Positions 1 to 50,036 of a stretch of DNA of 50,036 nt are shown here, in pieces. This DNA is from Bacteroidales bacterium (GTDB lineage Bacteria; Bacteroidota; Bacteroidia; Bacteroidales; PUMT01): assembly GCA_007132225.1 (NCBI GenBank), contig SLPB01000099.1:1-50036 (forward strand), read 5' to 3'. A program made the position numbers and the translations under genes. The first letter of the stretch is position 1. The number at the start of each line of letters is the position of its first letter. Below the pieces are notes generated by a model. The model made no database searches. It was not told the origin of the DNA and worked only from the letters and a program-made list of their open reading frames with translations.

Positions 1-11
1 CTGATTTATAC

Positions 12-121
12 GAATGAATCGTCCATGACGATATTTTCAATATCTTCACAAAATACAATGAAAATATTGTCATGGTAAGATCCATAAGACCAATGATTTA
101 GTATTAATATTTACTTATGAA
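12..121. repeat. 110-bp dispersed repeat, copy 1, with 17-bp hairpin
   Basis: This 110-bp segment recurs at 23759-23868 with a single difference (position 103, g here and a there). Inside it, 23-39 and 59-75 form a 17-bp inverted repeat (CCATGACGATATTTTCA / TGAAAATATTGTCATGG) around a 19-nt loop. The only non-Watson-Crick pair is G-T, which is tolerated in RNA, so the structure would be a full 17-bp stem if transcribed. The repeat ends just past an ATG that serves here as the acyl-CoA reductase start. In the other copy the same ATG leads nowhere useful and the repeat stands before the tmRNA promoter. It could be a small non-autonomous mobile element or a duplicated leader; no transposase is nearby. 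Confidence 0.9.
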
Positions 122-1193
122 TTTAAAAGATAAAACGGAAGTATTTGAGAAACTCGGAATATTTCTTGAACAATTTACTGACACCGGTAAGGACAACTCC
201 GGGATACCATGGCTGGAAGAACTCAATAACAGGTTCTTCCAGCCAATGGAATCGGTAATCCAAAGCAGCCATATACATAATCCCTGGTTTACTGAGGATA
301 ACGTGCGGCTTGCTTTGGGAAATATTGGAAAAGCTCTTAATGCAGAAGATATCGTAAACTGGCTTAGCTGTTACAAAGTGCCGGAAAAACAGGGTGAACC
401 AAAAACAGTGGCAGTGATCATGGCAGGCAATATACCGCTGGCCGGTTTTCATGACATGCTTTGTGTCCTGCTTTCAGGACATAAGCTTCTAGGGAAGCTC
501 TCTATTAAAGATGAACAGCTTCCCAAAATTATAGCTGAAATAATATGTTTCCTAAATAGCGACTTTGCTAACATAATAAAATTCAAAGAAAGCCGGTTAA
601 ATAATTTTGATGCAGTAATTGCTACAGGCAGTGGTAACACCTCAAGATATTTTGATTACTATTTTGGGAAATATCCCAATATAATAAGGAAAAACAGGAG
701 TTCAGTTGCCATTATTGATGGTTCTGAAACCGATGAGGACCTGCATCTGCTATCCGATGATGTTTTCAGATATTTCGGACTTGGTTGCAGATCTGTATCC
801 AGTTTATTTGTTCCCGAAAATTATGACTTCAAAAATATGCTTCAATCATTTTCGGGATACAGCTTTTTAATAAATCACAATCAGTGGGCAAACAATTATG
901 AATATCAGAAAGCGGTTCACCTCATTGATAAAATAGCCCACCTGGATACCGGATTCCTGCTGCTTAAAGAGGATAAATCATTTTCTTCTCCAATTGCAGT
1001 AATAACCTACCGTGTAGCCAAAAGTACTGCAGAAGCCTTTGAAATTACCGTCAAAGAGAAAGATAAACTGCAATGTGTCGTCGGCAATTCAAACCTGTCC
1101 GGCAAATTAGTCCCTTTTGGGAAAGCACAGGAACCCGGATTGACCGACTATGCAGATAATGTCGACACAATGGAATTTTTACTAAATCTTTAG
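117..1193 (+). CDS. acyl-CoA reductase (LuxC family)
   Basis: The 358-residue protein resembles the LuxC/acyl-CoA reductase family, which reduces activated fatty acyl groups to aldehydes with NAD(P)H through an ALDH-like fold. Visible family features are the nucleotide-binding-like stretch MAGNIPLAGFHDML near residues 102-115, ATGSGNTSRYF near 169-179, and GLGCRSVSS near 221-229. Cys224 is a good candidate for the acyl-thioester nucleophile. The ATG at 117 lies in the last bases of the 110-bp repeat, so the leader and probably the promoter come from that repeat. The next gene starts 6 bp downstream, which suggests cotranscription. No luciferase genes are present; in Bacteroidota such reductases occur outside bioluminescence, and the substrate here is unknown. 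Confidence 0.8.
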   Translation: MNLKDKTEVFEKLGIFLEQFTDTGKDNSGIPWLEELNNRFFQPMESVIQSSHIHNPWFTEDNVRLALGNIGKALNAEDIVNWLSCYKVPEKQGEPKTVAVIMAGNIPLAGFHDMLCVLLSGHKLLGKLSIKDEQLPKIIAEIICFLNSDFANIIKFKESRLNNFDAVIATGSGNTSRYFDYYFGKYPNIIRKNRSSVAIIDGSETDEDLHLLSDDVFRYFGLGCRSVSSLFVPENYDFKNMLQSFSGYSFLINHNQWANNYEYQKAVHLIDKIAHLDTGFLLLKEDKSFSSPIAVITYRVAKSTAEAFEITVKEKDKLQCVVGNSNLSGKLVPFGKAQEPGLTDYADNVDTMEFLLNL

Positions 1194-1199
1194 GAGAAT

Positions 1200-1628
1200 A
1201 TGATTTACAGGTTAAGACTTTTGGGTGCAGGAAAAGAACCTTTCTACAGGGATTTTGAAATTAAATCAACACAGACTTTTTATGATTTTCATCTCGCAAT
1301 ACAAAATGAATTAAATTTTGATAAAACTCAAATGGCTTCTTTTTATCTCTCCAACAATAACTGGGAACAGGGCCTGGAAATTAATATTTTCGATATGTCT
1401 GAAGATACCTATACCCCGGTTATTATAATGGACAGCACTCAGTTGTGTGAGTTACTCTCAGAAGAAAACAGGCGCCTGTTATACGTTTTTGATTTTTTCT
1501 CTAACCGAAAATTTTATATTGAGTTGGTTGATATCTGTTCTTCTCAAGAGAAGAAGGCCTATCCTTACTGCCTGGAACGAAAAGGTAATCCCCCAAAACA
1601 AATAATTATTGATGATCCGGGTAAATAA
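1200..1628 (+). CDS. PRiA4b ORF-3-like protein (IS1096 passenger TnpR-like family)
   Basis: This 142-residue protein begins MIYRLRLLGAGKEPFYRDFEI and continues with a 'tFydfHlaIqnelnFd..hmasFyl' pattern. That pattern is typical of the plasmid pRiA4b ORF-3 family, often labelled IS1096 element passenger TnpR family protein. The fold is small and beta-rich and its function is not established. Despite the database name, nothing here indicates an insertion sequence: there is no transposase and there are no terminal repeats. AGGAG at 1192-1196 lies 3 nt before the ATG and overlaps the acyl-CoA reductase stop codon, so translation is probably coupled to the upstream gene. Residues 95-142 are Lys/Pro-rich and end in a charged tail. 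Confidence 0.7.
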   Translation: MIYRLRLLGAGKEPFYRDFEIKSTQTFYDFHLAIQNELNFDKTQMASFYLSNNNWEQGLEINIFDMSEDTYTPVIIMDSTQLCELLSEENRRLLYVFDFFSNRKFYIELVDICSSQEKKAYPYCLERKGNPPKQIIIDDPGK

Positions 1629-1655
1629 ACCCTGACTGATAAAGAAAGTTTGCAG

Positions 1656-2606
1656 GTGAAGAATAATCCCAGCCAATATCTGATTGTGATAACAGGACCA
1701 ACCGGTGTAGGTAAAACGCAGGTCAGTACTGATATTGCTTCCACATTTAAAGCACCGGTAATTTCAGCAGATTCAAGACAATTTTACAGGGAAATGAAAA
1801 TAGGCACTGCTGTTCCTGCGCCAACACAGCTGGAAAAAGCCAGGCATTATTTCATAGGCAACCTGTCAATACATGATTACTATAATGCAAGCATGTTTGA
1901 AGTTGAATCCCTGGACCTTCTAACAAAATTATTCACAGAAACAAACCTGATACTGATGACCGGTGGTTCATGTCTTTATCTGGATGCAGTCTGCCAGGGA
2001 ATAGACGACCTGCCCCCGGTTGATCCCGGCATAAGAAAAGATATCGCAGCCGAATACCACTCAAAGGGGTTAAGCTGGTTAAGACAAAAGTTAAAAATGC
2101 TTGATCCTGATCATTATGAGATTGTAGATCTGAAAAACCCCAACCGGATGCTTAAAGCTATAGAAATAAGCCTTATGACCGGCAGACCCTATTCCTCCTT
2201 TCTTACCCGTGAAAAAAAAGAGAGAAAATTTAATATTGTCAAAATAGGTCTTAATCTTGAGAGAAAAGAACTGTACGATAAAATAAACAGTCGTGTGGAT
2301 GAAATGATTGAAATGGGTTTACCTGAAGAAGCAAAGGACCTTTACCGGTTCAGACATCTGAATGCATTGAACACCGTGGGATATAAGGAGTTATTTTTGT
2401 ATATCGAAGGTAAAACCAGTCTCGGCAGAGCTATAGAGCTTATAAAGCGCAACAGTCGCAGATATGCAAAAAGGCAACTTACATGGCTGGCAAAAGATAA
2501 AGAAATAACATGGTTTCATCCTTCTGATTTACAAGGAATAATAAAACTCATAGAAAAACAGACCGGCATAAATCCCCAACAGCATTCGGCAGACAAAAGA
2601 ACATGA
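1656..2606 (+). CDS. miaA: tRNA dimethylallyltransferase
   Basis: MiaA transfers a dimethylallyl group to N6 of A37 in tRNAs that read UNN codons. The P-loop GPTGVGKT is near the N-terminus, followed by the DSRQFYREMKIGTA motif and the conserved TGGSCLYLDAVCQG segment. The C-terminal part carries the RNA-binding R-M-E-like motif (NPNRMLKAIEI) and NTVGYKEL. The length, about 316 residues, is normal. No ATG is available at the N-terminus: GTG 1656 is chosen, and TTG 1650 would add two residues. The gene follows the PRiA4-like gene by 27 bp, and its stop overlaps the start of the NUDIX gene (ATGA), which indicates one operon. Confidence 0.95.
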   Translation: MKNNPSQYLIVITGPTGVGKTQVSTDIASTFKAPVISADSRQFYREMKIGTAVPAPTQLEKARHYFIGNLSIHDYYNASMFEVESLDLLTKLFTETNLILMTGGSCLYLDAVCQGIDDLPPVDPGIRKDIAAEYHSKGLSWLRQKLKMLDPDHYEIVDLKNPNRMLKAIEISLMTGRPYSSFLTREKKERKFNIVKIGLNLERKELYDKINSRVDEMIEMGLPEEAKDLYRFRHLNALNTVGYKELFLYIEGKTSLGRAIELIKRNSRRYAKRQLTWLAKDKEITWFHPSDLQGIIKLIEKQTGINPQQHSADKRT

Positions 2607-3109
2607 AAGTCACATCTTTACAAAAAATACAGATGAATGAAAAAAACAATTCCGGCAAATTCATAATAAGGGTCTACGGACTACTGATCAATGAACAAAA
2701 AGAGGTCCTCCTAAGCGATGAATACAGATATGATATGAGAATGACCAAATTTCCGGGTGGTGGATTAGAGTTCGGGGAGGGTCCTGAGGAATGCCTGCTT
2801 CGTGAGGCAATTGAAGAATTCGGTCAGCCAGCAGAAATAATAAATCACTTCTATACTACGGGTTTTTTCCAGAAAGCCATGTTTTTCGATAACCATCAGC
2901 TGATAAGTATATACTACAGGATAAAAATGAAGGAAAAAATTTCATTTGCCATTTCCGGCACTCCTTTTGATTTTGCCACAGAAAAGAATGGAAGCCAGTC
3001 CTTCAGGTGGAAAAAACTGGAAAAGCTTAATGAACAAGACCTTAGCTTCGCGGTTGATAAATTTGTGGCCAAAAGATTAAGTAATCAATATAAAGCAGGT
3101 GTTATCTGA
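2603..3109 (+). CDS. NUDIX hydrolase
   Basis: This 168-residue protein belongs to the NUDIX family, which cleaves nucleoside diphosphates linked to another moiety. The full Nudix box is present at about residues 53-75: G-x5-E, then x7, then REAIEEFGQ, with the catalytic Glu cluster intact. The PGGGLEFGEG lead-in resembles 8-oxo-dGTP/ADP-ribose-type members, but the substrate cannot be assigned. The start codon overlaps the miaA stop by 4 bp, so it is the last gene of the miaA operon. An internal ATG eleven codons in (MNEKNN) is an alternative start. The next gene, the sigma factor, converges from the other strand. Confidence 0.88.
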   Translation: MKVTSLQKIQMNEKNNSGKFIIRVYGLLINEQKEVLLSDEYRYDMRMTKFPGGGLEFGEGPEECLLREAIEEFGQPAEIINHFYTTGFFQKAMFFDNHQLISIYYRIKMKEKISFAISGTPFDFATEKNGSQSFRWKKLEKLNEQDLSFAVDKFVAKRLSNQYKAGVI

Positions 3110-3202
3110 GTAACAGAATAAGGCAATAACCGGGTTATCATATCATCATAATTGACATGGCCGCCTGGTTGATCCCAAAATGGTAATCAGGGAACTAACT
3201 TT

Positions 3203-3709
3203 CTATGGCTTATTTTCATCAAGAGCATTCATAAGTTTTTTTCTGGAAAAGAATATCCGGCTTTTAACAGTTCCTATGTTAAGGTTCATTGCTTCACCAA
3301 TTTCCTTGTATTTATAACCTGATGTATACATTTTGAAAGGAATTCTGAACCCATCTTCAAGTGATTCAACTTTTTTGTTTATCTCCTTCAGCAATATCCC
3401 GCTATCGGGTTTGGAGGCTGATGATTCTCCGGCTTTATTAAGAAAATACAAATCTTTTGTATTGTCGTAAGTTGTGTTTTGTTTCATCTTCCTTCTATAA
3501 TTATTAATAAAAATATTTTTTAAAATGGTGAATGTCCACGCCTGTATATTGGATTGGTCTGCAAACTGTTCACGATGTGTCAGGGCCTTAAGAAAGGTTT
3601 CCTGAACAAGATCACATGCATCATCATAATTGGCTGTAAGGCTATAGGCAAAACGTGTGAGATTCTTTTCAAGCCCCACAAGTTGCTGATTGAATTCAGT
3701 TGCAGTCAT
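3203..3709 (-). CDS. ECF-type RNA polymerase sigma factor
   Basis: This 168-residue protein is an extracytoplasmic-function sigma factor with only regions 2 and 4. Region 2 contains the typical YDDACDLVQETFLKAL and NIQAWTFTILKNIFINNYRR. Region 4 contains YKEIGEAMNLNIGTVKSRIFFSRKKL, a helix-turn-helix that would read the -35 element. The ORF could begin further upstream, but the ATG at 3709 (MTATEFNQQL) fits the family N-terminus, so I use it. No anti-sigma gene is adjacent. It is divergently oriented from the csbD small-protein cassette across a 737-bp region, so regulation of that cassette is a reasonable inference. It has not been shown. Confidence 0.9.
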   Translation of the reverse strand: MTATEFNQQLVGLEKNLTRFAYSLTANYDDACDLVQETFLKALTHREQFADQSNIQAWTFTILKNIFINNYRRKMKQNTTYDNTKDLYFLNKAGESSASKPDSGILLKEINKKVESLEDGFRIPFKMYTSGYKYKEIGEAMNLNIGTVKSRIFFSRKKLMNALDENKP

Positions 3710-4030
3710 GGCTTTTTGAAGTTTAATATTATACATATAACAGGTATGATCAAGGAGTTGCCATCTAAACATAAAAATGCCTTCATTTAAACTTGCATAA
3801 ATATGACATGAAGCCGGATCACACTATCTTGATCTATGTCAAAAAATAATCCAAAAACATAAAACAAAAACATTCCGGGGAAGATGGTAAAAAGAAAAAA
3901 CAGAGTCGGGTATAAGTGATCGAACTGATTAAGAAGTGGTCTAACTAATTAAGGATGGTGACTTAACCGGAATATTATTTGAATTATGTCCAATTAAAAA
4001 TCCTGTTTAATAGTAGTATTTTAACTCTTT

Positions 4031-4052
4031 ATTTAGTTATTAATAACTAAAT
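4031..4052. repeat. perfect 22-bp palindrome
   Basis: The sequence reads ATTTAGTTA-TTAA-TAACTAAAT, identical on both strands over 22 bp. It lies about 320 bp upstream of the ECF sigma start and about 400 bp upstream of csbD. It is AT-rich, so chance is possible, but 11 perfect base pairs make it a candidate dimer binding site. Confidence 0.5.
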
Positions 4053-4223
4053 GCCGCTAAATAAAACTGGTGATTTATTTCACGCAGGATCAATTAATGT
4101 AGAATTACCACCACAATTTCACCAATTTCCACATATTAGATTTTTAAATCAATTTTATGACTAATATAAGTGACCGGCAAAACGCAACCGGAAGGCCAGA
4201 AATGAATCAGCTGTCACACAAGC

Positions 4224-4291
4224 AGGCGTGTTAAGTGACATTAATCAGGCATGTTAAGTGACATTAATCAGGCATGTTAAGTGACATAATC
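4224..4291. repeat. 23-bp tandem repeat, three copies
   Basis: Three head-to-tail copies of AGGCATGTTAAGTGACATTAATC are present. Copy 1 (4224-4246) has one substitution (GCG for GCA), copy 2 (4247-4269) is exact, and copy 3 (4270-4291) lacks one T. The period of about two helical turns would place identical faces side by side, as in iteron-like or multimeric operator arrays. It ends about 155 bp upstream of the csbD start. Confidence 0.9.
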
Positions 4292-4446
4292 AAAAATATA
4301 ATTATGCATTATAATACTTAATCATTTCGAAAGTTCTCCGGAATCAGCCATGTTTAATAAATTATGGCACGATATTTTCTTTATCTGAAATAATTACCAT
4401 GATCAATCAACAATACCAATTTAATAACCTGTAAAATCTTAATGCA

Positions 4447-4632
4447 ATGGAAAAATTACAAATTAAAGGAAACTGGAATCAGATTAAAGGCAAGCTAAAA
4501 CAGAATTACGCCAATCTGACCGATGACGACCTTACCTATGTTGAAGGCAAGGAAGAGGAACTCCTTGGAAGGCTCCAGGAAAAAACCGGCAAATCAAAAG
4601 ATGAGTTAAAAAAAGAAATCAATAAAATGTAG
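4447..4632 (+). CDS. CsbD family stress protein
   Basis: This 61-residue hydrophilic protein matches the CsbD family along its length ([23 protein letters not shown]...[26 protein letters not shown]). CsbD-like proteins are induced by general or envelope stress in many bacteria; their molecular role is not known. It is the first gene of a run of five very small genes on the plus strand, most of which encode membrane or lipid-anchored proteins. That supports a stress-induced envelope cassette. It faces the divergent ECF sigma gene. Confidence 0.9.
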
Positions 4633-4636
4633 CCAA

Positions 4637-4786
4637 ATGAGAGGATTATTGTACATAATCGCAGTTATCCTAATAATAGGATGGCTTTTGGGTGCTTTTG
4701 TTTTCTCATTGGGACACCTGATCCATATACTGCTGGTTTTTGCAGTTATTTCAATCCTGTTAACCCTTATAAGGGGAAGGTACTGA
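4637..4786 (+). CDS. Lmo0937-like small membrane protein
   Basis: This 49-codon ORF starts 4 bp after the csbD stop and is shorter than usual gene-caller limits. The protein begins MRGLLYIIAVILIIGWLLG, has two hydrophobic segments (about residues 4-24 and 28-42) joined by a short polar turn, and ends in the basic tail LIRGRY. This is the pattern of the lmo0937 family of tiny membrane proteins, which often accompany CsbD and other stress genes. Its function is unknown. The tight spacing argues for cotranscription with csbD. Confidence 0.8.
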   Translation: MRGLLYIIAVILIIGWLLGAFVFSLGHLIHILLVFAVISILLTLIRGRY

Positions 4787-4854
4787 CTTTAAAGTTTAAA
4801 TGAGCAACAGCATTTTTCTATGTATTCCCGGCACATATACAAAATCATTTCATA

Positions 4855-5034
4855 ATGGAAAAAATCAGGTTGCATTTAATAGCCATGCTTATGCTGGTAA
4901 TATTAATGTTAAATGGCTGTTCTGCCATTGAAAAAATATTTGAGGCTGGTTTCTGGGCCGGTCTCATTGCAGCAATTATACTTTTCATTGTTATTTTGGT
5001 TATTATCATGATAATAAAAGCTGTTTCAAAATAA
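4855..5034 (+). CDS. small predicted lipoprotein with C-terminal transmembrane segment
   Basis: This 59-residue ORF begins MEKIRLHLIAMLMLVILMLNGCS. A hydrophobic signal is followed by a lipobox-like LNGC, so Cys22 could be lipidated by signal peptidase II processing. After a short linker (SAIEKIFEAGFW) comes a strongly hydrophobic stretch of about 25 residues (GLIAAIILFIVILVIIMII) ending in KAVSK. The result would be a tiny protein with a lipid anchor and a membrane helix. Similar Bacteroidota proteins are sometimes mislabelled phosphatidate cytidylyltransferase; nothing here supports that enzymatic activity. Confidence 0.7.
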   Translation: MEKIRLHLIAMLMLVILMLNGCSAIEKIFEAGFWAGLIAAIILFIVILVIIMIIKAVSK

Positions 5035-5083
5035 TTATTAAAATAGCTGGTCTGATAATTCCATTACAAAAAAATCAAAGGTT

Positions 5084-5293
5084 ATGAAAACAGCAGGAAT
5101 TGTTTTATTAGTACTCGGAATAATCGGAACAGTTACTTTCGGCATCGAGGCTATCCAGCAATCGGAAACTATTTCCTTTCTTGGAATTGAAATAGCTGCA
5201 ACCACTGCAAACTGGACACCTGTAATTATAAGTGCACTTGTTTTAGTGGTTGGTATTATTCTGATGAGCGCCGGAAGAAAGCAGGCTGCATAA
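5084..5293 (+). CDS. small two-TM membrane protein of the stress cassette
   Basis: The 69-residue protein has two transmembrane helices, about residues 4-22 (GIVLLVLGIIGTVTFG) and 45-62 (PVIISALVLVVGIILMS). A short loop (IEAIQQSETISFLGIEIAATTANW) separates them, and a basic tail GRKQAA follows. I recognise no named family with confidence, although DUF3185-like proteins have this layout. It sits between the lipoprotein and DUF1328 genes, all on the same strand with gaps of 50-160 bp. Confidence 0.75.
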   Translation: MKTAGIVLLVLGIIGTVTFGIEAIQQSETISFLGIEIAATTANWTPVIISALVLVVGIILMSAGRKQAA

Positions 5294-5360
5294 CGGAATA
5301 AATGCAGCAGATTTGTCTAGCGGACTGGATACACAAATACTGGTTTTAAATAATAACATC

Positions 5361-5380
5361 CCGGTTATTTTTTTAACCGG
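5361..5380 (+). other. hairpin CCGGTTA-N6-TAACCGG inside the small-gene cassette
   Basis: A 7-bp perfect stem surrounds a loop of six T residues. No U-tract follows, so it is not a canonical terminator. It may be a processing or mRNA-stability structure between the 69-residue gene and the DUF1328 gene. Confidence 0.45.
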
Positions 5381-5449
5381 AGTTAATCTTATGGCAAAAG
5401 CCATATTAACGGCATAATAAATCCTTTTTATTAACTAAATTCTGATAAT

Positions 5450-5617
5450 ATGATAAGATTGATTATTACTTTTCTTATTATTGCTCTTGTTGCAGCTTTC
5501 TTTGGATTTGGTGGTATTGCCGAAGGTGCCGCATCTATTGCACAGGTACTTTTTTATATTTTTATTGTTCTTTTCCTTCTGAGTCTTATCGCCGGTGGTG
5601 TGAGGGGGTGGAGATAG
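5450..5617 (+). CDS. DUF1328 family small membrane protein
   Basis: This 55-residue ORF begins MIRLIITFLIIALVAAFFGFGG and contains GIAEGAASIAQVLFYIF, then LLSLIAGGVRGWR. It fits the DUF1328 (YtjA) family, whose members are about 55 residues with two helices and a central G-x-A-xx-A-x-IA motif. DUF1328 genes often sit beside CsbD and other stress genes, as here. It closes the five-gene cassette; the next gene is on the opposite strand. Its function is unknown. Confidence 0.85.
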   Translation: MIRLIITFLIIALVAAFFGFGGIAEGAASIAQVLFYIFIVLFLLSLIAGGVRGWR

Positions 5618-5667
5618 ATGAATGGCGGAACACTATGAGAGTCCTGTGAGGGGAACATGTTTTTAGT

Positions 5668-6816
5668 TCATCCTGATCCGGTTATACCAGATATCCGGTA
5701 TACCAGTTCTTCTATTCCGTTCACCATTGCATCCCAGGAATACTTCTTTTTTTCAATTTTAATATTTTCGGCAAAATAGTCCGCACGGTTATTTTCATAA
5801 AAGTCGGCTATTGCTGCTGCAATTTTATCAGGTTCTTTTTCACACACATACCCGGTCATTCTATTTCGTACCACTTCCATTAGTCCACCTACATTGGTTA
5901 CCAGCACAGGCTTATCATATTGATATGCAATAGGCGTAATACCGCTCTGGGTGGCTCTTAAATAGGGAAGGACCACAAGGTCTGAAGCTGCAAAGTAATG
6001 CCTGACATCATCTTTGGGAATAAAACTTCTGGTAAACAGGACTTTTTGATCCAATCCAAGGTCTTTTACCATATCAAGGTATCTGTTCTCCTTTTCATAG
6101 AATTCTCCTGCAACAAGCAGTTTAAGATTTAAATGGTTTAGTTTTTCACTGGCCAGTGAATGCAGCAAAAGTTCAAGGCCTTTATACTGCCTGATGATAC
6201 CAAAGAAAAGCAGATAGTTCCTTTCCGGATCCAGTTTCAGATAATCACATGCCACCTGCCTTGATACAGGCTCGCCGAAAATATTATAGACAGGATGGGG
6301 TATCTGTTTTACCGGTTTATCAACTCCTGATTTCTTAAGATCTTCTGATACACTGGATGATAAAGTGATGAATCCGTGACATGAATTTAAAAAGTACTTG
6401 CCAAGACTATTGCTGGCCGGCATACGTTCATGAGGGTTTATATTATGAAGCAACCCGATAACGGTGGTGTTCACCTCTCTTTTTATTACCCTTATAATAG
6501 TTCCCAGTGCCGGTGCAAAAAAAGGCATCCAATAATGCACAATAATGCAGTCGGGCTTTATTTTAGCTGCTTCCCTGGCAGTCAAATACCAGCTTACCGG
6601 GTTAATAGAATTAATGAGCCGTCTTGAAGGGTTAGTGGTTTTAAGGGAATCTTTATCATACTGGGACTTGCCGGGAAAAAGCAGGGATGGATATTGTAAT
6701 GAAAACCCTATGATACTGACCTCATGCCTTTCATTAATGGCAGTAAAGAGAGAATCGTTGAAATTGGCAATACCTCCTCTGAACGGAGAGGAAGGTCCGA
6801 TAAGAAGGATCTTCAA
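5668..6816 (-). CDS. glycosyltransferase family 4
   Basis: The 382-residue protein has the GT-B layout of family 4 glycosyltransferases. The N-terminal acceptor half opens with LLIGPSSPFRGGIANFNDSL. The C-terminal nucleotide-sugar half carries LLFFGIIRQYKGLELLLHSL, LVVLPYLRATQSGITPIAYQYDKPVLVTNVGGLMEVV and a retaining-enzyme loop. The enzyme would add a sugar to a cell-surface polysaccharide or glycolipid; donor and acceptor are unknown. It lies 3 bp downstream of the GT2 gene on the same strand, so the two likely act on the same glycan. Confidence 0.9.
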   Translation of the reverse strand: MKILLIGPSSPFRGGIANFNDSLFTAINERHEVSIIGFSLQYPSLLFPGKSQYDKDSLKTTNPSRRLINSINPVSWYLTAREAAKIKPDCIIVHYWMPFFAPALGTIIRVIKREVNTTVIGLLHNINPHERMPASNSLGKYFLNSCHGFITLSSSVSEDLKKSGVDKPVKQIPHPVYNIFGEPVSRQVACDYLKLDPERNYLLFFGIIRQYKGLELLLHSLASEKLNHLNLKLLVAGEFYEKENRYLDMVKDLGLDQKVLFTRSFIPKDDVRHYFAASDLVVLPYLRATQSGITPIAYQYDKPVLVTNVGGLMEVVRNRMTGYVCEKEPDKIAAAIADFYENNRADYFAENIKIEKKKYSWDAMVNGIEELVYRISGITGSG

Positions 6817-6819
6817 AAG

Positions 6820-7773
6820 TTATAAATTTATTTTTTTTTCAATCTCATAGGTATCTTTAAATGGAGAATTTCTGGATATCATTTCTCCAAGGAACCCGGC
6901 CAGAAATAATTGAGTGCCTATTATCATTGCAGTTAATGAAAGATAGAAATAGGGACTTTCAGTTACCAGTGGGGCTCTGACTCCCTGATAAAGCAGCACT
7001 ATCTTCATGCCTCCCAGATATATCGCTGAAATAAGTCCAAAAATAAACATTAATGTTCCCAGTCCACCGAACAGATGCATGGGTCTTTTCCCGAATCTTG
7101 AAACAAAAGAAAGGGACAAAAGGTCAAGAAAACCATTAATAAATCGCTCAAAGCCAAATTTAGTCTCGCCATATTTCCTTTTATGATGTTTAACAATCTT
7201 CTCCCCAATATTTGAGAATCCGGCATCTTTAACCAGCAAGGGAATATAGCGGTGCATCTCACCATAGACCTCGATATTCTTAACAACTTCCTTCCGGTAA
7301 GCCTTTAATCCGCAGTTAAAATCATGAAGTCTGATACCGGTGGTGACACGGGCTGTAAAATTGAAAAACCTGCTGGGGATTTTCTTACTTAGAGGATCAT
7401 GCCTTTCCTTTTTCCATCCCGACACAAAATCATACCCATCTTCAACTATCATACGGTGCAGTTCGGGAATCTCACCAGGATCATCTTGCATGTCAGCATC
7501 CATAGTAATTATAACATCCCCTTCTGAAGCCCTGAAGCCTGTATATAAAGCACCTGATTTACCATAATTTCGCCTGAAACGTATTGCTTTTATCGATTTA
7601 CTCCGGGAAGCCAGTTGTTCAATAACCTGCCATGATTTGTCAATACTTCCGTCATCAACCAGTATAATTTCAAATAAGAAGGAATGTTCAACCATAACCC
7701 GGATTATCCAGTTAAGTAACTCCTCAAGAGACTCTTCTTCGTTGTATAAAGGTATAACAACAGATATATCCAT
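6820..7773 (-). CDS. glycosyltransferase family 2 with C-terminal membrane helices
   Basis: This 317-residue protein is a GT2 (GT-A) enzyme of the DPM1/ArnC-like type. The N-terminus has DISVVIPLYNEEESLEELL. The metal/nucleotide motifs LVDDGSIDKSW and MDADMQDDPGEIPEL follow, then GFRASEGDVI. Two transmembrane helices occupy about residues 235-260 and 275-300. Enzymes of this layout usually load a sugar onto polyprenyl phosphate for extracytoplasmic glycosylation. It precedes the GT4 gene by 3 bp and follows the DUF4199 gene by 20 bp, all on the minus strand. Confidence 0.9.
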   Translation of the reverse strand: MDISVVIPLYNEEESLEELLNWIIRVMVEHSFLFEIILVDDGSIDKSWQVIEQLASRSKSIKAIRFRRNYGKSGALYTGFRASEGDVIITMDADMQDDPGEIPELHRMIVEDGYDFVSGWKKERHDPLSKKIPSRFFNFTARVTTGIRLHDFNCGLKAYRKEVVKNIEVYGEMHRYIPLLVKDAGFSNIGEKIVKHHKRKYGETKFGFERFINGFLDLLSLSFVSRFGKRPMHLFGGLGTLMFIFGLISAIYLGGMKIVLLYQGVRAPLVTESPYFYLSLTAMIIGTQLFLAGFLGEMISRNSPFKDTYEIEKKINL

Positions 7774-7793
7774 TAATCAAAATTTTAACCCGG

Positions 7794-8330
7794 TTAAAGG
7801 GTATCAGATTCAAAAGGATTTTCCTCCTTCTTTAAAAAAACGGATGTGATAAGTGAAAACACGAATCCCATAAATACACTTCCGATAAATCCAAAAACCA
7901 TCATCGTGAAAGGATTGGTAAATTTTTTTGCCAAATTAAGAGCAGTCTCAACCTGGTTATCGTTCATTCCTGATTCATAATAAGCATTCTCCATAAGGGC
8001 ATAAGTTCTGTCAATTAGTCCGGGATCAATAACAGTATACAACAGGAAGGTAAAAAAGGATGTAATAATCCCGGCAAAAAAGCAGGTCAGAGTTCCGACA
8101 GCCAGTCCGCGGCCATAAGTTATGTAACCTCCCTGCTCCTGATCCCGGAATGTCTTAGTAGAAATAATAATACCACTTATCATGATAATATAGGTGACAA
8201 AGGAAAGATTTTTGTTAGTGGTTTCACCGAGCATCCAGATAAAGAGGCTGTAAATAACCAGGCTTAGTCCAAGTATTACACCATAATTCATGGTGCTTTT
8301 CAGTAGTGAATTTTTTTTATCCTCTTCCAT
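7794..8330 (-). CDS. DUF4199 family membrane protein
   Basis: The protein is 178 residues from the preferred ATG at 8330 (MEEDKKNSLLKSTMNYGVI); the frame opens 19 codons further upstream. Four transmembrane helices are apparent, with the family landmarks MNYGVILGLSLVIYSL, GYITYGRGLAVG in the middle and a C-terminal helix ending FSLITSVFLKK. DUF4199 is largely restricted to Bacteroidota and has no known function, but often stands immediately upstream of this kind of GT2 gene, as here. The preferred start leaves the promoter of the divergent SRP RNA gene free of coding sequence. Confidence 0.85.
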   Translation of the reverse strand: MEEDKKNSLLKSTMNYGVILGLSLVIYSLFIWMLGETTNKNLSFVTYIIMISGIIISTKTFRDQEQGGYITYGRGLAVGTLTCFFAGIITSFFTFLLYTVIDPGLIDRTYALMENAYYESGMNDNQVETALNLAKKFTNPFTMMVFGFIGSVFMGFVFSLITSVFLKKEENPFESDTL

Positions 8331-8392
8331 TTTATATTTATTGGGCTTAGCAGCAAATATATTGGTTTTTTTACATAAGGAAACCATTATAG

Positions 8393-8423
8393 TTGGAAAA
8401 ATACGGTTGTTTTGCTATCTTTG
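8393..8423 (+). promoter_or_regulatory. Bacteroidota-type promoter of the SRP RNA gene
   Basis: TTG at 8393-8395 is separated by 20 bp from TATCTTTG at 8416-8423. This agrees with the Bacteroidota consensus (-33 TTTG or TTG, 19-21 bp, -7 TAnnTTTG). The predicted RNA 5' end lies a few bases downstream. Confidence 0.85.
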
Positions 8424-8427
8424 CAGA

Positions 8428-8526
8428 TGGGTAAGTCTTATACGGCCAGCTCCCGTTGAACTCCCCCAGGTCCGGAAGGAAGCAAGGGTAGACGGTTGAG
8501 CGGCGCGATATAAGTAGCTTACCCAC
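8428..8526 (+). ncRNA. ffs: signal recognition particle RNA, small bacterial type
   Basis: The apical domain is unmistakable: CAGGTCCGGAAGGAAGCAAG at 8467-8486 carries the GGAA tetraloop and the symmetric and asymmetric internal loops that bind Ffh. The outer strands GGGTAAG (8429-8435) and CTTACCC (8518-8524) pair to close the molecule, giving about 100 nt. The RNA forms the signal recognition particle with Ffh and targets nascent inner-membrane proteins. Exact ends are estimated from the stem. A T-rich run (8527-8538) follows and may terminate transcription. Confidence 0.95.
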
Positions 8527-8733
8527 TTTTTTCTTTTTAAGTTCATTCAGGTTCAATCAGGATCTCTATAATTTTTCAGTATATACAATACTGTATACAT
8601 CATTACAAATCGTTTACGGATTTAAGTTAAACTTAATCAAATGATGATGCAGGTAATCAATCTTATTATCCGGTATACAAAACATACCTATAATTTATTT
8701 AAGGATTCTTAAACCAAAAAAATATAATTAAAA

Positions 8734-9390
8734 ATGAAATTTTTTTTAGATACAGCAAACCTTGATCAGATACGAACTGCTCAGGAAATGGGTATTATTG
8801 ACGGTGTTACAACCAATCCTTCATTAATGGCCAAAGAAGGTATAACAGGTGAAACGAATATTCTTGACCATTATGTTAAAATATGCAACCTGGTGGAAGG
8901 GGATGTTAGCGCGGAGGTAATATCAACAGAATATAAGTCCATGGTTTCTGAAGGTGAAAAACTTGCTTCACTGCACCCTCAAATAGTTGTAAAAATACCA
9001 GTTATTGCAGAAGGTATAAAAGCTATTAAAGCATTAACCAGTAAGGATATCAGAACAAATTGCACACTCATATTTAATCCCGGACAAGCATTACTTGCAG
9101 CCAAGGCCGGGGCAAGTTATGTTTCACCATTTATAGGACGTCTTGACGACATTGGCCAGGACGGCATGGAACTTATTCATCAGCTTGTACATATCTTTGA
9201 TGTATATGGCATGACAACTGAAATAATTGCTGCTTCTATAAGAAACACCTCTCATATTCTTCAGTGCATGGATTCAGGTGCACATGTGGCAACATGTCCC
9301 CTGGATGCAATAACCGGACTGTTAAACCATCCACTGACTGAGGCCGGTCTCGAGAAATTTCTTTCAGATCATCGTCGATTAAATGGATAA
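8734..9390 (+). CDS. transaldolase / fructose-6-phosphate aldolase-like protein
   Basis: The 218-residue protein belongs to the short transaldolase subfamily (TalC/Fsa): MKFFLDTANLDQIR at the N-terminus, then GVTTNPSLMAKEG. The Schiff-base lysine lies in VVKIPVIAEGIKAIKAL, followed by CTLIFNPGQALLAAKAGASYVSPFIGRLDD. It transfers dihydroxyacetone units or cleaves fructose 6-phosphate; sequence alone does not decide between transaldolase and aldolase activity. The yciO-like gene follows 11 bp downstream on the same strand, probably cotranscribed. Confidence 0.9.
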   Translation: MKFFLDTANLDQIRTAQEMGIIDGVTTNPSLMAKEGITGETNILDHYVKICNLVEGDVSAEVISTEYKSMVSEGEKLASLHPQIVVKIPVIAEGIKAIKALTSKDIRTNCTLIFNPGQALLAAKAGASYVSPFIGRLDDIGQDGMELIHQLVHIFDVYGMTTEIIAASIRNTSHILQCMDSGAHVATCPLDAITGLLNHPLTEAGLEKFLSDHRRLNG

Positions 9391-9401
9391 AAACCTGATC
9401 T

Positions 9402-10016
9402 ATGCTTTTAAAAATACACCCCGCAAACCCTAGCGCCCGGTCAATTCAAAAAGTCGTGGATATATTGAATGACGGGGGACTGGTAATTTATCCCACTGAC
9501 ACAGTTTACGGAATAGGATGTGATATTTTCAACATAAAAGCAGTTGAAAAAGTTGCCAGGATAAAGGGATTAAAGGTAAAAGATGCCAATTTCTCTTTCA
9601 TTTGTCATGATTTTTCACACCTTTCAGATTATACAAGGCCTATCCATGGTTCTCATTTCAAACTCATCCGGAAAAACCTTCCCGGACCTTTCACCTTCAT
9701 CCTGCCTGCGAACAACAATGTCCCCAAATTGTTTAAAAACAAAAAGAAAACAGTGGGTATACGTATTCCTGATAATAATATTATACTTGAAATTGTCAGA
9801 TCATTATCACATCCGATACTTACAACCTCGATTCATGATGAAGATGAGGTTCTTGAATATACAACAGATCCTGAACTTATTCACGAAAAATTCAAGGATA
9901 TGGTAGATGTGGTTATAGACGGAGGTTATGGAAACAATATCCCTTCAACTGTTGTGGACTGCACTGATACCGAACCGGTGATTTTACGACAGGGAATTGG
10001 TGAACTGAAGCTGTGA
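9402..10016 (+). CDS. L-threonylcarbamoyladenylate synthase-like protein (Sua5/YciO/YrdC)
   Basis: This 204-residue protein belongs to the Sua5/YciO/YrdC family. Landmarks are GGLVIYPTDTVYGIGCD near residues 25-41, PGPFTFILPA in the middle, VGIRIPDN, and the C-terminal PSTVVDCTD...ILRQGIGEL. The size and the KDANFSFICHDFSHLSDY segment (in place of the KxR-S form of TsaC) fit the YciO branch. Its activity in t6A37 tRNA modification is weaker or uncertain compared with TsaC. Its stop lies only 3 bp from the stop of the trkH remnant on the other strand, the expected geometry of two formerly intact convergent genes. Confidence 0.85.
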   Translation: MLLKIHPANPSARSIQKVVDILNDGGLVIYPTDTVYGIGCDIFNIKAVEKVARIKGLKVKDANFSFICHDFSHLSDYTRPIHGSHFKLIRKNLPGPFTFILPANNNVPKLFKNKKKTVGIRIPDNNIILEIVRSLSHPILTTSIHDEDEVLEYTTDPELIHEKFKDMVDVVIDGGYGNNIPSTVVDCTDTEPVILRQGIGELKL

Positions 10017-10019
10017 ATG

Positions 10020-10086
10020 TTATTTTCTCCATAAAGATGGGGCAAAAAGCACGAGTACCGTATAAAGTTCCAGCCTTCCTGACAAA
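10020..10086 (-). pseudogene. C-terminal remnant of a TrkH-type potassium transporter gene
   Basis: Reading the minus strand from about 10088 down to the TAA at 10020-10022 gives DLSGRLELYTVLVLFAPSLW followed by RK and stop. From memory of the family, TrkH proteins of Bacteroidota end in a very similar GRLE-(L/I)-(Y/F)-TVLVLF-(T/A/S)-P-(S)-(F/L)-W-(R/K)K. The similarity begins exactly where the comEC stop codon (10087-10089) ends. Only about 22 codons remain, with no start. This looks like the scar of a deletion that joined the 3' end of comEC to the 3' end of a trkH gene. Confidence 0.72.
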
Positions 10087-12210
10087 TCAGCGATTACTGA
10101 CAAAGGCCCCGGAGGAATAAACGTCATGATAATTTAGTCCGGCTTTAATACATTCTGCTATAAGCTGTTTTCTGCGGTAATTTAACACAGAGGAGTCAAT
10201 AACAACTATTCCAGGATTGACTGCCCTGCATATATCACTTATATTCCCGGAATACCCGGAAGAAATCACAAGCAGATCAATAATAACCGGATTTAGTGGT
10301 TCGCGGATAACCCGCTCATTATTCCGGGCAAAAAAGATCCTGTAGCCATTAAAGTCAACAAAACCGCCATATACAGAAAAAGGAAAATAAGTATTTTCCT
10401 GGTGGTGACTAAAAAACTCCCCTGAATACAGATAATTTACATTTCCCGCATTAAGATATAAAGCAGGTTTTTCAACTGCATAGGGCAGCAAGTTTGATTT
10501 AACATCTTCATAATTGTCAGATATAATAATGTTCTCTTTTCCACTGATAAAATTGTATAATGAATATCCCCTTGTATTATATATCATAAAAATTTGCTGG
10601 CCTGATGAATTAATCATGTGATCAGCTCTAAGAGCAAGCCCGGCAATAGCAATAATAAATGCATATTGAATAAACCTGATTTTTTTGAAAAATATAAAGA
10701 GGGAAAAAAATATAATGATACCATAAAGAGTGATTAACAAGGGCATTCCAATGAAAATATCTGAAATGTTAGAAAAGGGCAAATAGCTTACAGTGTTTGT
10801 CAGATAGTTAAGGCATACTAAGGCAATATTAAGAAAAAATGCAAAAACAGTGGTGAGTAAAGGAATAAATGAGAAACAAAAAAGCATAAGTCCCGAATAC
10901 AGTATAATCATAGCCAGGGGTACCGCAATTACATTGGTTAAGATGAAGTAATTGGGAAATTGATTAAAATAATAGATAATAAGAGGGAAGATGAGTAGTT
11001 GGGCAGATACAGAAACAGTGATCAACATCCCTATCCTGTTGAGCAATAGATTGCGGAATTTCACCAGTGAACCGAGAAATGGCTGGTATAATGCAATTCC
11101 GGTAACTGCAATGTAGGAAAGCTGAAAGCCCACCAAAAAAATCATGAATGGATTAATCAGTAGTTGAACAAAAGCAGATGCCGCAAGGGTATTGAAAATA
11201 TTTGTATATCTGCCAAGAGATCTTCCAACAGCAAGAAAGGAGAACATTGTTGCCGACCTGGTAACAGAAGGGGACATACCGGTCAATAAGGCATAAAACC
11301 ATATGACCAGCAGGATAATTATTAAACTCCCCAAAAAATAATATCGCACCCCCTTCAATAACCCTAGCATGCAATGCAGGAAAATGTAAATAATGCCAAC
11401 ATGCAGGCCAGATACAGCAAGGATATGCATGGCCCCTGATGCAGCATATTTTTGCCGGAGATCAGGATCAAGTCCGCTTCTTCTACCCAGAATAAGTGCC
11501 CCTGCAACATCCAGTTCATTTCCGCTTATACCGTTATCCTTTAAAATATTCAACAGAGATTCACTGATCCGCTCAGAAAACCGCACCATTCCCCCGGCTC
11601 TGAACCTGCCATCAACAAACCACTGGCTGCCGGAAACATAAGTTTCAGCATATATGCCCTGCATTTTCAAATGCCTGTGGTAATTAAATTCAAAAGGATT
11701 ACCGGCATTTCTGATAACCCGGAAGTTGTTTGGCAAAACTATCCTGTCACCTGTCCTGAGCATTTTAGAGCTTTTGTCTTTTTGAATCCAGCAAATAGCT
11801 TTGCCTGCAGGCTTTATTATAGTGTCGCCCAAAACAACAGATACAGGTTCAATAAGTAATCTGAAGCTCTTTTCACGTTCCTCAGGAGATTTCAATACCC
11901 TGGCAATAATAAATCCGCCTTTCCCGGCATGTTCTGCTAATGAGGGAATTTGCAGTTTTCTCTCCACCATACCCATTGCAATAAGTAAAATCAGAAAGTT
12001 AAGGATCAGTCCATATATCCATCGTAAGCTAAAACAATTAGAAAGCGGATAATATGTACAGGTAAAACAAAGGAGGAATAATAAAACAAAGCATGCAGGA
12101 ACAATAAATGAGGCGGTTAAACCCATATTGTATTGCAAAACAATACCAAGCACAAAAGGCATAAGCAGTCGGAGCATTGGCATCCGGTTGAATCCCTCAT
12201 ATAAGCCCAT
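10087..12210 (-). CDS. comEC: ComEC/Rec2 family competence protein
   Basis: This 707-residue polytopic protein would form the inner-membrane channel for uptake of single-stranded DNA. Several N-terminal helices are followed by an OB-like soluble segment (NAGNPFEFNYHRHLKMQGIYAETYV, about residues 168-192). The competence domain has the hallmark GAMHILAVSGLHVGI at about 259-273, and many transmembrane helices follow. The C-terminal 150 residues are soluble but lack the HxHxDH metal-binding motif of the beta-lactamase-like domain, as in many Bacteroidota homologues. The stop abuts a trkH remnant. No other competence gene is in the window. Confidence 0.9.
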   Translation of the reverse strand: MGLYEGFNRMPMLRLLMPFVLGIVLQYNMGLTASFIVPACFVLLFLLCFTCTYYPLSNCFSLRWIYGLILNFLILLIAMGMVERKLQIPSLAEHAGKGGFIIARVLKSPEEREKSFRLLIEPVSVVLGDTIIKPAGKAICWIQKDKSSKMLRTGDRIVLPNNFRVIRNAGNPFEFNYHRHLKMQGIYAETYVSGSQWFVDGRFRAGGMVRFSERISESLLNILKDNGISGNELDVAGALILGRRSGLDPDLRQKYAASGAMHILAVSGLHVGIIYIFLHCMLGLLKGVRYYFLGSLIIILLVIWFYALLTGMSPSVTRSATMFSFLAVGRSLGRYTNIFNTLAASAFVQLLINPFMIFLVGFQLSYIAVTGIALYQPFLGSLVKFRNLLLNRIGMLITVSVSAQLLIFPLIIYYFNQFPNYFILTNVIAVPLAMIILYSGLMLFCFSFIPLLTTVFAFFLNIALVCLNYLTNTVSYLPFSNISDIFIGMPLLITLYGIIIFFSLFIFFKKIRFIQYAFIIAIAGLALRADHMINSSGQQIFMIYNTRGYSLYNFISGKENIIISDNYEDVKSNLLPYAVEKPALYLNAGNVNYLYSGEFFSHHQENTYFPFSVYGGFVDFNGYRIFFARNNERVIREPLNPVIIDLLVISSGYSGNISDICRAVNPGIVVIDSSVLNYRRKQLIAECIKAGLNYHDVYSSGAFVSNR

Positions 12211-12352
12211 TGGTATCTATCTGTATAATCAGTGTTTAAGCAGAACCAAAATATTGGTTTCCCATCATCCCTGTATTAAAGATAATGAAAAGCTAAAACT
12301 AAATCAACAGAAAAAACCGGATGCGGGTAATAATGAAATTATTCCGGGAATA

Positions 12353-12904
12353 TCAGGCGTGTTTTACGCGATACTTGACTTCTACCCTGCCCTTGCTTAT
12401 GGAGGTAAGTTTTCTTTTAAGAAGACGTTTTTTTAACGGAGAAATAAGATCGGTAAACAGTCTGCCTTCAAGATGGTCATATTCATGCTGAATAATTCTG
12501 GCTGCCATTCCTTCAAAATATTCCTCCCGGTAGTTGAAATCACTGTCACAATAACGAATATGTATTGCAGATTCTCTTTCAACATCTTCCCGTATATCAG
12601 GAATACTCAGGCAACCTTCATTATAAACGGTGAGTTCACCTTCGTAGGATATTATCCTGGGATTAATAAAAACCCTTTTGAAACCGCTGAGTGATGAGTC
12701 TTCCTCTTCCAGTGAGGATGCATCAACTACAAATATCCTCAGAGATTTACCTATCTGAGGGGCAGCAAGACCTATACCATCACTATGATACATAGTCTCA
12801 AAAAGATTATCAATCAACTCATCAAGCTCCGGATAATCTTCAGGTATATCCGAAGATACCTTTCTAAGTACAGGTGATCCGTATAAAAAAACAGGTGATG
12901 TCAT
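12353..12904 (-). CDS. def: peptide deformylase
   Basis: This enzyme removes the N-formyl group from nascent proteins using a metal ion. All three family motifs are present: GIGLAAPQIG, EGCLSIP, and HEYDHLEG, giving the Cys and two His metal ligands and the catalytic Glu. I place the start at ATG 12904 (MTSPVFLYGSPVLRKV), which matches the family N-terminus. The frame opens at 12928, but that start would overlap the upstream gene by about 20 bp. The enzyme would be 183 residues. It follows ruvX closely on the same strand. Confidence 0.95.
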   Translation of the reverse strand: MTSPVFLYGSPVLRKVSSDIPEDYPELDELIDNLFETMYHSDGIGLAAPQIGKSLRIFVVDASSLEEEDSSLSGFKRVFINPRIISYEGELTVYNEGCLSIPDIREDVERESAIHIRYCDSDFNYREEYFEGMAARIIQHEYDHLEGRLFTDLISPLKKRLLKRKLTSISKGRVEVKYRVKHA

Positions 12905-12908
12905 ATGT

Positions 12909-13325
12909 TTAAAAATTTTCCTGGTCAAGAAATGATTGCAGCATTATAACCGCACTTATCTTATCTATCATTGCTTTGTTTTTTCTTGCCTCTTTGCTAT
13001 GCCCCCCGGCAATAATTGCCTGCTTTGCCAGTTTTGATGTAAAACGTTCATCTGCAAATCTTACAGGTATATCAGGAAAGGTCTTTTTTAGTTTTTTAAA
13101 AAATGGTTCAATATATTTAACAGATTCTGAGGGTTTATTGTTCATTTGCAGGGGATGTCCGATAATAAAAAGATCAATCTTTTCCTTTTCCGAATAAGCT
13201 GCCAGGTATTCAAATACTTTGGAAATACTAACTGTATCAAGCCCTGTTGCAATAATTCCAAGAGGGTCAGTTACTGCCAGACCAATTCTCTTCTGCCCCA
13301 CATCGATAGCCAAAATCCTGCCCAT
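12909..13325 (-). CDS. ruvX: Holliday junction resolvase-like protein RuvX (YqgF)
   Basis: The 138-residue protein has the RNase H-like fold of YqgF/RuvX: GRILAIDVGQKRIGLAVTDPLG at the start, IIGHPLQMNNKPSE in the middle, RFADERFTS, and a late acidic residue (KAMIDKISAVIMLQSFL). The family processes the 5' end of pre-16S rRNA and has been proposed as a Holliday junction resolvase. It precedes def by about 5 bp on the minus strand, a common pairing in Bacteroidota. Confidence 0.92.
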   Translation of the reverse strand: MGRILAIDVGQKRIGLAVTDPLGIIATGLDTVSISKVFEYLAAYSEKEKIDLFIIGHPLQMNNKPSESVKYIEPFFKKLKKTFPDIPVRFADERFTSKLAKQAIIAGGHSKEARKNKAMIDKISAVIMLQSFLDQENF

Positions 13326-13638
13326 TAACCGATCTTTTGTTTAATTGAATGCAAAATTACAAATTATTTTCAGCACTGCAATTTTAAATAATAAATGGAT
13401 TTTCAAAACCAAAACCAGTTCATTTAATTGTTTTATTCAAGCCTTATAACTTCGGCGGACTAAAAGCTATCAAATATTTTTTATTATTAATAATTTATAT
13501 CTCATTGAAAAATGCAGTCAAAAAAACAGTGACCCGGTATCAGGAATTAAACTATACAATAGAGTTTTATATGTGACTATAGCTAAAAAAAAGGGAGCAT
13601 GTGGCTCCCTTAAATCTGTCCCCTGAAGTATAAAAAAC
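13326..13638. other. intergenic region between ruvX and the DHODH-like gene
   Basis: This stretch of about 313 bp is AT-rich. It holds the terminator of the DHODH-like gene at 13585-13611 and presumably the promoter of the ruvX-def pair. I see no gene or structured RNA in the rest. Confidence 0.5.
13585..13611 (-). terminator. Rho-independent terminator of the DHODH-like gene
   Basis: On the minus strand, an 8-bp stem (AAGGGAGC / GCTCCCTT) with a 5-nt loop is followed by a run of eight U residues, about 28 nt after the stop codon of the DHODH-like gene. Confidence 0.88.
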
Positions 13639-14652
13639 TTAAGCCATTGGATATTTCTTAATTATCTCTTCCGGATTCATTAATATATCAACATACTGAG
13701 CTCTTGAATATACAAACGGATCCTTTGCTGATTTTTTGGACAGCTTGCCCTTAAATTCATCCAGTGAATCATAGGAATTTGACTCCATCCACGATTCAAA
13801 TTCTGAGAGCATTTTCCCGATGTGAGCCGGCTTATTCTTATATATGGCACTAACAACCTGCACACAATCGGCACCGGCAAGTATCATCCTGGCAATGTCT
13901 TTGCCACTGTAAATTCCGGTATTACTGCATATATTTCCCTTGATATTATCATATAGCAATCCGGCATATCGCAAAGAGAGCCGGTAATCTCCTTCTTTAC
14001 TAAGGTTAAAAGGAAAAATATGCTTTTCGTCAACAACATCTATGTCAGGTTGAAACAGCCTGTTAAACAGCACAAATCCATTTACTCCCAATTTGTCTAA
14101 TTTGGATATTACCTCGAGTGGGTTTGAATAAAATGGCCCCAGCTTTACAGAAACAGGTATAGTTACTTCTTTTTTCACAGCTTCCAGAATCTCCATCTGA
14201 TGAGCTTCAATTTTTCGGGCATCAGATCCGGCATCTTTTGGCGCAGAATACAAATTCAGCTCCAGTCCGTCAACACCGGTTTCCTCTATCAATTTCGCAT
14301 ATTCAACCCATGTTTCTTTATAAATTGCATTGAGACTTCCAATAAGGGGAATGGACAAAGCCTCCTTGGCTTTCTTTAATCCGGAAAGATACTCCTTCGG
14401 GCCTGCATGTTCCATTTTGGGATGGATACTTGTCATTTCGGCATGACGCTCGTCAAACTCATGCAATGAATCCTGCATCTGAGCTTTTTCATACTGTATC
14501 TGCTCTTCAAATAATGATTTATAAACTATTGCAGATGCCCCGGCTTTTTCAAGCTGTACGAGCGTATCGGGATCCTGAGATAAATTGCAGGCGCCAACTA
14601 CAATTGGATTCTTAACATCAATTCCCATAAACCTGGTCCTAAAATCAGCCAT
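13639..14652 (-). CDS. dihydroorotate dehydrogenase-like flavoprotein
   Basis: The 337-residue protein is a TIM-barrel flavoprotein of the DHODH family: FMGIDVKNPIVVGACNLSQDPD at the N-terminus, GVDGLELNLYSAP in the middle, VSVKLGPF, and the phosphate-binding NTGIYSGKDIARMILAGADCVQVVSAI. The NGFVLFNRLFQPDID segment differs from true PyrD, which carries a catalytic Cys or Ser in the equivalent loop, so pyrimidine synthesis is not assured. It stands directly downstream of nifJ on the same strand. This arrangement recurs in Bacteroidota and suggests a redox role linked to ferredoxin metabolism, which is inference. Confidence 0.82.
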   Translation of the reverse strand: MADFRTRFMGIDVKNPIVVGACNLSQDPDTLVQLEKAGASAIVYKSLFEEQIQYEKAQMQDSLHEFDERHAEMTSIHPKMEHAGPKEYLSGLKKAKEALSIPLIGSLNAIYKETWVEYAKLIEETGVDGLELNLYSAPKDAGSDARKIEAHQMEILEAVKKEVTIPVSVKLGPFYSNPLEVISKLDKLGVNGFVLFNRLFQPDIDVVDEKHIFPFNLSKEGDYRLSLRYAGLLYDNIKGNICSNTGIYSGKDIARMILAGADCVQVVSAIYKNKPAHIGKMLSEFESWMESNSYDSLDEFKGKLSKKSAKDPFVYSRAQYVDILMNPEEIIKKYPMA

Positions 14653-14799
14653 ATTCTTATTTTTAAATTTAACAATCTATTTCTTTAACAATTTGTAAGC
14701 TGCTTGGTTCATTTAATACCTACATAAAGGTAATAAATTCAGCTTTAGAAACAAAATTAACTGCCAAAACAAGGTCAGCATCTATGAGATAATACAAAT

Positions 14800-14829
14800 A
14801 AAAAAACGGCCATAAAAGCCGTTTTTTTA
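14800..14829 (-). terminator. Rho-independent terminator of nifJ
   Basis: On the minus strand, a stem of about ten base pairs (AAAAAACGGC / GCCGTTTTTT) with a CATAAAA-complement loop ends in a U-run, about 24 nt past the nifJ stop codon. The A-run on the other side means it could also work for plus-strand transcripts. Confidence 0.9.
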
Positions 14830-14852
14830 TTCAACAAACTACCGGGAATGTA

Positions 14853-17800
14853 TTACTGCGAATAGTCCATTGCAGCCATTCTCAGGTAATTTTTATGTCG
14901 CCAGATTGCATTCTCCTCAGCAGCTTTGAACAATTCTGAAGCCACTTCCGGGAAAGCTTTCTGAAGTGAAGAATATCTGACCTCAGATTTCAGGAAATCC
15001 TGGAACTTACTCCAGTCAGGCTCTTTGGAATCAATGACGAAAGGATTCTTTCCTTCGTCTGCAATAAGTGGATTATAACGCCAGTTGGTCCAGTAACCCG
15101 CTTCTACAGCCAGCCTGGTCTCCTCAATGGTCTTGCCCATTCCATGCCTTAATCCGTGATTGATACATGGTGAATAAGCAATAATTACAGATGGTCCCGG
15201 ATACGATTCGGCCTCCTTAACGACTTTAAGAAACTGAGCCTGGCTGGCTCCTATGGCTACCTGTGCAACATAAACGTAACCATAACTCATGGCCATCACA
15301 CCAAGATCCTTTTTCCTTATGCGTTTTCCTGATGCAGCAAATTTGGCAACTGCACCGATAGGTGTGGATTTGGATGCCTGTCCGCCAGTATTACTATAAA
15401 CCTCAGTATCCATAACAAGAAGGTTAATATCTTCCCCGGAGGCAATTACATGATCAAGTCCGCCATAACCGATATCATAAGCCCATCCGTCTCCGCCAAA
15501 GACCCATACGGATTTTTTCACCAGGTATTGTTTAAGATTCATAATCTTCTTTGACAGATCATCGTTCTCATCTTCAATTACCCTGATTACTTTTGCAGAA
15601 GCAACTTTTGACTTTTCGGCATCATCCTTACCATCTAACCATTCCCTATATGCTTCCTTGATCTCTGCAGAAAGATTGCCTTCGAGACCGGCTTTCATCA
15701 GGTCAGCAATCTTTTCACGCATTTGCTTGACGCCCAGAGCCATACCGTAACCATACTCGGCATTGTCTTCAAACAGGGAATTAGCCCAGGCTGGTCCATG
15801 GCCATTCTTATTTGTGGTATAAGGGGTGGATGGTGCTGAACCTCCGTAAATTGAAGAACATCCGGTGGCATTTGCAATCATCATCCGGTCACCGTAAAGC
15901 TGAGTAATAAGTTTGATATAGGGCGTTTCACCACAGCCTGAACAGGCTCCCGAAAACTCAAACAAGGGCTGAGCAAACTGGCTGTTCTTAACAGACTTGG
16001 CTTTATCCAGAATTGTATCCTTATATCCTACCTTATTATGCATATAATCCCATCGCTCATCCTCTACCAGTTGTGACTCCAGGGTTTTCATCTCCAGGGC
16101 CTTTTTCTTGGCCGGACATACATCAACACAGTTACCGCAGCCGGTGCAGTCCAAAGGACTGATCTGCATCCGGTACCTGTATTCTTTAGTGCCTCCGGTA
16201 CCTTTTAAAGTTTCAGTGCCTTCAGGAGCATTTTCGGCTTCTTCGGCGGTAAGAAGAAACGGTCTTATAACAGCATGGGGACATACATATGCACACTGGT
16301 TACACTGGATACAATTTTCCGGTATCCATTCGGGGACATGTACAGCAATACCCCTTTTTTCATACTCAGTAGTACCTGCAGGGAATGTTCCGTCCTCGCG
16401 ACCAACAAATGCACTAACCGGCAAACTATCACCATTTTGAGCAACTATTGGTTCCATTATGTTTTTGATAAAATCAGGGATATCCCTTGTATCTTCAGAA
16501 GTCTTATCATCAATATCTTTCCAGTCCGCGGGAATTTCAATCTTAGTGACATCTCCGCCGCGGTCAACTGCAGCTTTGTTCATATCAACGATCTCCTCGC
16601 CTTTCATACCGAAAGACTTCACAATGGCTTTTTTCATCTCGTCAACGGACTTCTCATAAGGAATAACATTTGATATCTTAAAGAAAGCCGACTGCATTAT
16701 TGTGTTGGTCCTGCCACCAAGTCCGATTTCTTCAGCGATTTTGGTTCCGTTGATGATATAAAACTGAATGTCATTTTCAGCCATATATTTTTTCATCTTT
16801 GCGGTGAGTTTATTCTTTGTCTCTTCTTCATCCCATATGCTGTTAAGAAGAAAAGTGCCGCCTTTTTTAAGTCCTTTAAGCATATCATACTTGTCAAGAT
16901 AGGAAGGTACGTGACATGCTATGAAATCAGCCGTATTCACAAGATAGGGTGAACGTATCGGCTGATCACCAAACCGCAGGTGAGAAACCGTTATACCTCC
17001 TGATTTCTTGGAATCATATGAAAAATATGCCTGAGCAAACTTATCGGTAGTATCTCCTATTATTATAATGGAATTTTTATTGGCCCCTACTGTGCCATCT
17101 GCTCCGATTCCATAAAATTTAGCAGCATAATTACCTTTTGGTGAAACATCAATTTCAGTTTGCAGAGGAAGAGAAAGGAATGTTACATCATCTACTATGC
17201 CAACTGTAAATCTGTTTTTAGGCTCAGCCATTTTTAGGTTGTCATATACAGACTTAATCATGGCAGGAGTTGTATCTTTTGAACTAAGTCCGTAGCGTCC
17301 CCCAACTATAACCGGAGAGTCAGTCTTTCCGTAAAACATATCCTTTACATCAAGATACAAAGGTTCACCATTGGCTCCGGGTTCTTTTGTTCTGTCAAGT
17401 ACTGCAATTCTTTTAACCGATTTTGGCAAAACCTTCATGAAGTATTTTTCTGAAAACGGCCGGTACAAATGGACAGTAATAAGACCAACCTTTTCACCCT
17501 GTGAATTCAGGTAGTCAACTGTTTCCTTTATTGTTTCCGTAACCGAGCCCATTGCAATAACAATGTTTTCGGCATCGGGTGCACCATAATAGGTGAAGGG
17601 ATGATACTCACGGCCGGTAATCCTGGTTATCTCTTTCATATAATCTTCAACCACATCCGGAATAACATCATAAAATTTATTGGCTGCTTCACGGGACTGA
17701 AAATAAATATCAGGGTTCTGGGCAGTTCCCCTGGTAACGGGATGTTCAGGATTGAGGGCACCATCACGGAAGGATTGAACAGCATCAAAGTCCAAAAGCC

Positions 17801-18383
17801 TGGTCATTTCTTCCTGGTCACATTCCTCTACCTTCTGGATCTCATGTGATGTACGGAATCCATCAAAAAAATGGAGAAATGGAATCCTTGTTTTAATAGA
17901 TGCCAGGTGGGCAATACCAGCGATATCCATTATCTCCTGAACACTGCCGGTAGCAAGCATGGCAAAACCGGTTTGCCTGGTACTCATAACATCACTATGA
18001 TCTCCGAATATTGACAAAGCCTGTGCAGCAAGGCTTCTTGCACTAACATGAAAAACACCGGGCAGCAATTCTCCGGAAATTTTATACATGTTGGGTATCA
18101 TAAGTAAAAGCCCCTGTGATGCAGTAAAAGTAGTTGTAAGTGCTCCGCCCTGCAATGATCCGTGAACAGCTCCGGCAGCACCGCCTTCAGATTGCATTTC
18201 AACGACTCTCAGAATATCTCCGAAAATATTCTTTCTGCCTTTAGCTGCCCATTCATCAACGTTCTCAGCCATATTGGAGGATGGAGTAATGGGATAAATT
18301 GCAGCAACCTCACTAAACATATAGGCAACATGTGCAGCTGCATGATTCCCGTCACAGGTGATAAATTTCTTTTTTTTAGTCAT
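14853..18383 (-). CDS. nifJ: pyruvate:ferredoxin (flavodoxin) oxidoreductase
   Basis: This 1176-residue single-chain PFOR oxidatively decarboxylates pyruvate to acetyl-CoA and reduces ferredoxin. The N-terminal domain starts CDGNHAAAHVAYMFSEVAAIYPITPSS. Two ferredoxin-type [4Fe-4S] sites are present (CIQCNQCAYVCPHAV and CTGCGNCVDVCPA). The C-terminal thiamine-binding region has GACSGCGETPY, FGGDGWAYDIGYGGLDH and VYSNTGGQASKSTP. The length is typical. A possible -7 element (TAAATTTG on the minus strand, 18465-18472) lies about 80 bp upstream. This is a key enzyme of anaerobic or fermentative metabolism. It is followed by its own terminator and the DHODH-like gene. Confidence 0.97.
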   Translation of the reverse strand: MTKKKKFITCDGNHAAAHVAYMFSEVAAIYPITPSSNMAENVDEWAAKGRKNIFGDILRVVEMQSEGGAAGAVHGSLQGGALTTTFTASQGLLLMIPNMYKISGELLPGVFHVSARSLAAQALSIFGDHSDVMSTRQTGFAMLATGSVQEIMDIAGIAHLASIKTRIPFLHFFDGFRTSHEIQKVEECDQEEMTRLLDFDAVQSFRDGALNPEHPVTRGTAQNPDIYFQSREAANKFYDVIPDVVEDYMKEITRITGREYHPFTYYGAPDAENIVIAMGSVTETIKETVDYLNSQGEKVGLITVHLYRPFSEKYFMKVLPKSVKRIAVLDRTKEPGANGEPLYLDVKDMFYGKTDSPVIVGGRYGLSSKDTTPAMIKSVYDNLKMAEPKNRFTVGIVDDVTFLSLPLQTEIDVSPKGNYAAKFYGIGADGTVGANKNSIIIIGDTTDKFAQAYFSYDSKKSGGITVSHLRFGDQPIRSPYLVNTADFIACHVPSYLDKYDMLKGLKKGGTFLLNSIWDEEETKNKLTAKMKKYMAENDIQFYIINGTKIAEEIGLGGRTNTIMQSAFFKISNVIPYEKSVDEMKKAIVKSFGMKGEEIVDMNKAAVDRGGDVTKIEIPADWKDIDDKTSEDTRDIPDFIKNIMEPIVAQNGDSLPVSAFVGREDGTFPAGTTEYEKRGIAVHVPEWIPENCIQCNQCAYVCPHAVIRPFLLTAEEAENAPEGTETLKGTGGTKEYRYRMQISPLDCTGCGNCVDVCPAKKKALEMKTLESQLVEDERWDYMHNKVGYKDTILDKAKSVKNSQFAQPLFEFSGACSGCGETPYIKLITQLYGDRMMIANATGCSSIYGGSAPSTPYTTNKNGHGPAWANSLFEDNAEYGYGMALGVKQMREKIADLMKAGLEGNLSAEIKEAYREWLDGKDDAEKSKVASAKVIRVIEDENDDLSKKIMNLKQYLVKKSVWVFGGDGWAYDIGYGGLDHVIASGEDINLLVMDTEVYSNTGGQASKSTPIGAVAKFAASGKRIRKKDLGVMAMSYGYVYVAQVAIGASQAQFLKVVKEAESYPGPSVIIAYSPCINHGLRHGMGKTIEETRLAVEAGYWTNWRYNPLIADEGKNPFVIDSKEPDWSKFQDFLKSEVRYSSLQKAFPEVASELFKAAEENAIWRHKNYLRMAAMDYSQ

Positions 18384-18517
18384 ATTTGCAAATAAATTAG
18401 TTAGTTAAATAATCTATATTGAGTGGTTACTATAACAGTATTTATTGAAAATTTTAAACGACAGCAAATTTATAAAAAAGGCCCTTAAAATTACATGACA
18501 TTACTCATGATAGATAA

Positions 18518-18544
18518 GCAGATCCATAATAAGCCAGGATCTGC
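18518..18544. other. hairpin between rho and nifJ
   Basis: GCAGATCC (18518-18525) and GGATCTGC (18537-18544) form a perfect 8-bp stem with an 11-nt loop. No U-tract follows on either strand, so it is not a standard terminator. It lies in the rho 3' region or the far upstream region of nifJ. Confidence 0.45.
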
Positions 18545-18612
18545 AAATACCTCATCAAAATTGAGTCGCGAAGTGATTTTTCGTACTGCTATACAGGCAT
18601 TTACGAATACTG

Positions 18613-20343
18613 TTATTCAGTATTCATCGAAATAAGAAACTCCTCATTCGACCTGGTTTTAGCAACCTTCTCCTTAAGAAATTCCATTGATTCAACAGGA
18701 TTCATATCTGATAGATAGTTGCGGAGTATCCAGATTTTATTCATCATCTCCTTATCAAGCAGCAGATCTTCTCTTCGGGTGCTGGATAAATTTACATCAA
18801 CCGACGGATAGATGCGTTTATTGGATAATTTCCTGTCCAGCTGGAGTTCCATATTACCGGTTCCCTTAAACTCTTCAAATATAACATCATCCATTTTTGA
18901 GCCAGTATCTGTCAATGCTGTTGCAAGAATTGTGAGTGATCCACCTTTTTCAATATTTCTTGCTGCACCAAAAAACCGCTTGGGCTTCTGAAGTGCATTG
19001 GCATCAACACCCCCTGAAAGCACTTTACCGGAAGCCGGGGATACAGTGTTGAAAGCCCTGGCCAGCCTTGTAATTGAATCCAGTAGTATCACAACATCAT
19101 GTCCGCACTCAACCATGCGTTTAGCTTTCTCTATAACCATATTTGCAACCCGCACATGCCGCTCAGCCGGTTCATCAAAAGTGGAAGAAACAACCTCTCC
19201 TCTTACGCTTCTTGCCATATCAGTAACCTCCTCAGGTCTTTCGTCTATTAGAAGAACCATCATATAAACCTCCGGATGATTTGCTGCAATAGCATTGGCA
19301 ATCTCTTTAAGCAACACCGTTTTTCCGGTTTTAGGCTGTGCCACTATCAGGCCACGCTGTCCCTTTCCAATCGGGGCAAAAAGATCAACTATCCTGGCAG
19401 ACAGACTATTGCTTTTTTCACTGACCAGCGTAAACTTTTCATCGGGAAACAATGGCGTTAAAAAATCAAATGGCACCCTGTCCCTGATATAATCAGGTGT
19501 CCGTCCGTTTATTTGTTCTACCTTTATTAGAGGAAAATATTTCTCGCCGTCTTTTGGCGGACGAATTGTTCCCAGCACCGTATCTCCGGTTTTAAGACCA
19601 AACAGCTTTATCTGTGACTGCGAAACATAAACATCATCAGGAGAATTCAGGTAATTATAATCGGATGATCTTAAAAAACCATAACCATCAGGCATTATTT
19701 CAAGTAACCCTGATGATGAAATAATTCCATCAAAATCATATTCACGCGCGCTTCCTTTTCTTTCGTATTGCTTTTTATGAAACCCTTCTTTACCTTGTCT
19801 GTCGGCTTGTTGACCCTTTCTGGTTTCTCCGGGAGCAGGTTTTTGAGATTTCTGATCTTCATGATGAGTCTTTTTTTGTCCCTTGGCCTTATCATATTTC
19901 TCCCTGGCAACAGGTTGCTGGGTATGTGTTTCAGTTTTATTCCCGGTTGTTATATCATCAGTTTGATCACTCCGGGTAAGAGGAGACTTTTCGGAAATAT
20001 CCCCGGCAACAACCTGTTTTTCCTCAGGTTGCTTTTGCTCAGGTTGCTTTTGCTCAGGTTGCTTTTGCTCAGGTTGCTTTTGCTCAGGTTGCTTTTGCTC
20101 AGTTTTTAATTTTTGCTTTGATGGAGGCCTGCCTCGTCTCTTAACGGATTCCTGCCCATGATCCCTTGATGGCCTCTTGCTTCTTTCGGCATCTTTTTCA
20201 GAAGTGTTTATTGCCTGCTGGTCAAGGATTCGATAAATTAAATCTTGTTTCTTCAATGATTCAACTTTCTTTATATTAAGATCTTTAGCTATTTCACGCA
20301 AATCAGAAACAAGTTTCTTGTTAAGTTCAAGAATATCATACAT
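18613..20343 (-). CDS. rho: transcription termination factor Rho with long disordered insertion
   Basis: Rho is the hexameric RNA-dependent helicase that ends transcription. The 576-residue protein has an N-terminal Rho domain ([22 protein letters not shown]). Next comes an insertion of about 170 residues rich in Lys, Gln, Glu and Pro, then the RNA-binding domain ([21 protein letters not shown]). The ATPase core has the P-loop [20 protein letters not shown] and [13 protein letters not shown]. Long disordered insertions are a known trait of Rho in Bacteroidota. The insertion here contains five perfect EQKQP-type repeats encoded by a 15-bp tandem repeat. The gene is divergent from rpoD. Confidence 0.96.
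20026..20100. repeat. 15-bp tandem repeat within rho, five perfect copies
   Basis: Five identical copies of AGGTTGCTTTTGCTC (plus-strand sense) encode five pentapeptide units of the form EQKQP on the minus strand. Flanking codons encode degenerate versions (PEEKQ). The unit length is a multiple of three, so copy-number changes would keep the reading frame. Confidence 0.97.
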
Positions 20344-20708
20344 GTGTTTAAAAGGAATTAATGAATATTATAATAATTATAATCCGGAATAATTTGGGGT
20401 TCCGTATAAAAATTTAAAGGGAATTATAAAGTATCTGTACAATGTAAAAGCGGAATTATTGTGCAATAATAAGTATTTCGGGGAAATAAGCAAAAAATAC
20501 GAAAAAAAAGGTGTTTTTTCTATTTTAGATTGCTATTTTCGATAACTTATAATTATGTTTGCTTGCAGCAACAAAGTTAATGTAAATTATCTCAATTAAA
20601 AAAATATTAATCTTTTTTCCTCTTCTTATAAAGTTATAATCTGTTGGTTTTCGCAACTTTTTTTTTTTTGTATTCGTATTATTCGGATAACCCTAAATCC
20701 CTGGATTA
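20344..20708. other. divergent rho/rpoD intergenic region
   Basis: The region is 365 bp, AT-rich, with long A and T runs. It contains a good rpoD promoter at 20530-20561; I could not place the rho promoter. No gene or RNA is evident. Confidence 0.55.
20530..20561 (+). promoter_or_regulatory. Bacteroidota-type promoter of rpoD
   Basis: TTG at 20530-20532, a 21-bp spacer, and TATGTTTG at 20554-20561 fit the phylum consensus. It predicts a leader of about 140 nt before the rpoD ATG at 20709. Confidence 0.7.
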
Positions 20709-21569
20709 ATGAGGCAATTAAAAATCATCAAGCAAGTAACCAACAGGGAAACCCCTTCTCTGGATAAGTATCTTCACGAAATTGCTAAAGTTGACCTTAT
20801 AACGGCCGAGGAAGAAGTAGAGCTGGCAAGGAAAATCAGAAAAGGCGATGCAAAGGCTATGAACCTGCTTATAAAAGCTAATTTGCGCTTCGTTGTATCT
20901 GTTTCCAAACAGTATCAGAATCAGGGCCTTAGTCTGCCCGACCTTATAAATGAAGGAAATCTCGGTCTTATTAAAGCTGCCCAAAGGTTTGATGAAACAA
21001 GAGGATTTAAATTTATTTCCTATGCGGTTTGGTGGATAAGGCAATCCATTTTACAGGCCCTTGCAGAACAGGCAAGAATTGTTCGTTTACCGCTTAACAA
21101 AATAGGTTATATAAACAAAGTTAACCGGACATTTTCAGAGCTGGAACAGAAATTCGAACGAGAGCCTACCGTGCTTGAGATAGCCCAGGCACTTGAACTT
21201 GCTCCCAGGGATGTTAAAGAATCATTAAAATCTGCGGGTCGCCACATATCTATGGATGCCCCCATTAATTCGGAAGAGGAAGGTGATATGTACGATATTA
21301 TACTTTCTGATGATATACCTGCCCCTGACCGTGAATTATTGAATGAATCGCTGCGTAAGGAGATTGAAAGAGCCCTGTCAACGCTTACATATCGTGAGGC
21401 AAATATTTTAAGACTCTATTTTGGTCTTAATGGCAAACATCCTTATACACTTGAAGAAATTGGCGAGGCTTTTAACCTTACAAGGGAAAGAGTCAGGCAA
21501 ATAAAAGAAAAAGCCATTAAGCGGCTCAAGCATTCGACAAAAAATAAAATACTCAAAACATATTTATAA
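20709..21569 (+). CDS. rpoD: primary sigma factor RpoD (Bacteroidota short type)
   Basis: This 286-residue sigma-70 protein lacks region 1.1, as is usual for the housekeeping sigma factor of Bacteroidota. Region 1.2 begins [22 protein letters not shown]. Region 2 contains [20 protein letters not shown] and [13 protein letters not shown]. Region 3 contains [12 protein letters not shown]. Region 4 contains [20 protein letters not shown]. This sigma would recognise the TTG/TAnnTTTG promoters seen elsewhere in the window. The rpe gene follows by 10 bp and may be cotranscribed. Confidence 0.96.
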
Positions 21570-21579
21570 TCCATTCCCG

Positions 21580-22245
21580 ATGCAACCACTTATCGCTCCC
21601 TCGTTGCTTTCTGCAAATTTTGGAAATCTTGATTCTGACCTGGAAATGATAAATAACAGTTCGGCAGACTGGCTGCATCTGGATATTATGGATGGCGTTT
21701 TCGTACCTAATATAAGTTTTGGCTTCCCGGTATTGAATTCAGTACGTAAAAAAGTTAAAAAGCCACTGGATGTTCATCTTATGATAGTTAAGCCGGAAAA
21801 TTATATTGAATCATTCCGGGATGCAGGAGCATCAGTCCTCACAATTCATTATGAAGCGGTGGATCACCTGCACAGTGCCATCACGCAAATACGTTCTCTG
21901 GGAATGAAGGCTGGAGTGTCTCTAAATCCTCACACACCTGTTATACTGCTTGAGGAAATTCTCCCCTATCTTGACATGGTGTTGATTATGAGCGTTAATC
22001 CGGGTTTCGGCGGACAAGCTTTTATTGAAGGCAGTTACCAGAAGATAAGAAAACTTAAAATATTAATCGCAGAAACCGGCTCGTCTGCCAAAATTCAGGT
22101 GGACGGAGGCGTGAATCTGGGGAATGCTCCCCTTCTTGTTAAAGCCGGAGCGGATATTCTTGTGGCAGGAAATACCGTATTTAATTCTCCTGACCCACAG
22201 GAAACAATTTCAGCACTGAAAAACTGTCATAAAACAATTACCTGA
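21580..22245 (+). CDS. rpe: ribulose-phosphate 3-epimerase
   Basis: The 221-residue TIM-barrel enzyme interconverts ribulose 5-phosphate and xylulose 5-phosphate. Family motifs are IAPSLLSANFGNL at the N-terminus, WLHLDIMDGVFVPNISFG, LDVHLMIVKP, VLIMSVNPGFGGQAFIE and IQVDGGVN, which include the metal-binding His and Asp residues. The length is normal. It follows rpoD by 10 bp on the same strand and converges on the dehydrogenase gene. Confidence 0.96.
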   Translation: MQPLIAPSLLSANFGNLDSDLEMINNSSADWLHLDIMDGVFVPNISFGFPVLNSVRKKVKKPLDVHLMIVKPENYIESFRDAGASVLTIHYEAVDHLHSAITQIRSLGMKAGVSLNPHTPVILLEEILPYLDMVLIMSVNPGFGGQAFIEGSYQKIRKLKILIAETGSSAKIQVDGGVNLGNAPLLVKAGADILVAGNTVFNSPDPQETISALKNCHKTIT

Positions 22246-22376
22246 AACAAACCGAATCAAAAATTTCCCACAAATTGATGATTAAAAGCATCATAAATCT
22301 TTCCAAACCCTGACTCAGGAGGTTGTGTACGGCCATACAGATTTTAACAATGTAGGAAAACCGGGATAATTGAGCT

Positions 22377-23579
22377 TTACTTCTCCCCTGCAAGAAAATC
22401 CTCCAGGTATGAAAAATTCCTGGTGAGTCCACCATCTCTTACAATAGTTGCCCTTTCAACAATGCCGTCCCTGTCGTTCAAAAATGCAGGAAAAACACTT
22501 TCGACAAGTTTATCGGCAAATTCTGCCGAGGCATTCCTTGGCAATTCTCCCGGTAAATTATCTACTGCCATTACGGTTATATTTTCCTTGTCAAAAGGAT
22601 CGCCTTCTTTACCTGTTAACGGATTATACCCGTAAAAGGGTTTATCAATTGTTGATGGTCTAAGGGTGGAAGCAAAAGGTTTTTTAATATCACAGCTCAC
22701 ATCAGCAATTACTGAGATTTTAAATTCAGGCTTAAGATAGTCTTCCTCACTAAGAAATACGGGAGAGCCAGGATCCCAATAATGACCTGTAATCAGCAGG
22801 TCTGTTACTGTACTGTAAGGAAAAAAAACAGAGTCGTATTCTTCAGGGTAATAGAAAAAATGCTGCAGGTCAAAATCCTTCCCATCCTTTCGCTTTACAT
22901 AATCCCAGGGTTCAATCTGACATATAACAGGTTCATCATATATCTTATTCAGATATTCTAAAGAATCAACAGTTTTACAACCAAGTGGTGCAAGTGATTC
23001 CCTTATTCCACCGGCAACCCGTCCTCCTCCCGTAATCAGTATTTTTATTGGCGGGAGAGTAACTTTTTTAAGCTCCCCAGTCATTTCTTTCATATCGTAA
23101 CATTTATGGGCTGGTTTCAAATCAAATAAATTATTTCGAATACCATAAGCGCGAAGGCCGTTATAAGCTCCAACAATCCCTGCCCACCGTCCAAATGCAA
23201 CTATTCTTACATTATCATTACCGATAAGATATTCATAATCTACCAGTGTAATCTGTTTTTCAACTATCTGTTTCAACAGCTTCCTGTTATAGGGTTGTTT
23301 TTTTGCAGTATGAGAAAAAAATAAATATGTCTTGCCAGTTTTAAGTGTTGAAGGAGCAACCTCCTTAACCCCCACAAGCAGATCACAATCTGACAAATCT
23401 TCAGTAACCCTGATACCGGCTTGCTTATATTCAGCATCACTGTAACACCGGATGTCACTACTTTCGACCGAAATATCGAATTCCGGATATAAATTCATAA
23501 GCGTTACAGCAGAGGAAGGAGTTAAAGCAACCCTCCGGTCTGCGGGTACTTTGGTTTCTTTGAGTATACCTATATGCAT
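22377..23579 (-). CDS. saccharopine / alanine dehydrogenase-like NAD(P)-dependent oxidoreductase
   Basis: This 400-residue protein belongs to the alanine dehydrogenase/pyridine nucleotide transhydrogenase N-terminal superfamily. It begins HIGILKETKVPADRRVALTP and has GRWAGIVGAYNGLRAYG plus a nucleotide-binding ITGGGRVAGGI. The segments FGRWAGIVGAYN and AVDNLPGELPRNAS resemble lysine-forming saccharopine dehydrogenases and the lysine-ketoglutarate reductase half of AASS rather than alanine dehydrogenase proper. The physiological reaction is therefore uncertain; an opine-type amino acid dehydrogenase is likely. It stands alone on the minus strand between rpe and the 110-bp repeat. Confidence 0.75.
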   Translation of the reverse strand: MHIGILKETKVPADRRVALTPSSAVTLMNLYPEFDISVESSDIRCYSDAEYKQAGIRVTEDLSDCDLLVGVKEVAPSTLKTGKTYLFFSHTAKKQPYNRKLLKQIVEKQITLVDYEYLIGNDNVRIVAFGRWAGIVGAYNGLRAYGIRNNLFDLKPAHKCYDMKEMTGELKKVTLPPIKILITGGGRVAGGIRESLAPLGCKTVDSLEYLNKIYDEPVICQIEPWDYVKRKDGKDFDLQHFFYYPEEYDSVFFPYSTVTDLLITGHYWDPGSPVFLSEEDYLKPEFKISVIADVSCDIKKPFASTLRPSTIDKPFYGYNPLTGKEGDPFDKENITVMAVDNLPGELPRNASAEFADKLVESVFPAFLNDRDGIVERATIVRDGGLTRNFSYLEDFLAGEK

Positions 23580-23758
23580 AAGATCACTGTTTATCTTAAA
23601 AAATCATCAATTAAGTATTATGCTAAATTAAGCATTTTGAAAGAAAACTATTAAAAATCGTCTTTTTTTAGTTTTGGCAGGATTATTCTCCCGGGCATGA
23701 TTATTGCTATACTATAAGTCAGGTGCAATTGATACGGGGCTTCATTGTTCTTCTATAT

Positions 23759-23868
23759 GAATGAATCGTCCATGACGATATTTTCAATATCTTCACAAAA
23801 TACAATGAAAATATTGTCATGGTAAGATCCATAAGACCAATGATTTAATATTAATATTTACTTATGAA
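23759..23868. repeat. 110-bp dispersed repeat, copy 2, upstream of tmRNA
   Basis: This copy is identical to 12-121 at 109 of 110 positions. Its inverted repeat arms are 23770-23786 and 23806-23822. It ends 42 bp before the tmRNA -7 element. The ATG shared with copy 1 (23864-23866) opens a frame that runs into tmRNA and stops after 28 codons, so it is not used as a gene here. The unrelated flanks on both sides show that a discrete unit was copied. Confidence 0.9.
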
Positions 23869-23910
23869 ACCTCAAATATCTTTAAAATTTTTATTATGGC
23901 AGGGTTTTTG

Positions 23911-23918
23911 TACCTTTG
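23911..23918 (+). promoter_or_regulatory. -7 element of the tmRNA promoter
   Basis: TACCTTTG matches TAnnTTTG and ends 11 bp before the first G of tmRNA. No clear TTG is found at -33, where the sequence is T-rich instead. Confidence 0.75.
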
Positions 23919-23929
23919 CATTAGTTCAT

Positions 23930-24320
23930 GGGGCTGACTGGTTTTGACAGCAAGATGAGCGGATAAGTAAGCATGCCGAGCAAAGCATTTTAACTCGTAA
24001 ATCTGTAGTGCAAACAATTAAGTGGCGAGAATAACTACGCGCTTGCAGCATAGACTTTAGAAGATCTGTGTTTAATCTGCGGTCAAGGATCGCAGACAGG
24101 CTGTCTCTCAAAAAACCCCGCCCGACGGTTTTTGATTAAGAGGCACCGATAAGTTTGGGCTGGTCCGGAGTTTTTCCCGAACACCGGATAAGAAAACAGG
24201 GAATAAGGTTCAGTTAGGCTGTCTGTTGCCGGCCTGATCCCGACAACCAACAACAGGCTAAGCATGTAGAAAGCTTATTGGTTCCTTGTTTGGACGAGGG
24301 TTCGACTCCCTCCAGCTCCA
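23930..24320 (+). ncRNA. ssrA: transfer-messenger RNA
   Basis: The 5' end GGGGCTGACTGG and the 3' end GGTTCGACTCCCTCCAGCTCCA form the alanyl tRNA-like domain: GGGGCTG pairs with CAGCTCC and A24320 is the discriminator. The 3' CCA is not fully encoded and must be added. The tag frame is GGC-GAG-AAT-AAC-TAC-GCG-CTT-GCA-GCA-TAG at 24024-24053, encoding GENNYALAA, which is typical for the phylum. With SmpB it rescues stalled ribosomes and marks the products for proteolysis. It is a one-piece tmRNA of about 391 nt. Confidence 0.97.
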
Positions 24321-24330
24321 CAAAAGATCA

Positions 24331-24364
24331 AAAAAGCCACCCCTTTCACGGGTGGCTTTTTTTT
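24331..24364 (+). terminator. Rho-independent terminator of ssrA
   Basis: GCCACCC and GGGTGGC form a 7-bp GC-rich stem, extended by A-U pairs, with a CTTTCAC loop and a following run of eight T residues. It lies 10 nt after the tmRNA 3' end. Confidence 0.95.
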
Positions 24365-24568
24365 GTTGCTGCCTTGAAATACTTACAAGTGCTTTTTATT
24401 GTTGTCTGAAATACAGTAAAAGATGAGAGTATACCTTCAGGCAATCCTTTGACATTAAATATAAACATTCTATGGTTATTCAGTCTAACCCGAAAACTAT
24501 AACACTTCAGTCTAATAAACGAATCAAATTTAATGACAGGAAGCGGTTCAGAAAATCAAAACTATGTA

Positions 24569-24820
24569 TTACCCGTTTTTTCTTGGATTCGCCCTGTTCA
24601 CTTTGAGGTTTCTGCCCAGCACATCGGTGCCATTAATATTTTCAATGGCACTTTCAGCCTCTGATTCATTTTCCATTTCAACAAAGCCATAACCTTTGGA
24701 TTTGTGAGTAAATTTATCAGTAATAATCTTAACTGATATTACCGGACCGTATTTGGCAAATAATTCCTCAATATCAGCTTCTTGCAGAGAATAGGGTATA
24801 TTACCAATGTAAATTGTCAT
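24569..24820 (-). CDS. RRM-type RNA-binding protein
   Basis: The 83-residue protein is one complete RNA recognition motif and little else. RNP2 is IYIGNI (residues 3-8) and RNP1 is KGYGFVEM (residues 42-49), both with the aromatic residues that stack on RNA. The C-terminus is a short basic tail (NRANPRKNG). Such single-RRM proteins are common in Bacteroidota and resemble cyanobacterial Rbp proteins. They are thought to bind single-stranded RNA, but targets here are unknown. The gene is monocistronic, between the tmRNA terminator and arcB. Confidence 0.92.
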   Translation of the reverse strand: MTIYIGNIPYSLQEADIEELFAKYGPVISVKIITDKFTHKSKGYGFVEMENESEAESAIENINGTDVLGRNLKVNRANPRKNG

Positions 24821-24928
24821 GTTTGAATTTTTTATTTCCGTAATACTTTAATTAAACAAATCTTTAACAAGTTAAGAATTAATGTTTAATTAGAAAAGAA
24901 AAATCAAGGAAAAAAACCTGTAACAATC

Positions 24929-25930
24929 CTATTGGCCAAGGGTTGCAACCATAACGGCTTTTATTGTATGCATCCGGTTCTCGGATTGATCAAAAACAAC
25001 TGAGTGTTCAGATTCAAAAATATCTTCTGTAACTTCCATAGATTCAATACCAAATTTCTGATATATCTCCTGCCCCACCTTTGTTTCACGATTATGGAAA
25101 GCAGGAAGGCAATGCAGAAATTTGACTTTGGAATTCCCCGTCCACTCCACAACCTCTTTGTTGACCTGAAATGGTTTAAGAAGAGATATCCGCTTTTCCC
25201 AGGCAGATTCGGGTTCGCCCATAGATACCCAAACATCAGTATAAAGAAAGTCAACTCCATTGACAGCCTCTTTTACATTATCGGTAACAGTGATGCGCGC
25301 GGCTGTCCTTTTTGCAATATTATTACACTGATCTAAAAGCTCCTTTTCGGGCTGACAATCCAGTGGCGCGGCAGCCCTGAAATCCATTCCCATCTTTGCA
25401 GCACCTACCATCAGGGAATTACCCATATTGTTCCTTGCATCACCAAGGTAACAGAAAGATATTTGACCAAGTGGTTTATCGCTATGCTCCCTCATGGTCA
25501 GAAGGTCGGCGAGAACCTGGGTCGGATGAAATTCATTGGTGAGTCCATTCCAGACAGGCACTCCTGAAAACTTAGCAAGTTCTTCAACAATTTCCTGACC
25601 ATATCCCCTGTACTCAATACCGTCATACATACGGCCAAGTACGCGTGCAGTATCTTTCATCGATTCTTTATGGCCAATCTGCGTGCCCCCGGGCCCCAGA
25701 TAACTAACATGCGCACCCTGATCAAATGCAGCAACTTCGAAAGCGCAACGGGTGCGGGTGGATGTCTTTTCAAAAATAAGAGCGATATTCTTCCCGGCCA
25801 GCCGGGGACGTTCAGTTCCTGCATATTTGGCTGCTTTAAGATTTGCAGAAAGATCCAGTAAGTATTCAATCTCGCCGGATGTAAAATCAAGCAATTTTAA
25901 AAAATGACGATTCCTCAGATTATATGCCAT
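24929..25930 (-). CDS. arcB: ornithine carbamoyltransferase (probably catabolic)
   Basis: This 333-residue transcarbamoylase has the carbamoyl-phosphate site STRTR (residues 57-61), the HPTQ motif (135-138), and the ornithine-side HCLP motif in [10 protein letters not shown]. Length and sequence resemble catabolic OTCs such as ArcB, which cleave citrulline with phosphate to ornithine and carbamoyl phosphate. The anabolic role (ArgF) cannot be excluded on sequence alone. The upstream carbamate kinase gene on the same strand supports the catabolic assignment: the two would make ATP from citrulline. No arginine deiminase gene is in the window. Confidence 0.88.
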
Positions 25931-26018
25931 ACTATTAGATATTTAGATTTATTAAACAGACCGCCGTTTATAGGGCAAAACAAAATTGATAACATCATTA
26001 TCCTGCACCACTGGTAAT

Positions 26019-26975
26019 TCACACCTGGTAATCACGGGTTATTTTAGTGCCATATTTTTTATCAGCTAACTTAAAAGCTTCAGTGATAACACTTTTATCT
26101 CCTCCCTTTTCAACAAACTGAATACAGGCCCGTATTTTGGGAGCCATGCTTCCTTCTGCAAACATACCGTCATCAAGATACTTTTTAGTATCTGCCAAAT
26201 TCAAAAATTCAACAACTTTTTGATCAGGCTTATTAAAATTTATATATACATAAGGAACATCGGTGAGTATATAAAATTCATCAGCCTTTATCCTGGCTGC
26301 AAGCAAACTTCCGGCAAGATCCTTGTCAATTACGGCTTCAGAGGGACGAACATTACCTGCTTCATCAATATAGACAGGCACACCGCCACCACCCGAGGCA
26401 ATTACTATGGTTCCCTGACGGGCAAGCTTTTCTATTACATTTTCATTCATTATCCTGATTGGTTTCGGAGAAGGAACCACCCTGCGCATTCCGTCCTTTA
26501 ACTTAACTTCTTCCCTGAATTCCCACCCTCTTTTTTCTGCAAGAATGCCGGCTTGTTCTTTATTGTATATTTTTCCAACACGCTTGGCAGGATCATTGAA
26601 CGCCTCATCATCTTTATCCACCTCAACCATTGTAACAAGGGTTACAGTATTTTTCTTTATATTATTTTTTTTCAGCACATTCAACATTATTCTCTCGATC
26701 ATATAACCAATTCCGCCCTGCGAATCAGCAACACAAATATCAAGTGGCATCTGTGGTATATCATACATTTGCTCCCCTGCATCATTTCTCATGAGAATAT
26801 TTCCTACCTGAGGACCGTTGCCATGAGTAATAACCAGATTATAACCCTCCTTAATTAGAAATATAAGATTTTCAAGGATATCGGCAGTATTCTCCTCCTG
26901 TTCATCTATTGTTCCGTCCTGATTTCCGCGCAGCAGAGCATTACCCCCCAGGGCCACCACAGCTAATTTATTCAT
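26019..26975 (-). CDS. arcC: carbamate kinase
   Basis: The 318-residue enzyme transfers phosphate from carbamoyl phosphate to ADP. Family features are the N-terminal VVALGGNALLRG, VITHGNGPQVGNILMRND, the central substrate-binding region RRVVPSPKP, IVIASGGGGVPV, and DKDLAGSLLAARIKAD. The length is typical. It is the first gene of the arcC-arcB pair, 88 bp upstream of arcB, and a plausible promoter with TAGCTTTG lies about 35-65 bp upstream on the minus strand. The pair suits an anaerobe that gains ATP from arginine, citrulline or agmatine-type degradation. Confidence 0.95.
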   Translation of the reverse strand: MNKLAVVALGGNALLRGNQDGTIDEQEENTADILENLIFLIKEGYNLVITHGNGPQVGNILMRNDAGEQMYDIPQMPLDICVADSQGGIGYMIERIMLNVLKKNNIKKNTVTLVTMVEVDKDDEAFNDPAKRVGKIYNKEQAGILAEKRGWEFREEVKLKDGMRRVVPSPKPIRIMNENVIEKLARQGTIVIASGGGGVPVYIDEAGNVRPSEAVIDKDLAGSLLAARIKADEFYILTDVPYVYINFNKPDQKVVEFLNLADTKKYLDDGMFAEGSMAPKIRACIQFVEKGGDKSVITEAFKLADKKYGTKITRDYQV

Positions 26976-27008
26976 AAACAGGGATTTGTATTAATAATTT
27001 TAATTATA

Positions 27009-27042
27009 CAAAGCTATAATATTTTTTTGATATTAAGTTCAA
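27009..27042 (-). promoter_or_regulatory. possible promoter of arcC-arcB
   Basis: On the minus strand TTG (27042-27040) and TAGCTTTG (27016-27009) are separated by 23 bp, slightly longer than the 19-21 bp consensus. The -7 match is complete. Confidence 0.45.
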
Positions 27043-27092
27043 TTACCGGATGGAACCCCTAATAAATCAGCCATATGGTTATCAATGTTATA

Positions 27093-27482
27093 TCAGTCTT
27101 CATTGCGGCTTTCAAGTACATCGCGTACACGCTTTAGTAACTGCTCAATATCTACAGGCTTGGAAATATAATCTTCAGCACCTTTGTCAAGGCAAGTTTT
27201 CCGGGTGGTGTCATCCAAAACAGCCGACACGATAATAACTGGTATATCTTTGTAACGTTCACCTGATTTTAAACTTTCAAGCATTTCACAACCATCTATT
27301 CGGGGCATAAGCAGGTCCAGTAAAATCAGGTCAGGCTTCTCATCTTTGATCATTTCCATACCTGCAGTGGCAGACTTAGCGGTTTTAACAATCCACCCCT
27401 CATTTTCAAGAATAGCTTCCAGCAAAACGAGATTGGTTTCCGAGTCATCAACTACTAAAATAGATTTAAGTTTTGTAGCCAT
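27093..27482 (-). CDS. stand-alone response regulator receiver protein
   Basis: The 129-residue protein is a single receiver domain: acidic pair D12-D13, phospho-acceptor D56 in LLDLLMP, the Ser of VSAVLD, and Lys in ISKPVD. There is no output domain, so it should act through protein contacts, like CheY or Spo0F. The N-terminus (ILVVDDSETNLVLLEAIL) is strikingly like that of the receiver protein at 44486-44866 (ILVVDDSMTNLVLLDAIL), so the two are recent paralogues at opposite ends of the signalling locus. It is divergent from cheR across 261 bp. Confidence 0.92.
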   Translation of the reverse strand: MATKLKSILVVDDSETNLVLLEAILENEGWIVKTAKSATAGMEMIKDEKPDLILLDLLMPRIDGCEMLESLKSGERYKDIPVIIVSAVLDDTTRKTCLDKGAEDYISKPVDIEQLLKRVRDVLESRNED

Positions 27483-27743
27483 TATATTAAATTATTCAAT
27501 TAACTATATTAACAATATTTACATTCTTCTTAGCCTGTTATCAGGCTGGATTTGGTATAGCGAAAATAAAAAGAATTCTTGTGAGACATTCAACGATGTT
27601 CATAAATTATAATAAAATAATACTCCAACTATATATTGATGGCAAATCCGGGGGAATAATGAAAAAGCTTTCAGGAGAATATCACTTTTGCAATTTTATT
27701 CTATTTTTGTCAGTCACAAAATTAAGCGGAAATTAATCATTAA

Positions 27744-28613
27744 ATGACAAAAACTGTTTCGGATCAGGATTACAGGCTATTTGTAAACACTGTAAAAAGG
27801 GTGTCAGAATATGATTTAAGTGATTATTCCGACAAATCACTTAAACGACGCATAGCTAAAGTGCTTTCCGATAACAAAACAGATATACATAAACTCATCT
27901 CAGATATCAACAGTAACACAGACTACCTTGAAAAAATAATAAGAGGAGTAACAGTAAATACAACCGAATTATTCCGCGATCCAAAAGCATGGCATGATAT
28001 ACGCTATAAAGTATTACCGGAACTGGCATCTTTGCCCACTATAAATATATGGCACGCAGGATGTTCTACCGGACAGGAGGTATATTCCATGCTGATCCTG
28101 TTAAACGAAACAGGATTGCTTGATAAAGCCAGGGTGCTGGCCACCGACATTAATTCCAATGTTCTTGAAACCGCAGGATCAGGAATCTACAAGTACCGGT
28201 TCAACCGTGGGTATCTGGATAATTTTGACAGGGTGATTCGCCGAAACCCGCTTAATTATGAAGAGTTCAGGGATGTACCCTATTCAAAATATTTCACAAT
28301 TGATAAGGACAGTGATACACTTACAATCAAACCGTTTTTGCTTGAAAAACCTGTTTATAAAAAGCACGATCTTGTTTCCTGCAATAATTTTATTCCCGGT
28401 AAATTTGACCTTATTATCTGCAGGAACGTAATCATTTACTTCAATTACTCCCTTCAAAACCGGATTTTTAATTTTTTTTATCAGAATCTCCATCCTGGAG
28501 GTTCCCTGGTCCTTGGCATGCATGAATCAATTAGCGGCCCAATGTCAGAAAGGTTTATCAAATCCGGTCATGCCTACTCAAAACCAGTAAAATACTTTGG
28601 AAAGATGATTTGA
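27744..28613 (+). CDS. cheR: chemotaxis protein methyltransferase CheR
   Basis: CheR methylates glutamate residues of chemoreceptors using S-adenosylmethionine. The 289-residue protein has the N-terminal helical domain and a complete catalytic domain: VNTTELFRD (residues 71-79), the SAM motif GCSTGQE (106-112), ATDIN (133-137), and DLIICRNVIIYF near 225-236. All look functional. The last codons and the stop codon lie inside a perfect 38-bp palindrome (28593-28630). TATTTTTG at 27702-27709 may be the -7 promoter element. Cognate substrate receptors are not evident in the window. Confidence 0.94.
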   Translation: MTKTVSDQDYRLFVNTVKRVSEYDLSDYSDKSLKRRIAKVLSDNKTDIHKLISDINSNTDYLEKIIRGVTVNTTELFRDPKAWHDIRYKVLPELASLPTINIWHAGCSTGQEVYSMLILLNETGLLDKARVLATDINSNVLETAGSGIYKYRFNRGYLDNFDRVIRRNPLNYEEFRDVPYSKYFTIDKDSDTLTIKPFLLEKPVYKKHDLVSCNNFIPGKFDLIICRNVIIYFNYSLQNRIFNFFYQNLHPGGSLVLGMHESISGPMSERFIKSGHAYSKPVKYFGKMI

Positions 28614-28630
28614 ATCATCTTTCCAAAGTA
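28593..28630. promoter_or_regulatory. perfect 18-bp inverted repeat with GATGATT box (site 1)
   Basis: TACTTTGGAAAGATGATT, a TG spacer, and AATCATCTTTCCAAAGTA form a perfect inverted repeat of 18-bp arms spanning the cheR stop codon. The core, GATGATTTGAATCATC (28604-28619), recurs as its reverse complement at 44360-44375 and with one change at 39485-39500. It lies 138 bp upstream of the ATG of the next gene. No U-tract follows, so it is unlikely to be an ordinary terminator. TATTTTTG at 28675-28682 begins 63.5 bp from the palindrome centre. Confidence 0.8.
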
Positions 28631-28756
28631 AGGAAGCTCATTTATATATTGATTTTTCCGGAATCCTTTTTAGATATTTTTGACCGTACCTAAATACACT
28701 GGGTATTGCTCAATCAAATTACAGCTATTGCTGAATGATGAAAATTGATTCTTACT

Positions 28757-29584
28757 ATGGCAAGGTTTAACCTGGGGATTACTGACGTCAGAAAAATAAC
28801 AGGGGCCCTGACAGAAAAAGGATATCCGGATTTTGCCGGATATGCTCTTATGTCATTAAAATTAAGTCTGGAAAAGATAATATCCAATCATGGTTTTAAA
28901 GAATCAGGTGCAATGGTTTCCAGAATATATTCCGATGACAACTTTACAGATTCACTAATTGATGAATTATCGGTTGAAACCACTGAAATGTTCCGGGATC
29001 CATCAATGTGGAGGCTGCTGCGGGAACGCATTTTCCCGGGGATTTTCGGCACCGGTGATAAAATAAAATTCTGGCTTCCGGGAAGTGTTTCGTCCGAAGA
29101 CCTGGTTTCATTGATTATCCTGTTAAAAGAATCTGATCTTACAACCAGGTCTGCAATTATCCTTACATCTTTAAGCGGAAAAAGTCTGGATAATATAGCC
29201 AGCGGGGTATTCAGGTCATCTAAAATGGAAGTAAGTGAAGCCAATTACACGAAATTTCAGGGCAAAGGAGAGCTTTCTGAATATATGGTAAAAGAGGGTG
29301 GGAAATTTTTCTGGAATAAAAACCTGTTTTCAGAAGTTACCTTCTCACTGGGGAAAAGTCACCTGGAAGCATCTGCCACATGTGTGAACTGCATAATTTT
29401 CAGAGACAAGATGATATATATGAATCTCACACTTAGCAACAAAATGCTTGATGTGATCTGTAGAAGCCTTTCAGGGGGGGGGTATTTTATAATTGGTTCC
29501 GGCGAAAGCCTTACACACACTCTTTTTGACAAACATTTCAGCCAGGTTGACCAGAATGAAAAAATTTACCAGAAAATCAGATGA
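28757..29584 (+). CDS. degenerate CheR-like protein, catalytic motifs lost
   Basis: The 275-residue protein has the overall layout of CheR and keeps part of the first motif (VETTEMFRD, residues 73-81). The SAM-binding GCSTGQE is replaced by GSVSSED (109-115), ATDIN by LTSLSG, and CRNVIIYF by FRDKMIYM. It is therefore very unlikely to bind SAM or methylate. It lies between an intact cheR and cheB, so a role as a binding partner, decoy or regulator of CheR or of receptors is plausible. I choose ATG 28757; a TTG at 28745 is the other option. Its stop overlaps the cheB start. Confidence 0.8.
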   Translation: MARFNLGITDVRKITGALTEKGYPDFAGYALMSLKLSLEKIISNHGFKESGAMVSRIYSDDNFTDSLIDELSVETTEMFRDPSMWRLLRERIFPGIFGTGDKIKFWLPGSVSSEDLVSLIILLKESDLTTRSAIILTSLSGKSLDNIASGVFRSSKMEVSEANYTKFQGKGELSEYMVKEGGKFFWNKNLFSEVTFSLGKSHLEASATCVNCIIFRDKMIYMNLTLSNKMLDVICRSLSGGGYFIIGSGESLTHTLFDKHFSQVDQNEKIYQKIR

Positions 29585-30159
29585 TCATGTATAAGGCTAT
29601 AATAATAGGAGGATCAGCAGGGAGTTTCCAGGTAGTGACCAGGATACTAAGCTCTTTGCATAAGGATTTCCCCCTGCCTGTACTGCTTAGCCTTCACAGA
29701 CTTAAGCATATAAGATCAGGCTTCGTGGAAGCTCTCTCCCTTAAATCATCCATTCCTGTTAAAGAGCCCGGAGATAAAGACCATATCAGGCCAGGCATTG
29801 CTTACCTTGCTCCTTCCAACTATCATATGCTTATTGAACTGGGCAGCCGTTTTGCATTATCGACGGCTGCCCCTGTAAACCACTCCAGGCCATCTATCGA
29901 TCTTTCATTTTTTTCAGCGGCACAAGCCTATCGGGAAAAGCTTATAGGAATAATATTATCAGGGGCAAACAGGGATGGTGCACAGGGTCTTGAAAGGGTA
30001 GCCAGCCTGGGAGGGAAAACAATTGTGCAGGATCCTGATGAATGCCAGGTTCCGGTTATGCCAAAGGAATCATTGAAACTGACAGGGGTTGACCATATAT
30101 TAAACAGCAGTCAAATAATAGAGTTTTTAAAAAAAATAAACAGGAATGCACTGGATTAA
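29581..30159 (+). CDS. cheB: receiver-less CheB methylesterase domain protein
   Basis: This 192-residue protein consists of the CheB catalytic domain alone. The nucleophile motif is GGSAGS (Ser12), a His lies in LSLHRLKH, and an Asp in IILSGANRDGAQGL; the usual GMGxDG is altered to GANRDG. The methylesterase removes methyl groups from receptor glutamates, balancing CheR. The regulatory receiver domain of classical CheB is missing, so control by CheA phosphorylation would have to be indirect. The start ATG overlaps the stop of the CheR-like gene, with ATG 29587 as an alternative. It overlaps the following gene by 14 bp. Confidence 0.88.
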   Translation: MIMYKAIIIGGSAGSFQVVTRILSSLHKDFPLPVLLSLHRLKHIRSGFVEALSLKSSIPVKEPGDKDHIRPGIAYLAPSNYHMLIELGSRFALSTAAPVNHSRPSIDLSFFSAAQAYREKLIGIILSGANRDGAQGLERVASLGGKTIVQDPDECQVPVMPKESLKLTGVDHILNSSQIIEFLKKINRNALD

Positions 30160-30937
30160 TACTGATATATACAGAGCTACGGTTGCATGGATTTTTATGC
30201 TACTCTCGGCTTTTTTACTCCTGTTTTCGCTTGGAAGCGATGGAGAGGCAAATGCTTTGACATTTTTTTACCTCGTACTGATACTTCTTATGGGTCTGTT
30301 CCTTTATATTTTAATTACACAACGCAAGAAGGAAGAAGGTGGCGATCCCAATCAGGCGCTGAAAAAGGAAGTTGACAGTGAGATTGAACCGGATAAAAAA
30401 GGCGGCAGGGATCTTTCCCGGTTTGCCGGAGCTGATAAAGGCATTCAGTATTTTAATACGGAGAAGTTTGTTGCAGATTTAATGAGACAGGGGAATAAGG
30501 ATGAATCTGCCGAAAAATTATTGGAAAGGATATTGTCAGTTATTGCAAACAAGTTTGAAGCAGTGCAGGGAATTATGTATTTCAGGGATCCCGCCGGGGA
30601 GATATATTCCCATGTTGCCAATTATGCTTACTATTCAGATACCCTGCCGGTTTCATTTAAAGCGGGGGAAACCTTACCGGGACAGGTTGCTAAAAACAAG
30701 AAATTACTCAATATAGACAATGTTCCCGAAGGATATATGACTGTACTTAGCGGACTGGGCAGCAGCTATCCGCGTAATCTCGTAATCATACCTTTATTGT
30801 ATCAGGAAGAGACTGTGGCAGTGATCGAGCTTGCTTCTTTTAAACCTTTCACTGCAAGGGAGGAAAATATTTTGGAACAGCTTGCACCATCCCTTGGAAA
30901 TGATATTGGTAATCTGATTAAAGCCTGGACAAAGTGA
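30146..30937 (+). CDS. membrane protein with cytoplasmic GAF domain
   Basis: The 263-residue protein has two transmembrane helices near residues 10-30 and 38-58 and a charged linker (60-95). A GAF domain follows at about 105-260 (LMRQGNKDESAEKLLERILSVIANKF..., GETLPGQVAKNKKLLNIDNVPEGY...IPLLYQEETVAVIELASF). It has no catalytic output domain. GAF domains bind small ligands or mediate dimerisation. The GAF of the next protein is clearly similar (EVPEDYVTITSGILG versus VPEGYMTVLSGLG type motifs), which suggests that the two form a hetero-complex. Both ends overlap neighbours (cheB by 14 bp, the phosphatase by 4 bp), so it is tightly coupled. Confidence 0.82.
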   Translation: MHWINTDIYRATVAWIFMLLSAFLLLFSLGSDGEANALTFFYLVLILLMGLFLYILITQRKKEEGGDPNQALKKEVDSEIEPDKKGGRDLSRFAGADKGIQYFNTEKFVADLMRQGNKDESAEKLLERILSVIANKFEAVQGIMYFRDPAGEIYSHVANYAYYSDTLPVSFKAGETLPGQVAKNKKLLNIDNVPEGYMTVLSGLGSSYPRNLVIIPLLYQEETVAVIELASFKPFTAREENILEQLAPSLGNDIGNLIKAWTK

Positions 30938-33552
30938 AAAAAATAATGAAAATATTTGATTTGGAACAGGAAAGATTAAACCGCATATTAATCAGCACCG
31001 GAATAACACTGGCTGCTTTAATAATGTTGCCTCTACTTGCCTGGTCTGTTGCGCTTTATAATGCAGAACACGGATTTACCTTAAGTGCTTTAAGGGCACT
31101 GCATTCTGAGCATCCTGTTTACTGGTTTGTTACCTTTCTTCCACTTCCGGCAGGCATTGTAGTTTTCTGGTTTTTAATCCGGACAGAATGGGTAAAGCAA
31201 AAACTGTCAGGTGAACTGGAAGGAAAAAACGAAAGCATATGCAAGAATGCAGCTTTTGCTCAAAGAATAGGTGAAGGTGATTTTAAAGCAAGTCTTGACC
31301 TGGAATGCAGGAATGATGACCTTGGAAAATCGCTGCTGGTCATGAGAGATAACCTCCTTGAAAACAAAAAGAAAGAGGAGGAGCAGAACTGGATTGCAGA
31401 AGGAAAGGATATTATAGCAAATATATTAAGACTTCATAACAGCATTGATACTTTGGCAATAGCAGTTGTTGAACAACTGATAAAATATATAAAAGCGACT
31501 CAGGGTGCCTTATTTGTTTATAATGAAGAATCTGACAAACTGGTAAACGTAGCCACTTATGCATATAACCGGCAAAAATACATTAACCAGGAATTTGGTA
31601 TCGGACAAGGTCTGATCGGTCAGTGTGCCTATGAAAGAGATTTAATTTACCGTACTGAAATACCCGAAGATTATGTCACCATAACATCGGGCATTCTTGG
31701 CGATAAGAAACCCGGGAGTATCCTTATAGTTCCCCTTATAACAGACGAAAAGCTCCAGGGGGTCCTTGAGTTCGCATCACTGGATGATGAAATACCCGGT
31801 CAAACGATAAAATATCTAAGAGAACTGGGTGAGATAATTGCCAGAACCATATTTAACCTCAATATAAACAAGAAGACCGAGAAGCTTTTGCAGGAAGCAA
31901 GGCAGATGACTGAAGAATTGACAGAGAATGAAGAGGCGTTGAGGCAAAGTGCTGAAGAAATGAGGGCCACACATGAGGAGCTGGAAAAATCAAATGAAAG
32001 GCTGGAAATGCAGGTTGAGGAAGTGGAAAATGTGCAAAAACGCCTTCACTCACTTCTGGAGAACGCCTCAGAGATAATCACGATCTATGACCAGCAAATG
32101 AGAATGATATATGAAAGTCCTTCTGTTCTGCGCATTCTTGGATATACACCCGAAGAGATGATGGAAGGAAAGGATTTCGACCGCCTGACCCCAAAAGGTG
32201 AAACAGAATTTAAAAACATGTTCGCCAGGCTTCTCAATGATCCTTCCCAGGTTATAACAATAAAATACACTTATGTAAGAAAAGACGGCAAAAAGATATA
32301 CCTGGAGACAACGGGCAGGAACTTTCTTCATGATCCGGCAATAAAAGGAATAATAATAAATTCCCGGGATATGACCGAAAGAATAAGGGCGGAGAAAGAA
32401 GAGAGGCTGAGATCAAAAATGCAGGCCCTTTCTGAAAACAGTCTGGATATGATTGTGAGACTTGGCACAACAGGCAAGTTTTTCTATGCAAATCCCGTGA
32501 TTGAAAGGTATACCAACCTGGATCCCAGGGAGGTTATCAATCGCACCATCAACGAAGTAAAACTCAATGATACCCTGTTTAATTTTTTCAAGGATGCTAT
32601 TAAAAAGATAAAAACATCATCAGAAAAAATTGATTCGGAAATTACAATCACAAACGATGAAGGTGATAGGATAATACGTATTAATGCCATTCCCGAATAT
32701 AATGAAAATGAACTGGAGACTATATTGTTTGTAGGTCACGACATTACAGAGGCCAAACAGATAGAACTGCTGATACAGGAAAAGAACAGGAAAATCACTG
32801 AAAGCATAAACTATGCAGAACGTATACAAGGTGCAATATTGCCTGATACTGAATTCATAAGGGGCTTCCTTCCGAATTCTTTCATTTTTTATGTGCCCAG
32901 AGATGTTGTAAGTGGTGATTTCCCGTGGTTCTTCCAGAAGAATGAAACCCTTTATATAGCTGCTGTGGACTGTACCGGTCATGGTGTGCCCGGGGCACTG
33001 ATTTCATTTATAGGGTATTTCCTGCTGAATAACATTGTAGATCACGAACGTGAGCTCTCAGCTGCATCTGTGCTTGATGAATTAAATGCGGGGGTTCGCC
33101 ATACTCTGAAACAGGAACGTGTTGATGCCAATGCCAGAGATGGGATGGATATAGCACTGATTAAAATACCACTGGGTGAAAACCGGATCGAATTTGCAGG
33201 AGCTCACCGCCCCCTTTATATGTTAAGGGATGGAGAACTAACAGAATATAAAGGCGACAGAAAAGCAATTGGCGGGATACCACACAAGCGCAAACCGGAG
33301 AAGGATTTTACTAACCATAAGATAAAGCTGCTTAAAGGGGATAAGGTTTTTATTTTTTCCGATGGCTTACCCGACCAGATAGGCGGGCCTGAGGGTAAAA
33401 AGTATGGCCCACGCCGTATTCGTGAGACAATAACCGAAAATGCAGATTATACCATGGAAGAATATAACCGCCATTTTACTGAAGATCATATTCATTGGCA
33501 AGGGGATATTAAACAAATAGATGATATTCTAATGATAGGAATTGAGTTTTAA
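30934..33552 (+). CDS. membrane sensor phosphatase, HAMP-GAF-PAS-PAS-PP2C (SpoIIE type), SiaA-like
   Basis: The 872-residue protein starts with two transmembrane helices (about 18-40 and 62-82). A HAMP-like segment (GEGDFKASLDLECRNDDLG) follows, then a GAF domain (about 150-300), a coiled coil (about 310-370) and two PAS domains (about 372-490 and 492-620). It ends in a PP2C/SpoIIE serine/threonine phosphatase (about 650-870) with VVSGDFPWFF, AAVDCTGHGVPGALIS, DGMDIALI and FSDGLPDQIGG supplying the metal-binding Asp residues. Followed by SiaB- and SiaC-like genes, it fits the SiaA role of dephosphorylating SiaC. The start is GTG 30934, overlapping the upstream stop, or ATG 30946. Confidence 0.9.
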   Translation: MKKIMKIFDLEQERLNRILISTGITLAALIMLPLLAWSVALYNAEHGFTLSALRALHSEHPVYWFVTFLPLPAGIVVFWFLIRTEWVKQKLSGELEGKNESICKNAAFAQRIGEGDFKASLDLECRNDDLGKSLLVMRDNLLENKKKEEEQNWIAEGKDIIANILRLHNSIDTLAIAVVEQLIKYIKATQGALFVYNEESDKLVNVATYAYNRQKYINQEFGIGQGLIGQCAYERDLIYRTEIPEDYVTITSGILGDKKPGSILIVPLITDEKLQGVLEFASLDDEIPGQTIKYLRELGEIIARTIFNLNINKKTEKLLQEARQMTEELTENEEALRQSAEEMRATHEELEKSNERLEMQVEEVENVQKRLHSLLENASEIITIYDQQMRMIYESPSVLRILGYTPEEMMEGKDFDRLTPKGETEFKNMFARLLNDPSQVITIKYTYVRKDGKKIYLETTGRNFLHDPAIKGIIINSRDMTERIRAEKEERLRSKMQALSENSLDMIVRLGTTGKFFYANPVIERYTNLDPREVINRTINEVKLNDTLFNFFKDAIKKIKTSSEKIDSEITITNDEGDRIIRINAIPEYNENELETILFVGHDITEAKQIELLIQEKNRKITESINYAERIQGAILPDTEFIRGFLPNSFIFYVPRDVVSGDFPWFFQKNETLYIAAVDCTGHGVPGALISFIGYFLLNNIVDHERELSAASVLDELNAGVRHTLKQERVDANARDGMDIALIKIPLGENRIEFAGAHRPLYMLRDGELTEYKGDRKAIGGIPHKRKPEKDFTNHKIKLLKGDKVFIFSDGLPDQIGGPEGKKYGPRRIRETITENADYTMEEYNRHFTEDHIHWQGDIKQIDDILMIGIEF

Positions 33553-33691
33553 TGACAGGGATTAATTCAAAGGTTAATATGCTTTTAAATCCATTGACCC
33601 GTAATGTATATACATTCTATTTTATATAACTGAGTAATATGAAGGATCCATTACAAACAAAAAATCAAAGTATTAATAAACTAAAATTATC

Positions 33692-34270
33692 ATGACAAAG
33701 GAGAATAATGAAAAAGGCTTTCTGGAGTTTGTTTACAACTTCTACAAAACAATGAAAGCTCATGAAATCACACTCGTCTATGAGGGAGAAATCACCCATC
33801 AAATTACCAAGGCTTTCACCTCACTAACAGAATCCAATATGTCTAAGGAGATGGAGTCAAATAATGTTCAGAGAAAAGTGTTTCATGTTATGGTAGAATG
33901 CCTTCAAAACATTAGCAAGCATGCAGACACCTTCGGACAGAACGATTATGTTTATTCAGGCAGAGGAATTTTCCTGGTAAGCAAGGCAGATTCTGAGTAC
34001 AGTGTAACTACAGGCAATGTAATTGACAACTACAAGATTGATGAACTCACAACATTACTCGAGCAGATCAACAGCCTGGACAAGGAAGGCCTGAAGGAGA
34101 TGTACAAGACCCAGATGAAGGAGGGCAGGCTGTCCGCAAAAGGCGGGGCAGGTCTGGGATTTATTGATATTGCCCGCAAGACCGGCAAAAAGCTTTTATA
34201 TCATTTTCTTCCGGTTTCAGAAACAACATCCTTCTTTTTATTAACCTCAACCATTTCAAGAAATATATAA
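33692..34270 (+). CDS. SiaB-like protein kinase (GHKL fold)
   Basis: This 192-residue protein resembles the SiaB family (DUF6272), single-domain kinases with a histidine-kinase-like ATPase fold that phosphorylate the partner protein SiaC. An N-box-like helix FHVMVECLQNISKHA lies at about residues 64-78, and a glycine-rich lid KGGAGLGFIDIARKTG at about 149-164. It stands 140 bp downstream of the PP2C phosphatase gene and 10 bp upstream of siaC, the order seen in SiaABC systems. The output in Pseudomonas is the diguanylate cyclase SiaD; no cyclase gene is visible here, so the target must differ. Confidence 0.85.
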   Translation: MTKENNEKGFLEFVYNFYKTMKAHEITLVYEGEITHQITKAFTSLTESNMSKEMESNNVQRKVFHVMVECLQNISKHADTFGQNDYVYSGRGIFLVSKADSEYSVTTGNVIDNYKIDELTTLLEQINSLDKEGLKEMYKTQMKEGRLSAKGGAGLGFIDIARKTGKKLLYHFLPVSETTSFFLLTSTISRNI

Positions 34271-34280
34271 ATCAATTATT

Positions 34281-34655
34281 ATGGAAGCAATAAAAATTTT
34301 GGGAACCGATGATACGCCCGGCATAGTGCTTGATGCTGAAAATGACGTATTTGAAATTTCCGGCAGATCCCTTCCTGAGGATGTCACATCATTTTATGAG
34401 CCGGTACTGAACTGGCTTGATGAATATTCAGAGAACCCCAAACCAAAAACTGAGTTTGTTTTCAAACTTACTTATTTCAACACCGCCTCATCTAAGGTGC
34501 TGCTTGATATACTTATGAAGCTTGAAGACATACACAGTACAGGTAAAGAGGTCCTGGTCAAATGGTATTATCCGGATGATGATGAAGACATGCAGGAGGC
34601 AGGGGAGGAATATGCCGACATTGTAGATGTAAATTTTGAGCAACTGAGCTGTTGA
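34281..34655 (+). CDS. SiaC-like regulatory phosphoprotein (DUF1987)
   Basis: The 124-residue protein matches the SiaC/DUF1987 family: FEISGRSLPEDVTSFYEPVLNWL, FKLTYFNTASSKVLLDIL, and WYYPDDDEDMQEAGEEY. Thr68 in YFNTASS corresponds in motif, and from memory in number, to the Thr phosphorylated by SiaB in Pseudomonas aeruginosa SiaC. It would be the phosphorylation-switched partner of the kinase encoded 10 bp upstream and the PP2C phosphatase further upstream. The unphosphorylated form is expected to bind an effector, which here may be the adjacent transporter or a Che component. That last point is inference. Confidence 0.87.
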   Translation: MEAIKILGTDDTPGIVLDAENDVFEISGRSLPEDVTSFYEPVLNWLDEYSENPKPKTEFVFKLTYFNTASSKVLLDILMKLEDIHSTGKEVLVKWYYPDDDEDMQEAGEEYADIVDVNFEQLSC

Positions 34656-34681
34656 CAACCTCTGCCGGTCAAACCCCGATG

Positions 34682-34700
34682 CTCCCTTGTGTTAAGGGAG
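34682..34700. other. hairpin CTCCCTT-N5-AAGGGAG after siaC
   Basis: This perfect 7-bp stem with a GTGTT loop lies 27 nt after the siaC stop. No clear T-run follows, so it would be at most a weak terminator or a processing site between siaC and the transporter gene. Confidence 0.5.
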
Positions 34701-34727
34701 GACTATTTAACCTGTTTAATCTAAACA

Positions 34728-34750
34728 CTGAATGAACAGGTATCATTCAG
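34728..34750. promoter_or_regulatory. inverted repeat CTGAATGA-N7-TCATTCAG upstream of the transporter
   Basis: Perfect 8-bp arms surround a 7-bp spacer, with the right arm ending 75 bp upstream of the transporter ATG. The geometry suits either an RNA hairpin or a dimeric operator. It differs from the GATGATT boxes. Confidence 0.45.
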
Positions 34751-34824
34751 ATTCAGGCCGGACGCCAAAGTAAAAGAGAGACTAATTAACCAGACATTAA
34801 TAAGATCACTAATTTTTTCAGGTT

Positions 34825-37800
34825 ATGAGTGAAGAAATCCTGCGCGCCTTAATGCAACTTTTCGCCCTGCTGGTTAAGCAGGATGAGGGGGTGGAGCGTA
34901 AAGAGGTTGAGTACGTAGAAAGTTTTCTTAATCAGCAGCTTAACGATGAAGCTGCAAGGGAGTATATGCAGCTCTTCAAGAAGCAGGCAGGAATGCTTGA
35001 TAATGCTAATGAAGATAAGGCGGACAAGAAAGAAGGCAAAGCCGGGAAGATGAAGCTCACTTCGGTAAAGGATTCTGTCAGGGTACTTGGCATATGTAAA
35101 AAAATAAACAAGACCCTTACACAAAAACAGAAAATTGTATCCCTGGTAAGGTTGTTTGAAATTGTTAATGCTGCCGGCAAGTTCACAGATCAGCGCATGG
35201 CGATCATAAATACCGTGGCAGATGTTTTTAAACTTGATAATAATGAGTTTAAAGATATCAAGCGGTTTGTTCTTAATTCCCAAAGCAGGGAGATGGATTT
35301 TCCTGCCCTGATGATAATAAGCAACCAGTCGCCCGAACTGGAGCAGGCAAAACATATACATTGTGAAACGGAAAGCGGACAGATATATATTCTGCAGATA
35401 AAAAGCGAAGATCTTTATTTTCTCCGTTATACCGGAACAGATGATATTTACCTGAACGGGCTGCCATTAAACACCCGGCGCATTTACCTTTTTGCCAGCG
35501 GCAGTACCATCAAACTTCCAAAAGGCAAGCCCATATATTACAGCGATGTAATTTCACACTATCTTGCCGGCGAATCGGCTGTAAGAGTATCTTACCAGGT
35601 TAATGATGTGAGCTATAGTTTCAGTAACGGTGGAATAGGATTGCGCGACATAAGCTTCTCCGAGGGCCAGGGCAGGCTGATAGGTATCATGGGAGCCAGC
35701 GGTGCAGGAAAAACAACACTTCTGAATGTTCTCTCAGGCACCGAGGCTCCGACAACTGGTAATGTTAAAATCAATAACATCGACCTTCATAATCAAAAAG
35801 AAAAACTTGAAGGTGTTATCGGACTTATCCCGCAGGACGACCTGCTTATCGAGGAGCTCACTGTTTTTGAAAACCTTTACTACAACGCAAAGCTTTGTTT
35901 CCGCAACAAGTCAGAAGAGGAAATAACTGTAATGGTGGAAAAAACACTGTCTAACCTCGGACTTCTGGACAGGCGTGATATGAAAGTGGGGTCTCCTCTT
36001 AATAAAGTTATAAGCGGAGGACAGCGAAAAAGGCTGAATATTGCCCTCGAACTTATAAGAGAGCCATCAATACTATTTGTAGACGAGCCTACTTCAGGTC
36101 TTTCGTCAAGGGATTCAGAGAATGTAATGGACCTTCTAAGGGAACTAACTTTAAAAGGCAAGCTTATCTTCGTGGTCATTCATCAACCCTCATCCGATAT
36201 CTATAAGATGTTCGACAACATTATGATACTGGATACGGGTGGATATATGATATATTACGGTAACCCTGTTGAAGGTGTAATGTATTTTAAAAGAATTGAT
36301 GCCCAGATAAACAGCGATATCGGGGAATGTCCTGATTGCGGCAATGTAAATCCTGAGCTTATCTTTAATATTATAGAGGCAAGAGTTGTTGATGAGCTGG
36401 GCCGCTATACGCCTGACAGGAAGGTTTTACCTCATCGCTGGGAAAACCTCTTTAAAGATAACATCAAACTGGATCGGGTGCGGACTGAGACAGATCCGCC
36501 TCCTGCAACACTGAAAATCCCTTCCTGGTTCAGCCAGTTTAAAATCTATTCGCTGCGTGACTTTTTTTCCAAGATAAGCAACAGGCAGTATATAGCACTT
36601 AACCTGCTTGAAGCCCCCCTCCTCGCCTTCATCCTTTCATATATAATAAGATATATAGCAGACCCCGGCTCAAGCGTCTACATTTTCAGGGAAAATGAAA
36701 ACATACCAATTTATATTTTCATGAGCCTGATAGTAGCCTTGTTTCTGGGACTTACCATAAGCGCCGAGGAGATATTCAGGGACAGGAAGATTCTTAAAAG
36801 AGAAGCCTTTCTCAATCTGAGCCGTTCCAGCTACCTTTTTTCAAAGATCATAATACTTTTAAGCATCTCTGCTATACAGGCAATACTTTTTGTCTGGGTC
36901 GGGAACTCCATCCTGGGGGTAAAGGGGATGAACCTGGAATACTGGCTGGCCCTGTTTTCCATAGCAGCCTTTGCCAATATGCTGGGGCTAAATATTTCTG
37001 CATCATTTAATTCGGCAGTAACCATATACATTCTGATCCCCCTGCTGATGATCCCACAAATGATACTCGGAGGTGCAATGTTCAGCTTTGAAAAGCTTAA
37101 CCGAACAATAGGCAGTGTCGATAAGGTGCCTCTCATAGCCGAGATCATGCCTACCAAATGGACATACGAAGCGTTGATGGTACACCAGTATAAAAATAAT
37201 GCTTTTCAGCAATACTTTTTTGAACTTGAAAAAAGTGAGAATGTGGCCGATTTTCAAAAAGTTTACTGGTTGCCTGAGTTGAGAAATCGTCTTGAAATTG
37301 TAATTGACGAATATTCAGATAAAAAAGAAATAATTGACAGCCGCACTGAATTACAGCTCATTAGCAATGAAATAAGAAAAGAGCTGATCCGTATGCCAGG
37401 AGTCACTTTTGGGAAACTTGAGGGACTGGATCCTGAAAGTTTCAATATGGATGTTGCCGGGAATATATTTGAATACCTTGATCAGCTGGATAGGAAATAT
37501 ACCGAAAATTATGAGAAGGCAAACCGTCAGAAAGAAAACATAATAAATTACTGGATGGAGCAAAACCCGGCACAATACAGATATTTACGGGATGCTTATT
37601 ACAATGAAAGTCTGGCTGATATAGTTAAGAAAGTATTTGAAAAGAACCAGATTCTTGAATTCAGGGATGAGCTGGTTCAGCAGATTAATCCAATATACCG
37701 TGATCCAATTCCAGGCTCATGGTTTAATTTCAGGTCACACTTTTATGCACCACGTAAATATTTTGCAGGATTTTTCTTTGACACTTTTTATTTCAACATT

Positions 37801-37944
37801 ATTATTGTCTGGATATTAACAACCGTTCTTTATGTGACATTGTATTATAACCTGTTAAAAAAGAGCATTGATTGGTTTGATAAAATAAACTTCAGAAGAG
37901 TATTGCCTTCCCGACCAGTTAAAGCTTTACGGATCAATAAATAA
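34825..37944 (+). CDS. TerB-like / FHA-like / ABCG-type transporter fusion
   Basis: The 1039-residue protein starts with a helical TerB-like region (about residues 1-150). An FHA-like beta domain (about 165-245) ends IYLNGLPL...IYYSDV. The ABC ATPase (about 255-480) has Walker A GASGAGKT (290-297), Q-loop PQDD (336-339), signature SGGQRKR (397-403), Walker B ILFVDEPT (416-423) and switch His453. A Cys pair in ECPDCGN (502-505) follows. Five to six transmembrane helices lie between about 575 and 755, a large extracytoplasmic segment at about 760-985, and a last helix near 992-1015. The ATPase-then-membrane order is that of ABCG exporters. Regulatory N-terminal domains and the upstream siaC suggest signal-controlled transport. 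Confidence 0.85.
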   Translation: MSEEILRALMQLFALLVKQDEGVERKEVEYVESFLNQQLNDEAAREYMQLFKKQAGMLDNANEDKADKKEGKAGKMKLTSVKDSVRVLGICKKINKTLTQKQKIVSLVRLFEIVNAAGKFTDQRMAIINTVADVFKLDNNEFKDIKRFVLNSQSREMDFPALMIISNQSPELEQAKHIHCETESGQIYILQIKSEDLYFLRYTGTDDIYLNGLPLNTRRIYLFASGSTIKLPKGKPIYYSDVISHYLAGESAVRVSYQVNDVSYSFSNGGIGLRDISFSEGQGRLIGIMGASGAGKTTLLNVLSGTEAPTTGNVKINNIDLHNQKEKLEGVIGLIPQDDLLIEELTVFENLYYNAKLCFRNKSEEEITVMVEKTLSNLGLLDRRDMKVGSPLNKVISGGQRKRLNIALELIREPSILFVDEPTSGLSSRDSENVMDLLRELTLKGKLIFVVIHQPSSDIYKMFDNIMILDTGGYMIYYGNPVEGVMYFKRIDAQINSDIGECPDCGNVNPELIFNIIEARVVDELGRYTPDRKVLPHRWENLFKDNIKLDRVRTETDPPPATLKIPSWFSQFKIYSLRDFFSKISNRQYIALNLLEAPLLAFILSYIIRYIADPGSSVYIFRENENIPIYIFMSLIVALFLGLTISAEEIFRDRKILKREAFLNLSRSSYLFSKIIILLSISAIQAILFVWVGNSILGVKGMNLEYWLALFSIAAFANMLGLNISASFNSAVTIYILIPLLMIPQMILGGAMFSFEKLNRTIGSVDKVPLIAEIMPTKWTYEALMVHQYKNNAFQQYFFELEKSENVADFQKVYWLPELRNRLEIVIDEYSDKKEIIDSRTELQLISNEIRKELIRMPGVTFGKLEGLDPESFNMDVAGNIFEYLDQLDRKYTENYEKANRQKENIINYWMEQNPAQYRYLRDAYYNESLADIVKKVFEKNQILEFRDELVQQINPIYRDPIPGSWFNFRSHFYAPRKYFAGFFFDTFYFNIIIVWILTTVLYVTLYYNLLKKSIDWFDKINFRRVLPSRPVKALRINK

Positions 37945-37978
37945 TTAATACTGTTTCTAACTAATAAAACAAGTCTTT

Positions 37979-38890
37979 ATGAATAGAATTAGATTGTTAT
38001 TGTTCATTATGGTTCTGCCGGTTCTCATTGCCTCTTGCCAGTCAGGAAGGGATCCCGGACTGGGAACGGAATTTGAAATTCCCGATTCAGTTATTCATGC
38101 AGAATCTCTTGAAATATCAGAGGAAATAATGGGTGGTATTATATCCAATGTTTCCTCTATTGTTGAAATGTCAGCTCTAATAAAAGACCTCGGCGTGCCT
38201 TATTCAAACAGGTACCTTGCCTCAACAGACCATGTTGATAATTACAACACCAACTTTAAACGGGCCCTGATGCTTGGCGTTTTTGGAGCTGACCTTGGTT
38301 ATCTAAATATGTACAACCGCTCGACTGCTGTAATTAGTTACCTGTCTTCTATCAGAAGACTTTCAGATGGTTTGGCTGTGGGTCATTTTTTTGATTTTTC
38401 AACCTTGCGACGGCTGGCAAGCTCCCAGTCAGATCTTGATTCGTTGATGTTCATTTCCGTGCAAAGCTTTAACAGGATGGATAATTATCTGAGGCAGGAA
38501 AAAAGATCTCACCTGAGTACAGCTATGGTTGCAGGAGTTTGGATAGAAGGTCTGTACCTTCTTACCCAGGTTGCCAGATCGCATCCCGGAGAAGAGATAT
38601 ACGAAAGAATTGGAGAACAGAAAATCATTCTGAACGATTTGATGTTAATACTAAAAAATTTTGAGCGGGTGCATCCCGAGTATGCTCAACTTACCCGTGA
38701 GCTGGCCCCTATCAAAGAAGAGTTTGACCAGGTTAGCATAACTTATGAGATTGGTGAGCCGGAGGCAATAGAACGCGATGGTATGCTAATGATAATACAG
38801 AACGAGCGCAGTATTGTAAATATTACTCAGGAGCAGGTTGAAAGCATAACAGAAAAGGCAGCAATCATTCGCAACAATTTAATTCTTTAA
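37979..38890 (+). CDS. lipoprotein of unknown function
   Basis: The 303-residue protein begins MNRIRLLLFIMVLPVLIASC, with a signal peptide ending in a lipobox; Cys20 would be the lipidated residue. The mature part is soluble and helix-rich (EISEEIMGGIISNVSSIVEMSALIKDLG..., many Leu/Ile heptads) and ends in a helical IVNITQEQVESITEKAAIIRNN. I recognise no family. It starts 34 bp after the transporter gene and is followed within 4 bp by another exported protein. It is probably part of the transporter operon and might be a periplasmic or outer-membrane partner. Confidence 0.78.
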   Translation: MNRIRLLLFIMVLPVLIASCQSGRDPGLGTEFEIPDSVIHAESLEISEEIMGGIISNVSSIVEMSALIKDLGVPYSNRYLASTDHVDNYNTNFKRALMLGVFGADLGYLNMYNRSTAVISYLSSIRRLSDGLAVGHFFDFSTLRRLASSQSDLDSLMFISVQSFNRMDNYLRQEKRSHLSTAMVAGVWIEGLYLLTQVARSHPGEEIYERIGEQKIILNDLMLILKNFERVHPEYAQLTRELAPIKEEFDQVSITYEIGEPEAIERDGMLMIIQNERSIVNITQEQVESITEKAAIIRNNLIL

Positions 38891-38894
38891 TAGT

Positions 38895-39326
38895 ATGAGA
38901 CGATTTATTTTAGTTTTTATTGTTATTGTCAAATTTTATCCGGCATACTCTCAAACCACGGAGCAATTGGTTGATATTTGTGTTGATCGTATGGAAGATG
39001 TTACCTACCTCAGAGATTTTCAGGTTGAGCTTGAAGCTGCACAACCCGGGCGGCCGGAACCGGTTGCCAGGTATTCCATGGTACTTAACAAGAATACATT
39101 ATACCGGTTATCAATCTGCAATGCCGAAACCTCGGGTGCCGGAATCATTAAAGTATTTGACAACAGGGGACTTCTGGCCAGCAATTATATTTCCGAGTCA
39201 GATACCCATTATCCGTTTTTTGATATACAGATACAGAGCACGGGAGTCTACCATATATTTATCTCTTTCAAAGACGGCCTGCCCGGCAGAGCAGCAGGTA
39301 TCCTATCATTGGTTAAGCGGTTGTAA
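38895..39326 (+). CDS. small exported protein of unknown function
   Basis: The 143-residue protein has a hydrophobic signal sequence (MRRFILVFIVIVKFYPAYS) with a likely cleavage after YSQ. The mature part of about 122 residues is predicted beta-rich: alternating hydrophobic strands such as YRLSICNAE, AGIIKVFDN and TGVYHIFISFKDG. This resembles small bacterial pre-peptidase-like or C2-like beta sandwiches. It follows the lipoprotein gene by 4 bp. No function can be assigned; the context suggests secretion together with the lipoprotein and the transporter. Confidence 0.7.
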   Translation: MRRFILVFIVIVKFYPAYSQTTEQLVDICVDRMEDVTYLRDFQVELEAAQPGRPEPVARYSMVLNKNTLYRLSICNAETSGAGIIKVFDNRGLLASNYISESDTHYPFFDIQIQSTGVYHIFISFKDGLPGRAAGILSLVKRL

Positions 39327-39633
39327 TCCAGCACATAAAATTAACAGGCTGGGTATTTCCCAAATAGTATATTAATAATGTTCCGAAAAACCTGATATTC
39401 CATCTGATAAATAGTCCGCTCCCCGGGCTGGAAAAAATATTTTGAGCACTTTATTTTTTATGATGAGTAAATTACCTGGTAAAAGGTGATTCAAATCATC
39501 TCTTATTGTGAAACCTATATAAACCGCAGCCGTTTCTAAAAGCAGAATAATGTTCATTAGTAAAAAAGGGTTAAAGATAAAAAGATATTAATACCTTTAC
39601 TTCTGTTTGGATAATCTCACAGACACTTCAAAT
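39327..39633. other. intergenic region upstream of the SPOR protein gene
   Basis: The region is about 307 bp, AT-rich, with no convincing gene. It carries the GATGATT-type box at 39485-39500 and a near -7 element (TACCTTTA, 39592-39599) about 35 bp before the ATG. Confidence 0.5.
39485..39500. promoter_or_regulatory. GATGATT-type palindromic box (site 2)
   Basis: GGTGATTCAAATCATC is one base from the reverse complement of the core of site 1 and from site 3. Both this site and site 3 are preceded by GG(T)AAAAG, extending the match to about 21 bp. It lies 134 bp upstream of the ATG at 39634. Confidence 0.65.
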
Positions 39634-40950
39634 ATGATCAAATATCTCATCCTGGCAGTAATTACATATACATTTCTTGCTGTCAGTATTCTCAACAAAC
39701 CGGAAGTCTACATGCAAATAAATGCCCCTTCCGTCACCGATGCCGGAAGCACTGTGGATGTTGAAATTGAATTATATAAAGACCAGATCACCGGTTTTGC
39801 ACGTTTTCAGCAGGAGTTGCCGTACGGGGTGACAGCCTCACCGGTCTATCCGGCTGACATGAATTTTTATTTCGAAGATAATACCGTTAAAATGATCTGG
39901 CTGAACCTTCCCCCTGAAGATAAAATCACAATCCGCTACCAGCTGCAGGTTTATGAACGGCTAAAAGGTGATATTATCCTTGACGGCACCTTCAGTTACA
40001 TCGACAATAATCAGCGAAGATCAACCAGTGCCCCGGGCAGTAAACTTGCTATAAATCCCTCCTCAAAATTTGAGGAGAGATTTATTGTAGATGTTAGTGA
40101 AGCTAACCAGAAACTGCTTCCTCCTCCCCCATCAGCTGATGGTTCCGGTGATATTTTTGCAATAAGGCAGAATCCTGTTTTGGACAATGATTTGGGTTAT
40201 TTTGTCAATATACTGGTCAACAAAGCGGGGAAAAATCATTTTGCCAAAATTGAAGAAGTTATACCCGAAGGTTTTACGGCCGTTGAGATGGAGAGCCATG
40301 GAGGTATATTCTCCTTCTCAGATCAAAAAGCAAGGATTATCTGGAAAAGCTTACCTGCAGAAAACAATTTTGTAGCTTCCTACCGGCTGATCCCTGATGA
40401 TGGAATAAATAGCACACCCGAAGTAAGAGGAGAGTTTTCGTTTATGCATAATGATATTACAGCTAACCGGATAATTATTCAAAAAGATACAGATCTGTCA
40501 AACCTGAATGAAGATGACAGAAATACATTTATTGCTTCCTTAACAACTGAAAATAATAAACATACAGGCATGCCTGCAAAAGAAGTTGCTGCTTCGGCAC
40601 CTGCAGGTAAAACAGCTTCAGCCGGTTCGTATGCAAAAACCAGCCGGCCCCTTCCATCTAAGCAGGGAATTAACTACAGGGTCCAACTGGCAGCCGGCCA
40701 CAAGTCGGTCGATGTTAAGCAATATTTCAGCAGGCTTAACATTACTGACGAGGTAAGCACAGAGATGCATGAAGGGTGGATAAAGTATTCGATAGGGTCA
40801 TTTAACGACTACAAATCTGCAAGAGACCAGAGAGAACATGTGTGGAATACAACTCCTATTAATGATGCATTTGTAGCTGCCTATAACGGCGTGACAAGGA
40901 TAACTGTTCAGGAAGCGCTAATGGTAGCAAACCATCAATGGTACAGGTAA
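39634..40950 (+). CDS. exported protein with C-terminal SPOR-like domain
   Basis: The protein is 438 residues from ATG 39634; an in-frame TTG nine codons earlier is less likely. The N-terminus is a signal or anchor helix (MIKYLILAVITYTFLAVSI). Two similar beta-sandwich segments follow (PSVTDAGSTVDVEIELYKDQITGFARFQQELPYG... and NDLGYFVNILVNKAGKNHFAKIEEVIPEGFTA...), which look like an internal duplication. A Pro/Ala/Ser-rich linker leads to a C-terminal SPOR-like domain (GINYRVQLAAGHKSVDVKQYFSRL...WIKYSIGSFNDYKSARDQREHV). SPOR domains bind denuded peptidoglycan at division sites, so an envelope location is likely. The function is unknown. Confidence 0.75.
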   Translation: MIKYLILAVITYTFLAVSILNKPEVYMQINAPSVTDAGSTVDVEIELYKDQITGFARFQQELPYGVTASPVYPADMNFYFEDNTVKMIWLNLPPEDKITIRYQLQVYERLKGDIILDGTFSYIDNNQRRSTSAPGSKLAINPSSKFEERFIVDVSEANQKLLPPPPSADGSGDIFAIRQNPVLDNDLGYFVNILVNKAGKNHFAKIEEVIPEGFTAVEMESHGGIFSFSDQKARIIWKSLPAENNFVASYRLIPDDGINSTPEVRGEFSFMHNDITANRIIIQKDTDLSNLNEDDRNTFIASLTTENNKHTGMPAKEVAASAPAGKTASAGSYAKTSRPLPSKQGINYRVQLAAGHKSVDVKQYFSRLNITDEVSTEMHEGWIKYSIGSFNDYKSARDQREHVWNTTPINDAFVAAYNGVTRITVQEALMVANHQWYR

Positions 40951-41020
40951 AATAACCGGTTCAGCAGGTATAGAAAAGTTACACCTGAGTGATAATAATA
41001 ATTTTTGAATCAGGATAATT

Positions 41021-41398
41021 TTACCGTAAGCTTTCATTTTCCAGGATATTAAAAGGTATATCCGTCATCGACTGCATCAGCTGACCCATTTCATACATAG
41101 ATTCATCTTCCGGGTCAAAATACCAGTTTATTATAATTTCATTGCCCTGCTCGTAAACTTTTTCCAGAATATGGATCATGCTGACAAGGCATCGTGCAGA
41201 ACTACCGTTAAGGTATTCAAAATTCAGATCTATCCGGGTTATATTATCACAACGATGGGTGCAATTTTCCAACAAATCATTAAGGGGTTTGTAAAACAGG
41301 TTTGAATCTTCGAGTATGCTTCTTCCTGCAATACTCATCTTCCCTCTCCTAAACAGTACTGAAGGAGTTTTCAAAGTGCCGTCAATCTCTACATCCAT
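41021..41398 (-). CDS. second SiaC-like protein (DUF1987), atypical phosphosite
   Basis: The 125-residue protein shares the SiaC/DUF1987 pattern with 34281-34655: MSIAGRSILEDSNLFYKPLNDLL, IDLNFEYLNGSSARCLVSMI, and INWYFDPEDESMYEMG. At the place of the phosphorylated Thr (YFNTASSK in the first copy) it has YLNGSSAR, so Thr is replaced by Gly and a Ser follows. It may be locked in one state or use the neighbouring Ser. It is encoded on the minus strand, after a lipoprotein gene and downstream of the SPOR gene on the other strand. Confidence 0.82.
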   Translation of the reverse strand: MDVEIDGTLKTPSVLFRRGKMSIAGRSILEDSNLFYKPLNDLLENCTHRCDNITRIDLNFEYLNGSSARCLVSMIHILEKVYEQGNEIIINWYFDPEDESMYEMGQLMQSMTDIPFNILENESLR

Positions 41399-41433
41399 GG
41401 GTGATTTTTAATTATATTCTGTTTGCTGGGTAA

Positions 41434-41994
41434 TTAATTGAACTTTACGTTAAAGTAATCAGGATCGCCATATTCGTTCGCCTTTATGTAATATAAAAAA
41501 TCCTGATCCATATTAATGTTGGAGTCGGTAACCCTGTAGTAGCCGCAGCGTAAAGTCTCGAAACTAATATGTACTGTCTTCTCTTCCATGTCCTTGCGAA
41601 CTATCCTGAAATAATAAATTATCTCGGTCCTATCTTTTATACAAACAGCCGGCATGGTTATCTTGATTCCGTTTTTTGCTGGTCCCGCATCAATGGCACT
41701 ATCGAGAATATTGAGCCCGGCGGTCAGATAAACGCTTTTGTCAAAATCCATGTTATCGGAACTGTAATAAACAACTGCATCTTTGCTGCCTCTGGTATCA
41801 GAAAGAATTAAGGAAAACAGCACCTCTCCCTCCTTCACATCAATCATTTCAGTGCAGGTGTTATGAAGAAGCGGATCTTTCCAGTCATCTTTCAGGTCAT
41901 CGTTCACTTTAAAAACTGAAATATCCTTTTCGCAGGAAACAAAGACCATAGTAAGCAGTATGATACTTTTCAGTAATGTTTTTTGACAACTCAT
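41434..41994 (-). CDS. putative lipoprotein of unknown function
   Basis: The 186-residue protein begins MSCQKTLLKSIILLTMVFVS followed by Cys21, a lipoprotein signal peptide. The mature part is polar and rich in beta-forming segments (EGEVLFSLILSDTRGSKDAVVYYSS, IIYYFRIVRKDMEEKTVHISF). I recognise no family. It is 35 bp upstream of the second siaC-like gene on the same strand and probably cotranscribed with it. An envelope protein linked to a SiaC-like switch mirrors the arrangement at 34281-38890. Confidence 0.7.
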   Translation of the reverse strand: MSCQKTLLKSIILLTMVFVSCEKDISVFKVNDDLKDDWKDPLLHNTCTEMIDVKEGEVLFSLILSDTRGSKDAVVYYSSDNMDFDKSVYLTAGLNILDSAIDAGPAKNGIKITMPAVCIKDRTEIIYYFRIVRKDMEEKTVHISFETLRCGYYRVTDSNINMDQDFLYYIKANEYGDPDYFNVKFN

Positions 41995-42116
41995 AATTAT
42001 TAACTTTTATATACTAATTAAGCAATGCTTTATTTTGACTAACATCCGTCTTTTATAGACAAAAGGATATTATCTTATGATAAACGATGCTTTTTTAGAT
42101 ATGTTTAGCCAAAATG

Positions 42117-42132
42117 GATGATTGGCATCACC
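42117..42132. promoter_or_regulatory. GATGATT-type palindromic box (site 4, weaker)
   Basis: GATGATTGGCATCACC keeps the TGAT-N4-ATCA core and ten of the twelve outer bases of the other sites. It lies 120 bp upstream of the start codon at 42252, the same range as the other three. It also falls in a short frame (42114-42209) that I do not regard as a gene. Confidence 0.5.
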
Positions 42133-42251
42133 AGGGATTGGATAAGCTGGTTTCTGAGAATAAAAACCTGCTTAACCGCTGTTGGCAGGATATTACGGGA
42201 ACGGTTTGATCAATAGCAAAATAACAAACACATATTAAATGATCTGTTATT

Positions 42252-42629
42252 GTGAAATTAATCAGGCGACGAGAAAATATTGTCACTGGTACTCCGTCTG
42301 AGAAATATGAGGAATTGCTGATAAAGATGCATGAAAGCTTCGTCTTTCCTAATCATCTGCTAATAGTGACCCCGGACAAACTTGAAGAAAAGAAATTAAA
42401 GATTATGCAGGATATTATTTCAGAAAAATTACTCTGCAACCATCACCACTGGAAAAAAGAGCAGGGCAAAGCCGATAGCCTTAAAGAGATATCGTTTACA
42501 GTAAATGATTTTTCAAAAAGTGTGAATGGGTTTTATTGTTTCGCTCTGCTGCACAAAGATGATTATTCCTGCCTGGGACAGGGTGATATCAACCGGATTT
42601 TTGAAATAGCAATCCCTCTTAATCTATAA
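42252..42629 (+). CDS. hypothetical cytoplasmic protein
   Basis: The 125-residue protein has no recognised family. It starts with GTG (KLIRRRENIVTGTPSEKYEELLIKM), is basic at the N-terminus, contains a His-rich patch (CNHHHWKKEQ near residues 68-77), and ends in alternating hydrophobic residues (FYCFALLHKDDYSCLGQGDINRIFEIAIPLNL). It lacks a signal peptide or membrane helix. It stands alone on the plus strand between two minus-strand exported-protein genes, with a GATGATT-type box 120 bp upstream. The coding call rests on length, composition and an uninterrupted frame, so confidence is moderate. Confidence 0.6.
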   Translation: MKLIRRRENIVTGTPSEKYEELLIKMHESFVFPNHLLIVTPDKLEEKKLKIMQDIISEKLLCNHHHWKKEQGKADSLKEISFTVNDFSKSVNGFYCFALLHKDDYSCLGQGDINRIFEIAIPLNL

Positions 42630-42673
42630 AAAACCTTTCATTATACCGGGAGAGCAGTTTTAACAATACATAC

Positions 42674-43228
42674 CTATTCATCGGTGAGTGGCATAAATCC
42701 ATAGGCTATGCCTTTCATCGTTATTGAGGGAATATCTCCGTAGCCACCCCTGAATTCAGTATTGGTTAAAAGGATCATATTTGCTCCCAGCCCTGCTGCC
42801 TGTTTTTTCAAACGAATTTCGGCATTCCTGACAGTTGATCTTCGGTTACGGCTGGCTGCTGCAGTGACCTCAACCGGCCCCCTTTTATATAAGGCCTCTA
42901 CATCCCCGGGATCTTCGGTAAGAAAAACGTGACGCCAGTCATCTTCGGAGACCATTTCAAAAACAGGACGGTTCAATACTTCAATCCTTCCGGTCCTGTA
43001 AATTATCCTTTCAACCTGCTTTCGGTCAGTTTCAATTATTTTGTCAGTTTCCGGTTTGGTATAAAAAACTTTGGAAGCAGTAATATTTACCATATTAACC
43101 GGGGCTGACCGTCCCCCAAGATAAACCAGTGTGTCGACAGCTCTTTCTGGTAAAGTTGAATCCTGTATATGGGAAGAACGGGCAGATATCAGTCCCAGTA
43201 CAAAAAAAGTGAAATACAAAATCTTCAT
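42674..43228 (-). CDS. exported protein of unknown function
   Basis: From ATG 43228 the protein is 184 residues with a signal sequence (MKILYFTFFVLGLISARSS); the frame opens 15 codons further upstream. The middle contains a short repeat-free, charged region (KVFYTKPETDKIIETDRKQVERIIY). The C-terminal GLGANMILLTNTEFRGGYGD resembles the aggregation-prone 'GANA-v' segment of small envelope stress proteins such as DUF4156/RcsF-like families. That comparison is weak. It is monocistronic on the minus strand, between the crp/fnr gene and the hypothetical gene at 42252. Confidence 0.68.
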   Translation of the reverse strand: MKILYFTFFVLGLISARSSHIQDSTLPERAVDTLVYLGGRSAPVNMVNITASKVFYTKPETDKIIETDRKQVERIIYRTGRIEVLNRPVFEMVSEDDWRHVFLTEDPGDVEALYKRGPVEVTAAASRNRRSTVRNAEIRLKKQAAGLGANMILLTNTEFRGGYGDIPSITMKGIAYGFMPLTDE

Positions 43229-43451
43229 AAGAAATAAAATTATTCTGTTAGACCGGAATTGATAATTTTGCAATAGACCGGAAATTGGTTGACTATATTA
43301 ATTTTAGGGAGAATACATGTCATATATGGCTCATATATTCTTCCCGGTATACGAAAATTTCCCCTCCAGGGTTATACCAGAGAAGGTAATTTGCATGAAA
43401 TTTAAAAGAAATAAGGCGGCCGGAAATATTTTATTTCAGAGGGTAGTTATG

Positions 43452-44138
43452 TTAACCAAGTCTGCTCAGGGTTTTAAGAATATCCATACTTATTATATCA
43501 ACTTTTCTTCCATTTAGTTTAATGATCCTGTCATTCTTGAATTCTGTGAGTGTCCTTATAAAACTTTCCTTGGTGGTACTTGCAAATTCAGCCAGCTCCC
43601 TGCGGGTTAAAGGAAGATCAAAAATGCTGTTCTGATAAATACGCTCTGAAAAAAATAGAAGCACATCGGCAATTCTTCCGGGTAATTGCTTGTGAACATG
43701 ACTCATAAGTTTATCAAGCATAAAAAGGCCCTCCAGGCTGATCTGACTCATGAGATGAGTTGCGAAAGTCCCGTTCTGATTAATTATTTCCCTGAAAATT
43801 CCTACATCAATAAAAATGATTTCAGAATTATTTATTGATGATGCACTGTACTGATAAAGATTATCTCCAAAAACGGAAACCAATCCAACGAAAGTACCAG
43901 GAATGGCAATCTTGAGAATAATTATCTTTTCATTTTTACCCTCCTTGAATATCTTAACCATGCCGGATTTGATAAACATGATATGTGAAGTCCGGGTATT
44001 CTGTTTAATTATTGAATCAAGGTTTTTATAGGAAACAATGTTGCTATTGTTATCTATAAGTTCCTTTTCATAATCTGACAACGAGTTATACCCGGGAATG
44101 CTGAATACATCTTTATCGGCAATTGCAATATTTTCCAT
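43452..44138 (-). CDS. Crp/Fnr family transcriptional regulator
   Basis: From ATG 44138 the protein is 228 residues; the frame opens 13 codons earlier. It has an N-terminal cyclic-nucleotide-binding-like beta barrel (IMFIKSGMVKIFKEGKNEKIIIL, IPGTFVGLVSVFGDNLYQYSA), a dimerisation helix, and a C-terminal winged helix-turn-helix. The recognition helix TTKESFIRTLTEF aligns K-E-x3-R with R180-E181-x3-R185 of CRP, the residues that read TGA half-sites. There is no cluster of four Cys, so an Fnr-type iron-sulfur centre is not expected. It is divergent from a receiver gene, with a GATGATT box and a 14-bp inverted repeat between them. Confidence 0.9.
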   Translation of the reverse strand: MENIAIADKDVFSIPGYNSLSDYEKELIDNNSNIVSYKNLDSIIKQNTRTSHIMFIKSGMVKIFKEGKNEKIIILKIAIPGTFVGLVSVFGDNLYQYSASSINNSEIIFIDVGIFREIINQNGTFATHLMSQISLEGLFMLDKLMSHVHKQLPGRIADVLLFFSERIYQNSIFDLPLTRRELAEFASTTKESFIRTLTEFKNDRIIKLNGRKVDIISMDILKTLSRLG

Positions 44139-44259
44139 TTTGTAATTCTGATTTGCTCCGCAATAAAATACTATCAAATATATATGAAAATTTTTTCAGC
44201 CTATTTAAACACAGACGGATGAAAAAATTATTATGTTAAAGCGAAGCGTTTTATTATGT

Positions 44260-44299
44260 AAGTCAAAATTTTGTCCATAAAAACACAAAATTTTGACTT
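44260..44299. promoter_or_regulatory. perfect 14-bp inverted repeat with 12-bp spacer
   Basis: AAGTCAAAATTTTG (44260-44273) and CAAAATTTTGACTT (44286-44299) are exact inverse complements. On the plus strand it is followed closely by a T-run (44302-44308), so it could also terminate a rightward transcript. It lies about 120 bp upstream of the crp/fnr start and about 185 bp upstream of the receiver gene. Confidence 0.65.
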
Positions 44300-44359
44300 C
44301 TTGTTTTTTTAAAGGATAAATGTACATTTTTTTTTAGATGATTCTGCCCCCATGGAAAA

Positions 44360-44375
44360 GATGATTCAAATCATC
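44360..44375. promoter_or_regulatory. GATGATT-type palindromic box (site 3)
   Basis: GATGATTCAAATCATC is the exact reverse complement of the 16-bp core of site 1. It lies 110 bp upstream of the receiver gene and about 220 bp upstream of the divergent crp/fnr gene. TACTTTTA at 44431 begins 63.5 bp from the palindrome centre, the same distance as the -7 candidate at site 1. Confidence 0.75.
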
Positions 44376-44485
44376 ATTGCCGGGTAATCAAGCTCAGTCA
44401 AATTCTATTTTAAAGAATACTCTCTCACTCTACTTTTATATCGACTAAAATAAAGGAAATATTCAAGAAGCCAAACATAATAATC

Positions 44486-44866
44486 TTGGTCGATAAAAAA
44501 AATAAAAACATCCTTGTAGTGGATGACTCAATGACAAACCTTGTTTTACTGGATGCTATCCTCAGACCGGAAAAATACTCTGTCCGGACAGCATGCTCAC
44601 AAGGAATTGCAATGAGAATTATGAAAAGATGGCAACCGGACCTTATTGTTCTTGATCTGTTAATGCCCGGGCAGGAAGAGGGATTTGAATTTTTCAACAT
44701 GATAAAGGATGATTTCCGGCATTATAAAATTAAGGTTGCAATAATCTCTGCCTTGACAGACAAGCAAATAATTGAGCATACTTTATCTGAGGGTGCTGTT
44801 GATTATATATTCAAGCCTGTGAACATAAAACTATTTATTGACAGGATAAATAAGATTCTTGGTTAA
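44486..44866 (+). CDS. stand-alone response regulator receiver protein
   Basis: The 126-residue protein is a single receiver domain with the acidic pair in VVDDS, phospho-acceptor D57 in VLDLLMP, Ser in ISALTD and Lys in IFKPVN. No ATG precedes the domain; TTG 44486 is the likely start. It closely resembles the receiver at 27093-27482 in the N-terminal helix and active-site loops. It is the first gene of the che segment (receiver, coiled-coil protein, STAS, CheY, CheA, CheW), so CheA may phosphorylate it. Confidence 0.9.
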   Translation: MVDKKNKNILVVDDSMTNLVLLDAILRPEKYSVRTACSQGIAMRIMKRWQPDLIVLDLLMPGQEEGFEFFNMIKDDFRHYKIKVAIISALTDKQIIEHTLSEGAVDYIFKPVNIKLFIDRINKILG

Positions 44867-44879
44867 AAAGAAAACATCA

Positions 44880-46721
44880 ATGAAAAACAAAATGAACGAT
44901 ATCCCGGGAAAAACTTCTTCGTCAATAACAAACACCTTTAGTTTTGAGGAGGTGATAAATATTTTCTCCGGCATAGACAAGAAAATTATTTCACTTCATC
45001 AATGCTCATCTGAAGACTTTCTGGGCCTGAACAGGCAGTTTAAAGAGTTTCATTCCGAATCAAATACGATCTCAGATAATGCACAAAAAGTTCTGGACGT
45101 AATAACACAGGATAAGACACTGGAGGCTTTAAGAAACCTTCAGATACTAAAAGAGCAGTTGAAAAACCAGATACAGCATGTTGAACTGTTCCTGTCAAAT
45201 ACAGGCAGTACAATTTATGGCACAATATCAGGTATTGAGCGTATTTTATTTTCCCTGCGTAACCTTCGTCAGAATCTTACAACAATAAAGTTTCTGATTA
45301 CAAACCTGAAACTGGATGCCTCGTATGACAGTATCCCTGATTCCAGAGCAGAATCAGATATCTCAGATATGTATGCAATTATAGATAGTATAATAAAAGA
45401 AATTCATAAGAAAGAAAATATTTTTCTTGATATAAAGAAAACTCTGATCACTAACCAGGATAAGCTTTCATTATTATCAGAACAAAACTCCCCGGCCCTT
45501 GATGAAGGCTTTAAAAACATTACAAAAAAGATTGTTAAGCTTGTTGATATAAGACAAAGTGCACTTTTAGCAATCCCCCGTCTTAAATCAATAACTAAGG
45601 ATTGTCGTGAAAATGTCAGCCAGATAATTACCAACCTGCAATATCATGATATAATAAAACAAAAAATAGATCACATCCAGCTGACCCATCGCAATCTTAT
45701 CAATGAACTGGACTCTATAAAAGAAAAAGACGGTGAATCTGTGATGAGGCATAACCACGCAAAGATATTTTTAAAAATCAGGGATATCGCCGGACTGCAG
45801 GCTGCCCAACTTATACATGCAAACAAATCATACCAGAACGCCATCAGGGAAATTACTACAAGTCTGAAAGATACCGGTGAAAGCATGTCTGGCATTTCAC
45901 AGCTATGCAGCCAGTTTGTATCGCAACCTGAATTATTTGAGGTTTTAGATGAATCGGATCTGCAATTTAAGCTTGAGAACCTGTCAGAGCAGGCAAACAC
46001 GGACATAGGCCACATAGAGGCTCTATCTGAATCAACCACAGGGGCGCTCCAGAAATTAACCCGGATAAAAAAAGATTATCCCTCTTTGCAAAAATCAGGA
46101 AAAACACTTATTAACGACATCAAAAGAATCATTAACAGGTTTCAGAAAGCAAACAATAATAATGACGATCATAATATCAGCCAGATCAACCTCTTGATTG
46201 AAGAATCGGCGTCAATAATTCACGAGATAAGTGAAGGGATAGAAAATGAGAACACAAACCTCTTTTCTGTGCATAAAACCCAGTCCTCCTTCATTGCAGG
46301 CCGCACCGGATATCTGAACAAGCTTTACACCACAACATACGGACTGTTAAGCGCAAGGAGGAAAAGCATTTCAGACCAGCTAAGTAAACTCCAGGAAAAC
46401 ATAAGAGATGGTTCAAATATCACCCAGTCGATAAGAAAGAGCATCGATCAGGTAAAATACTATGATTATTTTGAAGAGGTGATCGAAGAGATAATCTGCG
46501 AGTTGAACAACATTAACTATAAGCTCAAGTTAATCGATTCAAAAAATGAAGAAGCTTCTGCAGACAAGACCCTGTCCCAATTGAAAAAGCATTATACAAT
46601 GGAAAGCGAGCACCGGATACACGAGAACTACTCAAATAAAAATGGTTATATCGAAGCAGCTGATCCCATAAACATTGAAGACGGCCAAACGGAAGATGAA
46701 GATAATCTCGAGTTATTCTAA
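44880..46721 (+). CDS. long helical coiled-coil protein of the che locus, possible receptor- or CheZ-like scaffold
   Basis: From ATG 44880 the protein is 613 residues; an in-frame TTG at 44859 overlaps the receiver gene. It is almost entirely helical with heptad-like patterns and has no signal peptide or membrane helix. Two related motifs stand out: NLQYHDIIKQKIDHIQ near residue 257 and QVKYYDYFEEVIEEI near residue 533. They recall the LQFQDxxRQxxEHV motif of CheZ-like and some chemoreceptor-like helical bundles. The canonical receptor hairpin is not visible. Its position between a receiver and STAS-CheY-CheA-CheW makes it the best candidate in the window for a soluble receptor or scaffold. 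The C-terminal 40 residues are acidic. Confidence 0.72.
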   Translation: MKNKMNDIPGKTSSSITNTFSFEEVINIFSGIDKKIISLHQCSSEDFLGLNRQFKEFHSESNTISDNAQKVLDVITQDKTLEALRNLQILKEQLKNQIQHVELFLSNTGSTIYGTISGIERILFSLRNLRQNLTTIKFLITNLKLDASYDSIPDSRAESDISDMYAIIDSIIKEIHKKENIFLDIKKTLITNQDKLSLLSEQNSPALDEGFKNITKKIVKLVDIRQSALLAIPRLKSITKDCRENVSQIITNLQYHDIIKQKIDHIQLTHRNLINELDSIKEKDGESVMRHNHAKIFLKIRDIAGLQAAQLIHANKSYQNAIREITTSLKDTGESMSGISQLCSQFVSQPELFEVLDESDLQFKLENLSEQANTDIGHIEALSESTTGALQKLTRIKKDYPSLQKSGKTLINDIKRIINRFQKANNNNDDHNISQINLLIEESASIIHEISEGIENENTNLFSVHKTQSSFIAGRTGYLNKLYTTTYGLLSARRKSISDQLSKLQENIRDGSNITQSIRKSIDQVKYYDYFEEVIEEIICELNNINYKLKLIDSKNEEASADKTLSQLKKHYTMESEHRIHENYSNKNGYIEAADPINIEDGQTEDEDNLELF

Positions 46722-46744
46722 TAACAGACATAAAGAAAAATAAT

Positions 46745-47050
46745 ATGACCACAAAAAAAGAGAAACCCGGAACCATATTGACGGCAAAAAAGGATTTCAC
46801 CTATACAGAGGCCGGAAAATTCATTGATGACTTTAAGCATGCCCTCCAAAATGGTATTCACACAACCATAAAATTAGCTGAAATTGAATCAGTTGATCTC
46901 ACATCACTTCAGCTTCTTGCTTCGGCTAAAAGTTCATTTAAAAAGGCAAATATCCCCCTGACAATAACTTTTACAGGCAACGATGAGGTTCTTAACCTGA
47001 TAAGCAAATGCGGGTTTGAAAAAATTACAGAATCTAATCCGGTATTTTAA
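46745..47050 (+). CDS. STAS domain protein
   Basis: The 101-residue protein is a single STAS domain, the fold of anti-sigma-factor antagonists such as SpoIIAA. The switch segment IESVDLTSLQLLASAKSSF places Thr53 where SpoIIAA carries its phosphorylated Ser. Phosphorylation by a GHKL kinase and dephosphorylation by a PP2C phosphatase are the usual controls; both enzyme types are encoded at 30934-34270. It lies 23 bp after the coiled-coil gene and 16 bp before cheY. STAS proteins also occur in some Che operons of non-flagellar systems. Confidence 0.85.
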   Translation: MTTKKEKPGTILTAKKDFTYTEAGKFIDDFKHALQNGIHTTIKLAEIESVDLTSLQLLASAKSSFKKANIPLTITFTGNDEVLNLISKCGFEKITESNPVF

Positions 47051-47066
47051 TATATAACTGATAATT

Positions 47067-47432
47067 ATGGAAAAAACAATTTTGATTGTAGATGACTCTG
47101 AAAGTATCCGGGAGGTAGTAAGCTTCACCCTGGAAAGTGAAGGATTTAAGGTACTTGTGGGTGTTGACGGAAAAGATGCCCTGAAATTTCTGGATGGAAG
47201 TAACATCGATCTGATTATTACCGATCTGCACATGCCTGTTATGAATGGCATCGAGTTAATAAGAGAGGTTCGGAAAATGGATGACTACAGCCGCATTCCC
47301 ATACTGTTTCTTACCACCGAATCGCAAACTGCAAAAAAGATGGAGGCCAAGGAGGCCGGGGCCACCGGATGGATAATAAAGCCCTTTGTGCCTGCGAAGC
47401 TGATTGCAGCAATTAATAAAGTGATGAGATGA
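47067..47432 (+). CDS. cheY: CheY-like response regulator
   Basis: The 121-residue receiver protein has acidic residues D9-D10, phospho-acceptor D53 in IITDLHMPVMNG, Thr in FLTTES and Lys in IIKPFVP. The TDLHMPxMNG and KPF motifs are those of classical CheY, unlike the two other receivers of the locus. It overlaps the cheA start (ATGA), so it is the primary CheA target. Without flagellar genes nearby, the receiving machinery could be gliding, type IV pili or a transcriptional or partner-switch output. Confidence 0.93.
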   Translation: MEKTILIVDDSESIREVVSFTLESEGFKVLVGVDGKDALKFLDGSNIDLIITDLHMPVMNGIELIREVRKMDDYSRIPILFLTTESQTAKKMEAKEAGATGWIIKPFVPAKLIAAINKVMR

Positions 47433-49501
47433 CATCAATGGAAAACTTTCAATCAAAATTTATAGAAGAGGCTGCAGATAATATTAATGATCTGGAGAAT
47501 GCACTGCTTCTGCTTGAAGATAATCCTGAAGATGCAGAGATTATCGAGCGTGTATTCAGGGCCATGCACTCCCTCAAAGGCGGCGGAGCCATGTTTGGTT
47601 TCGCTATGCTCAGTGATTTCACTCATCATATGGAGAACATATATGACCAGGTAAGAGAAGGGAACCTGAAGGTCACCAGGGATCTTCTGAACATCACCCT
47701 TGACTCGGTCGATCTTATGAAAAAATTGCTGGATAAAGATCATATCGGTACGGAAGATACCGTCCGGGAATATAATTCACTAATATCCAGCATGGAATCA
47801 ATACTTAAAATCCATGCGGGCAACCAGGATCAGGCAATGAGAGAAAGTATAAACCCGGCAATAAGTAAAAAAGAACAAAAAGGATTGTCAACATATTATA
47901 TTCATTTTATTCCCGGCCTGGATATAATGAAAAACGGCACCAACCCCCTATATCTTATAGATGAGTTATGCTCCCAGGGAGAAAGCCTGGTTATATCCCG
48001 CATTCAAAATGTCCCCGGACTGGAAGAGTTTGATATAGAAAAATGTTATACGGGATGGGATATGTTTTTGTCCACCGCCGGCGATATAAATGCCGTTTCC
48101 GATGTATTTATGTTCGTTGAAGATGAATGCACCCTGGATATTCATAAACTCAGCGATTCCGATCTTTTTGAAGAAGAGAGTTTTATCAAAAAGACAGAAG
48201 AATACCGCTCTGACGACAGTGAGATCGTAATAAACGATCTTATGGAGTTTATCGGGCAGTTAAACAAAGAGAGGCTGGGGAAGCAGCTAAATACAGCTAA
48301 AAGAAAAGCAACAAACGGAAAGGATAACGCCATTACCTCCATCAGGGTCTCATCCGAAAAGATCGATCAGTTGATGAACCTGGTAAGTGAAATGGTTATC
48401 ACCCAGGCAAGCCTGAGCCTTTATACCGAGAATACCCAGAACCTTGACCTGCAGCCAATTGCCGAAAGTGTTCAGAAGCTGACCCGCCAGTTGCGCGACA
48501 ATGCTTTCTCCATAAGCCTTATTCCCCTTGAAAGCATGATGACAAGGTTTCAGAGGCTGGTACGCGATCTTAGCGACGGACTTGACAAGGAGATTAAATT
48601 CACTGCCATCGGCACCGAGACGGAGCTTGACAAAACAATTATCGAATCGCTTTCCGATCCCCTGATGCACATCTTCAGGAATTCAGTAGATCACGGGATA
48701 GAGCTGCCCGATTTACGTGAGGAAAGAGGTAAAAAGAGGCAGGGCGAGATCATTCTCAAAGCTTTTTACTCAGGGGCAAACGTAATTATAAAAGTAACCG
48801 ATGACGGTGCAGGTATAGATCCCCAAAATATCAGGCAAAAAGCTATCGATAAAGGTATTATTACATCAGAATCAATATTAAACCACAAAGAACTGCTTAA
48901 CCTTCTATTTATTCCGGGTTTTTCCACTGCCAAAGCAGTCACCGATGTTTCCGGCCGCGGTGTGGGGATGGATGTGGTAAAAAGAAAAATCTCATCCATC
49001 CATGGTGAGGTTGATATTGATTCCGTTGCCGGGGAAGGTACCGACATAACAATTAAACTGCCACTTACATTATCGATCATTGACGGATTGCTGGTCAGGA
49101 TCGCCAAAAGCCAGTATGTTATTCCATTATCAATGGTTGATAAGATATTTGCCGTTGAACACACAAAGCTGGCCAACGCTTATAACAACCTGGTAGAACT
49201 TGACGGGGAACAGATACCTTTTTATTACCTGAGAGAGGAATTTGAAGAAGAGGGGGAGGCTCCCGAAACCGAAGAAGTTGTGGTTGTTAAGTTCGAAGGC
49301 GTAAGAGTCGGACTTGCAATCGACAGCGTAGTAGGAGAATACCAGGCCGTATTAAAACCACTTGGAAAATTTTACAAAAACCAGGAAACTATTTCCGGAG
49401 CCACTATCCTTGGTGATGGCAGTATAGCGCTGGTTTTGGATACAAATAAAATAATAAATCACTTTTCAAATCATAACAAAATCAAGGAGGAAATAAAATG
49501 A
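47429..49501 (+). CDS. cheA: chemotaxis histidine kinase CheA
   Basis: CheA is the receptor-controlled kinase that phosphorylates CheY and CheB. The 690-residue protein has an HPt domain with His47 in AMHSLKGGGAMFGF. A linker with an alpha-beta P2-like domain (about 155-250) follows, then a dimerisation helix pair (SSEKIDQLMNLVSEMVITQ). The ATPase has N box DPLMHIFRNSVDHGIE, G1 DDGAGID and G2 GRGVGMDVVK. The protein ends in a CheW-like domain from about residue 555. All key residues are present. It starts at ATG 47429, overlapping the cheY stop; ATG 47438 is possible. It overlaps cheW by 4 bp. Confidence 0.95.
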   Translation: MTSMENFQSKFIEEAADNINDLENALLLLEDNPEDAEIIERVFRAMHSLKGGGAMFGFAMLSDFTHHMENIYDQVREGNLKVTRDLLNITLDSVDLMKKLLDKDHIGTEDTVREYNSLISSMESILKIHAGNQDQAMRESINPAISKKEQKGLSTYYIHFIPGLDIMKNGTNPLYLIDELCSQGESLVISRIQNVPGLEEFDIEKCYTGWDMFLSTAGDINAVSDVFMFVEDECTLDIHKLSDSDLFEEESFIKKTEEYRSDDSEIVINDLMEFIGQLNKERLGKQLNTAKRKATNGKDNAITSIRVSSEKIDQLMNLVSEMVITQASLSLYTENTQNLDLQPIAESVQKLTRQLRDNAFSISLIPLESMMTRFQRLVRDLSDGLDKEIKFTAIGTETELDKTIIESLSDPLMHIFRNSVDHGIELPDLREERGKKRQGEIILKAFYSGANVIIKVTDDGAGIDPQNIRQKAIDKGIITSESILNHKELLNLLFIPGFSTAKAVTDVSGRGVGMDVVKRKISSIHGEVDIDSVAGEGTDITIKLPLTLSIIDGLLVRIAKSQYVIPLSMVDKIFAVEHTKLANAYNNLVELDGEQIPFYYLREEFEEEGEAPETEEVVVVKFEGVRVGLAIDSVVGEYQAVLKPLGKFYKNQETISGATILGDGSIALVLDTNKIINHFSNHNKIKEEIK
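49484..49490 (+). promoter_or_regulatory. strong Shine-Dalgarno sequence before cheW
   Basis: AAGGAGG lies 7 nt upstream of the cheW ATG (49498), inside the 3' end of cheA. Full Shine-Dalgarno sequences are uncommon in Bacteroidota, so this one is notable and supports the start choice. Confidence 0.75.
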
Positions 49502-50034
49502 GCAAAGAAAAACTGGATCAAATCAATTCTTACCTCTCGTTCAAGCTGGGAGGCGAAACCTTTGCAGCTAATGTAGGCAAAGTGCTTAATATTCTGGAAA
49601 TGACAGATATCACAAAAGTGCCAAAAGCGCCCGAATATATGAAAGGGGTTATTAACCTTAGGGGCGCGGTGCTTCCCGTTGTTGATACCAGGATCAAGTT
49701 CAACATGCCGGCCACCGAATACACCAGTAACACCTGTATACTAGTAATGGAGGTTGAAGTTGACGGGGAGTATGTTCAGGTCGGGGGACTGGTAGATGCG
49801 GTGCAGGCAGTACTTGAAATTGACCAGGAAGATATTCTTCCCCCTCCCAGCATCGGCAGTAAATACAGATCGGAATTCATCTCCGGCATGGCTAAAATAG
49901 ATGACAAGTTCATTATGCTGCTTAATATGGACCGGGTATTTTCTTCGGATGAGATAATCAACCTGAAAGAAAAGACCGAGGTCAGTAAACTGCAGCAGGA
50001 AAAACCTCAGGAAAATAAAAAAGAGAAGGTGTGA
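49498..50034 (+). CDS. cheW: chemotaxis coupling protein CheW
   Basis: The 178-residue protein is a single CheW domain that bridges receptors and CheA. Landmarks are YLSFKLGGETFAANVGKVLNILEM, KVPKAPEYMKGVINLRGAVLPVVDTRIKF, and FISGMAKIDDKFIMLLNMDRVF near the end. A charged Lys/Glu/Gln tail of about 25 residues follows the domain. It overlaps the cheA stop by 4 bp and has an unusually good ribosome binding site. The gene finishes 2 bp before the window edge; further che genes may follow outside. Confidence 0.95.
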   Translation: MSKEKLDQINSYLSFKLGGETFAANVGKVLNILEMTDITKVPKAPEYMKGVINLRGAVLPVVDTRIKFNMPATEYTSNTCILVMEVEVDGEYVQVGGLVDAVQAVLEIDQEDILPPPSIGSKYRSEFISGMAKIDDKFIMLLNMDRVFSSDEIINLKEKTEVSKLQQEKPQENKKEKV

Positions 50035-50036
50035 TC

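What the first reader, a model, noticed from the sequence alone, without database searches (positions are those of the whole stretch)
34825..37944. TerB-like and FHA-like sensory domains fused to an ABCG-type transporter next to siaC
ABCG exporters normally begin with the ATPase. Here about 250 residues of TerB-like and FHA-like sequence precede it, a CxxC pair (ECPDCG) sits after the ATPase, and a segment of more than 200 residues is placed outside the membrane. FHA domains bind phosphothreonine, and the neighbouring SiaC-like protein is expected to carry a phosphothreonine (Thr68). Direct gating of the transporter by phospho-SiaC is an attractive hypothesis.
Basis: inference. Interest (0 to 1): 0.7.

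Follow-up and report, generated by a model that had tools for sequence, protein, structure and literature searches.

The report
Phospho-switch operon with sensor-fused exporter
In a large group of Bacteroidales bacteria, an exporter pump with two extra front-end domains sits in a conserved operon straight after a three-protein phosphorylation switch (SiaA-like, SiaB, SiaC), in the slot where Pseudomonas has a signalling enzyme, which suggests that the switch turns the pump on or off.

Summary
The ORF (34825-37944, 1039 aa) is a TerB domain, a small FHA-fold domain, an ABC ATPase and an ABCG-type membrane domain with a ~238-residue extracytoplasmic insert. The family is widespread: 115 members aligned (39 orthologs). 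In 36 of 39 orthologs the gene lies on the same strand straight after siaC, usually as SpoIIE phosphatase - siaB - siaC - ABC - lipoprotein - secreted protein. So the siaC link is a conserved operon, not chance.

The FHA call is right as a fold (the top Foldseek hits to solved structures are almost all FHA domains), but the phosphothreonine-reading residues (GR, SxxH, SxNG) are missing in all 115 members; no Pfam FHA match is reported. In Pseudomonas it is unphosphorylated SiaC that binds its effector, the diguanylate cyclase SiaD; phospho-T68 blocks binding. 37 of 38 family-bearing genomes tested have no diguanylate cyclase.

Best reading: a SiaABC partner switch whose output is an ABC exporter. 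Unphosphorylated SiaC probably docks on the TerB/pseudo-FHA front end; SiaB phosphorylation of T68 releases it. The operon coupling is shown; docking, its site and its sign are inferred. Substrate unknown. New variant of known kinds.

The parts
34825..37944 (+). TerB - FHA-fold - ABC ATPase - ABCG-type membrane domain half-transporter, 1039 aa
34846..35262 (+). TerB domain (aa 8-146)
   Evidence: Pfam PF05099; helical in the model; P. gingivalis PG1108 (2h5n) is the other fold hit
35056..35154 (+). basic conserved TerB segment (aa 78-110), candidate SiaC docking surface (inference)
   Evidence: mean net charge +6.4 in orthologs, +3.7 in clade 2, +1 to +2 in the remaining clades
35302..35565 (+). 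degenerate FHA-fold domain (aa ~160-247) without phosphothreonine-binding residues
35596..36264 (+). ABC ATPase with intact Walker A (GASGAGKTT), signature (ISGGQRKR), Walker B (LFVDEPTSGL) and H-loop (IHQPSS)
   Evidence: motif counts 114, 115, 98 and 110 of 115 members
36328..36339 (+). CxxC (C502, C505) in the linker after the ATPase
   Evidence: conserved in 114 of 115
36592..37071 (+). membrane helices 1-5
   Evidence: Pfam ABC2_membrane 571-788
37072..37785 (+). extracytoplasmic insert between TM5 and TM6 (aa 750-987); the fastest-evolving part
   Evidence: mean pairwise identity 0.36 for aa 796-980, against 0.74 for the ATPase region
34281..34655 (+). SiaC; T68 codon at 34482-34484
33692..34270 (+). 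SiaB-family kinase
   Evidence: NCBIfam NF038262 E 1.8e-50 (above cut-off), Pfam DUF6272; N-box pattern found in 37/37
30934..33552 (+). GAF-PAS-PAS-SpoIIE phosphatase (SiaA-like)
   Evidence: DxTGHG in 24/25 orthologs
30146..30937 (+). membrane-GAF protein
   Evidence: conserved position
29581..30159 (+). CheB-type methylesterase domain protein
   Evidence: conserved position
28745..29584 (+). CheR-type methyltransferase
   Evidence: conserved position
37979..38890 (+). helical lipoprotein ('lipo303'); conserved partner of the transporter
   Evidence: beside 36/39 orthologs and 46/76 paralogs; no fold match
38895..39326 (+). small secreted protein ('p143')
   Evidence: beside 35/39 orthologs and 13/32 clade-2 paralogs

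Best explanation
The operon is a SiaABC-type partner switch whose output is an ABC exporter. GAF/PAS inputs set the activity of the SpoIIE-type phosphatase, which with the kinase SiaB sets the phosphorylation of SiaC T68. Unphosphorylated SiaC docks on the cytoplasmic front end of the homodimeric transporter (TerB plus a pseudo-FHA domain that no longer reads phosphothreonine) and changes its activity, most likely switching it on; phosphorylation of T68 breaks the contact. The lipoprotein and secreted protein work with the extracytoplasmic insert. Shown: gene content, conserved operon, intact catalytic motifs, T68, fold, loss of FHA binding residues, absence of the known SiaC effector class. 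Inferred: the physical contact, its site (TerB favoured) and its sign.
For: Conserved same-strand operon in 36/39 orthologs, median siaC-ABC gap 45 nt. The transporter fills the slot of siaD, which is co-transcribed with siaABC in P. aeruginosa. GGDEF absent in the own genome and in 37 of 38 genomes tested. SiaC YFNTASSK invariant in 36/36 orthologs. SiaB and SpoIIE catalytic motifs largely kept. TerB is more conserved at matched core identity in the orthologs (0.58) and clade 2 (0.45) than in the other clades (0.31-0.34). TerB segment 78-110 is most basic in orthologs (+6.4) while SiaC residues 96-115 average -9; in P. aeruginosa basic SiaD stalk residues contact acidic SiaC helix-3 residues and phospho-T68 blocks binding.
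Against: No complex was predicted or measured. TerB and FHA-like domains also occur in paralogs with no siaC nearby (56 of 76), so they cannot serve only SiaC. Within clade 2, conservation and charge of TerB do not differ between siaC-linked and unlinked members, so those two signals may be lineage effects. Distance correlations do not single out TerB (partial r with SiaC 0.17 TerB, 0.40 FHA-like; the same with SiaB). The SiaD stalk motif has no significant match in the transporter.
Confidence: 0.5

Rival explanations
1. One reading: the FHA-like domain binds SiaC phosphorylated at T68 and so gates the transporter.
For: FHA fold supported; T68 present; FHA I of M. tuberculosis Rv1747 binds a phosphothreonine of Rv2623 (PMC5549992).
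Against: Arg, Ser, His and Asn signature residues absent as an ordered set in 115/115; phospho-T68 blocks effector binding in the known system; T68 starts a helix of a folded domain and is not in a free peptide.
Confidence: 0.06
2. Co-expression only: SiaC acts on another protein, and the transporter with its lipoprotein is simply part of the same physiological programme.
For: Most paralogs work without a neighbouring siaC; the genome has 7 siaC genes, several without siaB or an obvious effector beside them; lipo303 is a commoner partner than SiaC across the paralogs.
Against: The transporter follows siaC almost invariably, in the siaD slot; a second clade lies next to siaB-siaC in convergent orientation (18/32), which shared transcription cannot explain.
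Confidence: 0.28
3. The TerB and pseudo-FHA domains are assembly or small-signal modules (for example dimerisation, metal or membrane-stress sensing) that act in the whole family; SiaC touches the ATPase or another part.
For: Both domains occur in essentially all paralogs, linked to siaC or not, and in phylum-level relatives with apparent FHA-like repeats.
Against: Stronger TerB constraint and basic charge in the siaC-operon clade.
Confidence: 0.16

Closest known systems
SiaABCD partner switch of Pseudomonas aeruginosa (SiaA phosphatase, SiaB kinase, SiaC, SiaD diguanylate cyclase)
   Same: SpoIIE-type phosphatase - SiaB - SiaC order, SiaC fold family, T68 in an NT[AS]S motif, effector encoded right after siaC
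   Different: effector slot holds an ABC exporter, lipoprotein and secreted protein instead of a diguanylate cyclase; GAF/PAS inputs and CheR/CheB genes upstream; no GGDEF protein found in the genome
M. tuberculosis Rv1747 (FHA-FHA-ABC exporter)
   Same: N-terminal FHA fold ahead of a fused ATPase and membrane half-transporter; partner-controlled exporter
   Different: Rv1747 FHA I reads phosphothreonine and the partner is a universal stress protein, with the kinase PknF; here a TerB precedes a single FHA-fold domain without binding residues, and the switch is SiaABC
ABCG / White-type half transporters
   Same: ATPase then membrane domain, IHQPSS H-loop, long segment between TM5 and TM6
   Different: TerB-FHA front end, CxxC linker, ~238-residue extracytoplasmic insert, neighbouring lipoprotein

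Membership tests
FHA domain (phosphothreonine-binding) | FHA beta-sandwich fold | tested here: met
   Foldseek top hits almost all FHA, E 0.014 and up, prob ~1.0; profile comparison weak, C-terminal half only, E 7.7e-5 against 0.05-0.65 for control segments
FHA domain (phosphothreonine-binding) | GR, SxxH and [ST]xNG binding residues | tested here: not met
   0/115 members with the ordered set; 24/30 reference FHA domains have it
FHA domain (phosphothreonine-binding) | Pfam PF00498 match | tested here: not met
   none reported for the window protein; no PF00498 match in the own genome
TerB (PF05099) | Pfam match above cut-off | tested here: met
   32.4 and 36.7 bits against 24.4; 38/46 members match at E<=1
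ABCG-type half transporter | one ATPase followed by one ABC2 membrane domain | tested here: met
ABCG-type half transporter | curated White-subfamily model TIGR00955 above cut-off | tested here: not met
   235.5 bits against 736
ABCG-type half transporter | 5+1 helix topology with outside loop before TM6 | tested here: met
   hydropathy only
SiaABC partner switch | SpoIIE-type phosphatase, SiaB kinase and SiaC in one operon | tested here: met
SiaABC partner switch | phosphorylatable T68 in SiaC | tested here: met
SiaABC partner switch | equivalog-level SiaA, SiaB, SiaC models | tested here: not met
   SiaB 85.8/225, SiaC 85.9/150, SiaA 177/700 bits; only the SiaB subfamily model passes
SiaABC partner switch | SiaD diguanylate cyclase as effector | tested here: not met
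   no GGDEF in the own genome, 1 of 38 related genomes
SiaABC partner switch | direct, T68-controlled binding of SiaC to the effector | not testable with these tools
   needs complex prediction or binding assay

The most novel reading that the evidence does not exclude
SiaC directly and reversibly gates an ABC exporter: a partner switch whose output is a membrane transporter rather than a sigma factor or a diguanylate cyclase, working through a TerB/pseudo-FHA receiver that binds the unphosphorylated protein.
Probability: 0.42. Interest if true: 0.72.

Novelty: new variant of a known kind. Interest (0 to 1): 0.56.

Why it matters
SiaC (DUF1987) proteins are widespread, but the only effector found in the papers searched here is the diguanylate cyclase SiaD. 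The window's genome carries seven siaC genes and no diguanylate cyclase, and 37 of 38 related genomes also lack one, so SiaC must have another target there; the near-invariant operon names one. If right, it links GAF/PAS-sensed signals to export by a phospho-switch, in a family present in 115 of 198 sampled genomes of the class. It also gives an example of an FHA fold kept on a transporter after its phosphothreonine-reading residues were lost.

Tried and rejected
(1) Phospho-T68 read by the FHA-like domain: rejected on residue loss. (2) Match of the SiaD stalk contact pattern (residues named in PMC8457831) to the transporter: the two best places are in TerB (aa 100 and 124), but 31 of 60 shuffled motifs score as high, so null. 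(3) Distance correlations between SiaC and transporter regions: not specific, SiaB behaves the same. (4) Profile search of the N-terminal region against PDB sequences: only chance-level hits, E about 0.1. (5) Fold of the lipoprotein: low-confidence model (pLDDT 64), no match. (6) Literature: no paper found on TerB-FHA-ABC fusions or on SiaC with an ABC transporter.

Full report
WHAT IS THERE. ORF 34825-37944 encodes 1039 aa. Pfam places TerB at 8-146, an ABC ATPase at 273-424 and an ABC-2 membrane domain at 571-788. The solved relatives matched over the ATPase, in part into the membrane domain, include ABCG and PDR-type exporters. Walker A, signature, Walker B and H-loop motifs are intact in nearly all members. 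Hydropathy gives five membrane segments at 590-749 and a sixth at 988-1006, leaving ~238 residues outside. The CxxC (C502/C505) is kept in 114 of 115 members. With two cysteines per chain in the cytoplasm, a metal site shared across the dimer is possible; that is inference.

THE FHA QUESTION. Pfam FHA is not reported for the window protein, nor among the families matched by most of 46 relatives. Foldseek against PDB returns an almost unbroken list of FHA domains (best E 0.014, prob 1.00), plus P. gingivalis PG1108, which probably reflects the helical half. No single E-value is strong; the consistency of the list is what counts. Profile comparison with 30 genuine FHA domains aligns only the C-terminal half (pairwise E 7.7e-5; controls 0.05-0.65). 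Phylum-level relatives (G392, G400) have TerB plus a longer N-terminal region with apparent FHA-like repeats (read by eye), and part of that region matches FHA along the FHA domain's whole length (94.9% probability). So the domain is a shortened, diverged FHA. The GR, SxxH and SxNG residues are absent as an ordered set in all 115 members, against 24 of 30 reference domains that have it. Conserved instead are Y202, G204, N211-G212, G226 and Y238. Phosphothreonine reading is therefore unlikely.

THE FAMILY AND ITS NEIGHBOURS. Genome searches gave 39 orthologs (tree support 1.0) and 76 paralogs; 51 of 119 sampled genomes of the order carry the family, with up to six copies. A profile of the N-terminal region matches in 115 of 198 sampled genomes of the class, nearly always as part of a ~1000 aa frame. 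Among orthologs, 36/39 have siaC and 37/39 siaB on the same strand next door, 36/39 the lipoprotein and 35/39 the small secreted protein. Median gaps are 13 nt (siaB-siaC), 45 nt (siaC-ABC), 55 nt (ABC-lipoprotein) and 5 nt (lipoprotein-p143). Where the flank was long enough, CheR- and CheB-sized genes, a GAF protein and the GAF-PAS-SpoIIE phosphatase precede them (CheR and CheB identified in the window). With 7 siaC genes in a 3.3 Mb genome, this cannot be chance. A second, weakly supported clade (support 0.35; own-genome copy on contig C177, 48% identical) lies tail to tail with siaC-siaB in 18/32 cases. The remaining clades rarely have siaC (2 of 44) but often have the lipoprotein (30 of 44). 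So the core unit is transporter plus lipoprotein; the SiaABC switch is a clade-specific controller.

MECHANISM. In P. [quoted passage not shown] SiaC binds SiaD stalk helices through its helices 2 and 3, T68 inserts between the stalk helices, and phosphorylation by SiaB blocks the contact (PMC8457831). SiaB and SiaA set T68 phosphorylation (PMC7647112). Here the phosphatase and kinase motifs are largely kept, SiaC reads YFNTASSK in 36/36 orthologs, and GGDEF proteins are absent from the own genome and 37 of 38 others tested. By position and elimination, the transporter is the best candidate effector. TerB is the favoured docking site: at matched ATPase/membrane identity (0.60-0.65) TerB identity is 0.58 in orthologs, 0.45 in clade 2 and 0.31-0.34 elsewhere, and segment 78-110 carries +6.4 net charge in orthologs against -9 for SiaC residues 96-115. 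These are clade-level observations: siaC-linked and unlinked members of clade 2 do not differ, and distance correlations and a motif test gave no site-specific support. The sign (activation) is assumed from SiaD.

KNOWN OR NEW. An FHA domain ahead of an ABC exporter is known: Rv1747 of M. tuberculosis, where FHA I binds phospho-T237 of Rv2623 (PMC5549992). SiaABC switches are known with a diguanylate cyclase output. The combination TerB + pseudo-FHA + ABCG under a SiaABC operon was not found in the literature searched, though most subscription papers are not in that library. Verdict: a new variant of known kinds, with a testable effector swap.

Noticed in passing
window 41021-41398 (-): A second SiaC-family gene near the operon reads YLNGSSAR at the T68 site, so the phosphorylatable threonine is lost.
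   Followed up: partly
L201 7244-8906 (own genome contig C109): Another siaC lies directly downstream of, and overlaps as called, a MacB/FtsX-like ABC permease gene: a possible second SiaC-transporter pair.
   Followed up: no
L202 7321-7710 and L199 7715-8110: Further siaC genes without siaB beside them; one has lost T68 (FEILHVDCLV), one lies tail to tail with an RpoD-type sigma factor gene.
   Followed up: partly
L133, L134, L135, L136: Phylum-level relatives of 1201-1309 aa carry TerB plus a longer N-terminal region with apparent FHA-like repeats and a longer extracytoplasmic insert.
   Followed up: partly
window 27744-30159 and 47429-49501: Chemotaxis-type genes in the window: two CheR, a CheB domain and a CheA-like Hpt/kinase/CheW protein; CheR- and CheB-sized genes precede the switch operon in nearly all orthologs with enough flank.
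   Followed up: partly
window 37979-38890: The helical lipoprotein is the commonest neighbour of this exporter family but matches no Pfam family at E<=1 and no known fold.
   Followed up: partly
family f204 genomes (G449, G482, G511, G538, G565): Members of ~930-960 aa match only the second half of TerB and the FHA-like part, so the TerB domain looks truncated or diverged there.
   Followed up: no
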